Positions 1 through 64,000 of a stretch of 64,000 bases of DNA are shown in pieces. The number at the start of each line of letters is the position of its first letter. Position 1 is the first letter of the stretch. The DNA comes from Niastella sp. (GTDB lineage Bacteria; Bacteroidota; Bacteroidia; Chitinophagales; Chitinophagaceae), in the NCBI GenBank assembly GCA_017744515.1, contig JAGIBF010000021.1:21981-85980 (forward strand). Direction: 5' to 3'. The notes beneath the pieces are model-generated. The model did not search any database, was not told the DNA's origin, and saw only the letters and a program-made list of their open reading frames with translations. The position numbers and the translations under genes are program-made.

Positions 1-1
1 A

Positions 2-742
2 AGCATTAAACAATTGCAGGCCGTTGCAGCGAAGCACAATATCACCGTACTTGCCGGCCTGTTTGAAAAAGACAAACAGGATAATCTTTTCAAAGCATAT
101 GTATGTGTTGATAAAAATGGCCTCATTGCAAAATACCGCAAGCTGCACCCTTTCATCAATCCCTACCTTATACCTGGCGATCAATACTGCGTATTCGACC
201 TGTATGGCTGGAAATGCGGCATCCTGATCTGCTACGACAACAACATCATTGAAAATGTAAGAGCTACCACGCTCCTGGGTGCACAGGTTATCTTCATGCC
301 TCACGTAACGATGTGCACTCCTTCCACCCGTCCAGGCGCGGGCTTTGTTGATCCCGCGCTTTGGCAAAACCGCGAAGCCGATCCCACTTCTCTCCGATTG
401 GAATTTGATGGCATGAAAGGCCGCGACTGGCTCATGAAGTGGTTACCAGCCCGCGCCTACGACAATGCGATCTACGTCGTTTTCTCCAACCCTATCGGCA
501 TGGACGATGATCAGTTGAAAAACGGCTGCTCCATGATCATCGATCCGTTTGGAGATGTGGTTGCAGAATGCCGTACATTAGGTGATGATATTGTAACTGC
601 CACCCTCACGCCAGAAAAGCTCACCCAGGCAGGTGGCCACCGGTACCTCAAAGCCCGGCGGCCGGACCTGTACCGTGACATTATCGGTAAGGAACATACT
701 TCTGAGCAAAAGGTAGTTTGGTTGCAGGACGATAAATCGTAG
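2..742 (+). CDS. Carbon-nitrogen hydrolase (nitrilase/amidase superfamily), 5'-truncated by the window edge
   Basis: Frame stays open to the left edge; ORF track start at 14 is an internal TTG. Nitrilase-like YRKLHPF and GILICYDNNIIEN...R segments. Confidence 0.85.
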   Translation, partial: SIKQLQAVAAKHNITVLAGLFEKDKQDNLFKAYVCVDKNGLIAKYRKLHPFINPYLIPGDQYCVFDLYGWKCGILICYDNNIIENVRATTLLGAQVIFMPHVTMCTPSTRPGAGFVDPALWQNREADPTSLRLEFDGMKGRDWLMKWLPARAYDNAIYVVFSNPIGMDDDQLKNGCSMIIDPFGDVVAECRTLGDDIVTATLTPEKLTQAGGHRYLKARRPDLYRDIIGKEHTSEQKVVWLQDDKS

Positions 743-776
743 AGCACAAGTCTGCCAATTAATAGCATTCAATCCT

Positions 777-1259
777 ATGTATACAAAAATCTATTGGCTA
801 CACCAGTTCAACAATACCGCCAAGCTGGGAATTATGGCCCGGCCACGCGGTGGCGACTGGCTCACGCAGGAAATTGTCCAGCTAAAGAAGCAAGGCGTTC
901 AAGTTTTGGTTTCTTTACTGGAACAACAGGAGATTACAGAACTGGGATTAAACGCCCAGCAGCAAATATGTACAGCCAATGCCATAGAATACATTAATTT
1001 TCCTATCACAGACAGAAGCATCCCTGCATCAACAGAAAAAACAAAAACGCTGATAGAAGTCCTTACCACAAAGATCAATAACGGCAGCTCAGTTGTTATT
1101 CATTGCAGAATGGGTATTGGCCGATCATCTATCATGGCAGATTGCATCTTATTGAGAGCAGGATATAGACCAAACGAAGTATTATCACACATCAGTAAGA
1201 TACGTGGACTTAAAGTACCCGACACCGAAGAACAGGAAAAATGGCTGAAGCGCATATAA
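777..1259 (+). CDS. Dual-specificity/tyrosine phosphatase-like protein
   Basis: HCRMGIGRSS matches the CX5R PTP signature loop. Confidence 0.8.
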   Translation: MYTKIYWLHQFNNTAKLGIMARPRGGDWLTQEIVQLKKQGVQVLVSLLEQQEITELGLNAQQQICTANAIEYINFPITDRSIPASTEKTKTLIEVLTTKINNGSSVVIHCRMGIGRSSIMADCILLRAGYRPNEVLSHISKIRGLKVPDTEEQEKWLKRI

Positions 1260-1984
1260 ACAATATCATTCTTAACACTACTCACCGGACCTGGGCATTA
1301 CCCACCGGCAAGTGGGCTTATTACCAGGAATGGAACCGTGTATTGTTCCTGCATTGGAAAGTACCAGCCCGTGAACTACAGGCGTTGTTGCCTAATCACC
1401 TGGAGCTTGACCTGTACGAAGGCAATGCCTGGATTTCACTGGTACCTTTTACGATGGAGAAGATCAGGCCCAATGGCCTCCCTGCCTTCACACCCATCTC
1501 CAACTTCCATGAGATCAATGTACGCACCTATGTCACAGCAGAAGGCAAACCGGGCGTTTACTTCCTGAACATAGAAGCACATAAATACCTATCGGCCTAT
1601 ATATCCCGGCTATTATCAGGGCTGCCATATGAAAAGTCAAGAATGACAAGAGGCATCATCAAGAGCAGGCAAGCCTATTCATCAGAGAATCAGCGAAAAG
1701 CTTTTCAATTGCACACTATATTTGAAACCGGCAATCTCGTCGCCCACAAAACTGTGCTGGATATATGGCTTACCGAACGCTACTGCCTGTACCTCGGACG
1801 CAACAAAAAACTATACAGGTACCAGATACATCACCATCCCTGGACATTGCAGGAAGTGAAAATCAAAGATCTTATAACCAGTTATACCATCGGTAATATT
1901 TCTCTCGATACACCACCCGATCTGGCACACTATTCGGAAGGAGTACAGGTAATTGCCTGGAAACGGGAAAAAGTAACCTTCTAA
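1241..1984 (+). CDS. DUF2071 (YqjF-like) protein
   Basis: N-terminal LFLHWKVPARELQALLPNHLELDLYEGNAWISLVPFTME is DUF2071-like; overlaps the upstream CDS by 19 bp. Confidence 0.8.
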   Translation: MAEAHINNIILNTTHRTWALPTGKWAYYQEWNRVLFLHWKVPARELQALLPNHLELDLYEGNAWISLVPFTMEKIRPNGLPAFTPISNFHEINVRTYVTAEGKPGVYFLNIEAHKYLSAYISRLLSGLPYEKSRMTRGIIKSRQAYSSENQRKAFQLHTIFETGNLVAHKTVLDIWLTERYCLYLGRNKKLYRYQIHHHPWTLQEVKIKDLITSYTIGNISLDTPPDLAHYSEGVQVIAWKREKVTF

Positions 1985-2002
1985 ATATCATTAGCGCTTA
2001 TT

Positions 2003-2737
2003 ATGAAAAATATCACGACCTTACTCGCAATAATCACTTCACTCCTCACGCTGCACCTGCACGCGCAAACACCACCCGAGCCCAAACTAAAGATCACGCA
2101 CCTAACCGGCGACTTTTATGTTTATACTACTTACAACCTGTACGGTAAAAACTATGTTCCCTCCAACAGCATGTATGTGGTAACCAACAAAGGCGTGATC
2201 ATGATCGACGTTCCGTGGGACACGACGCAGTACCAGCCTTTACTCGACAGCATCAAGGCCCGCCACCATAAAGATGTAGTGCTCTGTATCTCCACCCACT
2301 TTCATGAAGACAGGACCGGCGGTCTATCCTTCCTGCAACGTAAAGGCATTCCCACCTGGTCTACCCAACAAACCTGGACACTTTGCAGGCAGCACAACAT
2401 ACCACCCGCCGTCTTTCGCTTTAAACAAGACACCACTTTCAACATAAGCAACCATCCCTTTCAGGTCTTTTATCCAGGACCGGGCCATGCCCCCGACAAC
2501 ATAGTGATCTGGTTCGATAAAGAAAAAGTGTTGTATGGCGGCTGCTTCGTTAAGAGCACAGAAGCCACCGGCCTCGGCAACCTGTCGGATGCCAACGTAC
2601 AGGCATGGCCAACATCCGTCCGCAAGGTCATGAACAAATTTCCCAACCCACACTATGTGATACCCGGGCATGACGGATGGCAGGATAATCGGTCATTACA
2701 GCATACCTTGCAATTGCTAAAGGACCATAAACCATGA
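2003..2737 (+). CDS. Subclass B1 metallo-beta-lactamase-like secreted protein
   Basis: Signal peptide; HFHEDRTGG (HXHXD), GPGHAPDN (His), YGGCFVKS (Cys), VIPGHDGW (His): full B1 zinc-ligand set. Confidence 0.85.
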   Translation: MKNITTLLAIITSLLTLHLHAQTPPEPKLKITHLTGDFYVYTTYNLYGKNYVPSNSMYVVTNKGVIMIDVPWDTTQYQPLLDSIKARHHKDVVLCISTHFHEDRTGGLSFLQRKGIPTWSTQQTWTLCRQHNIPPAVFRFKQDTTFNISNHPFQVFYPGPGHAPDNIVIWFDKEKVLYGGCFVKSTEATGLGNLSDANVQAWPTSVRKVMNKFPNPHYVIPGHDGWQDNRSLQHTLQLLKDHKP

Positions 2738-3651
2738 AACGCCCTTTCTGGCAGGCGGCTATCCGCTTTATTTTCTTTGGGAACTATTTCTACGGATTAT
2801 GCGCCGTAGCCTTGTCCATTGAAGCCAGCCTGCAGCAACAATATCCACTCAACAACCTGCTGTATTATACCATCGTTTTTTGCGCCACCGTACTCTACTA
2901 TACACGCGCCTACATTACCGACAACAAAGCTGTTACCAGCAACCAAAGAACCAATTGGTACATCGAGTTCAAACGATGGGTTGTTTTTTCACAGATCATG
3001 CTCACCATTATAGTGGCATTGGGAGCAGGAATCTTTTTGTACAAAAACTGGCAGGCCCTGAAATGGCTGACCTGGCAAAGCTGGGGGCTGATATTGATCT
3101 TCCCCGTTACCGCTGCCTTGTATTATGGCATCAACAGTAAAAAGCTGGGCAGGTACAACCTCCGTAATTCCGGCTGGCTGAAGCCATTTGTAATAGGTTT
3201 TGCCTGGGCAGGACTGGTGACTGTTTACCCTGTATTATTTTACAGCATCGATCATGGGCTGCACTTCCAACCTACGCTTGTAGGCCTCTTTCTCTTTATC
3301 AAGAACTTCATGTTCATCACAGTACTGTGCATCATGTTCGACATTAAAGACTATGCTGTTGACTACAACCGGCAGCTCAAAACCTTCGTGGTGAATGTAG
3401 GCCTGCGCAAAACTATTTTCTATATTATCATTCCGCTGTGCGTCATTGGTCTGGTGTCTTTTATATCATACGCCATGCTCCGCCATTTTCATTTTATGAA
3501 AATAGCACTGAACATCATCCCTTTTGCTGCCCTGATCGCAGTGGCCTGGTCTATGCACCGCCGTCAATCCATCCTTTACTACCTCATGATCATCGATGGC
3601 CTTATGCTGGTAAAAGCACTCTGCGGCACCATCGCCATGGTCTATTTTTAA
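2734..3651 (+). CDS. Multi-TM membrane protein, possibly UbiA prenyltransferase-like
   Basis: Multiple hydrophobic segments; ATGA overlap with the upstream CDS; family call tentative. Confidence 0.5.
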   Translation: MKRPFWQAAIRFIFFGNYFYGLCAVALSIEASLQQQYPLNNLLYYTIVFCATVLYYTRAYITDNKAVTSNQRTNWYIEFKRWVVFSQIMLTIIVALGAGIFLYKNWQALKWLTWQSWGLILIFPVTAALYYGINSKKLGRYNLRNSGWLKPFVIGFAWAGLVTVYPVLFYSIDHGLHFQPTLVGLFLFIKNFMFITVLCIMFDIKDYAVDYNRQLKTFVVNVGLRKTIFYIIIPLCVIGLVSFISYAMLRHFHFMKIALNIIPFAALIAVAWSMHRRQSILYYLMIIDGLMLVKALCGTIAMVYF

Positions 3652-3774
3652 CCTAATGGTATCTGGGTAAAAAGTAAATTTGACAATTATTTAAACGACT
3701 CATAAATAATAGCTTACACTACATAAACCATTATAGCCGGTAAGTAAGAACCTATATCCGCCATATACAGGATT

Positions 3775-3804
3775 TTTGGTATTGATTTTCCGCTACTATC
3801 TTTG
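3775..3804 (+). promoter_or_regulatory. Candidate Bacteroidota promoter (TTTG, 18 bp spacer, TATCTTTG)
   Basis: TTTG at 3775-3778 and TATCTTTG (TAnnTTTG) at 3797-3804, upstream of the XRE gene at 3883. Confidence 0.55.
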
Positions 3805-3882
3805 TGCAAGCTACCCTAAGTATAACAATAAGCCGGTGGCACCGGCTTTGCTTATGGAGTACCCTAATGAAGTTCTACTATT

Positions 3883-4500
3883 ATGAGTCTCGGAAGTAAA
3901 GTAGTAAGCGCCAGGAAGAGTAAAGGCCTTACACAGGAACAACTGGCAGAAAGAGCATCCGTCACCGTACGCACCATACAACGTATCGAAAGTGATGAAA
4001 GCATCCCACGCGATTATACCCTGAAAGCTATAGCCGCGGCCCTCGGTATGCCTTTGGAAGACTTTATCTCGGTAAGGTCTTGCCTCAATAAAGTTTGTAC
4101 AGCCTACCTGTCTGTTCAGGAAGAAAAGCCAGCCGAACCAACAGAAAGCCGCCACTTCCTTCAGCTACTCAACCTTTCAGCGTTCTCTTACCTCGTAGTA
4201 CCTTTTATACATTTCTTAATACCTATCTTTCTCCTGAAAAAAAGAAAGGATAAAGACGATGTTCTTCAAACTACTGGTCAGCGTATTATCCGTCAACAGA
4301 TCTACTGGACCGTTTCCACCCATTTCCTGATGTTCCTGACGCTTGTTTATAACCTGGTGCAAGCCACCTGGTTCGACAAAAGCAACCTGCTCAATTACCT
4401 CTGGGTGTTCGCAGGCATGTACATCCTCAATGCTTTTATCATCTTTTTTACGGCCATCAGGATCAGGCATAACAGCCGCACCTCCTATGTAAATAATTGA
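3883..4500 (+). CDS. XRE-family HTH regulator fused to a C-terminal TM domain (DUF4870-like)
   Basis: HTH SKGLTQEQLAERASVTVRTIQRIESDESIPRDYTLKAIAAAL followed by hydrophobic helices. Confidence 0.8.
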   Translation: MSLGSKVVSARKSKGLTQEQLAERASVTVRTIQRIESDESIPRDYTLKAIAAALGMPLEDFISVRSCLNKVCTAYLSVQEEKPAEPTESRHFLQLLNLSAFSYLVVPFIHFLIPIFLLKKRKDKDDVLQTTGQRIIRQQIYWTVSTHFLMFLTLVYNLVQATWFDKSNLLNYLWVFAGMYILNAFIIFFTAIRIRHNSRTSYVNN

Positions 4501-4574
4501 TTGACAGCATATGTCAGGTAAATGTCGGGCGAATGTCGGGTACATTCCGGCTGCTCTTGCCCTAACTTGCCTGC

Positions 4575-5528
4575 ATGAAAAAACGCCTGTTATTCCCAAC
4601 CTTCCTATCCATCTTTTGCCTGCAAAGCACCCTGGCTCAAATGCCTCCTTCCCTTCCGGCTAATCAGTTAACCCTTTCCACCGGTAACCATACTTTGCCA
4701 TTGCGCTGGAATGGAGATACACTCGCCGGACAGTGGAACCCACATGCAGCCCTTCTTATCCCGGTCACCATTGCCGGTTGTCCGCACACCTTCTACATGC
4801 AGTTCGACACGGGGTCTCCCTATACCCTTTTCTATGGCAACAAGCTACAGGCTATCTACCGGAAATACCCTGCAACGACTGCGCTGCGCAATGTTGGCGA
4901 CAGCCTCAGCAGCTTCCGTTTCAAAGCGGGGCCGCTCTCCATTACCGCCCGCCAGGTAGCCGTTCGCACATTCGACAGTACAACTATTGATTGGAAAAAT
5001 AACCGTACCCCCATCATCATCGGCACGCTTGGCACCGACCTGATCGACAACAAAGTAGCGGTGATCAATTATCCGCAGCAACAACTACACATTTCAGATA
5101 GTCTGCCAGCTGCCTTTCGAAAAGGGAGCGCTACCGGGTTCCACTTTTCTATGCGCCGCATTCTGTTGCCGGCAGAAGTGTCCGGCAAAAAAACGATCCT
5201 GTATTTCGACAGCGGTTCCAGCGCTTTTGAGCTGCTGACAGACAAAGCTACCTGCAGCAGGCTGGCTGCCGACACTTTACTAACAGTACGCTACCCCGTG
5301 CAATCCTGGGGCAAAACCTTAATAGCCAATACCATCACTACCACCGACAGCATTACATTGGCCGGACATACTGTGCCTCTTCGCCACGCCACCTGGATAG
5401 AAGGTGTAAGCGACACCCAGGTAAATCAAATGATGAAAATGGGCATAGGCGGCATGACAGGCAACAAATTATTCATATCAAGCATATTGGTATTGGATAC
5501 CCGCAACAAACAGTTTAAGCTATTTTGA
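4575..5528 (+). CDS. Retropepsin-like aspartyl protease family protein, secreted
   Basis: Signal peptide; FYMQFDTGSP and ILYFDSGSSAFEL give two D(T/S)G motifs. Confidence 0.7.
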   Translation: MKKRLLFPTFLSIFCLQSTLAQMPPSLPANQLTLSTGNHTLPLRWNGDTLAGQWNPHAALLIPVTIAGCPHTFYMQFDTGSPYTLFYGNKLQAIYRKYPATTALRNVGDSLSSFRFKAGPLSITARQVAVRTFDSTTIDWKNNRTPIIIGTLGTDLIDNKVAVINYPQQQLHISDSLPAAFRKGSATGFHFSMRRILLPAEVSGKKTILYFDSGSSAFELLTDKATCSRLAADTLLTVRYPVQSWGKTLIANTITTTDSITLAGHTVPLRHATWIEGVSDTQVNQMMKMGIGGMTGNKLFISSILVLDTRNKQFKLF

Positions 5529-5598
5529 ATATAACATCACGGCAGCGCGTATCCCGGAATCTCAGCCGAATTCAGTATATTTAGATAAACACAGTCAC

Positions 5599-6276
5599 AT
5601 GAGAAAAATGTTTGCAGCATGGGCCCTGCTGTTGGTCACCGCTACTGTGCTGGGCCAGGGATTGGGCGCCGATGCCCGGTCAGCAGGCCGTCCCATAGCA
5701 ATGGGCCGGCTGCCAGATGTGCCGGAAAGCGAAACGGTACGCGCTAAATTCCTCAGCCAGGAATGGTCGCCCGGCGTAGTGACCTTTAAAAACGGAGCGC
5801 CCTCCATGGCAGTGCCTCTTCTCTTCGATGAGTTTGGCGAAAAACTATACTACCTGCAAAATAATCTCACGATGGAATTCAACAACCCTGTTGCTTCCTT
5901 TACCCTCATGCTGATCATAAAAGGCGACAGCGGCTATGTTACCTATAAAAATGGACTCCCTGCCATACATAAGAACACCAGCGAAACATTCTATGAAGTT
6001 GTAGTGGACGGCAAATACGAATTGCTGAAGTGCCGGGCTAAAACCATTGGTCTGTATAAAGAAGATGTACCGGAAGAACGCCGCAGCAACCAGATCAAAG
6101 AAATGCTGTATGCCTTGTTGCCTGATGGACAAATGACAGAAGTCAAAAAAGACAAAGATTACCTGTGCGCTCTACCCAAATATGGCAACACTATTAAAAA
6201 TGTGGCAGATACCAAAAAGCTTAAACTGAAAAATGAGAAAGGGCTTATAGAGTTATTTGCATACCTCAACCAGTAA
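5599..6276 (+). CDS. Hypothetical exported protein
   Basis: 225-aa ORF with signal peptide; no family recognised. Confidence 0.55.
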   Translation: MRKMFAAWALLLVTATVLGQGLGADARSAGRPIAMGRLPDVPESETVRAKFLSQEWSPGVVTFKNGAPSMAVPLLFDEFGEKLYYLQNNLTMEFNNPVASFTLMLIIKGDSGYVTYKNGLPAIHKNTSETFYEVVVDGKYELLKCRAKTIGLYKEDVPEERRSNQIKEMLYALLPDGQMTEVKKDKDYLCALPKYGNTIKNVADTKKLKLKNEKGLIELFAYLNQ

Positions 6277-6402
6277 TAATATACCTGGCCCATAAATTCC
6301 CCAACTATACTACACCTTGTTTAACAGGATGGAACACTGCTCCTGAATGACAGCACAAACAAGCTGGCACCCGTTATGCATGTATAGCTCTAAACATTAG
6401 TT

Positions 6403-6921
6403 ATGAGCGATATACAAAACCTTACAGATCAGGAAGCTATTAAAAAGATGCAGGAACTGGGCAATGGAGAAGTTTGTCTCTTCTGTACTTTCGGAGAAGG
6501 ACAGGAAGAAAACCTCCAGTTCAGGCCCATGGCCACGCAGTCTATCGACGACAATGGACACCTGTGGTTCTTCAGCGACCGTCGTAGTAATAAAGATGAG
6601 CAAATAGATGAGTACAACAAAGTGTACCTGCTTTATTCCAATCCCGGCAAGCAGAACTATATGTGCATTGAAGGTTCTGCTATTGCTACACTCGATAAGG
6701 CTAAAGTAGAAGAACTCTGGAATCCCATTGCTAAAGCGTGGTTCAAAGACGGAAAAGATGATCCGTTTATTTCCGTGATCGAAGTGATACCACAAAGAGC
6801 TCATTATTGGGATACCAAACACGGAAAGATGATCTCCTTCTTAAAAATACTGGCATCCGTAGTGAGCAATAAGACCATGGATGATGGCGTGGAAGGCGAA
6901 CTGGAGGTAAAGTCCCGGTGA
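6403..6921 (+). CDS. Pyridoxamine 5'-phosphate oxidase family / general stress protein 26-like
   Basis: FRPMATQSIDDNGHLWFFSDRRSNKDEQI pattern typical of GSP26/PNPOx-like flavoproteins. Confidence 0.8.
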   Translation: MSDIQNLTDQEAIKKMQELGNGEVCLFCTFGEGQEENLQFRPMATQSIDDNGHLWFFSDRRSNKDEQIDEYNKVYLLYSNPGKQNYMCIEGSAIATLDKAKVEELWNPIAKAWFKDGKDDPFISVIEVIPQRAHYWDTKHGKMISFLKILASVVSNKTMDDGVEGELEVKSR

Positions 6922-7389
6922 TTGCTATCTTTACGGAAACGGATACAGATGCATACCAGGAAAGAGATACTGCCGGCCGTAGCAGCCATCGTGTTCAACC
7001 AGCAAGGCGAAGTATTGTTGCAGCGCCGCAAAGATGTAGGGAAGTGGGGCCTTATTTCGGGCCATGTAGAGTTTGGAGAAAGCGTTACTGATGCTATCCT
7101 GCGTGAAATACAGGAAGAGACCGATACGCAGGCAGACATCAAAAGGTTCATCGGCATTTACTCATCGCCCCTTTCGCAAACCTATCATTATACCGACAGG
7201 ACCGTTCAGTACGTTACCTCCTATTTTGAAGTAAGGTTATTGCAGGACATACAGCCGGGCTTTTCCAATGAAGAAACAGCCGAGCTGCGTTACTTTCCAC
7301 AGGAAGCCATACCTGAAGAACTGGCATTGGTAAATCCTTATTGGCTGGAAGATGCGTTGGATACAGCAGCCCCGCCATTTATGAGATAA
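6922..7389 (+). CDS. Nudix hydrolase
   Basis: Nudix box GHVEFGESVTDAILREIQEETD (GX5EX7REXXEE). Start uncertain; an in-frame ATG lies near 6950. Confidence 0.85.
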   Translation: MLSLRKRIQMHTRKEILPAVAAIVFNQQGEVLLQRRKDVGKWGLISGHVEFGESVTDAILREIQEETDTQADIKRFIGIYSSPLSQTYHYTDRTVQYVTSYFEVRLLQDIQPGFSNEETAELRYFPQEAIPEELALVNPYWLEDALDTAAPPFMR

Positions 7390-7396
7390 GCACAAA

Positions 7397-7462
7397 GTCA
7401 GAGTTTATCCCGCTTTGCGGGACGAGTTTATCGAAGCCGCCTTCGACAGGCTCAGGCTGACA
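7397..7462. repeat. Dispersed palindromic element, copy A
   Basis: gtcagagtttatcccgctttgcgggacgagtttatcgaagccgccttcgacaggctcaggctgaca; closely similar to 32835-32902. Confidence 0.8.
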
Positions 7463-7468
7463 ACACAA

Positions 7469-7500
7469 TAAAAAAAGGGTGAGCCATAAAGGCCCACCCT
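7469..7500 (-). terminator. Rho-independent terminator for the minus-strand amidohydrolase genes
   Basis: gggtgagcc-ataaa-ggcccaccc hairpin followed by a T-tract on the minus strand. Confidence 0.75.
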
Positions 7501-7522
7501 CCTACATGGGTACGGATTAAAC

Positions 7523-8845
7523 TTACTTTAACCCATATTTGTATTTGTAACGCTCGTACAATTGCTTGTGTTTGTCGGTAAGATTTACTTCACGACCCTG
7601 AATAAATGCATGCTGAATGATCTGGCTGCGCATATCCAGCAGGTCACCGTCACTTACTACGATGTTGGCATCCTTGCCGGTTTCCAGAGAACCAGTCTTA
7701 TCTGCTACACCCAATATTTTAGCTGCATTGAGTGAAACTGCAGACAATGCTTCTTCTTTGGTGAGGCCATAAGCAGCGGCTGTACCGGCATTGAATGCCA
7801 GGTTACGCTGACGGGTGTTGCCATCTTCATCGTTGATGGCAAACAGTACACCTGCTTTTTGCAAAACGGCCGGCGTTTTGTAAGGCTGGTCCACATCATC
7901 ATCCACCATTGTGGGCAGATTGTGCATCTGACCAAGGATCACCGCGATATTATTTTGCTTCAGCAAATCGGCAATCTGGTAGCTCTCTGAGCCACCTACG
8001 ATCACCACGTCGAAGCCAAACTCTTTTACGAAATCGATCGCCAGCAGCATTTCCTTCACAATGTTGCAGTGAACAAACAGCTTCTGCTTTTTGGTGAACA
8101 ATCCCTTTACTGCCTCATACTTCAAATTGGTTTCTTCATGAGCGCTTTCGGCCTGGTAAGCTTTAGCTTCACGGAAGAAAGCCTTCACACCTTCTATCTG
8201 ATCAAGTGCACGCTTCACAGGATCACCGGCAGGCTGCTGACCACCAAAACGGCCAAAACCACCACGGCCACCGCCACGCAGCATCAAAGAAGGCATATGG
8301 AATTGAATGGCGTTATCAGGCAGGTAGGCTGCATCTTCCCAATTCCAGGCATCCAGCTGTACCACAGAAGAACTTCCTGAAATAATACCACCGTCAGGTA
8401 TTATGTTGGCCAGCAGGATACCATTATTAGGCAACGTGCGCGTCACTTTCGAATCGGTATTGTAAGCAACCAGTGAGCGGATATTAGGATTCATTTGTCC
8501 CAGCTCACGAACATCATTTGTAGCGCGTACACTGGACACTTCTACCAGGCCAAGATCAGAATTGGATAAAATAAGACCTGGATAAATGTGCTTGCCTTTG
8601 CAGTCGATCACCTTTGCATCGGCAATGGATGCCGTTGCACGCACGTCAACAATTTTTCCTTTGGAAAAAACGACCATGCCGTTTTCGATAACCTGACCGT
8701 TACCAACGTGTACCGTAGCATTGGTTAGTGCAATAGTTTGCGTTTGGGCAGGCGCAGGATATATGCTTTCCTGGGCAGTAACATTGGTTACCATCCAGCA
8801 GCCCATCAATATAGTGAAGAATATTCTTTTCATAATACAGTTCAT
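7523..8845 (-). CDS. Amidohydrolase (imidazolonepropionase-like), secreted
   Basis: Signal peptide; VIDCKGKHIYPGLI and GVADKTGSLETGKDANIVVSDGDLL amidohydrolase signatures. Confidence 0.8.
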   Translation of the reverse strand: MNCIMKRIFFTILMGCWMVTNVTAQESIYPAPAQTQTIALTNATVHVGNGQVIENGMVVFSKGKIVDVRATASIADAKVIDCKGKHIYPGLILSNSDLGLVEVSSVRATNDVRELGQMNPNIRSLVAYNTDSKVTRTLPNNGILLANIIPDGGIISGSSSVVQLDAWNWEDAAYLPDNAIQFHMPSLMLRGGGRGGFGRFGGQQPAGDPVKRALDQIEGVKAFFREAKAYQAESAHEETNLKYEAVKGLFTKKQKLFVHCNIVKEMLLAIDFVKEFGFDVVIVGGSESYQIADLLKQNNIAVILGQMHNLPTMVDDDVDQPYKTPAVLQKAGVLFAINDEDGNTRQRNLAFNAGTAAAYGLTKEEALSAVSLNAAKILGVADKTGSLETGKDANIVVSDGDLLDMRSQIIQHAFIQGREVNLTDKHKQLYERYKYKYGLK

Positions 8846-8854
8846 TTACAGGTG

Positions 8855-11800
8855 TTATTTGTTTTCGTTAAGCAACTCAGCCTCCTCTTCAGTAAGCGCC
8901 AGCAGTCCATGACTATGCAGGTGATCCATACAAGCCTGTATCACTTCATAGCGAGGTCTGGGGCGTGCAAAACCACCGCCACCGGCGCCACCCGCTCCGG
9001 GAGTACGCTTGGCCGCTGCCAGCTTTTGGATCAGCCTTGTTCTCTCCGCCTGTATTTGAGCACGCAATTCTTTGTCGCGCTCGCGATCAAAAAATACCGT
9101 CCCGTCAACGATTGTTTTTTCAGCTACTGCATAAATGCTCAATGGATTGTTACTCCACAGTACGAGGTCGGCATCTTTACCTACCTTGATACTGCCCACC
9201 TTATCATCTACGTGCAGCATTTTTGCAGGGTTCAGCGTTACCATCTTCAGCGCTTCTTCTTCAGTAACACCACCATACTTTACGATCTTACCAGCTTCCT
9301 GGTTCAGACGGCGTGCCATTTCAGCATCATCAGAGTTGATAGCCACGTTCAGACCGACCCGTTGCATGATAGCAGCATTGTAAGGGATAGCGTCTACCAC
9401 CTCCATTTTGTATTGCCACCAGTCGCTGAAAGTAGAAGCGTTTGAACCTTGCGCCTTCATCTTGTCGGCTACTTTATAGCCTTCGAGAATATGCGTAAAA
9501 GTATTGATCGGAAAATTGAATTTATCAGCTACACGCAGCGCGGCAGTGATCTCACTTTGCACATAAGAGTGCATGGTGATGAAACGCTTTTTATTCATGA
9601 TCTCAACCAATGCATCCAGCTCCAGATCACGGCGTACACCAGGCTTCCTGGCCTTCAATGCATTCTCGTAATCTTTAGCGCGCTGGAAGGCATCCACCAA
9701 CACTTCTTCCACACCCATACGGGTATCCGGGAAACGATTGTTGTTTTGAGAGCTGCTACGTTTTACGTTCTCACCAAGGGCAAACTTGATGAAAGGATCA
9801 GAACCTTTGAACTTCAATCCTTCATCATCAGCACCCCAGCGTAATTTGATCAGTTGTGTTTGACCACCGATCGTATTGGCAGAGCCGTGCAGGATATGAG
9901 AAGAAGTTACCCCACCACTCAACTGGCGATAGATATTGATATCTTCCGGGTTCAGGTTATCAGCAATGCGCACTTCAGAAGTTACACTTTGTGCACCTTC
10001 ATTGATAGAAGCAGCAGCAATGTGAGAGTGCTCATCGATTACACCAGGCGTCAGGTGTTTGCCGGTACCGTCGATCACTTTAGCACCAGTAGCAGACAGG
10101 TTCTTACCGATTTTGGAGATCTTACCACCGGTTACCAGTACATCGGTGCCTTCCAGTTTGCCATCTTTTTCATTGGTCCATACAGTGGCATTCCTGATCA
10201 GGATAGTTTCCTGTTTAGGCATTTCTTCAGCACCATAAGCGAGGAAGGGGAAAGTAACCTTGCCTAATTGCAAAGGCATTTTAGGACGGGCAGAATCGGC
10301 TTTGGCAACAGCTGCTTGTTCAAAAGTAGCAGTCCACGTAAACTTGTTGCCGCCGCCATCACGGCCTGCACCATTCCATACATTGCCATTGGCCACACCA
10401 CTCAATACCGTTTCAGTAGCGCGGGGACCACGGCCTTCTGTAAAGCTCAGCTTCACCAGTTTGCCATCATAGGTATATTTACCAGTGAGGGTATCTCTTT
10501 CAGTGAAAGTAGCATTGCCGCCGTCTTTCAGTTCAACTGTATAATTTTTAGTTCCGCTGGTAGTGTTGGCAACCAATTTATAGGTGCCTTTCACATCGTA
10601 CCAGCCATCTTCTTTCACAGCATATTTATACCCTTGTACCCAGTTTTGGTATACCACTGTTTTCTCCTGGAAGATGGGGCCAGAGGTGATCAGGAAGTTG
10701 GCCAGCTTGCCTGCATCGAGGCTACCGGTCTTATCATAAACACCCAACAAGGTAGCAGGCGTTTTGGTCAAAGCTTCCAGCGCTTTGGTTTCCGTTAAAC
10801 CATACTCGATCGCTTTGCGCAGGTTGGCGAGGAATTCGCCCACATTGCCCAGATCGGAAGTGGTAAGGCAAAAAGTAATACCTGCTTTTTCAAAAGCAGC
10901 AGCATTACCAGGCGCCAGTTCCCAATGCTTCATATCATCGAGACCAGTGAAACGAACATCATTAGGATCATCTACGTCCATCGCTGCAGGATAATTCAGC
11001 GGCAGGATAAAAGCAGCCTTGGTAGCAGCCATTTCGTTGATGCGCTGGTATTCATTGCCACCACCTTTGATGATGAACTGAACACCGAACTCGTCACCTA
11101 CACGGTCAACACGCAAGGCGTTCCATTTATCGTTGGCCTCCATGATCTGTGGCAGGCTTTGGATGTCGTTCCAGGCCTTCAGCGTAAGGTTGGTACCTTC
11201 TTTAGCCGGATTGGATTTATACCAGGCTGCATCGATAAAGCTCTGGCGCAACAAAGCAATCACCCCCATCATGGAAGCAGGATAGCTTTGCGTGGACGAA
11301 CCTTTATTCAATGAATAATGTGCAGTAGCCTTTTCCTTTACCATGGTAAAGTTTTCCTTTACATCAGCCAGCGTCACCACAGCACCGGTACCACGGGCGA
11401 TGCCATCTTTCTGGTGGGTAAGCACCGTACCAAAACCGATATCGCGGAGCGTCTTGGCTTTCGCTTCGTCGGCATTGAACAGTTTACCACCTTCCACATC
11501 GCTGTGAATAGCCTGGTTCCAACCGAAAGCACCTTTCTGGTTGGAAGTAAGCTGGGCGGGTTGATTGAAGTTGAAACCACCACCTAACTGACGTGTAGGA
11601 GCAGTAATACCATAATCGGAATAAGCATCCACAAAAGAGGGATAGATGAATTTGCCCTTACAGTCGATCACCACCGCATCCTTGGGAGCGGCCACATTGG
11701 CGCCTACAGAAACGATCTTGCCATCCTTGATCACCAATGTAGCATTGGCAACCGTAGTCTGGGCATCTTTAACAATCGTAGCGTTGGTGAAAGCGTAATA

Positions 11801-11929
11801 ACCGTTCTTGGGATCAGCCACTCCATTCACGGGGAAAGTGGCCTGGGCCAGTGCGGAAAATTTAAAAGCAAGTAACAACCCCATCAGGGAAAGCGATTTC
11901 CCTGGGGGGCAAAGCCTGAGTTTTCTCAT
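8855..11929 (-). CDS. Large amidohydrolase fusion: two amidohydrolase-type units with an intervening beta-rich domain
   Basis: 1024 aa; KFIYPSFVDAYSDYGI...GVYDKTGSLDAGKLANFLI in the N half and GKHLTPGVIDEHSHIA...VDDKVGSIKVGKDADLVLW in the C half. Confidence 0.8.
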   Translation of the reverse strand: MRKLRLCPPGKSLSLMGLLLAFKFSALAQATFPVNGVADPKNGYYAFTNATIVKDAQTTVANATLVIKDGKIVSVGANVAAPKDAVVIDCKGKFIYPSFVDAYSDYGITAPTRQLGGGFNFNQPAQLTSNQKGAFGWNQAIHSDVEGGKLFNADEAKAKTLRDIGFGTVLTHQKDGIARGTGAVVTLADVKENFTMVKEKATAHYSLNKGSSTQSYPASMMGVIALLRQSFIDAAWYKSNPAKEGTNLTLKAWNDIQSLPQIMEANDKWNALRVDRVGDEFGVQFIIKGGGNEYQRINEMAATKAAFILPLNYPAAMDVDDPNDVRFTGLDDMKHWELAPGNAAAFEKAGITFCLTTSDLGNVGEFLANLRKAIEYGLTETKALEALTKTPATLLGVYDKTGSLDAGKLANFLITSGPIFQEKTVVYQNWVQGYKYAVKEDGWYDVKGTYKLVANTTSGTKNYTVELKDGGNATFTERDTLTGKYTYDGKLVKLSFTEGRGPRATETVLSGVANGNVWNGAGRDGGGNKFTWTATFEQAAVAKADSARPKMPLQLGKVTFPFLAYGAEEMPKQETILIRNATVWTNEKDGKLEGTDVLVTGGKISKIGKNLSATGAKVIDGTGKHLTPGVIDEHSHIAAASINEGAQSVTSEVRIADNLNPEDINIYRQLSGGVTSSHILHGSANTIGGQTQLIKLRWGADDEGLKFKGSDPFIKFALGENVKRSSSQNNNRFPDTRMGVEEVLVDAFQRAKDYENALKARKPGVRRDLELDALVEIMNKKRFITMHSYVQSEITAALRVADKFNFPINTFTHILEGYKVADKMKAQGSNASTFSDWWQYKMEVVDAIPYNAAIMQRVGLNVAINSDDAEMARRLNQEAGKIVKYGGVTEEEALKMVTLNPAKMLHVDDKVGSIKVGKDADLVLWSNNPLSIYAVAEKTIVDGTVFFDRERDKELRAQIQAERTRLIQKLAAAKRTPGAGGAGGGGFARPRPRYEVIQACMDHLHSHGLLALTEEEAELLNENK

Positions 11930-12088
11930 ATGCTGGTTGGTTTTATAATCTTGAGCCGAAAAAGGTCCAATTTAGCCAAATGCACTAATTTAGACCTCAT
12001 AAAATTTGCCTGACCGGCAAATAACCTCCATAAGACGCTTATAGCCGTTGTTTCCTGCTGACAAATGACTAAAATTGCTCATTTTTCT

Positions 12089-12763
12089 ATGAATATTGCC
12101 GAATATATCGATCATACACTATTGAAGCCTACGAGCACTTCAGATGAAATAAAAAAACTATGCGACGAGGCCATGCAATATGGATTCGCTGCCGTATGTG
12201 TTCCCCCACCCTTCGTAAGGCTGGCAAAGAAATATTTACAAAGCAGCAACGTTAAAGTGGCTACCGTAATAGGGTTTCCCTTTGGCTATTCCGCACCGGC
12301 TGCCAAACAGGCAGAAGCAGAACAGGCCCTTGCAGACGGGGCCAATGAGCTGGATATGGTCATCAACCTCGTGGCCCTGCGGGCCGGAGACACCGCCTTG
12401 CTCGAAGCGGAGATAGCGCCCATTGTGGCGTTGGCGCATCAGCTCGGGCGGCTCGTAAAAGTGATCATAGAAAGTGGCATATTGTCTGCAGAAGAGATCA
12501 TACAGTGTTGTACATTGTACACCGCAGCCAATGTAGACTTTGTTAAAACTTCTACCGGCTATGCCGAAAAAGGAGCCAGCGTGGAAGCGGTGCAACTGAT
12601 GCGTAAACATTTACCGTCTACCATTCAGATCAAGGCATCCGGAGGCATCAGGAACTATGCTTTTGCAAAAGAACTGATCGACGCGGGGGCTACAAGGTTG
12701 GGAGCCAGTGCCAGTGTAGCGATTGTGTCGGGAGAAAAAACGAATGAAAGTTCAGGCTACTAA
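12089..12763 (+). CDS. deoC: Deoxyribose-phosphate aldolase
   Basis: IDHTLLKPT, VIGFPFGY, ELDMVINL, VKVIIESG, DFVKTSTGY, IKASGGIR, GASASVAIV match DeoC; start placed at MNIAEYIDH. Confidence 0.95.
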   Translation: MNIAEYIDHTLLKPTSTSDEIKKLCDEAMQYGFAAVCVPPPFVRLAKKYLQSSNVKVATVIGFPFGYSAPAAKQAEAEQALADGANELDMVINLVALRAGDTALLEAEIAPIVALAHQLGRLVKVIIESGILSAEEIIQCCTLYTAANVDFVKTSTGYAEKGASVEAVQLMRKHLPSTIQIKASGGIRNYAFAKELIDAGATRLGASASVAIVSGEKTNESSGY

Positions 12764-12789
12764 ACAAGTGAATATGCTCATCGAAGCAC

Positions 12790-12821
12790 AATCAATAATT
12801 ATTAATTACTAATTATTGATT
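12790..12821. repeat. Perfect AT-rich inverted repeat between deoC and the SPOR gene
   Basis: aatcaataatta-ttaattac-taattattgatt: 12-bp arms, 8-bp loop. Confidence 0.7.
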
Positions 12822-12840
12822 ATTATAACCCGTGATTATT

Positions 12841-13263
12841 ATGAAGAAACTTGTTTTTATATTGTTTGCATTCATGAGTGTGCAGGCTTTTGCACAGGCA
12901 GATACGAATTCTATCGTTGTACACAAAGATCCACGCATAGACCTGCTGGTAAAAAAACAGATCGAGATCAATGAAGTAACCACCCGCAATGCCAGGCGTT
13001 TTGTACCCGGCTTCCGCATCCTGGTGGTAAATACCAATGACCGCAACAAAGCGCTTAGTGCTAAATCAAAGCTATACCAGGAATTTCCTTCCCTGAACGT
13101 ATACCTCATGTACCAGGCCCCTTTCTACAAACTGAAAGCAGGCAACTTCAAGGATCGTAAAGACGCCGATGATTTTCTGCCTACCATCCAACGGATGTTC
13201 AGTTCCGGCGTTTACGTGATACGAGATACCATTGAAGTAAATCCTGATCCGGCAGCGAATTAA
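12841..13263 (+). CDS. SPOR-domain-like secreted protein
   Basis: Signal peptide; GFRILVVNTNDRNKALSAKSKLYQEFPSLNVYLMYQAPFYKLKAGNFKDRKDADDF. Confidence 0.8.
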   Translation: MKKLVFILFAFMSVQAFAQADTNSIVVHKDPRIDLLVKKQIEINEVTTRNARRFVPGFRILVVNTNDRNKALSAKSKLYQEFPSLNVYLMYQAPFYKLKAGNFKDRKDADDFLPTIQRMFSSGVYVIRDTIEVNPDPAAN

Positions 13264-13379
13264 AAAGCCCGAAAGTCAGCAAAGTCCGGAAGACCGGAAG
13301 TAATTTCTGGCTTTTCAACTTTCTACTTTTCAGACTTCCTGTCTTTCCGACTTCCGGACTATTGCTTTACATTTGGGCC

Positions 13380-14573
13380 ATGAGTACGCTGAAACAAAAA
13401 GTACAAAGCCTGGCCAATACCTATGCACCGGCATTTATCGACATCCGTCATCACTTACATGCCCATCCGGAACTAAGCTACCAGGAAGTAGAGACTTCCC
13501 AATTCATACAACAAAAACTACAGGAGTTTGGCATCCCCTACCAGGTGATGGCCACCACCGGCGTAGTTGGACTGATCAAAGGAAAGAATCCTGATAAAAG
13601 AGTAGTCGCGCTGCGTGCCGATATCGACGCACTGCCCATCCTCGAAGAGAACAATGTTCCTTATAAATCTACCCGCGATGGCATCATGCATGCCTGCGGT
13701 CATGATGTGCACACCACCTGCCTGCTGGGTGCCGCTAAAATATTACAGGAACTGAAAGACGAATGGGAAGGAACGGTGAAACTCATCTTCCAGCCCGGTG
13801 AAGAACGCAACCCCGGAGGCGCCAGCATCCTGATCAAAGAAGGTGTACTGACCAACCCGGCCCCACAAGCCATCTTTGGATTGCATGTGCATCCCCAACT
13901 GGCAGTGGGTCAGCTTAGCTTCCGCGGCGGACAGGTAATGGCCAGCGCCGATGAGATCTACATCACCATCAAAGGCAAGGGTGGTCATGCCGCAGCACCG
14001 CACCTGACGGTTGACACCATTCTTATCGCCTCACATCTTATCGTGAGCCTGCAACAGATCATCAGCCGCAACAGGAACCCGCTCTCTCCTTCCGTATTAT
14101 CCATTTGCTCTATACAAGGTGGACATACCACCAATGTAATACCCAGTGAAGTAAAGCTAATGGGCACCTTCCGTGCGCTCGATGAAGCATGGCGCTTTAA
14201 AGCCCATGAGCTCATCCGCAACAATGCGGTGCAGTTGGTGCATGCCATGGGTGGAGAGATCGACCTGCACATCGACGTAGGTTATCCGACCGTATACAAC
14301 CACGAAGCACTGAACAGCGTGGCCCGGAAACTGGCAGAAGATTACATGGGCGCAGAGCATGTAGAAACTACTGAAATGCGGATGGGCGCAGAAGACTTTG
14401 GCTATTACACACAACTGATACCCGGCTGCTTTTACCGGCTGGGGGTGATGAATGAAGCCAAAGGCATTACCTCAGGCGTGCACACGCCCACCTTCAACAT
14501 CGATGAAAGCGCTATTGAAACAGGTATGGGTATGATGGCCTGGCTGGGAGCGAATGCCAGCCTTGACAGTTAG
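13380..14573 (+). CDS. M20-family amidohydrolase (hippurate/N-acyl amino acid hydrolase-like)
   Basis: RHHLHAHPELSYQE, ADIDALPILE, MHACGHDVHTTCLLGAAKIL, MRMGAEDFGYY. Confidence 0.9.
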   Translation: MSTLKQKVQSLANTYAPAFIDIRHHLHAHPELSYQEVETSQFIQQKLQEFGIPYQVMATTGVVGLIKGKNPDKRVVALRADIDALPILEENNVPYKSTRDGIMHACGHDVHTTCLLGAAKILQELKDEWEGTVKLIFQPGEERNPGGASILIKEGVLTNPAPQAIFGLHVHPQLAVGQLSFRGGQVMASADEIYITIKGKGGHAAAPHLTVDTILIASHLIVSLQQIISRNRNPLSPSVLSICSIQGGHTTNVIPSEVKLMGTFRALDEAWRFKAHELIRNNAVQLVHAMGGEIDLHIDVGYPTVYNHEALNSVARKLAEDYMGAEHVETTEMRMGAEDFGYYTQLIPGCFYRLGVMNEAKGITSGVHTPTFNIDESAIETGMGMMAWLGANASLDS

Positions 14574-14605
14574 ATCAGTTACAGGTTACAACAAAGAATC
14601 GACAT

Positions 14606-16423
14606 ATGCTACGTCTCACCACCTTATTCCTGTTCCTGACAACATTGGCATGCGCCCAATCTTCCGACAGCAAATACGATCGCATGGAGATCATGATCCC
14701 CATGCGTGATGGCGTAAAGCTCAATACCGTCATCTTTACGCCGAAGGCAGCCAGTGAAAAATATCCCTTCCTGTTGAGACGTACACCCTACGGTGTAAGC
14801 GGTGCCGGAGCGCCGGATAAAAGTGCCTATACCAAAGACCTCGCCGATGATGGGTATATCTTCGTGTTCCAGGATATTCGTGGCCGCTATAAGAGCGAAG
14901 GAAAGTTCGAGATGCAACGCTTTAGCCGCAACAAGAAAGACCCCAAAGCCATTGACGAGAGTACCGACACCTACGACACTTTTGAATGGCTGCTCAGGAA
15001 TATCAGCAACAACAATGGCAAGGCCGGCATGTACGGCATATCCTACGATGGATGGACCACCATGCAGGGCGCTATCGATCCTCATCCTGCTCTTGTAGCT
15101 GTTTCAGAACAGGCTACCCCTTCCGATATGTGGCTGGGCGACGACTTCCACCACAACGGCGCATTCCGCCTCAGCTATGGTTTTGAATATGCCTTCATGG
15201 AAGAGGCTGGTAAAACGGATAGCCTGTTCCCATTTGGCATGCACGATCTCTACGATTGGTACCTGCAGCTGGGATCACTTGCCAACGTCAACAAAAAATA
15301 CTTCCACAACCATATTCCTACCTGGAATGATTTTGCCAGTCATCCCAACTACGATGCTTTCTGGCAAAAGCAATCACTGGCTTATCGCCTTGATTCGCCA
15401 CGCGTATATACCATGCACGTGGCCGGCTGGTGGGATCAGGAAGATTTCTACGGTCCATTGAAAGCATATGAGGTATTGGAGAAGAAGGACCGCAGCAACA
15501 AAAACTATATCGTAGCCGGTCCCTGGAACCATGGTGGCTGGGCAGGTGGCGCAGGCAATACCCTCGGCAATATCAGCTTCGATACCAGCACAGGACCTAC
15601 TTTCCGGAAAGACATACAAGCCCGCTGGTTTGGTTACCACCTCAAAGGAAAAGGAGATGGCAACTTTGCGGAAGCCATCACATTTCAAACAGGCTCCAAC
15701 ACCTGGAAGAACTATAACCAATGGCCACCGGCAGAAGCTGTAAAACAAAACCTGTATTTCCACCGTAACGGTAAACTCTCTTTTGATAAACCACCAGTAT
15801 CTGCTGCTCCTGCTTTCGATAGCTATGTATCTGATCCTTCCCGCCCGGTGCCTTATCGCACCAGGCCCATCGAGCAAACCTATGGCCCCGGCTCCCGCTG
15901 GCGCACCTGGCTCACCGAAGACCAGCGCTTCGTGCACAACCGGCCGGATGTATTGAGTTGGGAAACGGAAGTATTACAGGAAGATGTATCAGTAACCGGT
16001 CAGCTATGGGCCAGGCTCTTTGCCGCTACTACCGGCAGCGATGCCGATTGGATCGTGAAGCTGATAGACGTATACCCTGCTGAATATCCCAAAGACCGCA
16101 AGATGGGCGGTTATCAGTTCATGGTGTCCAACGATGTGTTCCGTGGCCGTTACCGTAAAAGCTTTGAACACCCTGAAGCCATTACACCCAACAAAATAGA
16201 AAACTACAACATCGACCTCCACAGCATCAACCACGTCTTTAAGAAAGGCCATAAGATCATGGTACAAATACAAAGCACCTGGTTTCCCATCATCGACCGC
16301 AACCCGCAAAAGTATGTACCCAACATTTTCGAAGCGAAGGAGACAGACTTCCAAAAAGCAACCCATATGATCTATCGCACAGCAGGATCACCTTCACATA
16401 TCGAGCTATCGGTGATCAGGTAA
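14606..16423 (+). CDS. CocE/NonD-family hydrolase (S15 peptidase-like), secreted
   Basis: IPMRDGVKLNTVIFTP, RTPYG, QDIRGRYKSEG, GMYGISYDGWTT nucleophile elbow. Confidence 0.88.
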   Translation: MLRLTTLFLFLTTLACAQSSDSKYDRMEIMIPMRDGVKLNTVIFTPKAASEKYPFLLRRTPYGVSGAGAPDKSAYTKDLADDGYIFVFQDIRGRYKSEGKFEMQRFSRNKKDPKAIDESTDTYDTFEWLLRNISNNNGKAGMYGISYDGWTTMQGAIDPHPALVAVSEQATPSDMWLGDDFHHNGAFRLSYGFEYAFMEEAGKTDSLFPFGMHDLYDWYLQLGSLANVNKKYFHNHIPTWNDFASHPNYDAFWQKQSLAYRLDSPRVYTMHVAGWWDQEDFYGPLKAYEVLEKKDRSNKNYIVAGPWNHGGWAGGAGNTLGNISFDTSTGPTFRKDIQARWFGYHLKGKGDGNFAEAITFQTGSNTWKNYNQWPPAEAVKQNLYFHRNGKLSFDKPPVSAAPAFDSYVSDPSRPVPYRTRPIEQTYGPGSRWRTWLTEDQRFVHNRPDVLSWETEVLQEDVSVTGQLWARLFAATTGSDADWIVKLIDVYPAEYPKDRKMGGYQFMVSNDVFRGRYRKSFEHPEAITPNKIENYNIDLHSINHVFKKGHKIMVQIQSTWFPIIDRNPQKYVPNIFEAKETDFQKATHMIYRTAGSPSHIELSVIR

Positions 16424-16452
16424 CGGACGGGCTGTCCCACAATGCGGCATCT

Positions 16453-17802
16453 TTATTTGAGGAACTTTAGCCTGGTATCAATATTTTGCGCTGTCTTCCT
16501 GCCCTGTTTTGCACCTTCTTCGCATGAATAGCGATAATGAATGCCTCCATATAATCTTGAAATGGAGATCTCTTCCGCCATGGCGTCAAAAGAAGCATAG
16601 CGGCGTGAACCTAAATTTTCAGGTCCCTTGCCAATATCGGCCATCACACCTTCATAGGTAGCATTGGTAAGGGCAGTCTGGCTGCCATAAATACTGGTGA
16701 GCGCGTAGGCTACGCTATTGCTGAACACTGCGTGATTGGAAGGAAAATCAGGAAAACCGGGTGTTGCCAGAAAAGGCTGCCATACCGGATTTGCTCCCGG
16801 CGCAATGGTAGCACGGATAAACTGGAAAGGCCTTTCAGCCAAATGCGTATATTTTACTTTAAAGGAACCAGTAACAGCATCACACAAGGAGATACCGGTC
16901 TTTGCGTAGGTAAGCGCCGCTTTGTCCAATGCCGGTTTTAACTGTTCCATCAACTGCTTCAATATGGAAATATAATGCGCACCCGCAGGATAACCGGGAT
17001 TCGAATCATTATAATACTTTGCGATCAGCTTTTGCTCAGGCGTAAGGTTCTTCGACACCGTGTACACTTCATTCATCTGTGCATAATAAGGTGAAGCAGG
17101 ATTGGTGCTGTAAGTCAATGGCGGAGATGCCACATTATCCAAACTGCCGGGCACCAACAGCCGGTTGTATCCTCCGTAAGGATTTACCGGGGCGCCGGTT
17201 TCCGGTTGCCACATGCCGGGATAATAAGCAGGTAACTGATAGGCTGTTGTCGGCCAGTTGGCATTATCAGTCTGCGCCCACGCAAAGATCCTGTTGGCCA
17301 CTTCTGTTCCAAACGCAGCAGAGCGCTGGAAAACATCAGTGCCCGCTTCTGCCTGGAGTTTTGTATTCAATTCATTTTCGAGGCTGGCAACAGCCTGTTC
17401 ATTATAAGCAGCAGGCACAACACTGAAAAACTTTCGCGTCATAGCTGCCAACGCCGCATGCGCACAGGTGGGCCAATGATAAGGAAGCCCCGGGTCTGCA
17501 ACCGGCATTGCAGGCATGTCAGTAAGCTGTCCATACAACGACCGGTTGGCAGGCATCCCCGGCAATATTGATTCATACAAAGCGATCCCGCAATAAGCCA
17601 TATACCTGGCAGGATTAAATCCGAAAGGATTGCCGGATGGCCTGTTGAGCATAGAGGTTTGCACGCCCAGCCACTTTACCACCACATCAGCCGGATAGGT
17701 TTTAGCTTGCGGTATATCATGCTCATTTTTTTTCTTGCAGGCTACACCGGCCAGATAAAGCACGGCAATAAGCAGCAATACACGCCCTGTTCTATTACTC
17801 AT
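16453..17802 (-). CDS. Vanadium-dependent haloperoxidase-like / PAP2 superfamily protein
   Basis: KYTHLAERP (KX6RP), PSNHAVFSNS, SRLYGGIHYRYS (SRX5H) motifs. Confidence 0.8.
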   Translation of the reverse strand: MSNRTGRVLLLIAVLYLAGVACKKKNEHDIPQAKTYPADVVVKWLGVQTSMLNRPSGNPFGFNPARYMAYCGIALYESILPGMPANRSLYGQLTDMPAMPVADPGLPYHWPTCAHAALAAMTRKFFSVVPAAYNEQAVASLENELNTKLQAEAGTDVFQRSAAFGTEVANRIFAWAQTDNANWPTTAYQLPAYYPGMWQPETGAPVNPYGGYNRLLVPGSLDNVASPPLTYSTNPASPYYAQMNEVYTVSKNLTPEQKLIAKYYNDSNPGYPAGAHYISILKQLMEQLKPALDKAALTYAKTGISLCDAVTGSFKVKYTHLAERPFQFIRATIAPGANPVWQPFLATPGFPDFPSNHAVFSNSVAYALTSIYGSQTALTNATYEGVMADIGKGPENLGSRRYASFDAMAEEISISRLYGGIHYRYSCEEGAKQGRKTAQNIDTRLKFLK

Positions 17803-18086
17803 AGTTGTAGTTGTTTAAGCGTTATACAATAAGTAAGGGATCGATAACAGCAGTAACAAAGGGCGGATGATTCCTGGTTAACCGGTAACGCAGCACCAAA
17901 ATAGCAATAGCTGCCACTTTTTATCCAGGCAATCGCTCAATGCATTTATTTTCAGAAATAAGACAGGCACCACAGATCAATACCCCCCGGAGAAAGGAAG
18001 CTGCCGTTTGTCGGAAATCCCTGCCTTTAGTCTATTTTCCGCTGTCTGCGGGATAATAGTCAGGCCGATTGCTTAATTTGTAGTAG

Positions 18087-19211
18087 TTGAAATCCATGAA
18101 CGCCTTCCTCTACAATGAGTTTATTTTTTCCTCCCGCTATCGTGTGTGGCGGCATATACTGTATTGGTCGTTTCACATTACAATATGGGCTGCATTTTGG
18201 GTCATCATGGGCGCACCAGGTTCCTATGCCCGCTATTTATTGAATATGACCATGTGGGTTCCGCTTTTTATATTGTTCAGTTATCCAATGGTATATATAG
18301 CCACCCCATACCTGCTGTTGAAAGGCAAAGTAATCCAGTTCTTACTTGCTATCCTCAGTTGGGGGGCGCTGGGCCTTTATATGGATGTGGCTTACAGGAG
18401 CTATGTATTAATACCTGCACAGGAAGCCATGGGATTAAAGAACATCATTCCGAGAGGGCCATTAGCCTTCTGTTACCTTTGCATGACCACTTCGGCAGCC
18501 AGCCCCATGATCATAAAGTTTTTCAAACTATGGTCTATTAAACAACGTGACTGGATACGCGCACAAGAGGAAAAAATAACAGCCGAACTGCAGTTGCTGA
18601 AAGCACAGGTACATCCGCATTTCCTGTTCAATACACTCAACAACATTTACTCTTTTTCGATGGAGGGCTCGCCGAAAACCCCGGGCCTTATCTTAAAACT
18701 GTCATCACTGCTCAGCTACATGCTCTACGACTGCAAAGCAGAAGAAGTACGACTGGAAAAGGAAATAGAGATCATGAAAAACTATATCGACCTGGAAAAA
18801 GAGCGCTATGGCAATAAGATCGAAATATCCTGGAGCGTGGAAGGTGATATAAAAGACAAGTTTATTGCGCCCCTGATCATGCTGCCCTTCCTGGAGAACG
18901 CTTTTAAACATGGTACTTCCGAACAAATAGAAAAACCCTGGCTGGGCGTGGATATTTCCGTAAAACACAATACTCTTCGATGCAAGATCGCCAACAGCAA
19001 GAACGAATACGTACCTTATAACAACAACGGCATCGGCATCAACAATGTAAAGAAGCGCCTGGAATTTATTTATGCCGGCAAGTACGAACTAAAGATCAAC
19101 GACGAGGGAAACTTCTTCGTGATCTCGATGCTGGTGAAATTAACAGGCGATAAAACCGATTATAATACCGTACCCGTTTTCCCGGTGACCCCACAAACCA
19201 TTTCTGCATGA
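18087..19211 (+). CDS. LytS-type sensor histidine kinase (His_kinase family)
   Basis: LKAQVHPHFLFNTLNNIYSFSMEGSPKT and GIGINNVKKRLEFIY. Confidence 0.9.
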   Translation: MKSMNAFLYNEFIFSSRYRVWRHILYWSFHITIWAAFWVIMGAPGSYARYLLNMTMWVPLFILFSYPMVYIATPYLLLKGKVIQFLLAILSWGALGLYMDVAYRSYVLIPAQEAMGLKNIIPRGPLAFCYLCMTTSAASPMIIKFFKLWSIKQRDWIRAQEEKITAELQLLKAQVHPHFLFNTLNNIYSFSMEGSPKTPGLILKLSSLLSYMLYDCKAEEVRLEKEIEIMKNYIDLEKERYGNKIEISWSVEGDIKDKFIAPLIMLPFLENAFKHGTSEQIEKPWLGVDISVKHNTLRCKIANSKNEYVPYNNNGIGINNVKKRLEFIYAGKYELKINDEGNFFVISMLVKLTGDKTDYNTVPVFPVTPQTISA

Positions 19212-19921
19212 AACTACGCTGCCTGCTGATAGATGATGAACCGCCAGCCCTGAAAGTGCTGACCAGTTATATCACTTCTATCAATGGGCTGGAAATTGCG
19301 GGGCAGTGCGGGAATGCTATCGAAGCCCTCGATGTGCTGAAACATAAAGCCGTAGATGTTATATTCCTCGATATAAAGATGCCCCGCATCATTGGCACCG
19401 AGTTTCTAAAAAACTTATCGCACCCGCCCAAAGTCATATTTGTTACCGCCTACAGAGAATATGCAGTCGACGGTTTCGAACTGGATGCTGTGGACTACCT
19501 GGTGAAACCTGTCTCGTTCGAACGCTTCTTCAAAGCCATCACCAGACTGAACCGGCTGATGGGACAGGAAACATCTATAACAAATACCAGCGAAGTGGCC
19601 ACTACTGCCGCATTCGTTTACCTGAAGGTAGACCGCGACATGAGAAAAGTCATTATCAATGATATCCTGTATATCGAAAGCTGGAAAGACTATGTAAAAG
19701 TCTTTTTTGTAAATGGTCAGCATCTACTGGCAAAACAATCCATCAGTGCCATGGAGAACCTGCTATCGGAACATAAATTTGTGCGTACCCACCGGTCATT
19801 TATGGTATCATTGGATAAGATATCAGGCTACAATGGTTTTGCCGTACAATTAGGAAAAACGGAAATACCCATTGGAAGATTGTATAAGCAGGCAGTCATG
19901 GAAAAATTACAGTCATATTGA
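19208..19921 (+). CDS. LytTR-family response regulator
   Basis: LLIDDEPPALKVL, VIFLDIKMP, VKPVSFERF; C-terminal LytTR domain; ATGA overlap with the kinase. Confidence 0.92.
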   Translation: MKLRCLLIDDEPPALKVLTSYITSINGLEIAGQCGNAIEALDVLKHKAVDVIFLDIKMPRIIGTEFLKNLSHPPKVIFVTAYREYAVDGFELDAVDYLVKPVSFERFFKAITRLNRLMGQETSITNTSEVATTAAFVYLKVDRDMRKVIINDILYIESWKDYVKVFFVNGQHLLAKQSISAMENLLSEHKFVRTHRSFMVSLDKISGYNGFAVQLGKTEIPIGRLYKQAVMEKLQSY

Positions 19922-19958
19922 AAAGAACACTATAAACGAAAGAGGTTATAATAAAAGA

Positions 19959-19980
19959 GGGGCAGGTAAAAACCCGCCCC
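19959..19980 (-). terminator. Hairpin terminator between convergent genes
   Basis: ggggcagg...cccgcccc hairpin followed by TCTTTTATT on the minus strand. Confidence 0.55.
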
Positions 19981-20021
19981 GTATCACAAAGATTACTGCG
20001 TATAGAATAAAAATTATCAGG

Positions 20022-20453
20022 CTAACATATTTCGAACATCACCTTGTTGCCCGTTCCGGTAATGGCTGAGTGATCCTCATAAAACTTTACACCATCCTCT
20101 TCACATTGCAGGGTAAACAACAGCCGCGGACCACCCTGACCAGCCTGCTCCCATTTCACCGGCTCTGTTTCATATACAATACTGCGGATGGTATAATCAC
20201 TATTCATTGTACAATCCACCTGCTTCACCGCATTGGCAAAGCGCACCTCACGTCCATCGGGCAATTGGTAATGCAGGTAAATAGCTTCCTTATCAACAAT
20301 GATATTGGTGAGCACAGAAGCAGTATTGTCCAGCCGGCCATCAGGCCCTACCCGGAACTGTCTTTCACTGTGCAATTGTAATTGTCCTTGATGGTTGCCG
20401 GCACCATTGCCAAACAACAGGCAACCGATATAATCCACAATCTCTTTTTTCAT
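20022..20453 (-). CDS. Hypothetical protein
   Basis: Start placed at MKKEIVDYIG; the 17 upstream codons of the ORF-track entry run into the dispersed repeat. Confidence 0.6.
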   Translation of the reverse strand: MKKEIVDYIGCLLFGNGAGNHQGQLQLHSERQFRVGPDGRLDNTASVLTNIIVDKEAIYLHYQLPDGREVRFANAVKQVDCTMNSDYTIRSIVYETEPVKWEQAGQGGPRLLFTLQCEEDGVKFYEDHSAITGTGNKVMFEIC

Positions 20454-20468
20454 GTTGACTGAATTTAC

Positions 20469-20517
20469 TGTCACCCTGAGCCTGTCGAAGGGAGGCTTCG
20501 ACAAGCTCAGCCTGACA
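20469..20517. repeat. Dispersed palindromic element, copy B
   Basis: tgtcaccctgagcctgtcgaagg...ggcttcgacaagctcagcctgaca. Confidence 0.8.
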
Positions 20518-20530
20518 AAGGTTTATGTTG

Positions 20531-20959
20531 CTATTTCTCTTCGTATTTATTGATCAGCACCTTTATTTTCTTGCCATCAAGGCGTGCCATCTCCACGAGC
20601 AAATACAGTTTTCCGTCTTTGGCTTCCACCGTCATGGAGCCTTCATTCGTTTCACCCGTGTCAGGTTTTTGGAACAACACTTTGTACACCGCTTTGCCCT
20701 CTTTGTAAATCTCTTTCCAATCGCAGGTAGTTCCCTGAATAGTAGCCTTCAGGGCTTCCGGTTTGTCATTGGCGTTCACAGTAATGGTCTCTTTCGTAAA
20801 CACAATGGACAACACATCTGTTTTTGAATCCATAACATCACCCTCGGCACTGATCCTTTCCTGCTTATCGGAATGGTACACTACGTTTTTATCACATTGG
20901 GCAATGGCGGCCGATCCGGCCAGCAGGAGGACAAGGAAAGACAGGAACATCTTTTTCAT
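20531..20959 (-). CDS. Hypothetical exported protein
   Basis: 142 aa with clear signal peptide. Confidence 0.65.
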   Translation of the reverse strand: MKKMFLSFLVLLLAGSAAIAQCDKNVVYHSDKQERISAEGDVMDSKTDVLSIVFTKETITVNANDKPEALKATIQGTTCDWKEIYKEGKAVYKVLFQKPDTGETNEGSMTVEAKDGKLYLLVEMARLDGKKIKVLINKYEEK

Positions 20960-21193
20960 GGCTATACTTTTTGGTTAAAATGTAGTTGTTTTATCAGGGG
21001 ACCTGCGCCATTAACCGGCACTTGGACAACCCGTTCAGGCTGCAGGTTACAGTTATTTTAAAAAAATCCGGCATCATTTACACCAACCCGCCTCCATAGC
21101 TGACAGACAAGGTTTTTAACAGGTCAAAAAAAATCAGTGAACTACCTGCCCAGCCTATCGGGCAAAAACACCTGCTGCGTCATTTGTATGCAA

Positions 21194-22348
21194 CTATTTC
21201 GCAGCCAGCAACTGTTCTACAAACCGCTGCAGTTCCTCACCATGTAATTGCGCCGCAATGATCTTACCCTGCGGATCGATAATAAAGTTTTGAGGAATGG
21301 CCCTCACACCATACAGTTTCGGCACGCCACTCTCCCAACCTTTCAGATCGCTTACCTGCGGCCACGTCAGCTGGTCGTCCTTAATGGCCTTCAGCCAGGC
21401 TGCTTTACCTTCGGGCTTGTCCAACGACACACCGAGTATCACAAAATTTTTATCCCTGAAGCGGTCATAGAGTTTCACCAGGTTGGGATTGTCCTGCCGG
21501 CAGGGGCCACACCAGGAAGCCCAGAAATCGATCAGTACATACTTGCCTTTGAACTGAGACAGCGATACCGGTTGGCTTTTTACATCCTTCTCCGTAAAGT
21601 CTGGCGCAACTGCCCCCACTTTTACAAGGCGGATGTTATTCAGCATGCGCAGGAATGCCTGCCCGCCAGTTGTTTCCCGGACAGCCGGAGATAAAGTATT
21701 GAACAAAGGTTCCAGTTTAGCAGGATCGGGGAAGGCGCCAGGTATGTAATTTTCAAGTGCAAACAGACTGATATAACTGTCCGGATACCGGCGAATAAAA
21801 TCCATAGCGATCTGCTGACGCTGCATTCGCAAAGTATCCTGCAAACGGCTGAGACTATCGCTAAAGCCAGGCGTTTTCGCCTGCTCACGTGTCATTGCCC
21901 GGATCCGTATGGACATATCCAAATGACGATCATCTACCGGTTTCATCAATGCCTGGAGCGCCTGGTAATCCACATTCAGTGCCGACCCGCTTATAGAAGC
22001 CGTGGCTACAGAATCCTTACCGGTGATAAGAATCTGGCCTTTCTCTACAAACAACTGCACCATGTCTACTCCGTCCCTTCGATCCAGCTTTTGAATGCCA
22101 ACGCCTTTACGGTCGATTACCAACGTAGCGGAAAAAGGTTGGTCGGTCAAGCCTTTCAATTCGAATATCCCTTTTATGACCGGCGATGAATCGGCCCGGT
22201 GTCCGCCATCTTTCTTATAAGCCAGGTAAGCAATGGCCGGCGCATCAAGTCCTGTTATATTTCCTTTGATGGAATAAGCTCCTTCCTGCGCTACCAGCAA
22301 TGCAGGAGACAATAAGGCTGCCAGATTATATATTGCACGTTTGAACAT
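21194..22348 (-). CDS. TlpA-family thioredoxin-like protein with DUF4369-like N-terminus
   Basis: Signal peptide; VLIDFWASWCGPCRQDNPNL redox motif; GVRAIPQNFIIDPQGKIIA. Confidence 0.9.
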   Translation of the reverse strand: MFKRAIYNLAALLSPALLVAQEGAYSIKGNITGLDAPAIAYLAYKKDGGHRADSSPVIKGIFELKGLTDQPFSATLVIDRKGVGIQKLDRRDGVDMVQLFVEKGQILITGKDSVATASISGSALNVDYQALQALMKPVDDRHLDMSIRIRAMTREQAKTPGFSDSLSRLQDTLRMQRQQIAMDFIRRYPDSYISLFALENYIPGAFPDPAKLEPLFNTLSPAVRETTGGQAFLRMLNNIRLVKVGAVAPDFTEKDVKSQPVSLSQFKGKYVLIDFWASWCGPCRQDNPNLVKLYDRFRDKNFVILGVSLDKPEGKAAWLKAIKDDQLTWPQVSDLKGWESGVPKLYGVRAIPQNFIIDPQGKIIAAQLHGEELQRFVEQLLAAK

Positions 22349-22364
22349 ATAAATGAATTGTAGA

Positions 22365-22583
22365 TTAAAAATCCAGTAACTCCAGCCTGTTCAATAGTCC
22401 CGACGACTCTACTACATCATCATACGCTGTCCCCGCCTCCGTATTCGTGGGAGCTGCTGCTTCCATCATTTCAATGGTAAAAATGGGATGCATAATCACT
22501 TCATCAGCAACGGCTCCCTTCGGCATACGGGAGATCAGCAACGTAGTTGCCAGCAACACGGCGACCGGTACCAGGAATCTCAT
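22365..22583 (-). CDS. Small (72 aa) exported hypothetical protein
   Basis: Signal-peptide-like N-terminus; sits 16 bp upstream of the TlpA-like gene. Confidence 0.45.
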   Translation of the reverse strand: MRFLVPVAVLLATTLLISRMPKGAVADEVIMHPIFTIEMMEAAAPTNTEAGTAYDDVVESSGLLNRLELLDF

Positions 22584-22608
22584 AACAAATACTTTATTGT
22601 TTTAAACT

Positions 22609-22695
22609 ATCACCCTGAGCTTATCACCCTGAGCTTGTCGAAGGGTGCTTTGTAAGATATCTTTTCAAACAGGCTTCGACAAGCTCAGCCTGACA
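22609..22695. repeat. Dispersed palindromic element, copy C
   Basis: tatcaccctgagcttatcaccctgagcttgtcgaaggg...ggcttcgacaagctcagcctgaca; ends 3 bp from the permease stop codon. Confidence 0.75.
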
Positions 22696-22698
22696 ACA

Positions 22699-23469
22699 CT
22701 ACCCTCTTTCCTTACGCTTCACCGTATCCCAGAATGCCAGCAGGGTTATTCCCACAAACCATATCCAGGAATAGTTCAGGTGAACAAGCACTGCATTTCC
22801 TTTATTCAGGTTCTTAAAATACGTGAGCAATGTATAAGCATAGGGATAGTAAACAACATGTTTCCATTGAACGATCATGATCCCGGTGATCAGCAGGGCC
22901 AGCCCGATGCCTATAGGCGCTATAAAGTTCTTGAAGCGCAGGCTGATCCAGTATTGAATGGCAGTCATGGCCAGGACAGCAGTGTACATTTTACCGGTCA
23001 CGGTCAGCATATCCGTCCAGGGAACAGCCGTGTCGAAAAATTTATACGTGCCATGTATTGCATTCGCACCATACCCTGCCACCAGTATACTCAGGTTAAA
23101 TAACAGCAGGGCTGTCAATATCAACCCGTGAATGACCAGGAATTTAGAAAAGAAAATATCAGCATAGCTACGGGGAGAAGCATACACCTGCTTCCAGGTA
23201 TTGTTGCGGTATTCGATCTGCACTACAAGACTGGTCACCAATATTACATACATGGGCATTAAGAAGGCTGCCGTAGGCTGCCAGCAGGCCCTCATCAGCG
23301 TTTGCCATGCGTCATTCCCAAAATCCCTCACAAATTCTTTGGCATCGATGGTCATCATCAGCCACATTACAAGGGGAATAAATATCCCTGCTATCAATGT
23401 GATCCAGTAAGCGGCCGTTTTACGGCATTTCCACAATTCAGCTTTGGTATTGATAATAAAAGTAGCCAT
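22699..23469 (-). CDS. ABC-2 type transporter permease
   Basis: 256-aa multi-TM protein directly following an ABC ATPase gene. Confidence 0.75.
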   Translation of the reverse strand: MATFIINTKAELWKCRKTAAYWITLIAGIFIPLVMWLMMTIDAKEFVRDFGNDAWQTLMRACWQPTAAFLMPMYVILVTSLVVQIEYRNNTWKQVYASPRSYADIFFSKFLVIHGLILTALLLFNLSILVAGYGANAIHGTYKFFDTAVPWTDMLTVTGKMYTAVLAMTAIQYWISLRFKNFIAPIGIGLALLITGIMIVQWKHVVYYPYAYTLLTYFKNLNKGNAVLVHLNYSWIWFVGITLLAFWDTVKRKERG

Positions 23470-23471
23470 AA

Positions 23472-24383
23472 CTATTCGGAGGTTATTTCGATGAATAAAT
23501 TTTCAAGATCGTTTTGTGTAAGCGCCATCTGGTATACTTCTACATCCTGCTGGATCAGCGTTCTGTTGAGCAGTGCCGTTTTTTCTTTGCTTTCAAAATC
23601 CACCAGCAGGCGTGAACCATTTATCTGCTTCACGGGGAAATGACCATTCAACACCCGTTGTGCTTTGGCAGTATCGTTCACTTCGATCTCGATGGCAGAC
23701 TGTTTTGATTTCAGTTGCTGCAGCTCCTGCAACGCTCCCTGAAATACCAGCTTACCTTTATTGATAATACCAACGTGCGTGGCCATCTTTTCCACTTCGG
23801 CCAGCATGTGGCTCGATACCATGATCGTCTTGCTATGCTCGCGGTTCAGCGATTTGATCAGCTCGCGCGTTTCAATGATACCACTTGGGTCAAGGCCATT
23901 GGTAGGCTCGTCCAGTATCAGCAGCTCAGGATCGTGCAGCAGGGCGATGGCGATCGACAGGCGTTGCTTCATGCCCAGTGAATAAGCTTTTACTTTTTTA
24001 CTGGCAGCATCTTTCAGTCGTACGATCTCCAATACTTCATCGACCCTCTTCTTAGGACATTGATACGAGAGACGGAAGATCTCCAGGTTTTCCCGGCCAC
24101 TCAGGTGCAGGTACAAAGAAGGCTGTTCGATAAGAGAACCCAGGCGACCAAGAATATCCAGGCGGTGGCCTGCGAGCTCTTTGCCAAACAGGGTGATAGA
24201 ACCTTCCTGCTTTTTCAGCAGGCCGAGTATCAGCCGGAGCGTAGTTGTTTTACCGGCTCCATTCGGGCCGAGAAAGCCATAGATACTACCGGCTGGTATC
24301 TGCAGGCTCAACTGATGAAGGATGGGTTGTCCGGACCGGAACAAAAAGTCCAGTCGACGGGTCTCGATAATATAGTTGCTCAT
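23472..24383 (-). CDS. ABC transporter ATP-binding protein
   Basis: GPNGAGKTTTLR, YSLGMKQRLSIAIALLHDPELLILDEPTNGLDPSG. Confidence 0.93.
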   Translation of the reverse strand: MSNYIIETRRLDFLFRSGQPILHQLSLQIPAGSIYGFLGPNGAGKTTTLRLILGLLKKQEGSITLFGKELAGHRLDILGRLGSLIEQPSLYLHLSGRENLEIFRLSYQCPKKRVDEVLEIVRLKDAASKKVKAYSLGMKQRLSIAIALLHDPELLILDEPTNGLDPSGIIETRELIKSLNREHSKTIMVSSHMLAEVEKMATHVGIINKGKLVFQGALQELQQLKSKQSAIEIEVNDTAKAQRVLNGHFPVKQINGSRLLVDFESKEKTALLNRTLIQQDVEVYQMALTQNDLENLFIEITSE

Positions 24384-24384
24384 T

Positions 24385-25113
24385 TTATTCTGTTGAAGTG
24401 ATGGTTGCTTTGCGGAGGTTTTTACCTTTTATAGATATATCAGAAGAACTGTCTACTTGTATGCTCAGTTTGCCAAATTCTACGTTATCTTCTTCGAGCC
24501 TGGATCCAATAAAGTATGCATCCAGCTCATTCACGTGAACACCTCTGCGAATCCGTAAAGCAGAGTTATTCCAGACGTTCACTTTCAACTTATCATAAAA
24601 AACAGGTTGATCTTCAGGACTGCCATTTTCAACGGCGAGTTCTGAATAGTTCAAGTATAAGTTGAAGGAAGGTGACAACTTGCCGGAATCGGTACCATTC
24701 CTGAGCGCCACTTCACTGTAAATAGCAGCGATACTATCCATCTTCGGCAGGAAAAGCACCACATGAGTCCAGGACCTGGTCACCGGCTGCCCATTCTCTT
24801 TTTTGGTAAGCTCAGGGTTGATGATATTCAATACTCCATCTTTTACTGTCCACTGTGCGCCGGGGCCATCTTTCCAGATTTCCATGCTTGCAGAGTCGGC
24901 TGGAATAATTAGCACATTACCCATACCTTCAATCCTTACTGATTTGAAAGGTTCCTTTATTTGATGCGCATTGCTCCAGGTATTATTGAGACCTTCTTTA
25001 GAAGTGATGATATTACCATTGGCAAATTTGACCCTTACGACTGCAAAAAGACTCGTAAATACCAGGATAGTGGTAAGCAGCAGGCCTAATAAAATTTTAT
25101 TACTCTTTCTCAT
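24385..25113 (-). CDS. Membrane-anchored hypothetical protein (DUF2807-like beta-helix, tentative)
   Basis: N-terminal TM helix then repetitive beta-strand-like sequence. Confidence 0.55.
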   Translation of the reverse strand: MRKSNKILLGLLLTTILVFTSLFAVVRVKFANGNIITSKEGLNNTWSNAHQIKEPFKSVRIEGMGNVLIIPADSASMEIWKDGPGAQWTVKDGVLNIINPELTKKENGQPVTRSWTHVVLFLPKMDSIAAIYSEVALRNGTDSGKLSPSFNLYLNYSELAVENGSPEDQPVFYDKLKVNVWNNSALRIRRGVHVNELDAYFIGSRLEEDNVEFGKLSIQVDSSSDISIKGKNLRKATITSTE

Positions 25114-25122
25114 GTCACTGAG

Positions 25123-25503
25123 TTATGCAGGGTTAGCGAAATGTTGTTGTTTGTACTTTTCATACCAGGGTTTCAGATCGTCCGGCGTCATGCCCAGCAG
25201 GTACATATTGCGGAAGACCTGTGGCAGATCCTTTTCCGTAAATTCAACCTTACGGTATTTGACAGCCTGCTGCACGGCGCCGGGAGATACAAAGTAGCCG
25301 ATGCCCCGCTGGTTGTAAATGATCTCCTGTTGTTGCAGGAACTCGAACGTGCGCATTACGGTATTAGGATTTACTTCCAGTTGCACGGCCAGCTCCCGTA
25401 CAGAAGGCACCCTTTCCTCCGGCTTCCACTCCTGCAGCAATATCTTCTCGCAGACGTAATCGGCGATCTGTAAGTATATAGCTTGCGATTCTCTGAATTG
25501 CAT
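25123..25503 (-). CDS. GntR-family (YtrA-like) transcriptional regulator
   Basis: IYLQIADYVCEKIL...PSVRELAVQLEVNPNTVMRTFEFLQQQEIIYNQRGIGYFV; short YtrA-like C-terminus. Confidence 0.9.
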   Translation of the reverse strand: MQFRESQAIYLQIADYVCEKILLQEWKPEERVPSVRELAVQLEVNPNTVMRTFEFLQQQEIIYNQRGIGYFVSPGAVQQAVKYRKVEFTEKDLPQVFRNMYLLGMTPDDLKPWYEKYKQQHFANPA

Positions 25504-25522
25504 AATAATTTGTTTACGTAGG

Positions 25523-26377
25523 TTAAACCTCTTTTTCCTTCAGCCTGAAATAAGTGACCACCCAAAACACCGGCGTCAATATATACTTGAAGTATCCAAA
25601 AAATACATCGTCGGTCCAGGTAGGTAATTGAATAAACCGCCTTCCCCATTCATTGCCAGGTCCAGGCAGGTTAAACACATTAAAATTCGAACCAAAACCA
25701 CCTGACGGGAGGATTGGTGACAACACTTTGGCGATCAGGAAAATGAAGAGCAGGATGATCAATAACAACGCAATGGTTGTTTTGATAAAACTATAAGCCG
25801 GGAAATAAATAGATCCCAATGCATAAGCACCTTGTACCGCAAAGAAGATCAGCAATAAGGTAGTAAGCGTGTTAAAAGGATTGCCATTCTCACGTGAGCT
25901 GAGCTTAGAGAAAACATTGGCAACCGTTTCCGGCACAAACAATGCTTCCGTATTATGCTCTTTCCACCGGGCCAGGTTAACAGCGTTGGCTACTTTTACC
26001 ATAATAAAATCGACGGCATAAAAGACGATAGTATAACAAACAAAAAAGATCAGCACACAATACAACGCCATACACAACACTTTCTCCAGTTGCGATGCAG
26101 GCACAGATAAAAAATTGATGGCTTTGGGTTTATTGGCAAGGTCACCAAAAAGCAAGCTGGCAAATAAAGCGCCGGTAAGAAAAAGGCCCACATAAAAGGT
26201 AATGATCTGCCCTTCTCGGTTCATCGCTTCACGGCCATCCACCAGCAGCAGAAAGCCATACCACATCAACAACAGGGCGGCGATGGCCCCCAGCGAAAGC
26301 GTATATTTATTCCTGTTATCGCTCCAGTGCTTGCGTACCAGCACTCCCCAGCGGGAAAAATCAAAAACCTGGTTCAT
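25523..26377 (-). CDS. ABC transporter permease-like membrane protein
   Basis: 284-aa multi-TM protein adjacent to an ATPase gene. Confidence 0.7.
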   Translation of the reverse strand: MNQVFDFSRWGVLVRKHWSDNRNKYTLSLGAIAALLLMWYGFLLLVDGREAMNREGQIITFYVGLFLTGALFASLLFGDLANKPKAINFLSVPASQLEKVLCMALYCVLIFFVCYTIVFYAVDFIMVKVANAVNLARWKEHNTEALFVPETVANVFSKLSSRENGNPFNTLTTLLLIFFAVQGAYALGSIYFPAYSFIKTTIALLLIILLFIFLIAKVLSPILPSGGFGSNFNVFNLPGPGNEWGRRFIQLPTWTDDVFFGYFKYILTPVFWVVTYFRLKEKEV

Positions 26378-26386
26378 GATAGTTAT

Positions 26387-27220
26387 TTAAGAATTAAAGG
26401 CGGATTGAATGGGTTGACGGTTAGTGACGATGGCTTTGTACAAAAGCTCCAGGTCGATCCTGCTTTCTTCGCCATCGGTATTTTTAGTGATGATCGCACT
26501 GCCGCGCAGGGATGATTCACTGTACAAAGCATGCTTTACCTCCTCATGATCAAATGAAATGCGGAAGGACAGCTTGCGGGCAATAGCCTCAATGGTTTGA
26601 TCGAACAGGATTGCTCCTTCATCAATGATAGTGATCCGATCAATGAGGTTCTCGAGGTCTTTTACCTGGTGCGTACTGATGATCACACACTTGTTTTCAT
26701 CGATTGCGCCGGCCATCACCTTGCGGAACTGGCTTTTACTCATGATGTCCAAACCATTGGTAGGCTCATCCATCAACAACAGCGAAGTGTTGCAGGCAAG
26801 GCCAAAGCTGATCAGCACTTTTTTCTTCTGGCCATAACTCATGCTTTCCAGCTTATTGTCTACAGGGATCTCGAACTCCTGTATATACTTATCGAACTGT
26901 TGTTGGTTGAAGCGGGGATAAAAGGGCGACAGGCTATTCACCAGTTGCTGCAAAGGAATATTGGGCAGGTAAAACTCTTCCGGCACCATGAATACCTCCT
27001 GCAGGAAGGCTGGCTGGCGCTTGCCGGGTGTAAAACCCATTACGTTGATCGTGCCCTGATCGGGAAACAGCAGGCCGGCAATGTTGCGTAGCAAGGTGGA
27101 CTTGCCCGTTCCGTTCTTGCCCAGCAGCCCGTAAATATGGCCGGGTTGTAACTGCAGGCTCAATCCCGTAAAGACTCTTTTCTTACGGTAGCCGAAGTGC
27201 AATTGTTGAATGTCTACCAT
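26387..27220 (-). CDS. ABC transporter ATP-binding protein
   Basis: GLLGKNGTGKSTLLRNIAGLL, SMSYGQKKKVLISFGLACNTSLLLMDEPTNGLD. Confidence 0.92.
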   Translation of the reverse strand: MVDIQQLHFGYRKKRVFTGLSLQLQPGHIYGLLGKNGTGKSTLLRNIAGLLFPDQGTINVMGFTPGKRQPAFLQEVFMVPEEFYLPNIPLQQLVNSLSPFYPRFNQQQFDKYIQEFEIPVDNKLESMSYGQKKKVLISFGLACNTSLLLMDEPTNGLDIMSKSQFRKVMAGAIDENKCVIISTHQVKDLENLIDRITIIDEGAILFDQTIEAIARKLSFRISFDHEEVKHALYSESSLRGSAIITKNTDGEESRIDLELLYKAIVTNRQPIQSAFNS

Positions 27221-27233
27221 GTTCGGTGTTTTA

Positions 27234-27255
27234 GTGTACTACTTAAATAGTACAC
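27234..27255. promoter_or_regulatory. Palindromic GntR/YtrA-type operator candidate
   Basis: GTGTACTA-CTTAAA-TAGTACAC, perfect 8-bp arms, 13 bp upstream of the first gene of the GntR/ABC operon. Confidence 0.75.
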
Positions 27256-27416
27256 AAACATACCAATACAGTAGTTAGTTCCCAAGATTTTTGATCCTTT
27301 TCTTTTGAACTTTTTTATCCTTAATCTTTATTAGCTATAAATCAACGCGTTAATAAAAAGTACACGCTCATGGTTTAAAAAAGCTATCCTTGTTGATAAT
27401 CAATACTATGTAATAG

Positions 27417-27471
27417 GATGCAGCATAGATGCAGCATATATAGAGCATTGATGCAGCTTAGTTGCAGCATT
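27417..27471. repeat. 11-bp degenerate tandem repeat array, 5 units
   Basis: gatgcagcata/gatgcagcata/tatagagcatt/gatgcagctta/gttgcagcatt. Confidence 0.75.
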
Positions 27472-27752
27472 CCTTATAAGATATGCTCTATCTATGTTCA
27501 AGTATAGTTTACATATATGTGCAGTAAAGTTTAGGATATTATTATGCCTAAAACACGCCGGTTGATATTTTACGATCAGCCCTGTGAAAGCCAGCTTGGA
27601 AACCAAACCAATATTATCCTTGTTTTTACCTAACTGGCAGATTAGCACCCGGATAGCATAATTCCCTTAAATTGCACGCCTGTTTCATGGCGGGAAAGAA
27701 CTCAACCAAATATCCAAACCAACCTTCCCAGCCAGTTGATTAAACAAATAGT

Positions 27753-30092
27753 ATGAAAAAAGAATTCATCAAAGAACAGGCACTGGAGTACCACGCTAAA
27801 GGCAGACCTGGCAAAATAGAAGTAATCCCCACTAAAGAGACCAAAACCCAAAGAGATCTTTCCCTCGCTTACTCGCCCGGTGTAGCAGAACCCTGCCGGG
27901 AAATCGAAGCCAATCCTGAGACTGTTTATAAATACACCGCCAAAGGCAACCTCGTAGGCGTTATCAGTAATGGTACAGCAGTACTGGGCCTGGGTGATAT
28001 CGGGCCCGAAGCCGGCAAGCCCGTGATGGAAGGAAAAGGCGTATTGTTCAAAATATTTGCAGACATCGATGTATTCGATATCGAGATCAATGAGAAGGAC
28101 CCCGAAAAGTTTGTGCAGATCGTAAAAGCGCTGGAGCCTACTTTCGGCGGCATCAACCTCGAAGACATTAAAGCGCCTGAATGCTTCTACATCGAACAGA
28201 AGCTGAAGGAGCAAATGAAGATACCCGTGATGCACGACGACCAGCATGGTACCGCTATCATCAGCGCCGCTGCCCTGCTGAACGCCGTAGAGATCCAGAA
28301 GAAGAAGATCGAGAAAGCAAAGTTTGTAGTGAACGGCGCAGGCGCTTCTGCGATGGCCTGTACCAAACTGTACATCGCACTGGGCGCTAAAACAGAGAAT
28401 ATCCGCATGTTCGACAGCAAGGGGCTCATTCACGAAAGCCGTACCGACCTGGACGACATGAAGAAAGAGTTTATGTCTACCGGCAAAAACCTCACGCTGG
28501 CCGAAGCGTTGGTAGATGCCGACGTGTTCATCGGGCTCAGCAAAGGCAATGTACTTTCTCCTGAAATGGTGAAGTCGATGGCCAAGAACCCCATCGTGTT
28601 TGCCATGGCCAATCCTGATCCCGAGATCACGTACGAAGCAGCTACTGCCGCCCGTAAGGATATCATCATGGCTACCGGCCGCAGTGACTATCCCAACCAG
28701 GTGAACAACGTACTGGGTTTTCCTTTCATTTTCCGCGGTGCGCTCGACGTTCGTGCCACGCAGATCAATGAAGCCATGAAGCTGGCAGCTGTAAAAGCAC
28801 TGGCAGAGCTGGCACGTACACCCGTACCTGATATTGTGAACCTGGCTTATAACCAGAACAATCTGTCATTTGGCCCTGAATATATCATTCCCAAACCGGT
28901 TGATCCACGCCTGCTGAGCACCGTTGCACCCGCCGTTGCTAAAGCGGCCATGGAAAGTGGTGTAGCGCAAATTCAGATCGACAACTGGGAAGCTTATGTG
29001 GTAGAACTTGAAAAACGTCTGGGTCAGGACAACCAGGTGATGCGTATCCTTGGCAACAGGGCCCGCCGCGATCCTAAGCGTGTGGTATTTGCAGAAGCCG
29101 ACAACCAGAAGATATTGAAGGCAGCGCAGATCGCTTTCGAAGAAGGCATCTGCTACCCCATCCTGTTGGGAGATGAAAAGAAGATCCGCGAAATAGCACA
29201 AACCAATAAGATCGATATCGACGACATGCCCATCATCGATCCGCGCAGTGATGATTATGAAGACCGTCGCAAGATCTATGGTGATGCCTTCTTCGAGAAA
29301 AGAAAGCGCCGTGGTTTCAACCGCTATGAGGCCACCAAGATCATGAAGGACCGTAACTATTTTGGCACCATGATGGTGGACACCGGTGATGCCGATGGTA
29401 TGATCTCGGGGCTTACCCGCAACTATCCCGAAACCATCCGCCCTGCGTTGCAGGTGATCGGTACGGAGCCGGGTGTAAAGAAAATTGCCGGTATGTACCT
29501 GCTGCTCACCAAGCGCGGCCCCATCTTCATGGCTGATACGACTGTCAACTTCAACCCTACTGCGGAAGAACTGGCCGATATCACCTTGCTGGCCGCACAG
29601 GAAGTGCGCAACTTCAACCTCACTCCCCGCGTTGCCATGTTGAGCTATTCCAACTTTGGCAGCAGCGATTCGCCTGAGGCCAAACTGGTATCCAAAGCGC
29701 GTGAGATCGTGAAGCAGAAAGACCCCACGCTCATTGTGGATGGTGAGATGCAGGCCAGCACTGCCTTCAACCAGGAGCTGCTGAAAGAAAGCTATCCCTT
29801 TAGCGAACTGGTAGACCAGGAAGTGAACACCCTGATATTCCCCAACCTGGCCGCCGGTAACGTGGCATATAATTTATTGAAAGAAGTAGGCGGCGCTGAT
29901 GCTATTGGCCCTATCCTGCTTGGCCTGAAGAAACCCGTGCACATCCTGCAACTCGGTAGTTCGGTAAGAAGCATTTACAACATGGCACTGATCACGGTGA
30001 TCGATGCACAGTTGAAATGCAAGAGCAACGAAGCCGAAGCGGTGAGAACGCACTGGTGGAAGAAGGGAAAAAAAGAACCAAGGAACGCCTGA
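27753..30092 (+). CDS. maeB: NADP-dependent malic enzyme with C-terminal phosphotransacetylase-like domain
   Basis: [47 protein letters not shown], then PTA-like [31 protein letters not shown]. Confidence 0.93.
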
Positions 30093-30097
30093 TAACG

Positions 30098-30135
30098 AAG
30101 ACCTGACAGGTTTCGTTGGCAACCTGTCAGGTCTT
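30098..30135 (+). terminator. Perfect 15-bp stem hairpin downstream of maeB
   Basis: aagacctgacaggtt-tcgttggc-aacctgtcaggtctt; no strong T-tract follows. Confidence 0.55.
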
Positions 30136-30218
30136 ATCCCATTCTGTGGGCGCTAAGCAGATATAAGGTTCAAATTGGTCAATACTCAGTTAGTTGGCGT
30201 ATTATTGTAGAAGATTTT

Positions 30219-30959
30219 ATGACACTATTTACCGAATTTGGCCGATACCTGTTGATGATTAAAGGCATGTTCTCCAAGCCAGAGAACGGCAAGATGTATT
30301 GGAAGGAGTTCATGCACCAATGCGGTGAAATTGGAATTGGCTCACTGGGCATCGTTGCCCTGATCTCTTTCTTTATCGGAGCAGTATCCACGCTGCAAAC
30401 GGCTTATCAGCTGGTAAGTCCCATCATCCCCAAAAGCACCATTGCACAGATCGTGCGTGACACGATCATTCTGGAATTTGCACCCACGCTCGTATGTATT
30501 GTACTGGCGGGTGTGATCGGCAGTAAAATTGCCAGTGAGCTGGGTAATATGCGGGTAAGCGAACAGATCGATGCGCTGGAGATCATGGGCATCAATACCA
30601 AAACTTACCTGGTACTTCCTAAGATCGCGGCTGCGCTACTCACCATTCCTATGCTGATCGTTATTGCAGGGGGGCTGGGCATCTGGGGTGGCCGTTTGGC
30701 AGGTACCTTGTCCGGCATTCTTTCTCCGGAGGAGTTTGATACCGGCTTGCTGAATGCCTTTGTTCCGTACAATGTGTTCTTTGCCCTGATAAAGGCCTAC
30801 ACTTTCGCCTTTATCATTTCCAGCATACCGGCATATTATGGCTACCATGTAAATGGCGGCGCTTTGGAAATAGGCCGGGCGAGTACAAAATCGGTAGTAG
30901 TAAGTTGTATCGCCATCTTGTTTGCTGATTATTTATTGTCGCAATTGTTGTTAAGTTAG
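30219..30959 (+). CDS. MlaE-family ABC transporter permease
   Basis: IVRDTIILEFAPTLVCIVLAGVIGSKIASELGNMRVSEQIDALEIMGINTKTYLVLPK is MlaE-type. Confidence 0.9.
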   Translation: MTLFTEFGRYLLMIKGMFSKPENGKMYWKEFMHQCGEIGIGSLGIVALISFFIGAVSTLQTAYQLVSPIIPKSTIAQIVRDTIILEFAPTLVCIVLAGVIGSKIASELGNMRVSEQIDALEIMGINTKTYLVLPKIAAALLTIPMLIVIAGGLGIWGGRLAGTLSGILSPEEFDTGLLNAFVPYNVFFALIKAYTFAFIISSIPAYYGYHVNGGALEIGRASTKSVVVSCIAILFADYLLSQLLLS

Positions 30960-30966
30960 CCGTTGT

Positions 30967-31776
30967 ATGATTGAAGTAAAAGATATCAAGAAGGGCTTTG
31001 GCGAAAAGCAGGTGCTGAAAGGCGTCAGCGTGAAAATGGAAGCAGGCAAATGCAACCTGATCATCGGCGCCAGCGGCAGTGGAAAGACCGTGTTCATGAA
31101 ATGCCTCGTAGGCCTTTTTGAACCCGATGAAGGAGAGATCATTTACGACAAGGCGAACTTCCTCACCATGGACGATGACCAACGGAAAGAAGTGCGCAAG
31201 CAGATCGGCATGCTGTTCCAGGGCTCAGCATTGTTTGATAGCCTGACGGTGGAACGCAACATCATGTTCCCGCTCGACATGTTTACCAAAGACAACTATG
31301 CTACCAAGCTGAAGCGCGTGAATGAGGTGCTGGAGCGCGTGAAGCTGAAAGACGTCAATAAGAAATTCCCCGCCGAGCTGAGCGGTGGCATGAAAAAACG
31401 GGTAGGTATTGCCCGCGCTATCGTACTCAATCCCAAATATCTTTTCTGCGATGAGCCCAACTCGGGCCTCGATCCTCAAACCTCCCTTGTTATCGATAAG
31501 CTGATCAAAGAGATCACCACCGAATACAACATTACCACCATCGTCAATACGCACGATATGAACAGCGTGATGGAGATTGGTGACCACATCATCTACATGC
31601 ACCAGGGTCTCAAAGAATGGGAAGGCAACAACAAAGAGATCATCTTCAGCAAAAATGAACTGCTGAACGAGTTCATCTTTGCTTCCGAGTTCTTAAAAGA
31701 CGCCAAAGACATGCGCATGCTGGAACAAACCGGTAAGATCGACAACGACCGGAATATGGATGAGCTAATCAAGTAA
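30967..31776 (+). CDS. MlaF-family ABC transporter ATP-binding protein
   Basis: IIGASGSGKTVFMKCLVGL, LSGGMKKRVGIARAIVLNPKYLFCDEPNSGLDP; follows the MlaE-like gene. Confidence 0.92.
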   Translation: MIEVKDIKKGFGEKQVLKGVSVKMEAGKCNLIIGASGSGKTVFMKCLVGLFEPDEGEIIYDKANFLTMDDDQRKEVRKQIGMLFQGSALFDSLTVERNIMFPLDMFTKDNYATKLKRVNEVLERVKLKDVNKKFPAELSGGMKKRVGIARAIVLNPKYLFCDEPNSGLDPQTSLVIDKLIKEITTEYNITTIVNTHDMNSVMEIGDHIIYMHQGLKEWEGNNKEIIFSKNELLNEFIFASEFLKDAKDMRMLEQTGKIDNDRNMDELIK

Positions 31777-31786
31777 GAAGACTGGC

Positions 31787-31817
31787 TACACTCGCTCGCC
31801 TGTGGCAAGTGAGTGTA
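31787..31817. terminator. Hairpin between convergent MlaF-like and GNAT genes
   Basis: tacactcgct...agtgagtgta inverted repeat (9/10), followed by TTTTC. Confidence 0.5.
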
Positions 31818-31875
31818 TTTTCAAGCCTCCGGCTTGGTTGTGAGCGCTTCCTTTTCAACCTGTCAACTTTTCAAC

Positions 31876-32760
31876 TCATTTATACAGTGACAACTTCCTC
31901 GTGAGTTTATTGATCAAAGTCTTATCGCCATACAAAGCAATCCCACTGTAATTCATTTCCGCTTCTGTAAGCGCTTCGAGTGATGCTTTGTAGGCTTCAT
32001 AGCTGCGGGCAGTTTGCGCCACTTCAGAGAGATCGACAACCAACACATCACCCGGTAGCTTTGCTTCCGCAGCAATACGTTTTATTTCCTGCCGTGTGGC
32101 TTTCAGCATAGGTAGCGGTATCCAGGTAAGCCCGGCATGTTGACCACCCGAAGCATCCTGCAAATCTTCTGCAACCATATAAGGCAGTTTATTACCCAAT
32201 GAAGCACCCAGCACTGCGCCGGTATTGATGGCCAGCCCGGCCGGCAGGTCATCGGCAATGATCATCACCGCTTTCACCAGGTCCTGCAAATGGATCTCCA
32301 TCTTGATATCAGCCCGCTCATACTCAGTGGCGGGTAAAGGGACTTCCACAAAACCCAGCTTGCGGTAGAGGTTGATAGCCGGTTGCAACTTTGTATTGGA
32401 GAGCAACTCCACTTTCTTAATGCCCAGTGATTTTGCTTTTTCGATACAAGCTTTACCAAGGGCATAACCAATTCCCTTGCCTTGCACTTTATCGGTGACG
32501 GCCATTTTGGCCAGTTCAAACACACGCTGGTTTACCTTTATCAATGCACAAGCGCCTACTACTTCCCCTTCCCATAAGGCCATGAAAATAAATCCACCTT
32601 TGGCCAGTATATATCCTTCGGGATCATCGAGCGCACGGTTGTCGGCTTCTTCCAGCCGGAAGTACCGGGTGATCCATGCCTGGTTCAACTGGCGGAAAGC
32701 ATCGCGGTGAGCGGATTCATAAGGCACTATCTTCAACTGCTGGTCTACTGCTGTAAGCAT
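31876..32760 (-). CDS. GNAT N-acetyltransferase fused to a C-terminal DUF2000-like domain
   Basis: GNAT: ELAKMAVTDKVQGKGIGYALGKACIEKAKSLG...NLYRKLGF. C-half: KAVMIIADDLPAGLAINTGAVLGASLG. Confidence 0.8.
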   Translation of the reverse strand: MLTAVDQQLKIVPYESAHRDAFRQLNQAWITRYFRLEEADNRALDDPEGYILAKGGFIFMALWEGEVVGACALIKVNQRVFELAKMAVTDKVQGKGIGYALGKACIEKAKSLGIKKVELLSNTKLQPAINLYRKLGFVEVPLPATEYERADIKMEIHLQDLVKAVMIIADDLPAGLAINTGAVLGASLGNKLPYMVAEDLQDASGGQHAGLTWIPLPMLKATRQEIKRIAAEAKLPGDVLVVDLSEVAQTARSYEAYKASLEALTEAEMNYSGIALYGDKTLINKLTRKLSLYK

Positions 32761-32834
32761 AACGTCATCATTTTAGTGCAAAATTACCGGTGGCGATCAG
32801 GACACGCAATAACGAACAAATGGTGATGGTACAA

Positions 32835-32902
32835 TGTCAGAGCTTGTCCCGCCCTGCCGGATCGGGCTTGTCGAAACCGCCTTCGACAGGCTCAGGCTGA
32901 CA
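32835..32902. repeat. Dispersed palindromic element, copy D
   Basis: tgtcagagcttgtcccgccctgccggatcgggcttgtcgaaaccgccttcgacaggctcaggctgaca. Confidence 0.8.
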
Positions 32903-33212
32903 TGTATTTTTCATGCGCTTCACCCCAAAACCACATTTGCTTGATGATGGGGCAAACGGTGCTGCCATACGGCGTAATGGAATACTGCACTTTCAGAGGT
33001 GGCTTATGACCAGTGACTGCTTTGGCAATGATGCCCTCCTGTTCCAGCTCTTTCAACTGTTTGATGAGGATACGTTCGCTCATGAGGGGGAACTTGCGTT
33101 TGACCTCGCTGTAGCGACGGTGCTTGTCTGACAGGTAGATCAATATTTTCGCTTTATACTTACCCTTGATCACCTGCAAAAAAGTGTCGATAGGACTATA
33201 AATGGCAGCCAT
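32892..33212 (-). CDS. HxlR-family transcriptional regulator
   Basis: VIKGKYKAKILIYLSDKHRRYSEVKRKFPLMSERILIKQLKELEQEGII. Confidence 0.88.
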   Translation of the reverse strand: MAAIYSPIDTFLQVIKGKYKAKILIYLSDKHRRYSEVKRKFPLMSERILIKQLKELEQEGIIAKAVTGHKPPLKVQYSITPYGSTVCPIIKQMWFWGEAHEKYMSA

Positions 33213-33416
33213 GGCTTGCGTATTAAATTAATTTAAAGGCTTATATTTTTAACGGTTTCTAATCTGCCTGCATTTGATTCATAGCCAGCTGCTTATCAGC
33301 ATATCCAATGGCTTATTTCCTACCTCCTGCCTCTTACTTCTTACTTCCTATTTTACTACTGCATTTATGCACTTTATGCATTACTTTTGCCCCTCCTGAA
33401 TTTATAAATCACAGCT

Positions 33417-34292
33417 ATGAGCATATTAGTTAACAAGCAATCAAAGATACTGGTGCAAGGCTTTACCGGTACGGAAGGCACTTTCCATGCGAGTCAAATG
33501 ATCGAATATGGTACTAATGTGGTAGGTGGCGTTACGCCCAACAAAGGCGGCACAACCCATCTCGACCGTCCGGTTTTCAATACGGTAGCAGAAGCCGTGA
33601 AAGCCACCGGCGCCGACGTATCTATCATTTTTGTTCCACCTCCTTTTGCAGCCGACGCCATCATGGAAGCTGCTGAAGCAGGTATTGGCCTCGTAGTTTG
33701 TATCACAGAAGGTATTCCCGTACAGGACATGGTGAAAGCCAAACTGTTCCTGCAAGGCACCAGGACAAGGCTCATCGGCCCCAACTGCCCTGGCGTAATC
33801 ACTGCCGGCGAATGCAAAGTGGGTATCATGCCAGGCTTTGTATTCAAGAAAGGCAATATCGGCATCGTTTCCAAATCAGGAACCCTCACTTACGAAGCGT
33901 CCGACCAGGTAGCCAAAGCCGGTCTGGGTGTTTCTACTGCCGTAGGTATCGGTGGCGACCCCATCATTGGTACTACTACCAAAGAAGCCCTCGAATTGTT
34001 CATGAACGACCCCGAAACTGCCGCCATTGTAATGATCGGTGAGATCGGTGGTGGCATGGAAGCAGAAGCTGCCCGCTGGTACAAAGAGCAAAAGGTAAAG
34101 AAGCCTGTTGTTGGTTTCATTGCCGGCCAAACTGCTCCTCCCGGTCGCCGTATGGGTCACGCAGGCGCCATCATTGGCGGCGCAGAAGATACTGCCGAAG
34201 CTAAAATGGCCATCATGACAGAGTGTGGTATCACAGTGGTGAAAAGCCCTGCCGATATCGGTGCTACTATCGCATCTATCATCAAGAAGTAA
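33417..34292 (+). CDS. sucD: Succinyl-CoA synthetase subunit alpha
   Basis: [53 protein letters not shown]. Confidence 0.95.
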
Positions 34293-34310
34293 TTGTTCTG
34301 ATTTATAGAC

Positions 34311-34344
34311 AAAGAGGCGACACCTTCGAAAGTGTCGCCTCTTT
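34311..34344 (+). terminator. Rho-independent terminator of sucD
   Basis: aaagaggcgacac...gtgtcgcctcttt hairpin. Confidence 0.75.
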
Positions 34345-34370
34345 GCTTTAGTATACCTTATAAAACCAAA

Positions 34371-34391
34371 AGCCCCGGTGCAAGCCGGGGC
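34371..34391 (-). terminator. Rho-independent terminator of the DUF4476 gene
   Basis: gccccgg...ccggggc hairpin; T-rich on the minus strand beyond it. Confidence 0.65.
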
Positions 34392-34436
34392 CATTAGTTT
34401 TTAATCCATCACTTTTAAACACGCAGAAACAGTTTC

Positions 34437-35231
34437 TTATTTATACTGACGTATATAATTAGCCAGGTCTTCTTTGCTGCTGCTGAAGGTGAACACCTCA
34501 TACAACATAAAATAATCCTGTTTATTTAAGGTATTCTTGTAAGCATATTTGGCTAAGTCCAGCTTGTAGCTATCGGTCGTAAAGACCTGCAACAGTTGTT
34601 TTACCTGATCGGTAGTGAATAAATTCTGATCGATCACCTGCTTGGCAATGGTAACCCTCGAATTATCGAAACGCTCTTTAACAACAGCATCCCTGAAAGC
34701 AGCAAACGACTGCGGACTCATAGGACGGTTGTTGTAACCATAATCATTATCACGGGGATTGGGGTCACGTGGATTATTGCGCGGATCGCGGGGATCACGT
34801 GGGTTATTGCGATCGTCGTAAGGATTGTTATACCAATTGTCGTTATCGATATCAACATAGTTACGATCATTCATCGACAGCTCATCGAACAACACTTTTC
34901 CAAAACGGTTGATCACAATATCTACATGGAACTGCGCTCTTATGTTCACATTCTTTTGGAAGATCAGGGTTTGCTTCCTGATACCCATAGCGGTATTGTT
35001 ATTGCGGTCCATCGGTATGGTATACACCCTTACCTGGTGATAGCCGATTGGCAGGGCAGGGACCAGCACGATGTTATCATTGTTGTTGATACGGTCGGTA
35101 AATTTTTTACCATCCACCTCTACAACGATACGCTGGTTACTGAGGTTGGTAATACTCATCTTTCCATCATTGGGAAGGGCAAAAGCCGAATAAGTAATAA
35201 CCAATAATACAAGGGTAAAAATCTTTTTCAT
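34437..35231 (-). CDS. DUF4476 domain-containing exported protein
   Basis: Signal peptide; RDP/NNPRDP low-complexity linker; C-terminal MSPQSFAAFRDAVVKERFDNSRVTIAKQVIDQNLFTTDQVKQLLQVF. Confidence 0.85.
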   Translation of the reverse strand: MKKIFTLVLLVITYSAFALPNDGKMSITNLSNQRIVVEVDGKKFTDRINNNDNIVLVPALPIGYHQVRVYTIPMDRNNNTAMGIRKQTLIFQKNVNIRAQFHVDIVINRFGKVLFDELSMNDRNYVDIDNDNWYNNPYDDRNNPRDPRDPRNNPRDPNPRDNDYGYNNRPMSPQSFAAFRDAVVKERFDNSRVTIAKQVIDQNLFTTDQVKQLLQVFTTDSYKLDLAKYAYKNTLNKQDYFMLYEVFTFSSSKEDLANYIRQYK

Positions 35232-35441
35232 ATAGGCCTCCTGTTGGTTGTTTAGGGTTTGATGCTAAGATGCATAGATCGTTTAGCGGGAATATGTTAA
35301 AGGATTGCTATTTCAGCTATAGGGTTTAATAGTCTGTGAAAACGGATCGAAAACTGCATCATAACAGGGTAGCACGCATTTAAAAACGTCCGTAGGGGCA
35401 AAATATTGCAGATTGTATAACTTGTATTAAAATTAGAGCGT

Positions 35442-38400
35442 ATGTCCGTTAAACAGGTCATTTTCTTAGTCCTATGTAGCTTATTTCTGATCACCGCAAC
35501 CGCACAGCAAAAGATGAATACGTATGAAAAAGCCTGGAAGAAGATCGATAGTCTTATACAGGTAAAAGGGCTTCCACAATCGGCCTTTACAGAAGTTAAT
35601 AAGATCTATACCCAGGCAAAGCAAGAGAAGAACGATGCCCAACTGATCAAAGCACTGATCTATCGCGCGCAGTTACGGGACATCAAAGAAGAAGAGCCGC
35701 AATACGGCACCATCAAAGAACTGGAAACAGAGATTACCCAAAATTCAGGAGCAGCCCGCGCCGTGCTGCAAAGCATTACAGCCAGTATGTATTGGAACTA
35801 CTTCCAAAGTCACCGCTGGCAATTATATAATCGAACTGCCACTGTTGATTTTAATAAAGCAGATATCGCCACGTGGGGAACTGAAGACTTTCACAAAAAG
35901 ATTGGTGAGCTATACCTGTCTTCCCTAAAAGAAGAGAAGTTGTTGCAACAAACAAAGCTGGAACCTTTCGACCCCATCATCACCAAGGGTAATGTACGGC
36001 ACCTGCGTCCCACCCTGTTCGATCTGCTGGCCAATCATGCACTGACCTACTTCCAATCGAGCGAAAGGGATATCAAAAAAGCAGCCGACGCCTTCGAGAT
36101 CGACGACCCCGTAGCTTTTGCCGATGCCCGGACGTTTGCCACGCATAAGTTCAGGATTACCGACAGCACTTCCTTACATGCCAAAGCCCTGCAACTGCAT
36201 CAGCGGTTGATCAGCTTCCACCTGGCCGATGCGCAACCAGATGCATTGATAGACGCAAACATCAACCGGCTCACTTTTGTGAATATGTACGCCGTCATGA
36301 GCGATAAAAAAGAGTTGTTCCGGAAAGCACTTGAACAGGTTACCGGCACTTATAACAATCACCCTATTGCTGCACAAGCCTGGTTTTTGCTGGCCGACAC
36401 TTATTTTGATGAAGGAAATACTTACGATCCGTTAAAAGATACAACACAGCGTTACGCACTGTTAAAAGTAAAGGAGATCTGTGAAAAAGTAATTGCACAA
36501 AAAGAACCCAGCGAAGGCAAGGCCAACTGCCAGAATATGCTGAATACTTTATTGAAACGGCATATACTACTGCAAACGGAAAAGGTGAATGTACCCAACC
36601 AGCCATTCAGGGTATTGGTTACCTGGCGTAATGTAACCACCCTGCATTTCAGGGTAGTGAAGATGGACAAAAAAACAATGGACAACCTGGGTAACGATAC
36701 CTGGAGCGATGCCTACTGGAAAAAGCTGACCAGTTTACCTGTGCTAAGCACATTCACACAACAGCTGCCCGATACCAAAGATTACCAGCAACACCGCACA
36801 GAGATCAAAGCGCCGGCATTGCCGATAGGCGAGTATGCTTACCTTGTCAGTGCCGACAGTGATTTTAGTATTGGCAAAAACGTGCTGGCCGTACAGGGTT
36901 TTTACGTTTCCAACCTCGCGTATATCAATAAAAGCAATGATTACTTTGTACTCAACCGGGAAACCGGCGCCCCCGTACCCAGAGCTACTGTACAGGTATG
37001 GTACCGCAATTACGATAGCAAAGTACGCGACTATGTAGAGCGCAAGGGAGAAAACCTATTTACAGATAAGGACGGGTATTTTACGCTGACACCATCCAAA
37101 ACCAACAATGAAAACTATTCCCGTATAGAAGTATCTACCAAAGAAGATCATCTGTCGATGGCTGATTATGAGTATAGCTATAATTATCCTCAAACACAGG
37201 AGAAGAGCCGGAACACCAGCTATCTCTTTACCGACCGCTCTATTTATCGGCCTGGTCAAACTGTATATTTTAAAGGGATCGTGATCAATAGCCGGAGTCA
37301 ATCGAATCAGCATGCCATAGTTGCCAATTTAAAAACCAGGATCCTATTGCTGGATGTGAACGACCAGCAGGTAGATTCTATTCAGGTAACGACCAATGCC
37401 TATGGTTCTTACTCCGGCAAGTTTACCCTGCCTTCCAATGCACTGAACGGCACATTCAATATCAGGGATGAGCAAACAGAAGGCTTTGCCAATATTTCTG
37501 TGGAAGAATATAAACGTCCTAAGTTTTTTACAGAGATCGCCAAACCGGCTGGTAGCTACCGGCTGAACGATAGCATCAAAGTGACCGGAACAGCCAAAGC
37601 CTACGCTGGCAACAACATTGATGGGGCGTCCGTTAAATACCGGGTAGTACGCAATGTTATTATGCCCCTGTGGTATGGCTATGGGTTTGGTAAAAGAGTA
37701 TGGCCTCCGTATGGCACGCAGGAAGTAGAAATTGCCCATGGCACAGCCACTACGCAGGCCGATGGCACTTTCTCTGTTACTTTTAAAGCATTGCCCGACC
37801 TGAAGGTGGATAAAAAAGACCAGCCTACATTCCAATACACAATAAGTGCCGACGTAACTGATATCAATGGCGAGACCCGCAGTGGCAGCACAACCATATC
37901 TGTAGCTTATCAGGCATTACGCATGGAAGTAGTTACACCCAACAAGTTGCACAGCGATAGTATCAAAAACGTGCAGGTAACAACTACCAATTTCAATAAT
38001 CTGTTTGAACAGGCGAAGGTGACACTGACCATGCACAAGCTGAAAACACCGGGACGCATTTTCCGCAGCCGGTACTGGGAACAGCCTGACCAGTTTGTGA
38101 TGTCATTGCAGGAATACCAGGCGGCATTCCCCTACGATATTTATAAGAATGAAAACGAAGTAAGCACCTGGGAAAAGGGAGAAAAGGTATTGGAGGTAAC
38201 AGACACTACGGCAGCCAATGGAAAATTTGCTGCACTGGCCAGCTCAGCTAAAGCGGTCACAGCGGGTTGGTATGTAATAGAAGCCGTCACCAAAGACAAG
38301 TTTGGAGAAACGGTAAAAGCCATCCGGTATGTAGAGCTATATAATCAACCCGGCAGTCAAAATCCGATGGGCTACGCCGATATCGAGGTATATAATGATG

Positions 38401-41400
38401 CTTTGGAACCAGGCGGAACAGCTTCTTACCAGTTGGTCACTAACCTAAGCAATGTATTTGTTATTCACGATATTGGCAGAAAAGGTGATAAAGAAGAAAG
38501 AAAGTTGCTTACACTGAATGGCAATAGCCCTGTCTATACATTACCCGTCACAGAAAATGATCGCGGTGGGCTGGGACTGCAGGTCGCTTTCGTAAAGCAC
38601 AACCGCATTTACAGCAATGGCGCCATTGTGCTTGTACCTTACACCAATAAAGAGCTCACTATTTCCTATACTACCTACCGGGATAAAACATTGCCCGGAA
38701 GTGCAGAAAAATGGAAAGTAAAGATCAGTGGTAACAAGAGCGACCAGGCAGCAGCTGAAATGCTGACAGCCATGTATGATGCTTCGCTCGACCAGTTCAG
38801 TCCACACAATTGGAACAAGCCTTACTTATGGCATGATTATAACCTTCGTGGAAGCTGGAATGGCAGCCAATGTTTCCAGACGGTGCAATCGCGGGAAAAG
38901 CCCGACCGGAATGACGACTATGCCTCCTTCAACAAATCATATGATGAATTGATAGGCGATCAATATTCCGGTGGTGGCGCACGCCATATGAAGCTGGCAA
39001 AAACAGAGCTTGCAGTACGTGGAATGGCAAACATGGCAGCGCCATCCGTCCGGTCAAAAGCTAACGCGCTCGATGAAGTAACTGCAGGAATATCAGCAGG
39101 AAACGTCAGTCAAAAAGAAGGCAAACGTGGTGAGGAAGCCCAAGATCAGTTCGCACTTCCATTTACAGCAATTCCTCCGGTTACTCTGTCGGCTGATGCG
39201 CCCACCGTTCAACCCCGCAAGAACTTCAATGAGACAGCTTTCTTTTTTCCCGATCTGCATACAGATGCAGCAGGCAATGTAGAATTTTCCTTTACTATGC
39301 CCGAAGCACTGACCGAATGGAAATGGATGATACTGGCGCATACCAAAGAACTGGCGATGGGCTATAGCGAGAAGAGCATCATCACACAGAAAGAGCTGAT
39401 GGTGCAGCCCAATGCGCCTCGCTTTATGCGCGAAGGCGACCGCATGGACTTCAGTAGCAAGATCGTGAACCTGAGCAGCAAGGAACTTACCGGACAGGTA
39501 GAATTACAACTGATCGATCCCACCACCAACCAATCGGTAGATGGCTGGTTCAGGAATGTCTTCCCCAACCAGTTCTTCACGGTAGCGGCTGGCCAAAGTA
39601 TACCGGTTACCTTCTCATTGGAAATACCTTATCAATACAACAAGCCACTCACCTACCGCCTCGTGGCAGCCACCAAAGCGGGCCCCAATGAAACTGCCCT
39701 GAGCGATGGCGAAGAAAACATGCTACCGGTAGTGAGCAACCGTATGTTGGTCACTGAAAGCCTGCCTCTACCGGTGCGCGGCAATGTGACTAAAACCTTC
39801 ACTTTCGGCAAGCTGTTGAAAAGCGGAGAAAGTGAAACACTGAACCAGCATGCTTTAACGGTCGAGTTCACCAGCAACCCGGCCTGGTATGCCGTGCAAG
39901 CGCTGCCCTACCTGATGGAATATCCTTATGAGTGTGCAGAGCAGGTGTTCAACCGGTATTATGCCAATACATTGGCAACCTCTATCGCTAATGCATCGCC
40001 CCGTATCAAGGCCATCTTTGAGCGCTGGAAAACTGCCGACACCGCTGCTCTGCTCAGCAACCTGCAGAAGAATGAAGAACTGAAATCGGTATTGCTGCAG
40101 GAAACACCCTGGGTGCTGGAAGCAAAATCGGAAGCACAACAAAAGAAGAATATCGCCTTGCTGTTCGACATGGTAAGGATGAGCAAAGAGCAGGCATCGG
40201 CACTCGACCACTTGCAGGACCTGCAAACCTCCAATGGTGGTTTTGTATGGTTCCAGGGCGGCCGCGACGACCGGTATATCACACAATACATCCTTACCGG
40301 CATCGGTCACCTCAGGAAACTGAAAGCCCTGAAAGAAGGCGATGCCATAAAGGATGTTATCAAAAAAGCGATCCCTTATCTCGACAACGCTATCAAAAAG
40401 GATTATGATGATCTGTTGAAGACCAATAAAGGCAAAGAACCTGTAGAGGCCCTCAGCAGCATTCAGATCCAATACCTGTACATGCGTAGCTTCTTCCCGG
40501 AACATACTATACCTACCGTCTCCCAAAAAGCCTACCAGTACTTCAGAAAGCAGGCGCAGGCCCATTGGGTGAAGCAAAGCAAATACATGCAAGGCATGAT
40601 TGCACTGGCACAATACCGCACCGGCGACACTAAAACAGCTACCAGCATTATGGCATCGCTGAAACAAAATGCGCTGGTGAGTGAAGAAATGGGCATGTAC
40701 TGGAAAGCCACACCCGGCTACTATTGGTACCAAAGCCCCATCGAAAACCAGGCTTTGCTGATAGAAGCATTCACTGAAGTATCGAAGGATATGAAAGCAG
40801 TGGCCGATATGAAGACCTGGCTGCTGAAACAAAAGCAAACGCAGAACTGGAAAACAACAAAGGCCACTGCCGATGCCTGCTATGCCCTGCTGTTGCAAGG
40901 CACCGACTGGCTGGCCAACACGCCCGAAGTACAGATCAACCTCGGCAACTATGCCATCCGCTCTGCCGACCAGCAGGCAGAAGCCGGCACCGGATACTTC
41001 AAAAAAGTAATCGATGGCAAAGATGTGAAACCAGAGATGGGCAATATCAAAGTAACCTTCTCTTCTCCTGCACCAGCCGCTGCCGAATCTGTATCCTGGG
41101 GCGCTGTATACTGGCAGTATTTCGAGAACCTCGATAAGATCACTACAGCAGCTACGCCTTTACAGTTGAGCAAGAAGCTGTTTGTGGAAAAGCTCACTGA
41201 CCACGGCCCGGTATTGCAGCCCATCAATGAAGGTGACGCACTGCAGGTAGGCGATAAAGTGAAAGTACGTATCGAGCTGCGGGTAGACCGCGCTATGGAA
41301 TATGTGCACATGAAAGATATGCGCGCCGCTTGCATGGAACCTTTGAATGTATTGAGCAGTTACAAATGGCAGGGCGGACTGGGTTATTATGAAAGCACCA

Positions 41401-41582
41401 AAGATGCGAGCACCAACTTCTTCTTTGGTTACCTGCCCAAAGGCACCTGGGTATTTGAATATCCTTTATTCGTAACCCATACCGGTACCTTCAGCAACGG
41501 CATCACCAGCATTCAGTGCATGTATGCCCCTGAATTTACCAGCCATTCCGAAGGCATTAAAGTGAATGTAGAAGCAAAATAA
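35442..41582 (+). CDS. Alpha-2-macroglobulin family protein (2046 aa), exported
   Basis: Signal peptide; TDRSIYRPGQTVYFKGI, LPEALTEWKW-type region (FTMPEALTEWKWMILAHTKE), CAEQ thioester motif encoded at 39933-39944. Confidence 0.92.
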   Translation: MSVKQVIFLVLCSLFLITATAQQKMNTYEKAWKKIDSLIQVKGLPQSAFTEVNKIYTQAKQEKNDAQLIKALIYRAQLRDIKEEEPQYGTIKELETEITQNSGAARAVLQSITASMYWNYFQSHRWQLYNRTATVDFNKADIATWGTEDFHKKIGELYLSSLKEEKLLQQTKLEPFDPIITKGNVRHLRPTLFDLLANHALTYFQSSERDIKKAADAFEIDDPVAFADARTFATHKFRITDSTSLHAKALQLHQRLISFHLADAQPDALIDANINRLTFVNMYAVMSDKKELFRKALEQVTGTYNNHPIAAQAWFLLADTYFDEGNTYDPLKDTTQRYALLKVKEICEKVIAQKEPSEGKANCQNMLNTLLKRHILLQTEKVNVPNQPFRVLVTWRNVTTLHFRVVKMDKKTMDNLGNDTWSDAYWKKLTSLPVLSTFTQQLPDTKDYQQHRTEIKAPALPIGEYAYLVSADSDFSIGKNVLAVQGFYVSNLAYINKSNDYFVLNRETGAPVPRATVQVWYRNYDSKVRDYVERKGENLFTDKDGYFTLTPSKTNNENYSRIEVSTKEDHLSMADYEYSYNYPQTQEKSRNTSYLFTDRSIYRPGQTVYFKGIVINSRSQSNQHAIVANLKTRILLLDVNDQQVDSIQVTTNAYGSYSGKFTLPSNALNGTFNIRDEQTEGFANISVEEYKRPKFFTEIAKPAGSYRLNDSIKVTGTAKAYAGNNIDGASVKYRVVRNVIMPLWYGYGFGKRVWPPYGTQEVEIAHGTATTQADGTFSVTFKALPDLKVDKKDQPTFQYTISADVTDINGETRSGSTTISVAYQALRMEVVTPNKLHSDSIKNVQVTTTNFNNLFEQAKVTLTMHKLKTPGRIFRSRYWEQPDQFVMSLQEYQAAFPYDIYKNENEVSTWEKGEKVLEVTDTTAANGKFAALASSAKAVTAGWYVIEAVTKDKFGETVKAIRYVELYNQPGSQNPMGYADIEVYNDALEPGGTASYQLVTNLSNVFVIHDIGRKGDKEERKLLTLNGNSPVYTLPVTENDRGGLGLQVAFVKHNRIYSNGAIVLVPYTNKELTISYTTYRDKTLPGSAEKWKVKISGNKSDQAAAEMLTAMYDASLDQFSPHNWNKPYLWHDYNLRGSWNGSQCFQTVQSREKPDRNDDYASFNKSYDELIGDQYSGGGARHMKLAKTELAVRGMANMAAPSVRSKANALDEVTAGISAGNVSQKEGKRGEEAQDQFALPFTAIPPVTLSADAPTVQPRKNFNETAFFFPDLHTDAAGNVEFSFTMPEALTEWKWMILAHTKELAMGYSEKSIITQKELMVQPNAPRFMREGDRMDFSSKIVNLSSKELTGQVELQLIDPTTNQSVDGWFRNVFPNQFFTVAAGQSIPVTFSLEIPYQYNKPLTYRLVAATKAGPNETALSDGEENMLPVVSNRMLVTESLPLPVRGNVTKTFTFGKLLKSGESETLNQHALTVEFTSNPAWYAVQALPYLMEYPYECAEQVFNRYYANTLATSIANASPRIKAIFERWKTADTAALLSNLQKNEELKSVLLQETPWVLEAKSEAQQKKNIALLFDMVRMSKEQASALDHLQDLQTSNGGFVWFQGGRDDRYITQYILTGIGHLRKLKALKEGDAIKDVIKKAIPYLDNAIKKDYDDLLKTNKGKEPVEALSSIQIQYLYMRSFFPEHTIPTVSQKAYQYFRKQAQAHWVKQSKYMQGMIALAQYRTGDTKTATSIMASLKQNALVSEEMGMYWKATPGYYWYQSPIENQALLIEAFTEVSKDMKAVADMKTWLLKQKQTQNWKTTKATADACYALLLQGTDWLANTPEVQINLGNYAIRSADQQAEAGTGYFKKVIDGKDVKPEMGNIKVTFSSPAPAAAESVSWGAVYWQYFENLDKITTAATPLQLSKKLFVEKLTDHGPVLQPINEGDALQVGDKVKVRIELRVDRAMEYVHMKDMRAACMEPLNVLSSYKWQGGLGYYESTKDASTNFFFGYLPKGTWVFEYPLFVTHTGTFSNGITSIQCMYAPEFTSHSEGIKVNVEAK

Positions 41583-41673
41583 GAAGTAAAGGTGAGTCGC
41601 CCCCGCAGAGCGGGGCAAGTTCTGCAGCGCTTCAATGCTGCCTGGCAAGAGCGGCCCACCTTTTTAAATAACC

Positions 41674-41710
41674 GCCGGCCACTCTTTGAAAGGGTGGCCG
41701 GCTTATTTTT
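41674..41710 (+). terminator. Rho-independent terminator after the A2M gene
   Basis: gccggccac...gtggccggc hairpin followed by ttattttt. Confidence 0.75.
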
Positions 41711-41715
41711 GCAGC

Positions 41716-42771
41716 ATGCATACCGACTTCCTCATCGTAGGCCAGGGCATTTGTGGCACTTTCTTAAGCTGGTACCTGCAACAGGCAGGCTTTTCTTTCC
41801 TGGTCATCGATCAGCCTCAATCCAATACCGCTTCCAAAGTAGCGGCAGGCATCATCAACCCGGTCACCGGCAGGCGTATTGTAAAAACATGGCTCATCGA
41901 TGAGGTCATGCAGTTTGCACACAAGGCTTATTCGGAACTGGGGCAGGTACTCAACATCACGGCTTTTGAGCAAAAAAGTATCGTCGACTTCTTTGCCACA
42001 CCGCAGATGCGGGATGCTTTTGCAAAGCGGTATGCAGAAGATACACAATACCTGTCGCTGTCTGCAGCTCATCATAGCTGGCTGTCTTTATTCAATTATG
42101 ATTTTGGCTATGGAGAGATCGATCCCTGTTACCTCATCAGGCTGCAGGATATTTTACCAGCTTACCGTACTCATTTGGAACAACAACAATTACTACGCGA
42201 AGAACTGTTTGAGATAGATCACCTGCAGGTGGCGCCTGATGGTATTACTTATAAAGATATTACTGCCTCCCGCATCATCTTCAGTGATGGCATTGCCACT
42301 GCTCAAAACCCATACTTCAGGAACCTGCCTTTTGCCCCCAACAAAGGCGAAGCCGTGTGGGTGGAGATCAACGATCTGCCAGCCACACACATCTTTAAAA
42401 AAGGCTTCAACCTGGTGCCGTGGAAGGACAACATCTTCTGGCTGGGCTCTACTTACCTGTGGGAGTTTGACAACGACCTGCCTACACCCGGTTTCCGCCA
42501 GTTTGCCCACAACTGGTTGTTGCAAACCGTCAAGCTGCCTTTCAACATCATCGACCACAAAGCCGCTGTGAGGCCCGCTACCCTTGAGCGCCGGCCCTTC
42601 GTGGGATTCCATCCACAGCATCCTGCTGTAGGCATCTTTAATGGCATGGGCACGAAGGGTTGTTCACTGGCCCCCTGGTTTGCCCATCAGTGGGTACAGG
42701 CTATTAAGGGAGAAGGGACCTTATCGCCAGAAGCCGATGTGAAGCGCTTCCAGCGTGTGTTGGCGAGATAA
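41716..42771 (+). CDS. FAD-dependent oxidoreductase (DAO/glycine oxidase-like)
   Basis: FLIVGQGICGTFLSWYLQQAG dinucleotide-binding motif; VAAGIINPVTGRR. Start moved to ATG 41716 because the earlier start falls in the terminator. Confidence 0.85.
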   Translation: MHTDFLIVGQGICGTFLSWYLQQAGFSFLVIDQPQSNTASKVAAGIINPVTGRRIVKTWLIDEVMQFAHKAYSELGQVLNITAFEQKSIVDFFATPQMRDAFAKRYAEDTQYLSLSAAHHSWLSLFNYDFGYGEIDPCYLIRLQDILPAYRTHLEQQQLLREELFEIDHLQVAPDGITYKDITASRIIFSDGIATAQNPYFRNLPFAPNKGEAVWVEINDLPATHIFKKGFNLVPWKDNIFWLGSTYLWEFDNDLPTPGFRQFAHNWLLQTVKLPFNIIDHKAAVRPATLERRPFVGFHPQHPAVGIFNGMGTKGCSLAPWFAHQWVQAIKGEGTLSPEADVKRFQRVLAR

Positions 42772-42820
42772 TTCATATTTTTGCACCGTTCACCACCCTC
42801 AGTCATTAAAACTTATTGCC

Positions 42821-43261
42821 GTGTCTCAGGAGTCTAAGGACCTGTATGTAGTTCCCGCCAGGTTTCGCAAAATGGAAAACCTGCACATCCTTTTCTGGCT
42901 GGTAAAAGACCTGTGCTGGTGCCTCTTGTTCAAACCGCTGGGTATGATCATGATCGCCCCTACCCTGCTGGTAGCCATCTGGATCACGTGGAAAAACAGG
43001 CATATCGTTGCCGAACTGGCACACAATGCCGCCATTGCCATCTGGATCATGGCCAACTCGATGTGGATGGTAGCTGAGTTCTATGCGGTAGATGAAAAAG
43101 TAAAACCCTATTGTATTATCCCCTTCTCGTTAGGCATTCTGATATTGCTGTACTATTATCTCATTTATGCGCCGATGCAGCGCCGCAAAGAAAATGCGGA
43201 GGCTGACATAGAGATAGCACCGATACAACAGGAAGCAGTAGTGGTAGCAGAAAAAGCATAA
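42821..43261 (+). CDS. Small membrane protein, hypothetical
   Basis: Multi-TM ORF; GTG start at 42821 preferred (TATTTTTG box at ~42776), ATG (MENLH) also possible. Confidence 0.6.
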   Translation: MSQESKDLYVVPARFRKMENLHILFWLVKDLCWCLLFKPLGMIMIAPTLLVAIWITWKNRHIVAELAHNAAIAIWIMANSMWMVAEFYAVDEKVKPYCIIPFSLGILILLYYYLIYAPMQRRKENAEADIEIAPIQQEAVVVAEKA

Positions 43262-43286
43262 TCATTCTTACATTTCGATGTATAAC

Positions 43287-43319
43287 AAAAAAGGCAGCCT
43301 CAGCGGCTGCCTTTTTTTG
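43287..43319 (+). terminator. Rho-independent terminator
   Basis: aaaaaaggcagcc-tcagc-ggctgcctttttttg. Confidence 0.8.
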
Positions 43320-43346
43320 TCATGTGCCTTGTCTCTCGCTTAGCAA

Positions 43347-43970
43347 TTAGCGTTGGTCTATAGCAATAGCCAGTGTCCGGTAGTTAACAGATGGCAACAA
43401 GGATTGTGTAGAATCCAGTTGAAATCCGATTGACCGGGCCTGACCAGCAGTAGCAGGTGCATTCAGTACATTGATCCTCAAATAGCCGAATGAACTGTCT
43501 GCAGGTATCACGATCTTATTATCAGCCAGCGTATAATGTGTTCCGGCAACAGCTGGAAGTACATTCAGATCAACCTTTACACAAGGCTTATAACCGGTAA
43601 AAGATATAGCAGTTACCGGTACATCGATGATCTTAAAACCAATAGCACGCTCTTCCCTGGCAGTAGGCCCCACCAGGTTCACACGCAGACTAACTACGCC
43701 TGAGCTACGTTTGATAAATGAATCTACAAACTGATACCCTGTTCCCTGACAAGAAGCGTGTATCACAGACAAGTCAAGCGGTACACCATAACCGGGAATC
43801 TGCGACAATAATGGATATGTTATCCCTGCTGTCACTGAATTCAATACCGTAGCATCAAACTCCACCACTGCGGTACCCTTGAATTGCTTTTCAGTTTGCT
43901 TGATACAGGCCGCAAATAATACAACTGCGACTCCTATACATATATATGCTCTTATTGAACGCGTATTCAT
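43347..43970 (-). CDS. DUF1735/DUF4843-like lipoprotein downstream of SusCD
   Basis: Lipobox-like VLFAAC; position directly after susD; start placed at MNTRSI. Confidence 0.65.
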   Translation of the reverse strand: MNTRSIRAYICIGVAVVLFAACIKQTEKQFKGTAVVEFDATVLNSVTAGITYPLLSQIPGYGVPLDLSVIHASCQGTGYQFVDSFIKRSSGVVSLRVNLVGPTAREERAIGFKIIDVPVTAISFTGYKPCVKVDLNVLPAVAGTHYTLADNKIVIPADSSFGYLRINVLNAPATAGQARSIGFQLDSTQSLLPSVNYRTLAIAIDQR

Positions 43971-43998
43971 AGCTTCTAACTGTTTTGAAATTGAAAGA

Positions 43999-45516
43999 TT
44001 AATACCCAAAGTTTTGCTTCATATTAGGATTGCCATCTACTTCACCAGTAGGTATCCGGGGCAGCAACTTGAAGTCGGTTGCCGGCAGGTTCACTGAAGG
44101 AAGTGTTTTTGAAATAGCTGTTCCGGTACGTTTCAGATCAAAGAAACGGTGGCCTTCAAAAGCAAACTCCAGCATACGCTGACGCAAAATTTCATCCAGT
44201 AAAGCCTGACCGGAAAGGTCTCTTGGTGATGGAGCTGTAAAACCAGTATAGCGTGCAGTACGAATAACATTCAGATCGGCCCAGGCGCCAGCTTCGTCAT
44301 TTTGACGGTATTTGGCTTCAGCCCTGTTCAGGTACAATTCAGCCCAACGGAGTACTACTGTATTATCCCAGTTAGCAGAACCGTTCTTACCCATCCATTT
44401 GGTACACTCTACATAGCGCCCGGATGCGTTAACACCATACTCAAACAACTTGTTCCTCACATCATTGCTGAAAGCAAGTACAGGATAGCCTGTGGAAGGT
44501 GCTACCAGGTCTGGTGGGAAATTGGTAATACCCAACTCCGTGAGCAATTTGGCATTGGGAACCAGGTCGCCCTGACCCTGGCGGGTAGCATTCAATGAAC
44601 CCGGAGCAGGTAAGGTAGTATGTGTAGCGGCCAGTGAAGTATTAACACCAAGGTTTTCTGCCAGTGTAGCATACCACACCTGGAAGATACCTTCCGGATG
44701 ATCGGCAGCTCTCCAGCCCGTTACATAGTTTGCAGCGGTAGACAGACTGCCAATACCACCACTAAGCGCAATAGAAGCGGTTGCAAAAGAATCGGCTTTG
44801 GCCCAATTGCCCTGGTACAAAGCTACACGGGAGCCGAGTGCCAATGCTGCATGCTTGCTGGCATAGTTACGGCCACGGTTAGCATTGGATAATGTAGCAA
44901 TAGTAGCGTACAGGTCGGTCATGATCTGCGCATACACCTCAGCAGTTGTGGCACGCGCCGGATAAAAAGAAGCGGCGTCGGAAGCATTATCAAAACCTTT
45001 CAACGTCAGCACAACACCACCTCTATCCTGAGCAGGAACTACGAAAGTGGGAATATAAGCGTAGTTTTTCACCAGGTCGAAATAATACAAAGCGCGCAGG
45101 AACTTGAACTCACCTTCCCAACGGGTTTTATCAGCAGCAGTGGCATCCGTCACTTTATTGATGGCAGCAAGCGTAAGGTTGATCTCATTGATCACACCAT
45201 AAGCTGTGCCCCAGTTGGCCATATTGGCGGCAGACTGGTTACGGTTTTCACTGAGCAATCTCGATGAACGTCCATTTGCGAAAGCTACATCAGCCATCGC
45301 TTCCGCCACAGAGAACATATCGCGACCATATAATCGTTCGCTTTTCAAAACGGAGTAAGCAGAGTTTAAAGCAGCTTCAATACCTTCCTTATTGGTAAGG
45401 GCAAGAGAAGCGTCCAGCGAGTTGCGGGAAGGAATATCCAATTGCTTTTTACAGGAGGGCGCTACCAGACCTGTAATAAGAGCAGCTATGATTAATTTGT
45501 TCGTTATCTTTTTCAT
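43999..45516 (-). CDS. SusD/RagB-family outer-membrane lipoprotein
   Basis: LVAPSCKKQLD lipobox; LRALYYFDLVKNYAYIPTFV; VLRWAELYLNRAEAKYR; EFAFEGHRFFDLKR. Confidence 0.95.
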   Translation of the reverse strand: MKKITNKLIIAALITGLVAPSCKKQLDIPSRNSLDASLALTNKEGIEAALNSAYSVLKSERLYGRDMFSVAEAMADVAFANGRSSRLLSENRNQSAANMANWGTAYGVINEINLTLAAINKVTDATAADKTRWEGEFKFLRALYYFDLVKNYAYIPTFVVPAQDRGGVVLTLKGFDNASDAASFYPARATTAEVYAQIMTDLYATIATLSNANRGRNYASKHAALALGSRVALYQGNWAKADSFATASIALSGGIGSLSTAANYVTGWRAADHPEGIFQVWYATLAENLGVNTSLAATHTTLPAPGSLNATRQGQGDLVPNAKLLTELGITNFPPDLVAPSTGYPVLAFSNDVRNKLFEYGVNASGRYVECTKWMGKNGSANWDNTVVLRWAELYLNRAEAKYRQNDEAGAWADLNVIRTARYTGFTAPSPRDLSGQALLDEILRQRMLEFAFEGHRFFDLKRTGTAISKTLPSVNLPATDFKLLPRIPTGEVDGNPNMKQNFGY

Positions 45517-45538
45517 ACTTGTTTTTTGAGGGATACAA

Positions 45539-48500
45539 TTAAAGTCTCACTTGAATACCTGCAGTCATGTTCTTGGACTGGGGAATAGTACCAGTGTTGG
45601 AACCGGTATATTCGGGATCATAACCATTCCACTTGGTATAAGTCCACAGGTTAATACCCTGAACATATACACGAATTCCTTCAAACGAGTATTTCCTGAT
45701 CAATTTGGCAGGTAGTTCATAAGACAATGTAATCGTCTTTAAACGCACATAGTCAGTTTTATAATAATAGCGGGTACCAGTAGCCCAGCTTACGCTATTA
45801 ATTTCAGCCATGCCATTCACAGGGCGGGGCACATCAACAATGTCGCCAGGTTTTTGCCAGCGCCCATAAAAGCCTTCCTTCAGGGTATTAACACCTGTGC
45901 CACCCATGCGCATCATTTGCTGGAATTGCTCGTCGGGTCTTACACGGCCATATTCATACTGCAGGAATGCTTCGAGACTCAACCCTTTATAGGAGAAAGT
46001 GTTTGTCCATCCACCATAATGAGTTGGATATACATTACCGACTACCTTCCTGTCTGCATCCAGAGGATTGTAAGTAATGTTTCCACCCTTATCATACCAC
46101 ATACCACGACCGGTAGCAGGATTTACGCCGGCCCACTCTGCCAGGTAGAAAGAACCCAGCGATTCGCCTACCCGGATAGTAGCATCACCAGGCAATGCCT
46201 GCAAGCCATCATACAACTCCTTTACCTTATTCTTCTGGAAGGAGATATTGAAAGAAGAGTTCCACTTGAACGCGCCATCAACCGGTTTTACGATCAACAG
46301 TAACTCAAGACCTTTATTTTCTACAGACCCGAGGTTCTGGGTAATACTGGAGAAACCAGTAGTAGCATACAGGGAGCGGCTCAATAACAAGTCTTTGTTG
46401 ATCTTACGATACACATCGGCAGTTAATGAAACACGGCCATTCAGGAAAGCTACATCCAAACCAATGTTATGCTCTTCGCGGGTTTCCCAGCTGAGGTCGG
46501 GGTTACCCAGCTGTGTGGGGTTGATGGCAGAACTATTGCCATATATCCGGGCAGCACCATACAATTGTCTGAATTGCGTATTGCCAATCTGGTCATTACC
46601 AGCCTGACCAAATGAGTAACGGACCTTAAGGTCGGAGATGGCATCCACGTTAGCCAGGAAAGATTCTTCCTTGGCATTCCAGGCTAACTGTACCGATTGG
46701 AAAACACCATACAGGTTATTGGTACCAAAACGGCTGGAACCGTCACGGCGAACAGTATAATTTAAAATGTACTTATCGCGGTATGTGTAACCTACCTTGG
46801 CAAACTGCGAGAAAGCAGCATTACCATTCCACTGACCACTTACACTGCTGGCAGTGGAAGCAGCACTCAGGTACCTCAACTGGTAAGAAGGGAAGCCTTG
46901 TGCATCGGCCTGGAACCATTGGTTCTGGTCTTTCCTGAACTCGATACCCAACAAGGCATTCACACTATGATCTTCCGCAAACGTTTTACGGTAGTTGGCT
47001 GTAGTATTCGTAATAAAGTTGACATTCCAGTCAGTTTGGTTGCTCAGACGGCCTTTTACTGCATAGGCGTCATTGATACGGGGATCCTGGTAACGCTCAT
47101 CCTGCGTAAGCCTGTAATCCAAACCAGCCATAGTTCTCAAGGTCAGTTCAGGGAGTACATTATACGTCAATGACATATTTGCCAGCAGCGAGTTGGTACG
47201 TGTGAAATAAGTGATGTAATCCGCTACTGCCAGGATATTGTGGTTAAAAGAACCTACCAGTGCCTGACCTGAACCGGGCATACCATAATAAGTACCATCC
47301 GGGTTATAAATAGGGTTGATAGGCATCATCATGGAAGAAGCGTAAGCCGGGTTACCGAAACCGGTATTACCTGTGCTATAAGGTGCATTCTGAGAGAATG
47401 TGCTCAGGCTGATACCATTGTCGAGCGTTAGCTTTTTGCTGATCTTGAAACTGATCTTGGAAAACAAAGTAGCACGCTGGAAATCCGTAGGCTGGATGAT
47501 CGCGGTTTGCTTGGAATAAGCACCGGAAAGGTAATAGTTCACATTCTGGTTACCACCCTGCATAGTAGCTTCCACGCTGGTGATCTTTCCTTTGTGAAAA
47601 GAAGCATCCTGCCAATCGTAAGTAGGCAGGCTGTCGATGCCTTTATCATCAAGGCTGGTTGATACGCCAAGCGAGCTCAACACGCTCGTTCTGATAGCAG
47701 CAGGAGTCATATTAGGATTGGCATTAGCTACAGCTTCATAACGAACTTTATACCATTCCTGGGTTGTCAAAGGATCTACGAGTTTTAAAGCGGAGGATTC
47801 ACCATAGTAAGCGCTGGCAGTATATTTTGTTTTTCCTACCAACCCCTTTTTAGTAGTAATCAGCACTACACCATTCGCAGCACGTGCACCATAAATGGAA
47901 GCAGCAGCCGCGTCTTTCAGGATTTCAATGGATTCAATATCATCAGTGTTCAAAAAGCTCAACGGGTTGTTCTGTGTATTGATAGAACCGACGCTGGTAT
48001 TCAACTGTACACCATCTACGACATACAGTGGATCGTTACCTGCATTGATAGATCCAACACCACGAATACGAACGTTCATGGTACCACCGGGGATACCATT
48101 GGCAGCCGTGATGTTTACACCTGCAGCACGACCCTGCAATGCCTGTGCAAAAGAAGGCATCGGCAAGTTATCGATCTCAGAACCGGATATCTTGGAAATA
48201 GCGCCAGCCACATCCTTTTTACGGATGGCCTGGTAACCAACTACCACCACCTGGTCCATGGTTTTGTTAGCATCTGCGAGGGAAACATTCAGGGTAGCTG
48301 AACTACCGATAGCAACCTCTTTGGTTTCGAGATCAATGGAAGAAAATACGAGGATCTTTCCGGAAGCAGGAACCCCGATCGAGTAAGTTCCATCTGATTT
48401 AGTGGTAGTACCTACCTGGGTACCTTTTACAAGTACTGAAACATTGGGAATAGGGGTTCCCTTTTCATCAGTCACTTTCCCGGTAATTGTCCGGTTCTGT

Positions 48501-48559
48501 GCCAGCAATGAGCTGCAAAGAAATAGCAAGCCCATGGCCAGTGCCAGAATTTTTCTCAT
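45539..48559 (-). CDS. SusC/RagA-family TonB-dependent receptor
   Basis: ITGKVTDEKGTPIPNVSVLVKGTQVGTTTKSDGTYSI, VVVGYQAIRKKDVAGAISKISGSEI plug, NDPLYVVDGVQL, SIYGARAANGVVLITTKKG. Confidence 0.96.
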   Translation of the reverse strand: MRKILALAMGLLFLCSSLLAQNRTITGKVTDEKGTPIPNVSVLVKGTQVGTTTKSDGTYSIGVPASGKILVFSSIDLETKEVAIGSSATLNVSLADANKTMDQVVVVGYQAIRKKDVAGAISKISGSEIDNLPMPSFAQALQGRAAGVNITAANGIPGGTMNVRIRGVGSINAGNDPLYVVDGVQLNTSVGSINTQNNPLSFLNTDDIESIEILKDAAAASIYGARAANGVVLITTKKGLVGKTKYTASAYYGESSALKLVDPLTTQEWYKVRYEAVANANPNMTPAAIRTSVLSSLGVSTSLDDKGIDSLPTYDWQDASFHKGKITSVEATMQGGNQNVNYYLSGAYSKQTAIIQPTDFQRATLFSKISFKISKKLTLDNGISLSTFSQNAPYSTGNTGFGNPAYASSMMMPINPIYNPDGTYYGMPGSGQALVGSFNHNILAVADYITYFTRTNSLLANMSLTYNVLPELTLRTMAGLDYRLTQDERYQDPRINDAYAVKGRLSNQTDWNVNFITNTTANYRKTFAEDHSVNALLGIEFRKDQNQWFQADAQGFPSYQLRYLSAASTASSVSGQWNGNAAFSQFAKVGYTYRDKYILNYTVRRDGSSRFGTNNLYGVFQSVQLAWNAKEESFLANVDAISDLKVRYSFGQAGNDQIGNTQFRQLYGAARIYGNSSAINPTQLGNPDLSWETREEHNIGLDVAFLNGRVSLTADVYRKINKDLLLSRSLYATTGFSSITQNLGSVENKGLELLLIVKPVDGAFKWNSSFNISFQKNKVKELYDGLQALPGDATIRVGESLGSFYLAEWAGVNPATGRGMWYDKGGNITYNPLDADRKVVGNVYPTHYGGWTNTFSYKGLSLEAFLQYEYGRVRPDEQFQQMMRMGGTGVNTLKEGFYGRWQKPGDIVDVPRPVNGMAEINSVSWATGTRYYYKTDYVRLKTITLSYELPAKLIRKYSFEGIRVYVQGINLWTYTKWNGYDPEYTGSNTGTIPQSKNMTAGIQVRL

Positions 48560-49187
48560 GCCTTTAAGTTTTGATTTAAGAATGGATAGATAAACTCTTT
48601 ATCGAAAGAGCAATAGCTGCTGACAGGAGTAATAATTCCTGATCAGAGCGCAAGGCATCTGATATTGCAATAGTGAACACTACTTTTCACCAGCAACAAG
48701 CTGCTTGTGCTAACAGGCTACATGCCTCTGTATTTTTTTCCGGTAATCAGCTAATTATTTGCTTAGACTTACATGGAGATATGGCGTGCAATGGATCGCA
48801 GGCAAATAAATGAAGTAATAGTTTTACAGTCATCTTATATGTGTGTTTTGGTTGGTATGATCTCTCCTCCACAATAGTGGTATAGGCAATCAGGAATAAT
48901 GGAATATTGGCGCAATAAGGGTGGCAGGTTAATGGTAGAAAATTCAACGGGAAGCAATCGTTTGCGTTAAACCTGAATCATTTTCTATTTTTCAGAGGAA
49001 CAGAAAAATGAGCGCTCAAGATATGTAAATATTGCTAACGCAACTAAAAAAATTAACCACTAAATAACAAATATTACCCTCTTGCACTTTCATTAGACGC
49101 CATTGATGGCTATTCTGCTGCAAACAAGATATATTTTTTAGAACTTGATAAGTAGGCGTATGAAAACATGATAAGTAGAATGACTAT

Positions 49188-50261
49188 TCAATTATTTTTA
49201 AAAGGTATATGACCTTTGGAAACCTTCCATATATAGCCATCGATGATATAATGTGTGATCTGCGGAAGCGCCAGTAAAGGAACCAGCAATACCAGGATAT
49301 CTTTATCAGGATTGAATGCGATTGACTGGAAAATACTGAACACTGTATCATGCTCCTTCCACACCCACGCATCCCAGAAACCTTCTTCCACATAAGCTAA
49401 CAGCATCATACTCAATACAAACAACACGGCGCCGTACCCGGTAAACAATTGTTTCACCAGCTTACCGTAGGACTTGTTGCCAGCTTGTGTGCTTTTCTTT
49501 CGTCCATATATCCAGATCAATGCCATATAAGGAATTCCGTGCGATACAACGTTGAGCAGCGTAAAAGCCATATCACCATTAAAATATACGATACCGAAAA
49601 ACCAGGAGAGAAAAGTACCGGTTATTATAAAATTACGGGGATAGTTGAAAAACTTTTCCTTGTACACATATACAACCTCTTTCATTATATATACGGCAAT
49701 TACCAACAGATAAATAATAGCAGCAACCCTTGCAACAGGCGCAGCCTGGAAATAAAAGAAATCACCATCCACAAACCAGTGGAAGTTGCGGGGCGCATGC
49801 AGGTGCCAGTATAACAACGGATAAATAGTAGCATAATAAATAGCTACCTGGTCGATGCGGTAATACCATTTATTGTGCGGCTCCCTGCGTGAGTAGATAC
49901 GCATAAAACCATACTGCTGCCGCACAAAATGAAACACCGCGAGGTAAGCAAGCACCCGCCAGAAAAGTATCGCATCGATATAATACAACAACACAGCAAC
50001 AACAAACCCAGCAAGAGGAATACCGATCAATACATGCTTCTGTTGACGAAAAGTATCCTTATCAAAATACGTTCGATACAGCGTGCTATAAACGTGGGCC
50101 ACATCAATGAATACAACCAGTATCAACCATGCAGTAACAGGAATGCCCGATGAAGCCGTAAACAAACCGGGAAACAAGAAAACGATCAGCAGGGAAATAA
50201 ACGGCGGCGACAGTATGAAGATACTGTCCAGCTTCAACGAATATATCCATGGTTGCTTCAT
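49188..50261 (-). CDS. His-rich multi-TM membrane protein of unknown function
   Basis: 357 aa, many TM segments; DVAHVYST, AVFHFVRQQYGFMRIYSRREPHN, WHLHAPRNFHW, VSHGIPYMALIW. Confidence 0.75.
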   Translation of the reverse strand: MKQPWIYSLKLDSIFILSPPFISLLIVFLFPGLFTASSGIPVTAWLILVVFIDVAHVYSTLYRTYFDKDTFRQQKHVLIGIPLAGFVVAVLLYYIDAILFWRVLAYLAVFHFVRQQYGFMRIYSRREPHNKWYYRIDQVAIYYATIYPLLYWHLHAPRNFHWFVDGDFFYFQAAPVARVAAIIYLLVIAVYIMKEVVYVYKEKFFNYPRNFIITGTFLSWFFGIVYFNGDMAFTLLNVVSHGIPYMALIWIYGRKKSTQAGNKSYGKLVKQLFTGYGAVLFVLSMMLLAYVEEGFWDAWVWKEHDTVFSIFQSIAFNPDKDILVLLVPLLALPQITHYIIDGYIWKVSKGHIPFKNN

Positions 50262-50291
50262 GCGTTAAGTTAAGTTGTCACCCCAAAGCAA

Positions 50292-50337
50292 TGTCACCCT
50301 GAGTTTGTCGAAGGGTTTCGACAGGCTCAACCTGACA
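50292..50337. repeat. Dispersed palindromic element, copy E
   Basis: tgtcaccctgagtttgtcgaagggtttcgacaggctcaacctgaca. Confidence 0.75.
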
Positions 50338-51943
50338 TGCGTGCTTTCAATACAGATTCTGCAGCCTGCAAGCCCTGGTAAAATCCTTCTTCAAAAATAG
50401 AGATTCCCGCCAGGTCGGTATGTGCAAAAAAGATGGTGTCATTAATAGATTTGTTCAACAACCTGCGCGCATCACTGTGAATAAATCCCTTCACCGGCCT
50501 GATCATGCCATGTCCCCATACCATCACATCGATATTCGTTACAGCAGCAGCGATGTTCTCATGTACCTTACGCAGGTCGTTCAAAATAATATCCACCCAT
50601 TGCTCATGTTGCATGGCCGCAGCCTCGCGCCTTGCCGTTACTACATCACCCTGTGTTAGTGGCAGATAATAAGTAAGTACTTTCACCGGCTCACGTTGCT
50701 TTATGGATTGATGCGTGGCCACCACATAACCCAGCGATTCACTATTGTACAATACATTGTCCCAGCTCAATGCTTCCCCTCTCCGCTCCTTCAGTTCCTG
50801 CACGGTGATATTGGCCACCATCCACGGCGCATAAGAAAATTGTTGCACCAGCTGTTGCCGGTTGAGTTCAGGCGCCAGCATGCGCTGCGCCACAAACTGC
50901 GGTATTGCTACAACACATTGCTTTGCATGGACAGCTTGCAATTGTCCGGTGGCTACATTCATATACAAAACTTCCACACCTCCGCCAGTTGGTCGTATAC
51001 TGGTAACGAGGCTATTCAGCTTTATCTTATCGCGGTAATCCTTTTGCAATTGCTCCACCAGCCAGCCATTGCCCTGTGGCCAGGTCAATACATCCTGGTG
51101 TTCGGCATTGGCACCTTTTCCTTTGCGGGCAGCAAAATAATGAATGCCTGCCCAGGCGGCCGTTTCATCATAGCGCGTACCAAAATCATCGCGGCAGCAG
51201 TAATTACAATACCAATGCAGGTATTCGGAAGTATAGCCCTGTTGCAGTAACCACTCTTTCATAGTGATGCCATCCAGCTTTGTATACTGCTCATCAGCAG
51301 AAGAGTGATTCACGGGAATAGCAAAAGCATCTTTCCCATCCTGCCCCTCTGCATAGCGCAGCTGGTGCATATGATCGAGAAAACGTTGTACTTGTTTCAG
51401 ATCTTCAGCGGGTACACCATTTCTTGGCACCAACCCCTCCTGCCAGGAACCATTGATGTACAGGCGTTCCTCCGGATCAAAACACAAATGATATTCATTG
51501 TAAACAGGTAGCCCTTCACTATTATAACCAGTAACTACATTACATTCCTGCAAAAAGGATAAATAATCTTTGAGGTCATTATTGGGGATAGGCACATAAT
51601 GAGCGCCCCAGGGATAACGGCTTACGTTATTTTCACCGGCGGCAGCATTGCCCCCTGCATGCGCTTCAAGGTCCAGCACCAGGAAATCCTGCACGCCCTG
51701 TTTATATAAATGACGGGCTGCAGAAAGACCGCTAACACCAGCGCCCACAATCACCACTTCAGCCTGTGTAGTGCTTTGCGGAGCCCCTTGTATCTTTTTA
51801 TCGCGCAACAGGTGACCCACTTTTGCAGACGCACCAACAATGCGGCCGGGAATTTTGTGCTGTCCCGTCGTTTGACATTGCGATAGCAGGAACCCCGTTC
51901 CTGTTAAAGCAGCTACCTGTTGTATGAAGTTTCGGCGTTGCAT
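50327..51943 (-). CDS. FAD-dependent amine oxidase-like protein, putative Tat-exported lipoprotein
   Basis: RRNFIQQVAALTGTGFLLSQC (twin Arg plus lipobox-like); VVIVGAGVSGLSAARHLYKQG; amine-oxidase-like GNAAAGEN...GAHYVPIP. Confidence 0.85.
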   Translation of the reverse strand: MQRRNFIQQVAALTGTGFLLSQCQTTGQHKIPGRIVGASAKVGHLLRDKKIQGAPQSTTQAEVVIVGAGVSGLSAARHLYKQGVQDFLVLDLEAHAGGNAAAGENNVSRYPWGAHYVPIPNNDLKDYLSFLQECNVVTGYNSEGLPVYNEYHLCFDPEERLYINGSWQEGLVPRNGVPAEDLKQVQRFLDHMHQLRYAEGQDGKDAFAIPVNHSSADEQYTKLDGITMKEWLLQQGYTSEYLHWYCNYCCRDDFGTRYDETAAWAGIHYFAARKGKGANAEHQDVLTWPQGNGWLVEQLQKDYRDKIKLNSLVTSIRPTGGGVEVLYMNVATGQLQAVHAKQCVVAIPQFVAQRMLAPELNRQQLVQQFSYAPWMVANITVQELKERRGEALSWDNVLYNSESLGYVVATHQSIKQREPVKVLTYYLPLTQGDVVTARREAAAMQHEQWVDIILNDLRKVHENIAAAVTNIDVMVWGHGMIRPVKGFIHSDARRLLNKSINDTIFFAHTDLAGISIFEEGFYQGLQAAESVLKARMSG

Positions 51944-51944
51944 A

Positions 51945-53447
51945 TTATTCCAGGTAAGTACTCCATTCCTCTTCGAAGTAGTCGACCAGCGCCTGGTTAT
52001 TGAGTTTATTCACAGCAAGCGGTTTCGTGGTGCGCATATCCTGTGGAAATACAAACATCTGCTGTGCCGTAGCAACATTGATAAATCGCAGCCCGGGAAC
52101 ATAGACCGTAGGCGCGTGATACACACTGTCCTTCATGGCCAGTATATAACCCCACTCTCCAAAAGAAGGTACAAGATTATGATAAGGCGCCGTATGAAAC
52201 CCTACCGAACGGATGGTTTCATCGATGCACCAGAAAGAGCGCGGCGCCACGTAGGGAGAAGTAGATTGTACCACTGCTATTCCTTCCGGCTTCAACGCCT
52301 GGTACAGCAGCTTATAAAAAGTATTGGAGTATAATTTGCCAATGGAGAAATTAGAAGGGTCAGGAAAATCAACCACCACAAAATCAAACTGCCGCCTGTT
52401 ATCCCGCAGCCAGGAAAAAGCATCCCCATTGATCACATGCACCCGGCTATCGAGTAAAGAACCTTGATTAAGGCTTACCAACATAGAGTTGGAAGTAAAC
52501 AATTTGGTCATGGCAGCATCGAGGTCAACGAGCGTGATCGAGTCCACCGAGCTGTATTTAAGTATCTCACGAATAGCCAGTCCATCACCGCCGCCCAGTA
52601 CCAATACCTGCTTAGGCGATCGCACAGCTTGCAGGCCAGGATGCACCAGTGCTTCATGATAGCGGTACTCATCGGCTGAACTGAATTGCAGGTTGCCATT
52701 CAGGAACAGGCGCGTTTCCTTTTTATTGCGGGTAAGAACAATACGTTGATAAGGAGAAGAAGTAGCAAATACAACACGGTCATTATACACCAGCGTTTCG
52801 GAATAACTAAGTATCCTGTTAGATAATACAAAAGCCACCAATTCCGCAAGGATGAGGAAGATGGCCATCGCCCGCAACACGCCAGGTCTTTTGATCTCCC
52901 TGCTGAATTTGATTGCCAGGAATAAACCTACGGCAATATTGAGCATACCGAAAAACAAAGAAGTGCGCATCAAACCGAGATAAGGCACCAATAACAGCGG
53001 AAACAGTAACGATGCCAGCAGCGCACCGATATAATCAAATGTAAATACACGCGATACCAGTTCTTTAAACTCTACCTTGTCCTTCAATATCCGCATGAGG
53101 ATAGGTATCTCAAGCCCCACACCGGCGCCGGTTAAAAATACCAGCACATATAATACAATCCGGAAAGAAGCAGAAAGCGGGAATACAATAAACAACAACA
53201 TGGCGCTGAAACCGCCGATCAATCCCACCAGCAACTCAATTTGAATGAACCAGCGCAGCAGGTTCCGGTTGAAATAACGTGAAAGAAAAGACCCCACACC
53301 CATGGAGAAAAGGTACACACCGATGATCGTGGAAAACTGCGTAACAGAATCACCCAGCAGGTAACTGGCGAGGGTGCCAGCAACCAGCTCATAAATTAAC
53401 CCACAGGTGGCAATAACAAAAACCGCCAGCAACAACAGCAACTGCAT
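51945..53447 (-). CDS. Membrane-embedded spermidine-synthase-like aminopropyltransferase
   Basis: N-terminal TM bundle, then LNGNLQFSSADEYRYHEALVHP, VLVLGGGDGLAIREIL, VVDFPDPSNFSIGKLYSNTFY. Confidence 0.88.
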   Translation of the reverse strand: MQLLLLLAVFVIATCGLIYELVAGTLASYLLGDSVTQFSTIIGVYLFSMGVGSFLSRYFNRNLLRWFIQIELLVGLIGGFSAMLLFIVFPLSASFRIVLYVLVFLTGAGVGLEIPILMRILKDKVEFKELVSRVFTFDYIGALLASLLFPLLLVPYLGLMRTSLFFGMLNIAVGLFLAIKFSREIKRPGVLRAMAIFLILAELVAFVLSNRILSYSETLVYNDRVVFATSSPYQRIVLTRNKKETRLFLNGNLQFSSADEYRYHEALVHPGLQAVRSPKQVLVLGGGDGLAIREILKYSSVDSITLVDLDAAMTKLFTSNSMLVSLNQGSLLDSRVHVINGDAFSWLRDNRRQFDFVVVDFPDPSNFSIGKLYSNTFYKLLYQALKPEGIAVVQSTSPYVAPRSFWCIDETIRSVGFHTAPYHNLVPSFGEWGYILAMKDSVYHAPTVYVPGLRFINVATAQQMFVFPQDMRTTKPLAVNKLNNQALVDYFEEEWSTYLE

Positions 53448-53465
53448 ACAAAATAATTACCCGGA

Positions 53466-53669
53466 TTAGTGAATAGCCGACGCCACAATAATAGCAATGG
53501 CCAGCATAAAGAAGCCCGCCACAATGGCCAGCGCGATATTGTGCTTTTCAACGATCTCTTTCCAGAGATTGTGTTTAGGGGTCAGCTTCTCTACGATCAC
53601 AAAAGAGATCACGAGCACAGCGATCCCAAGAAATGAATAGATCAGAGAATTTACGAGTGCTGTTTGCAT
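53466..53669 (-). CDS. DUF350 small membrane protein (YjfL-like)
   Basis: 67 aa, two TM helices, VNSLIYSFLGIAVLVISFVIVEKLTP pattern. Confidence 0.8.
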   Translation of the reverse strand: MQTALVNSLIYSFLGIAVLVISFVIVEKLTPKHNLWKEIVEKHNIALAIVAGFFMLAIAIIVASAIH

Positions 53670-53686
53670 ATAGATAAATTGAATAA

Positions 53687-53845
53687 TTATTTATGATAAC
53701 CGGGGCCGCTGGAGCTCCACGTTTGTTGAGAACCAAATGAAAATATACGCCAGCCGGTATAATTGGCATACGTCATACCACCTGCCAGCAGCAGGGCCAG
53801 GATATAATACCATCCAAGCCTTTTTATATTGGGGTTGTTGATCAT
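53687..53845 (-). CDS. 52-aa membrane protein absent from the ORF track
   Basis: MINNPNIKRLGWYYILALLLAGGMTYANYTGWRIFSFGSQQTWSSSGPGYHK*; ATGA overlap with the stop of the upstream DUF4178 gene. Confidence 0.75.
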   Translation of the reverse strand: MINNPNIKRLGWYYILALLLAGGMTYANYTGWRIFSFGSQQTWSSSGPGYHK

Positions 53846-55746
53846 TCGTCATTGGTTGAATAAGGTGAAAAAGCACTGTTCTCCCATCGGATCTTTTCGC
53901 GGTTGCGCGCATACAGGAACGCACCTAAGCCCGGTATAATAGCCATCAGAACGAAAATAAAAAAGTTGCGCCACATGGCTACGTCATACTTCGCCTCGAT
54001 GGTATAGTAAGCAGGCGAACTACCCACAGGCTTCGTAGCCATGATCTCCATGAAGTAAGTACCCTTCGGCAAATATTGTATAAACTCATCCGTTTCGGTA
54101 CTGCCTTCCGACCAGGACTCACCACCTTCATAGCCACTATAATACTCCACGCCTTCTTCAATAGTATATTCCGTTCCATTGTCGGCATTGACGAGTGTGA
54201 TGTTCGCTTCGAACCAGTTGTTGACAACAGGCGCCTGCAACGTCACCAGCAGGTTTGCCCGGGATTTGTCCAGCTTGAATTTAGACGTAACTACCTTATG
54301 ACTGGTCAGTGTATCTTCCAGGTACCACGTATTTTCAAACACCACTTCATTGCGCAGAAAGACATTGCCAATCAGGAACACGAACAAAAAAATAAGTACC
54401 ACACCTATTATAGATATCCGCAGAAAAGCAGGGTCAACAACGCCCCTTACCGGCTGTATAGCGCCAATCCCCGATTGATAAGGCAACGAAACTTCCTGAC
54501 CAAAAGCAGCATACAGCTCATTACGGCTGATCGACTCTCCGTGATACCAACAAAGGCCATTGGGATGCAGCTCACGCGCCCATAGTTCTGGCGGGCAGAT
54601 GAACTCCTTACAACCTATATTATCATGCTTGAACACATCGCCCGGAAACTCACCATAAGCATCGGAAATATTAAAATGATAACCATTGTACAACTGGAAT
54701 TCATCCGTACCATACTCCAACCAATCACTTTGCGACTTCCTCATCACCGGCGCCACCGCCGTTTCCCGCAGGAATATCCAATGCCCATTGTATTCGGAAA
54801 GAAAAGCATAACCCCGTACAGGATTAAATAAAGTATATTCCCTCCACGACCAGCCATGCGCGTCTTGCTTCACCGCAAAACCGATCATTTCATACTCTAT
54901 CCCCTTCAGCACGCCCTTCGCGTATAAAGGGATAGCAGGACTTTTATCATGCTTCATCCGCCGGCGAAACTTCACCCGCCCATCTACATAAGATAAGGCT
55001 GCTCCGCAATGCTTACAATTCCATGATTGTGACAGCGGAAAGGACTTTAACTCACCCGGCTTATTACAATGCGTACAAGTATATGTTTTAGTAACCTTAC
55101 CAATCTGCAATTGACGCAGCTGTTGAAAATTGAAATCTTCAAACGCCAGGTAATGAATACGGAAGTTGAGATAAACCTGGTTCTCCAGGTTTAACAATTC
55201 TAACCTGTCGCCACCTTCACTGGCCATTTCCAGGCTCGTAAACTCACCATTCCAATCGAATACCCAGGTCTCGCCTTCCACTTCAATGCTTTTGCACGTG
55301 TTTTTGCGCTCCAGTATGTACCACTTATTATCGATCGACTCCAGGAAACCATCACCGAATCCCAGTCCACTTACTTTGAAATAAGGCATCTTGGGATCGG
55401 GCGGTATCTTCTCATAAACGGCCAGCTGTCCATAGCAATCTACCAACGTATGCAGCGTACCATCTTCAAAATAAATACTCCAGTTATTGGCATAATCCTC
55501 TTCAAACAAACAACGCACCCGTCCAATAACGGTGAATTTCTTTCCGTGCCATACACCTGTAGTGCCAATCTGGATAGGCGTAAGCGTATCCTGCGCCTTC
55601 ACCATTAGCGGCTTTTCCTTCAACACGCCGTCATCCCATCGCTGCAGCCGGTTGCCACATTGATGACATACGATCAAATTGGTATCGCGCGAACGAAAAG
55701 TAAGAACCGATGAACAGGAGGGGCAGGTATGAAGGGTTAATGACAT
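53842..55746 (-). CDS. Zinc-ribbon / DUF4178 protein with duplicated modules and C-terminal membrane domain
   Basis: CPSCSS...CHQCGN and CTHCNK...CKHCGA, each followed by a DUF4178-like beta domain; TM segments near the C-terminus. Confidence 0.82.
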   Translation of the reverse strand: MSLTLHTCPSCSSVLTFRSRDTNLIVCHQCGNRLQRWDDGVLKEKPLMVKAQDTLTPIQIGTTGVWHGKKFTVIGRVRCLFEEDYANNWSIYFEDGTLHTLVDCYGQLAVYEKIPPDPKMPYFKVSGLGFGDGFLESIDNKWYILERKNTCKSIEVEGETWVFDWNGEFTSLEMASEGGDRLELLNLENQVYLNFRIHYLAFEDFNFQQLRQLQIGKVTKTYTCTHCNKPGELKSFPLSQSWNCKHCGAALSYVDGRVKFRRRMKHDKSPAIPLYAKGVLKGIEYEMIGFAVKQDAHGWSWREYTLFNPVRGYAFLSEYNGHWIFLRETAVAPVMRKSQSDWLEYGTDEFQLYNGYHFNISDAYGEFPGDVFKHDNIGCKEFICPPELWARELHPNGLCWYHGESISRNELYAAFGQEVSLPYQSGIGAIQPVRGVVDPAFLRISIIGVVLIFLFVFLIGNVFLRNEVVFENTWYLEDTLTSHKVVTSKFKLDKSRANLLVTLQAPVVNNWFEANITLVNADNGTEYTIEEGVEYYSGYEGGESWSEGSTETDEFIQYLPKGTYFMEIMATKPVGSSPAYYTIEAKYDVAMWRNFFIFVLMAIIPGLGAFLYARNREKIRWENSAFSPYSTNDE

Positions 55747-55758
55747 GAGGCCGTACTG

Positions 55759-56112
55759 TTATCGTTTTATTTGTTGACAGGAAATAATACCGGCGCCGAA
55801 AAACGCTACCAGCTCATCAAACAATTGCCGCCCCGTATCATCATTGTAGCGTTGGTAGTTGGACAAATAAATATCCAGGTTCACCCGCTCATATTCCGGC
55901 CAGGTGTGCAGGGAAATATGCGATTCACTCAGGCAGATCACCGCCGTAAAACCACCGGGCTCAAAATCATGGTACACCTCCCCCAGCTTGCTGAGGCCGT
56001 GCTTTATTACCTGTGTATCCAGTAATGCTTTTACTGCTGCGGACCTTTCAAGCAGGTGCTTTTGAGAAGAGGATATCTCTGCAATGATGTGTAAGCCAGG
56101 TTGATAATTCAT
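55759..56112 (-). CDS. speD: SpeD-family pyruvoyl-dependent decarboxylase (AdoMetDC-like)
   Basis: CLSESHISLHTWPEYERVNLDIY matches the SpeD self-cleavage region. Confidence 0.85.
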   Translation of the reverse strand: MNYQPGLHIIAEISSSQKHLLERSAAVKALLDTQVIKHGLSKLGEVYHDFEPGGFTAVICLSESHISLHTWPEYERVNLDIYLSNYQRYNDDTGRQLFDELVAFFGAGIISCQQIKR

Positions 56113-56172
56113 GTTGGGTGATTCCGCTGAGAAAGGATAAATCTATAGAGAAAAACGATAGTGGCAAAATGA

Positions 56173-56203
56173 AAGAGGTGACACCTGGAAGGCATCACCT
56201 CTT
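56173..56203 (-). terminator. Terminator of the M90 gene, separating it from the speD operon
   Basis: aagaggtga...tcacctctt hairpin; minus strand continues TCATTTTG. Confidence 0.6.
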
Positions 56204-56250
56204 ATATAAAACATCTGTAAAACCAAAAACAAAAACAGTCAGATCTATTA

Positions 56251-57096
56251 TTAAGCCGCGATCTTATTGGCAGTATTCACGATCACAGAGGGGTCCTGGC
56301 GCAGCAAATGCGTCATCGCCTTGTACAGCTCCGGCAACTCATGACGCAGGCGAATAGGATTCTCGAAGAATACCTCTACACTCACCGCCCAGAATTCATG
56401 ATAATTGCTGCCGGCATAGTCGCCCAGAATATTCTTAGCCCCCTGTTGCATGGATTCAAAAATAGGGCGCGCCACTTTAGAGAAGTTCTTGAACTCTTTT
56501 TTGAAGTGCTTATCTTCTTCGGTCTTGGTCACAAAGTTTACCCACGCCAATGCATGACCCATTTCATGCAAGCCAACATTGCAGTTGGTAGATTCGCCCT
56601 TAATTCCTTTCAGGAAATTATCCCAGGATAAATAAATACCACTCAGGTCTACATGCCCCTGAAACGGACGCGAATAAAAACCATAATGATAATCATCCTT
56701 GATCACAAAAATATCCCTGAAGTAATTCAATGAATACTTCTCCAATCCAAAAGTGAGCTGTATAGCAGCAGCGCTGATCAGAATGGGCATTTCAGCACTC
56801 TCACTCACCTCTATATAATGGAAGCGTTTGGCTTTGCGGAACAAATAAGTGCGGAAAAGGAATTTACGTTGCTCTTCGAGGTTCAACCTGTTATAATAAC
56901 GGTAGTAACGCGAAATGATAGAATGATAAAACGTTTCTTGTGCGAGAAATGATTTGTACTGACGTTTAACATTAAGGCGGTTGATCCACTCACCCACCGG
57001 ATTCTGGAGAATGAGGATGCTTGTAACCACCAGGAAAATGATCAAAATTTCCATAAGGGTCCATTTTTTCTTTCTGTGAATAGGTACGCGAGCCAC
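56251..57096 (-). CDS. M90/MtfA-like zinc metallopeptidase, membrane-anchored
   Basis: HEMGHALAWVNF (HEXXH); N-terminal TM; MtfA-like LISAAAIQLTFGLEKY. Confidence 0.82.
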   Translation of the reverse strand: MARVPIHRKKKWTLMEILIIFLVVTSILILQNPVGEWINRLNVKRQYKSFLAQETFYHSIISRYYRYYNRLNLEEQRKFLFRTYLFRKAKRFHYIEVSESAEMPILISAAAIQLTFGLEKYSLNYFRDIFVIKDDYHYGFYSRPFQGHVDLSGIYLSWDNFLKGIKGESTNCNVGLHEMGHALAWVNFVTKTEEDKHFKKEFKNFSKVARPIFESMQQGAKNILGDYAGSNYHEFWAVSVEVFFENPIRLRHELPELYKAMTHLLRQDPSVIVNTANKIAA

Positions 57097-57273
57097 GGAT
57101 TGGTTTCACAAAGTCTGGATTAGAAAAAACGGTCTTTCGGGAGATAGAATTTGATAGATAATTGGGGGATCAGATCGTGATCTGACTTATAAACTGGTTA
57201 CAAAATAGAAACAATAGTTCATAAATGAAAGCCCTTCCGCCAAATTTTATGGAGATATTATAACAGGCTGGCT

Positions 57274-58266
57274 TTAAACATTTTCTACCGGACTTAGGAG
57301 AACATTGCCCGTTAGAATATCCTGATTTAGCAATACACACATAGCTGCATATAATTCAGGCAATTGTATCTTAAAAGAGGTAGGACGTTCGAAGAAATTC
57401 TCTACACACACGGCCCAAAACTCCTCGTAGCGCGTAGCAGCATAGCGCCCCAGGAAGCCACCGGTATGGTCCGATTGCATATCCTCGAACACAGCACGGC
57501 CGGTTCTTGAAAAACGTACAAACCTGTCATGAAAATCATCATCCCGGCCATCCTCCACATTAAAGTTCACATACGCCAGCGCGTGAGCCATTTCGTGGAG
57601 ACCTACATTATCACCATCCTGGTAATTGTCATAACCCTTCAAAAAATTACTCCACGACAAATAGATCCCATCATGCGTCACATGCCCCTGGAAAGGCACA
57701 CTGTTGAAACCATAATGATAATCATGGTGCATCACATATATCTTTTCAAAATGCTCCATCAGGTAATGTTCCAATCCGAAAGTAAGTTGTACAGCAGTGG
57801 CGCTGATGAGTAGCGGCATGCGTTCTTCAGGAGCGATCTCTACGTATTCAAATTGCTTGGTGGTCATGAACACTACCGTGCGGCGCACAAACCTTTCCTG
57901 TTCAGCAGGCGGCAGGTTGCGGTAATAAGGCAGGTATTGCTGAAGAATAGCGTGATAGTCAATTTGCTTGTCGTCATAAACCCCCTTCGCCTTCAGAGAA
58001 TAGAAAAACAAGCGCAGTCGCTGCGGAAAGCGGGGAAAAAACAACCTGATCAAAAGAACACCCATGAAAATGCCAAACAGCCAGTTGCCCACCCAATCAG
58101 CCCTGTATTGCTGCTTCCCGGTCATAACATGCACGCGCTGAAGCAGCAAAGCTGTATCTGTCCGGACAGGCTCTTGCACCGTGCGGTAAACAGTATCCCC
58201 CTGGAAGCCCATCAATATATAAGTAGAATCCTGCGGCATGAGCCTAAAATAATCATTTCCGGTCAC
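57274..58266 (-). CDS. M90/MtfA-like zinc metallopeptidase, paralogue of the neighbour
   Basis: HEMAHALAYVNF; MPLLISATAVQLTFGLEHY...HYGFNSVPFQGHVTHDGIYLSWSNFLKG parallels 56251-57096. Confidence 0.82.
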   Translation of the reverse strand: MTGNDYFRLMPQDSTYILMGFQGDTVYRTVQEPVRTDTALLLQRVHVMTGKQQYRADWVGNWLFGIFMGVLLIRLFFPRFPQRLRLFFYSLKAKGVYDDKQIDYHAILQQYLPYYRNLPPAEQERFVRRTVVFMTTKQFEYVEIAPEERMPLLISATAVQLTFGLEHYLMEHFEKIYVMHHDYHYGFNSVPFQGHVTHDGIYLSWSNFLKGYDNYQDGDNVGLHEMAHALAYVNFNVEDGRDDDFHDRFVRFSRTGRAVFEDMQSDHTGGFLGRYAATRYEEFWAVCVENFFERPTSFKIQLPELYAAMCVLLNQDILTGNVLLSPVENV

Positions 58267-58300
58267 CCCGGTCAGCAGCGCAAGGATACCTGTTTTCTGT

Positions 58301-58308
58301 TACCTTTG
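58301..58308 (+). promoter_or_regulatory. Candidate -7 box (TACCTTTG) upstream of aspS
   Basis: Matches TAnnTTTG; -33 element not clear. Confidence 0.4.
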
Positions 58309-58469
58309 CCCCTCACTGTTCAAAAGTGACCAATTGAAATTTGAATATTGAATACTAACAGTTTACAGATGCCTGGCCGGCATTTTCAGGCCGGTAGGAA
58401 CAGGTTCCGTAAACAACGTTCCATTTCAGTATTCATTGTAACCAGCAAAAACATTAAATAAAAAATAGG

Positions 58470-60299
58470 ATGTACAGAACGCATACCTGTGGCGAACTAC
58501 GGTTAGCACAGGCCGGCCAGGAAGTAACACTCGCCGGTTGGATACAGACGGTCAGGAAATTCGGCAGCATCACATTCGCTGATCTGCGCGACCGGTACGG
58601 CATTACCCAACTGTTATTTGCGGAAGAACTGAATCCCGTGCTGGATCAACAGCCGCTGGGACGTGAATTCGTTGTACAAGTTGTGGGACAGGTAACAGAA
58701 CGCACCAATAAAAACCCCAACCTGCCAACCGGAGATGTAGAAATCAAGGTAAAGTCATTCACTATTCTCAATAAATCGGTAACACCGCCCTTCACGATAC
58801 AGGACGAAACAGACGGAGGCGATGACCTGCGCATGAAGTTCAGGTACCTCGACCTGCGCCGCAATGCGGTAAAAAAGAACCTGGAATTGCGCTATGCAGT
58901 CAACCGGGCAGCCAGGAACTACCTCCATGAACAAAACTTCATGGACCTCGAGACACCCTTCCTCATCAAGAGTACGCCCGAAGGCGCCCGCGACTTCGTG
59001 GTACCCTCTCGTATGAACCCTGGTCAGTTCTATGCATTGCCCCAATCGCCCCAAACCTTCAAGCAGCTCCTGATGGTGAGCGGTTACGACCGTTACTACC
59101 AGGTAGTAAAATGCTTTCGCGATGAGGACCTGCGTGCTGACCGTCAGCCGGAGTTCACACAGATCGACTGCGAAATGAGCTTCGTGGAGCAGGAAGACAT
59201 CCTCAATATGTTTGAAGGCATGATCAAACATATCTTCAAGACCGTAAAGAACATCGACTATACAGAGACAGTACAACGGATGACCTGGGAAGACGCCATG
59301 TGGCAATATGGCAATGACAAACCCGATATCCGCTTCGGCATGTCACTGCTGAATATTAAATCAGCTTTCTCCAAAGAACATGAGGCAAGGGCAAAGAAAG
59401 AACTGATTGCCGGCGTCGACTTCAAAGTATTCAACGATGCAGAGACGGTGGTAGCTATCGCTGTTCCCGGCTGTGCAGAATATACCCGCAAGCAAACAGA
59501 TGAACTGACCGACTGGGTAAAACGTCCGCAGATCGGCATGCAGGGATTGGTATTTATCAAATGCAATGCAGACGGCACCTATAAAAGTAGCGTAGACAAA
59601 TTCTTTACCGAAGACAAACTGAAAGCCATTGCCGATGCTGCCGGCGCCAAAGCTGGCGACCTGGTATTGATACTGGCTGGACTGGAAGAGCGCACACGCA
59701 AAGCAATGAGTGAGCTGCGCCTCGAAATGGGCGAAAGATTGGGATTGCGCAGAAAAGATGAGTTTAAATTACTGTGGGTGCTCGACTTCCCGCTGTTTGA
59801 ATACGCCGAAGAAGACAACCGCTGGGTAGCCCGCCACCATCCATTCACAGCGCCCAAGCCCGATCAGATAGCTACTATGATCGATAACAACCCCGTTATC
59901 GAGAACGCAGCAGAATATCTTAAGCACCCTTATGCCAATATCAAGGCCAATGCCTACGACATGGTATTGAATGGTAATGAAATTGGTGGTGGCTCCATCC
60001 GGATCTTCCAACGCGACCTGCAGGAGAAGATGTTTGCCGCATTGGGCATGAGCAAAGAAGAAGCCCTGCACAAATTTGGGTTCCTGCTCGGCGCCTTCGA
60101 ATACGGTGCGCCTCCACATGGCGGTATTGCATTCGGTTTCGACCGTCTGTGCGCAATCCTCGGTGGCAGCGAAAGCATCCGTGACTTCATCGCATTCCCC
60201 AAGAACAATAGCGGTCGCGACGTAATGCTCGATGCTCCATCGTCTATCGACAATAAACAACTGGACGAATTACAGATCAGGTTGAACTTGAAAGCCTGA
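58470..60299 (+). CDS. aspS: Aspartyl-tRNA synthetase
   Basis: [71 protein letters not shown]. Confidence 0.96.
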
Positions 60300-60355
60300 A
60301 CGGTTTAGGCGGGAGAAGGGGTTATTAGAAACAGATAAGAAGACTTACAACATAC

Positions 60356-60397
60356 AAGGTACAAGAGCAGGTAACACTCCTTGTACCTTTTTCTTTT
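60356..60397 (+). terminator. Rho-independent terminator downstream of aspS
   Basis: aaggtacaag...cttgtacctt followed by tttcttttt. Confidence 0.75.
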
Positions 60398-60435
60398 TAG
60401 CAATAAGAATAGAAAGCGTAAATAGTATCTATAGC

Positions 60436-61095
60436 TTAATCGATTAGTTTGTTGCGCATTCCGTACATGATCAGGCCGGCGATTGTTTTAGCACCTACTT
60501 TGGACTTCATGTTCTGACGGATCGTCTCTACAGTCCGGGGGCTCAGAAATATCTCTTTGGAAATCTCTTCGGTGGTCTTGTCTTCGGCCAGCAGTTTCAA
60601 AATACGAACTTCTTTCTCTGAGAACTTAACGGGGTTGGGGTAAAACTGCCTCACCTGCTTCTTGGTTTGCAGCTTAGATAAAACAGCTTTGTTTACCAGG
60701 TCGTTGAAATAAAAGTCATCATTCATGCAGGTCAGGATAGCCTGGTAGATCTCCTCGGGGTCTGATGTCTTGGTGAGATAGGCATTAGCGCCCATTTCCA
60801 TCATCTTGGTGATCATTTCCTGATCGTCATACATGGTAAGTACAATGATCTTTACATCACTATACTCTTTGCGGAGAATGCCGATAGCATTAACCCCATC
60901 CATTTCAGGCATCCGGATATCCATCAGCAGCACGTCGGGCTTCTTCAATTGCATTTTGTGCATCAGGTCCTTGCCATCTTCGGCTTCCCAAAGGATTCTT
61001 AGGTATTCCTTACCTTTCAGAGCCATTCTAATACCATCACGGAAGATTTTGTGGTCGTCCGCGAGCGAAACTTTGATTACCAGTTCAGCACTCAT
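60436..61095 (-). CDS. NarL/FixJ-family LuxR-type response regulator
   Basis: VSLADDHKIFRDGIRMAL, VLLMDIRMPEMDG; C-terminal HTH EKEVRILKLLAEDKTTEEISKEIFLSPRTVETIRQNM. Confidence 0.94.
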   Translation of the reverse strand: MSAELVIKVSLADDHKIFRDGIRMALKGKEYLRILWEAEDGKDLMHKMQLKKPDVLLMDIRMPEMDGVNAIGILRKEYSDVKIIVLTMYDDQEMITKMMEMGANAYLTKTSDPEEIYQAILTCMNDDFYFNDLVNKAVLSKLQTKKQVRQFYPNPVKFSEKEVRILKLLAEDKTTEEISKEIFLSPRTVETIRQNMKSKVGAKTIAGLIMYGMRNKLID

Positions 61096-61987
61096 AGTTG
61101 TAGGCGGGTTTGGCGTATTAACGGGTTATTAGGCTACATAAATATTTGGATTATGGTCCACAACTCCAATTGCCAGGGATAATACCGTTACAAGCTCACA
61201 AGGCGACCCTGTGCAGGCAATTTCGTGTAAAAAAATTACCTGACCGACACAACAGTAGTTAGTTGATTATTATCAATCGGAGTTTTTCGAACCGGGGATA
61301 TTGAACTTTTACGTTCAGCCCTGTAAATACTGAACGCATAAAAACGAGCAAAAGTGCTCTTGACCTATATAAAGTATCCGGTTATTTTTGTTTTGAAGTT
61401 GATTGGTGGAAGGATAGGCAACCTCTCATATCCAATGTCCTGAGTTACCGTCCAGAAAAAATTTCCAATTTATCTTATGTAAAACCAGTCAAATCCAATA
61501 TCAGTCAACTTCTTCTTTCTTCTGTTTGTTGAATCTACCTCACCGTTTGTTGAAGCTTACCCTCAAGTCAGTCACCATGTCAAGTGCTACCTTTCCGGAA
61601 ATATACCATTAAAAGCCGGGGAGAGAAAAACAGCACAATATTTGTAGCTTATCCAACCAGATAGTCCCGTTTTTAAAATCCACTTACCACTAAGTATTTA
61701 TACTTATCCACATTTTGCCTCGTTTTGTTAATAACCTTACTCAATTCGTAACTCTACTCATCCAAAACGCGCATTCTACGTTAGTAAAAATACTGTGTTA
61801 TTCTCGCGATTTTACTCGTTTTTGCCTCGTACACTTACTACCCGAATCCTCGCAAATCCACTACAGCATTGAATTGTAGGCAATTTAATCCATTTTAACC
61901 ATCCATGCTACCCGTTGTCCACCTTTTTTTTTTGGAGGTTTTTTGGTGTTCCAAACTACTATTCTAAACCTCTAAAAACTTACTACT

Positions 61988-62362
61988 ATGATGCAAAATG
62001 AACTCATCACCAAGCGTCCTATGGCTGAAATCGGTGAGGAAGTTGGCTATCAACTGGGAACTGAATTTATCTCTAACTACCGGAATGCCAATCCAAATGA
62101 GACCCTCTCTTACGTAATTGGCAAGAACATTATCGAAAAAATCCTGGCTCAACCTGGCTGTGAAGGCATTCACTTCTACAATGCTATCAACGAGTACGGT
62201 AAAAAGACCCTGGTTTACGTAGGTATCGACAAAGACGGCAAGAACATTTTCGAATACACTGCCGTAAATAACGAAGGTAATATTACGAACGAAGGTGGTA
62301 TCGTTGGCGACAGAACTGACGGCGACGGCGAATCATGGTGGAAATGGATCTTCGGCTGGTAA
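61988..62362 (+). CDS. Small hypothetical protein with Trp-rich C-terminus
   Basis: 124 aa; ends GDGESWWKWIFGW; GGAGG-like sequence upstream but ~50 bp away. Confidence 0.65.
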   Translation: MMQNELITKRPMAEIGEEVGYQLGTEFISNYRNANPNETLSYVIGKNIIEKILAQPGCEGIHFYNAINEYGKKTLVYVGIDKDGKNIFEYTAVNNEGNITNEGGIVGDRTDGDGESWWKWIFGW

Positions 62363-62432
62363 AAAAGTCTTTTTTCCTGATTACTTGACTATTAAGCAAA
62401 TGCCGTTTATATTTGAGAAACTTTAAAAGGCA

Positions 62433-63119
62433 TTGTTACTTAAAATATTAAGTGGCTTTTCGGGAATCTTACCCATAGTTTTTTTTCTTGTCTTCTTTAA
62501 AAGAAATAATGAGAAAAAACTATGGGTAATTTTTGTGTACGTCTTACTGTCTTTTATTGTTGATAATGCGATCCTCTCTTTTCCCAAAGACTCGCAGATA
62601 AAATTCTACTTCTTTAGTTTTTTTACGGTCGTAGAATACACAGTGTTTTCCATATTCCTTTATCTCAATTTCAAATCTGCGAGAATAAAGAAGGTCATCC
62701 TGGGTGCCATTCCGCTCTTTTACATCATAGTTTCCTATTACATTATCAATAAAAACGAAACCAACTATTTTGACGCTATTCCGGCTTCCCTGGAATCTAT
62801 ACTCATCATTATTTTCTCTGTGTGCTTCTTCTTTGAACAGATCAGGGATATGGAAGTGTCATTCATCTATTCTTCCAAAACCTTTTGGATCATCGTAGCC
62901 ATACTCGTTTACATGTCGGCAACCTTCTTCCTGTTCGTTTCTGCCGAGTTTGTTTCACAGGAAGAAAGACGCTCCTATTGGTTTATCAACTCGATCTCTA
63001 ACTTAATTAAACATATATTATTAACCGTTGCGTTCATTATTCCTAATCATAAACCACGCCCTTTGAGCGAACACTCTTATGATGATAGAATATTTGACTA
63101 TGAAGAACCGGCCCACTAA
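62433..63119 (+). CDS. Hypothetical multi-TM membrane protein
   Basis: 228 aa, strongly hydrophobic; TTG start uncertain. Confidence 0.65.
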   Translation: MLLKILSGFSGILPIVFFLVFFKRNNEKKLWVIFVYVLLSFIVDNAILSFPKDSQIKFYFFSFFTVVEYTVFSIFLYLNFKSARIKKVILGAIPLFYIIVSYYIINKNETNYFDAIPASLESILIIIFSVCFFFEQIRDMEVSFIYSSKTFWIIVAILVYMSATFFLFVSAEFVSQEERRSYWFINSISNLIKHILLTVAFIIPNHKPRPLSEHSYDDRIFDYEEPAH

Positions 63120-63153
63120 CCCATAAAACCCAACCCTGCCCACAAGGCACACC

Positions 63154-63993
63154 ATGCTGTTGCTGCAACTCAATAACCCTGAAAGTCCTGTCTCCCTGGT
63201 ACTATTTTTCGGTACTGTAGGTATGTTGGCGCTTACCATCGGGCTTATTGTGTTCATCATCTTCCACCAGCGAAAAGTGATCAGGTACCAGATGCGCCTC
63301 CAGCGCCTGGAGCAGGAACAGCAAAAAATGCTGCTCAACGCCTCCATCCGCCTGCAGGAAGAAGAACGCCAGCGCATTGCCGCCGATCTCCATGATGATG
63401 CCGGCCCCCTCCTTGCTACTGCCCGTCTTTACCTCAACGAAAACCTGGTGAATCTGGACAAGACTACCCAGTTGCAGAGCATTTACAACGCCAAACAGAT
63501 TATCGACGATACCATACAGCTGATCCGTAATATCTCCCACAGCCTGATGCCCCCTACCCTAAAAAACTTCGGGCTCGAATCGGCTGTCAATGACCTTTTC
63601 CAAAAGATCAGCGGCTCCGGCAGCATGAATGCCAGCTGCCGATTCCACGATTACCGCGAACGCCTCCACCCCGACCAGGAGCTCATCATCTTCCGCGTTA
63701 TACAAGAGCTCGTAAATAATATCCTGAAACACAGTAATGCCAGCTTTATACACCTTACCCAAAACCTGGGAGGCAATAAACTATACATCCGCTTGCACCA
63801 TGATGGCCGGGGGATCACACAAAACGACTTTGAGAAACTCAATAAAAGCAATGTGGGACTGGGATTGAAGAATATCCAAAGCCGGCTTAAATTACTGCAG
63901 GGACGTATCTTTTTTGAAAAAGATATGTCACAAACTTATTATAAGGTGACGATAGAAATTCCGAAGCTGGAAGAAGAACCTGCAGCCGAGTAG
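63154..63993 (+). CDS. Sensor histidine kinase (NarX-type, HisKA_3)
   Basis: EEERQRIAADLHDDAGPLLATARLYL; VIQELVNNILKHSNAS; GLGLKNIQSRLKLLQG. Confidence 0.92.
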   Translation: MLLLQLNNPESPVSLVLFFGTVGMLALTIGLIVFIIFHQRKVIRYQMRLQRLEQEQQKMLLNASIRLQEEERQRIAADLHDDAGPLLATARLYLNENLVNLDKTTQLQSIYNAKQIIDDTIQLIRNISHSLMPPTLKNFGLESAVNDLFQKISGSGSMNASCRFHDYRERLHPDQELIIFRVIQELVNNILKHSNASFIHLTQNLGGNKLYIRLHHDGRGITQNDFEKLNKSNVGLGLKNIQSRLKLLQGRIFFEKDMSQTYYKVTIEIPKLEEEPAAE

Positions 63994-64000
63994 GTAACTT

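Follow-up and report, generated by a model that had tools for sequence, protein, structure and literature searches.

To our knowledge, decarboxylated S-adenosylmethionine (AdoMet) has one accepted use, the synthesis of free polyamines. The clusters described by Li et al. in 2019 reportedly join DUF350 and MFS-SpdSyn fusions to AdoMet decarboxylase (AdoMetDC), and a non-polyamine acceptor is said to have been argued for them; such fusions reportedly fail to complement a SpdSyn deletion, with spermidine being absent.

Two sets of operons set out in PMC11237479 are also close to the locus considered here. Its second group is a PspA/CesT operon with a membrane-fused aminopropyltransferase (TM-SpeE), DUF350, DUF4178 and a lipoprotein, while its third group, with variants, consists of ATP-grasp (GSP-synthetase-like)/AdoMetDC/polyamine oxidase operons with DUF350. 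The same paper proposes that polyamine or aminopropylation chemistry is linked to membranes.

We have analysed a set of seven genes (Table 1) in a window of Niastella sp. DNA, by which we mean the whole stretch of 64,000 nucleotides. The genes are co-directional, in the order SpeD, DUF4178, TM52, DUF350, TM-SpeE, FADox and HisTM. Intergenic distances range from -4 to about 65 nt: the DUF4178 and TM52 genes overlap by 4 nt, and TM-SpeE and FADox are spaced by 1 nt. The tight co-directional packing noticed in a first-pass annotation of the sequence was borne out for all seven genes, and family scans supported its assignments of SpeD, DUF4178, DUF350, TM-SpeE and an amine oxidase; TM52 and HisTM gave no family match in these scans. 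The hairpin which that annotation took as the upstream boundary is indeed located between an M90 gene and SpeD, two M90-peptidase genes being present upstream of the operon, and was the top match of a terminator scan that overall scored barely above shuffled sequences (14 vs 11.1).

Table 1. Features of the operon and its upstream boundary in window coordinates
Feature	Position	Strand	Basis
SpeD-like pyruvoyl S-adenosylmethionine decarboxylase, class 1b, 117 aa	55759..56112	-	Pfam AdoMet_dc, 78 bits
DUF4178 membrane protein, 634 aa	53842..55746	-	DUF4178, 40 bits on second copy
TM52, 52-aa TM protein	53687..53845	-	Small-ORF conservation; no family match
Mini-DUF350, 67 aa, two TM segments	53466..53669	-	Pfam DUF350, 56 bits
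TM-SpeE, membrane-fused aminopropyltransferase	51945..53447	-	NCBIfam PRK03612, 672 bits (cut-off 472)
FADox, FAD amine-oxidase-superfamily protein	50327..51943	-	Amino_oxidase, 63 bits
HisTM, polytopic membrane protein with conserved His	49188..50261	-	Alignment and model; no Pfam family
Terminator-like hairpin	56173..56203	-	14-pair stem, upstream of SpeD

When 84,980 species genomes were searched with an alignment of TM-SpeE, 80 named loci with their flanks were recovered, to which a Bacteroidota sample added 11, for a total of 91 TM-SpeE neighbourhoods. These loci were drawn by TM-SpeE similarity, and the counts describe what accompanies this particular TM-SpeE: DUF4178 in 82 neighbourhoods, FADox in 81, DUF350 in 77, SpeD in 69 and HisTM in 60. 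About a third of the loci, including some truncated ones, had no HisTM, and the median gap between DUF350 and TM-SpeE was 1 nt (77 of the 91 loci, those with DUF350). Most neighbourhoods keep the gene order of the window, and they are spread over about ten phyla: Bacteroidota, Verrucomicrobiota, Acidobacteriota, Nitrospirota, Nitrospinota, Spirochaetota (Leptospiraceae), Melainabacteria, Bdellovibrionota, Myxococcota and Pseudomonadota. Because gene order is conserved over this range, chance association is excluded, and the co-occurrence in other genomes on which the first-pass annotation had staked its operon was found to be conserved.

For a test free of the sampling bias toward TM-SpeE, we used 198 Bacteroidota genomes. 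The FADox subfamily occurred in exactly 5 of the 198, every copy adjoining TM-SpeE, while close HisTM homologues and, at the set cut-off, the DUF4178 subfamily were each confined to 4 genomes and were in all cases inside the operon. SpeD was present in 12/12 of the Bacteroidota genomes with TM-SpeE, vs 43/198 overall (Fisher p 3e-9). Seven further members of the family to which the window belongs lacked the gene set, whose rare and patchy distribution is suggestive of horizontal spread or of frequent loss.

The processing/catalytic core of SpeD (ESH...HTWPE) is intact, as judged from a motif table of 70 homologues. The processing Ser, the catalytic His and the Pro of WPE are kept, and the position of the catalytic Cys (C83 in T. 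maritima) is occupied by Ser, as it is in Chitinophaga/Cytophaga-type loci; Flavobacterium and most other phyla have Cys there. Against TIGR03330 the protein scored 71 bits, 4.5 under the cut-off of 75.65. A SpeD-derived ornithine decarboxylase, SpeDC, is marked by four diagnostic residues, Gln, Thr, Phe and Tyr (PMC10407285). For the SpeD of the operon, AdoMetDC activity is favoured by the conserved Pro and by its pairing with TM-SpeE, although it may instead be a putative ornithine or arginine decarboxylase supplying putrescine.

The genome contains a single SpeD and a single SpeE-like gene, which are those of the operon, and no carboxynorspermidine decarboxylase over the cut-off, gene absences being provisional in an assembly that is 93% complete. 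The first-pass annotation saw no putrescine-forming gene, which holds for the operon; elsewhere in the genome we found an arginine-decarboxylase-like gene, together with a gene of the deoxyhypusine-synthase family, of which a homologue, SpeY, makes homospermidine (PMC10407285). Given these two genes, the operon is not a necessary source of ordinary polyamines. Literature searches on COG4262, on homospermidine in Niastella and on operons for a membrane-domain spermidine synthase returned nothing useful.

TM-SpeE matched NCBIfam PRK03612 (NF002956) over model positions 19-521 of 522, above the curated cut-off. Residues 2-207 of the protein form a 7-TM domain, which is followed by the fused aminopropyltransferase domain (224-500). 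Its donor and catalytic residues are conserved (Y263 H264 E265, GGGD288G, D310, D360xPD363P and Q394). The acceptor site is not of the usual kind. The Glu of QxE and the Tyr of TYP, each found in 100% of canonical SpeE sequences (n=17), are replaced by Thr396 and Phe429, which occur in 97% and 95%, respectively, of 92 TM-SpeE homologues. By motif, these positions match Glu231 and Tyr264 of the P. falciparum spermidine synthase (PfSpdS), both of which are among the active-site residues of that enzyme (PMC4342090). The changed pocket, as read from the alignment, argues against putrescine as the acceptor. The solved structures closest to the catalytic domain, by Foldseek and other comparisons, are those of the Thermus triamine/agmatine aminopropyltransferase and plant thermospermine synthase, which likewise are without the acidic QxE residue in printed alignments; unlike TM-SpeE, which is membrane-fused, these enzymes are soluble and act on free polyamines.

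In the AF2 model of TM-SpeE (mean pLDDT 90.9), seven long helices precede the catalytic domain. The inner side (the N-terminus and loops 56-66, 117-133 and 178-191) carries a mean of 10.8 Lys plus Arg, vs 2.0 on the three other loops, and the bias had the same direction in 92/92 homologues. TM7 was also hydrophobic in 92/92, with a net charge of +1.8 before it and -1.6 after it. The number of helices and the strong positive-inside bias together predict a periplasmic catalytic domain, and the most likely topology is N-in with this domain outside, although positive-inside predictions can fail when a soluble domain is fused. The Cys content of the catalytic domain (0.54% vs 0.71%) was uninformative as a location signal. 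A periplasmic location would be unexpected, the aminopropyl donor being made in the cytosol: for the enzyme to work there, decarboxylated AdoMet would have to be exported, which is not known to occur.

FADox matched the Amino_oxidase domain with 62.9 bits (cut-off 19.8). Its N-terminus has a Tat-type RRNF signal and a lipobox-like LSQC, the twin-arginine motif being followed by a hydrophobic stretch: MQRRNFIQQVAALTGTGFLLSQC. A strict RRxF was present in 55 of 77 FADox N-termini, often with Cys at the lipobox place, and from this signal motif FADox is predicted to be Tat-exported. It resembles solved amine oxidases solely across the FAD-binding N-terminal part, and FADox sequences have no conserved Lys; for these two reasons its substrate, even as regards being an amine, is only inferred.

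HisTM was modelled by AF2 with a mean pLDDT of 92.8 and a pTM of 0.91. A 45-sequence alignment gave 12 invariant residues (D53, H56, H111, R114, Q115, Q116, H241, E292, E293, Q334, H337 and D341), which in the model are in or near helices and suggest a metal or proton site. Comparison with the PDB gave no significant match by fold (best Foldseek E 0.74) and no HMMER match by sequence at E<=1, which marks HisTM out for structural work, with no solved counterpart. In 10 Bacteroidota genomes there were weak homologues, at E values of about 1e-15 to 1e-21; at the six loci examined, no recognisable functional partner was nearby.

The DUF4178 protein consists of two fused units of zinc ribbon plus DUF4178, followed by a TM helix, a predicted periplasmic beta-rich domain and a second TM helix. 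All eight zinc-ribbon Cys are invariant. The two halves had no significant BLASTP match to each other, and it is the occurrence of the units as separate genes in about 26 other loci that shows the internal duplication, as the first-pass annotation had read it. Against the PDB, the protein gave weak matches of zinc-ribbon type only.

TM52 has an N-terminal TM helix and a short polar tail that ends in ...GYHK. The tail is predicted to be in the periplasm because of the charges around the helix (net +1.4 before it and -0.5 after it). Small ORFs with a TM helix were found between DUF4178 and DUF350 in 81 of 82 eligible loci, 77 by script and four by inspection, with profile detection succeeding in 34 loci only. 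The C-terminus was HK in 76 of the 77 script-found copies, and in some Acidobacteriota the tail is GGK. Of 2484 TM-like short ORFs across all loci, HK or GK was the C-terminus of 83, and almost every one of these is TM52. In Flavobacterium, dN/dS was about 0.16, with dS near saturation. The small protein tracks FADox and not TM-SpeE: both were present in 79 loci, neither in 8 and one only in 4, of which one (L075) is at a contig end, and TM-SpeE outgroups without FADox are also without TM52.

Taken together, these observations incline us, by somewhat more than even chances, to regard the seven genes as one functional unit, a dedicated system for aminopropyl transfer and oxidation at the envelope. 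SpeD would, from its family, decarboxylate AdoMet in the cytosol; the donor would cross the membrane by way of the TM domain of TM-SpeE, mini-DUF350 or HisTM; and TM-SpeE, with its 7-TM, transporter-like domain, would aminopropylate a non-putrescine acceptor at the membrane. FADox, exported folded by Tat, would oxidise an amine at the envelope, possibly the aminopropylated product, and the DUF4178 protein (zinc ribbons inside, beta domain outside), together with TM52, may serve as scaffold, regulator or substrate. Weighing against this reading are the required export of the donor, the limited match of FADox to solved amine oxidases, the Ser at the catalytic Cys position of SpeD and the loci that have no HisTM. 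The invariant C-terminal Lys of TM52 is an attractive, though unproven, candidate acceptor. Conceivably, but with low probability, TM52 is itself the substrate, its periplasmic C-terminal Lys (or the adjacent His) being aminopropylated by TM-SpeE and oxidised by FADox, so that the peptide would carry a cofactor or cross-link, and HisTM being one more membrane enzyme, of new fold; if true, this would be an extracytoplasmic analogue of hypusine formation. If decarboxylated AdoMet is indeed spent at the envelope by an operon that brings an exported oxidase of its own, bacterial membranes would gain a modification chemistry. The gene set, the HK-ended TM52 and the altered pocket bring the acceptor question within direct reach of experiment, for instance in Flavobacterium, Pedobacter, Hymenobacter and Chitinophaga, all of which include culturable strains.

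The first-pass annotation also proposed an envelope-located pathway that goes beyond cytosolic spermidine synthesis, and the conserved operon, the Tat-type oxidase, the changed acceptor pocket and the alternative polyamine route agree with this part of its proposal; a free polyamine product, and its oxidation by the oxidase, do not follow. That SpeD and TM-SpeE make ordinary spermidine or another free polyamine, which is exported and then degraded in the periplasm by FADox, appears to us improbable. The NCBIfam name of TM-SpeE is that of a polyamine aminopropyltransferase and the arginine-decarboxylase-like gene could supply putrescine, but the acceptor-pocket residues are changed, the deoxyhypusine-synthase-family gene offers an alternative route to a triamine, and the membrane fusions of Li et al. 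are reported to be non-complementing and accompanied by an absence of spermidine. A less improbable reading, though still an unlikely one, places the aminopropyltransferase domain in the cytosol, with one of the TM helices a hairpin or non-crossing, so that the amine modified would be a membrane-bound one, such as the head group of an inner-leaflet lipid, and would then be flipped out and oxidised by FADox. By established biochemistry, both the donor and the recycling of the by-product are cytosolic, and aminopropylation or polyamine chemistry on a membrane structure is what PMC11237479 proposes; against this stand the seven confident helices and the consistency of the charge bias among the homologues.

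It is doubtful, finally, that the operon serves envelope stress in the manner of the PspA-linked TM-SpeE operons, as a module in which polyamines or the state of the membrane would be sensed and the enzymes would be regulatory. TM-SpeE, DUF350 and DUF4178 are common to the window and to the PspA group of PMC11237479, but a family scan found no pspA, CesT/Tir or lipoprotein gene among the operon genes, TM52, FADox and HisTM are absent from PspA-type loci, and the PspA-type TM-SpeE is outside the clade of the window, on a long branch. A PspA-type envelope stress operon as such was rejected, PspA and CesT being absent.

The preferred reading, of a dedicated envelope system, may now be set beside the described gene sets. 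With the clusters reported by Li et al., the operon has in common SpeD, a membrane-fused SpeE, DUF350 and the proposal of a non-putrescine acceptor; an HK-tailed small protein, HisTM and an argument from topology are not known to feature in that work. The first-pass annotation called several of the partners uncharacterised, which cannot stand for the set as a whole, since closely related sets are described in PMC11237479 in addition to the clusters of Li et al., but does hold for TM52 and HisTM, for which we found no description in the literature searched (largely without subscription papers). As far as we have checked, the tie of TM52, FADox and HisTM to the known part of the gene set is new to the literature that we found, and so are the predicted periplasmic domain of TM-SpeE, its combination of kept donor residues with an altered acceptor pocket, the Tat signal of the oxidase, the HisTM fold and the inventory of polyamine genes in this genome. 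As in the ATP-grasp operons of PMC11237479, AdoMetDC and an oxidase are found beside DUF350, although the window operon has no ATP-grasp gene. The PspA/CesT operon, lookalikes of which were recovered in our loci L036 and L039-L041, has PspA, CesT, a lipoprotein and a long DUF350 and is without FADox, TM52 and HisTM, whereas the window type is a separate TM-SpeE clade with TM52, FADox and, mostly, HisTM.

When the SpeD proteins (S-adenosylmethionine decarboxylase-like) of loci L032-L122 were compared with that of the window, we observed that the catalytic Cys is naturally replaced by Ser in many Bacteroidota operons, that of the window among them; the Cys is retained in Flavobacterium and in most other phyla. 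SpeD and other genes of the window are listed below. The same pair of M90 genes stands upstream of the operon copy of Niastella caeni.

SpeD and other genes of the window
Feature	Window position	Strand	Location
Alpha-2-macroglobulin-like protein (bacterial), 2046 aa	35442-41582	+	
DAO-type FAD oxidoreductase	41686-42771		next after alpha-2-macroglobulin-like gene
SusD-family gene adjoining TonB-dependent-receptor-like (SusC-like) gene	43999-48559	-	just downstream
SpeD	55759-56112	-	in operon
M90 (MtfA-like) metallopeptidase, first of adjacent pair	56251-57096	-	upstream
M90 (MtfA-like) metallopeptidase, second of adjacent pair	57274-58266	-	upstream

Distant relatives of HisTM, the polytopic membrane protein with conserved His, were found at L136-L141 in other Bacteroidota families (390-434 aa), in neighbourhoods that differ and contain no TM-SpeE, the membrane-domain aminopropyltransferase fusion. 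Because these relatives stand apart from TM-SpeE in varied surroundings, HisTM is a member of a wider uncharacterised membrane family.

TM-SpeE itself occurs in other arrangements. In a third one (L037, L038), SpeD and a 388-aa protein are divergent from TM-SpeE, and by eye the 388-aa sequence looks like a glutathionylspermidine-synthetase-type ATP-grasp protein. At L040, the gene after TM-SpeE appears to encode a K+ channel. In size and sequence, genes of the TM-SpeE operons at L036, L039, L040 and L041 resemble the CesT-PspA-DUF4178-lipoprotein-DUF350 set described in PMC11237479.
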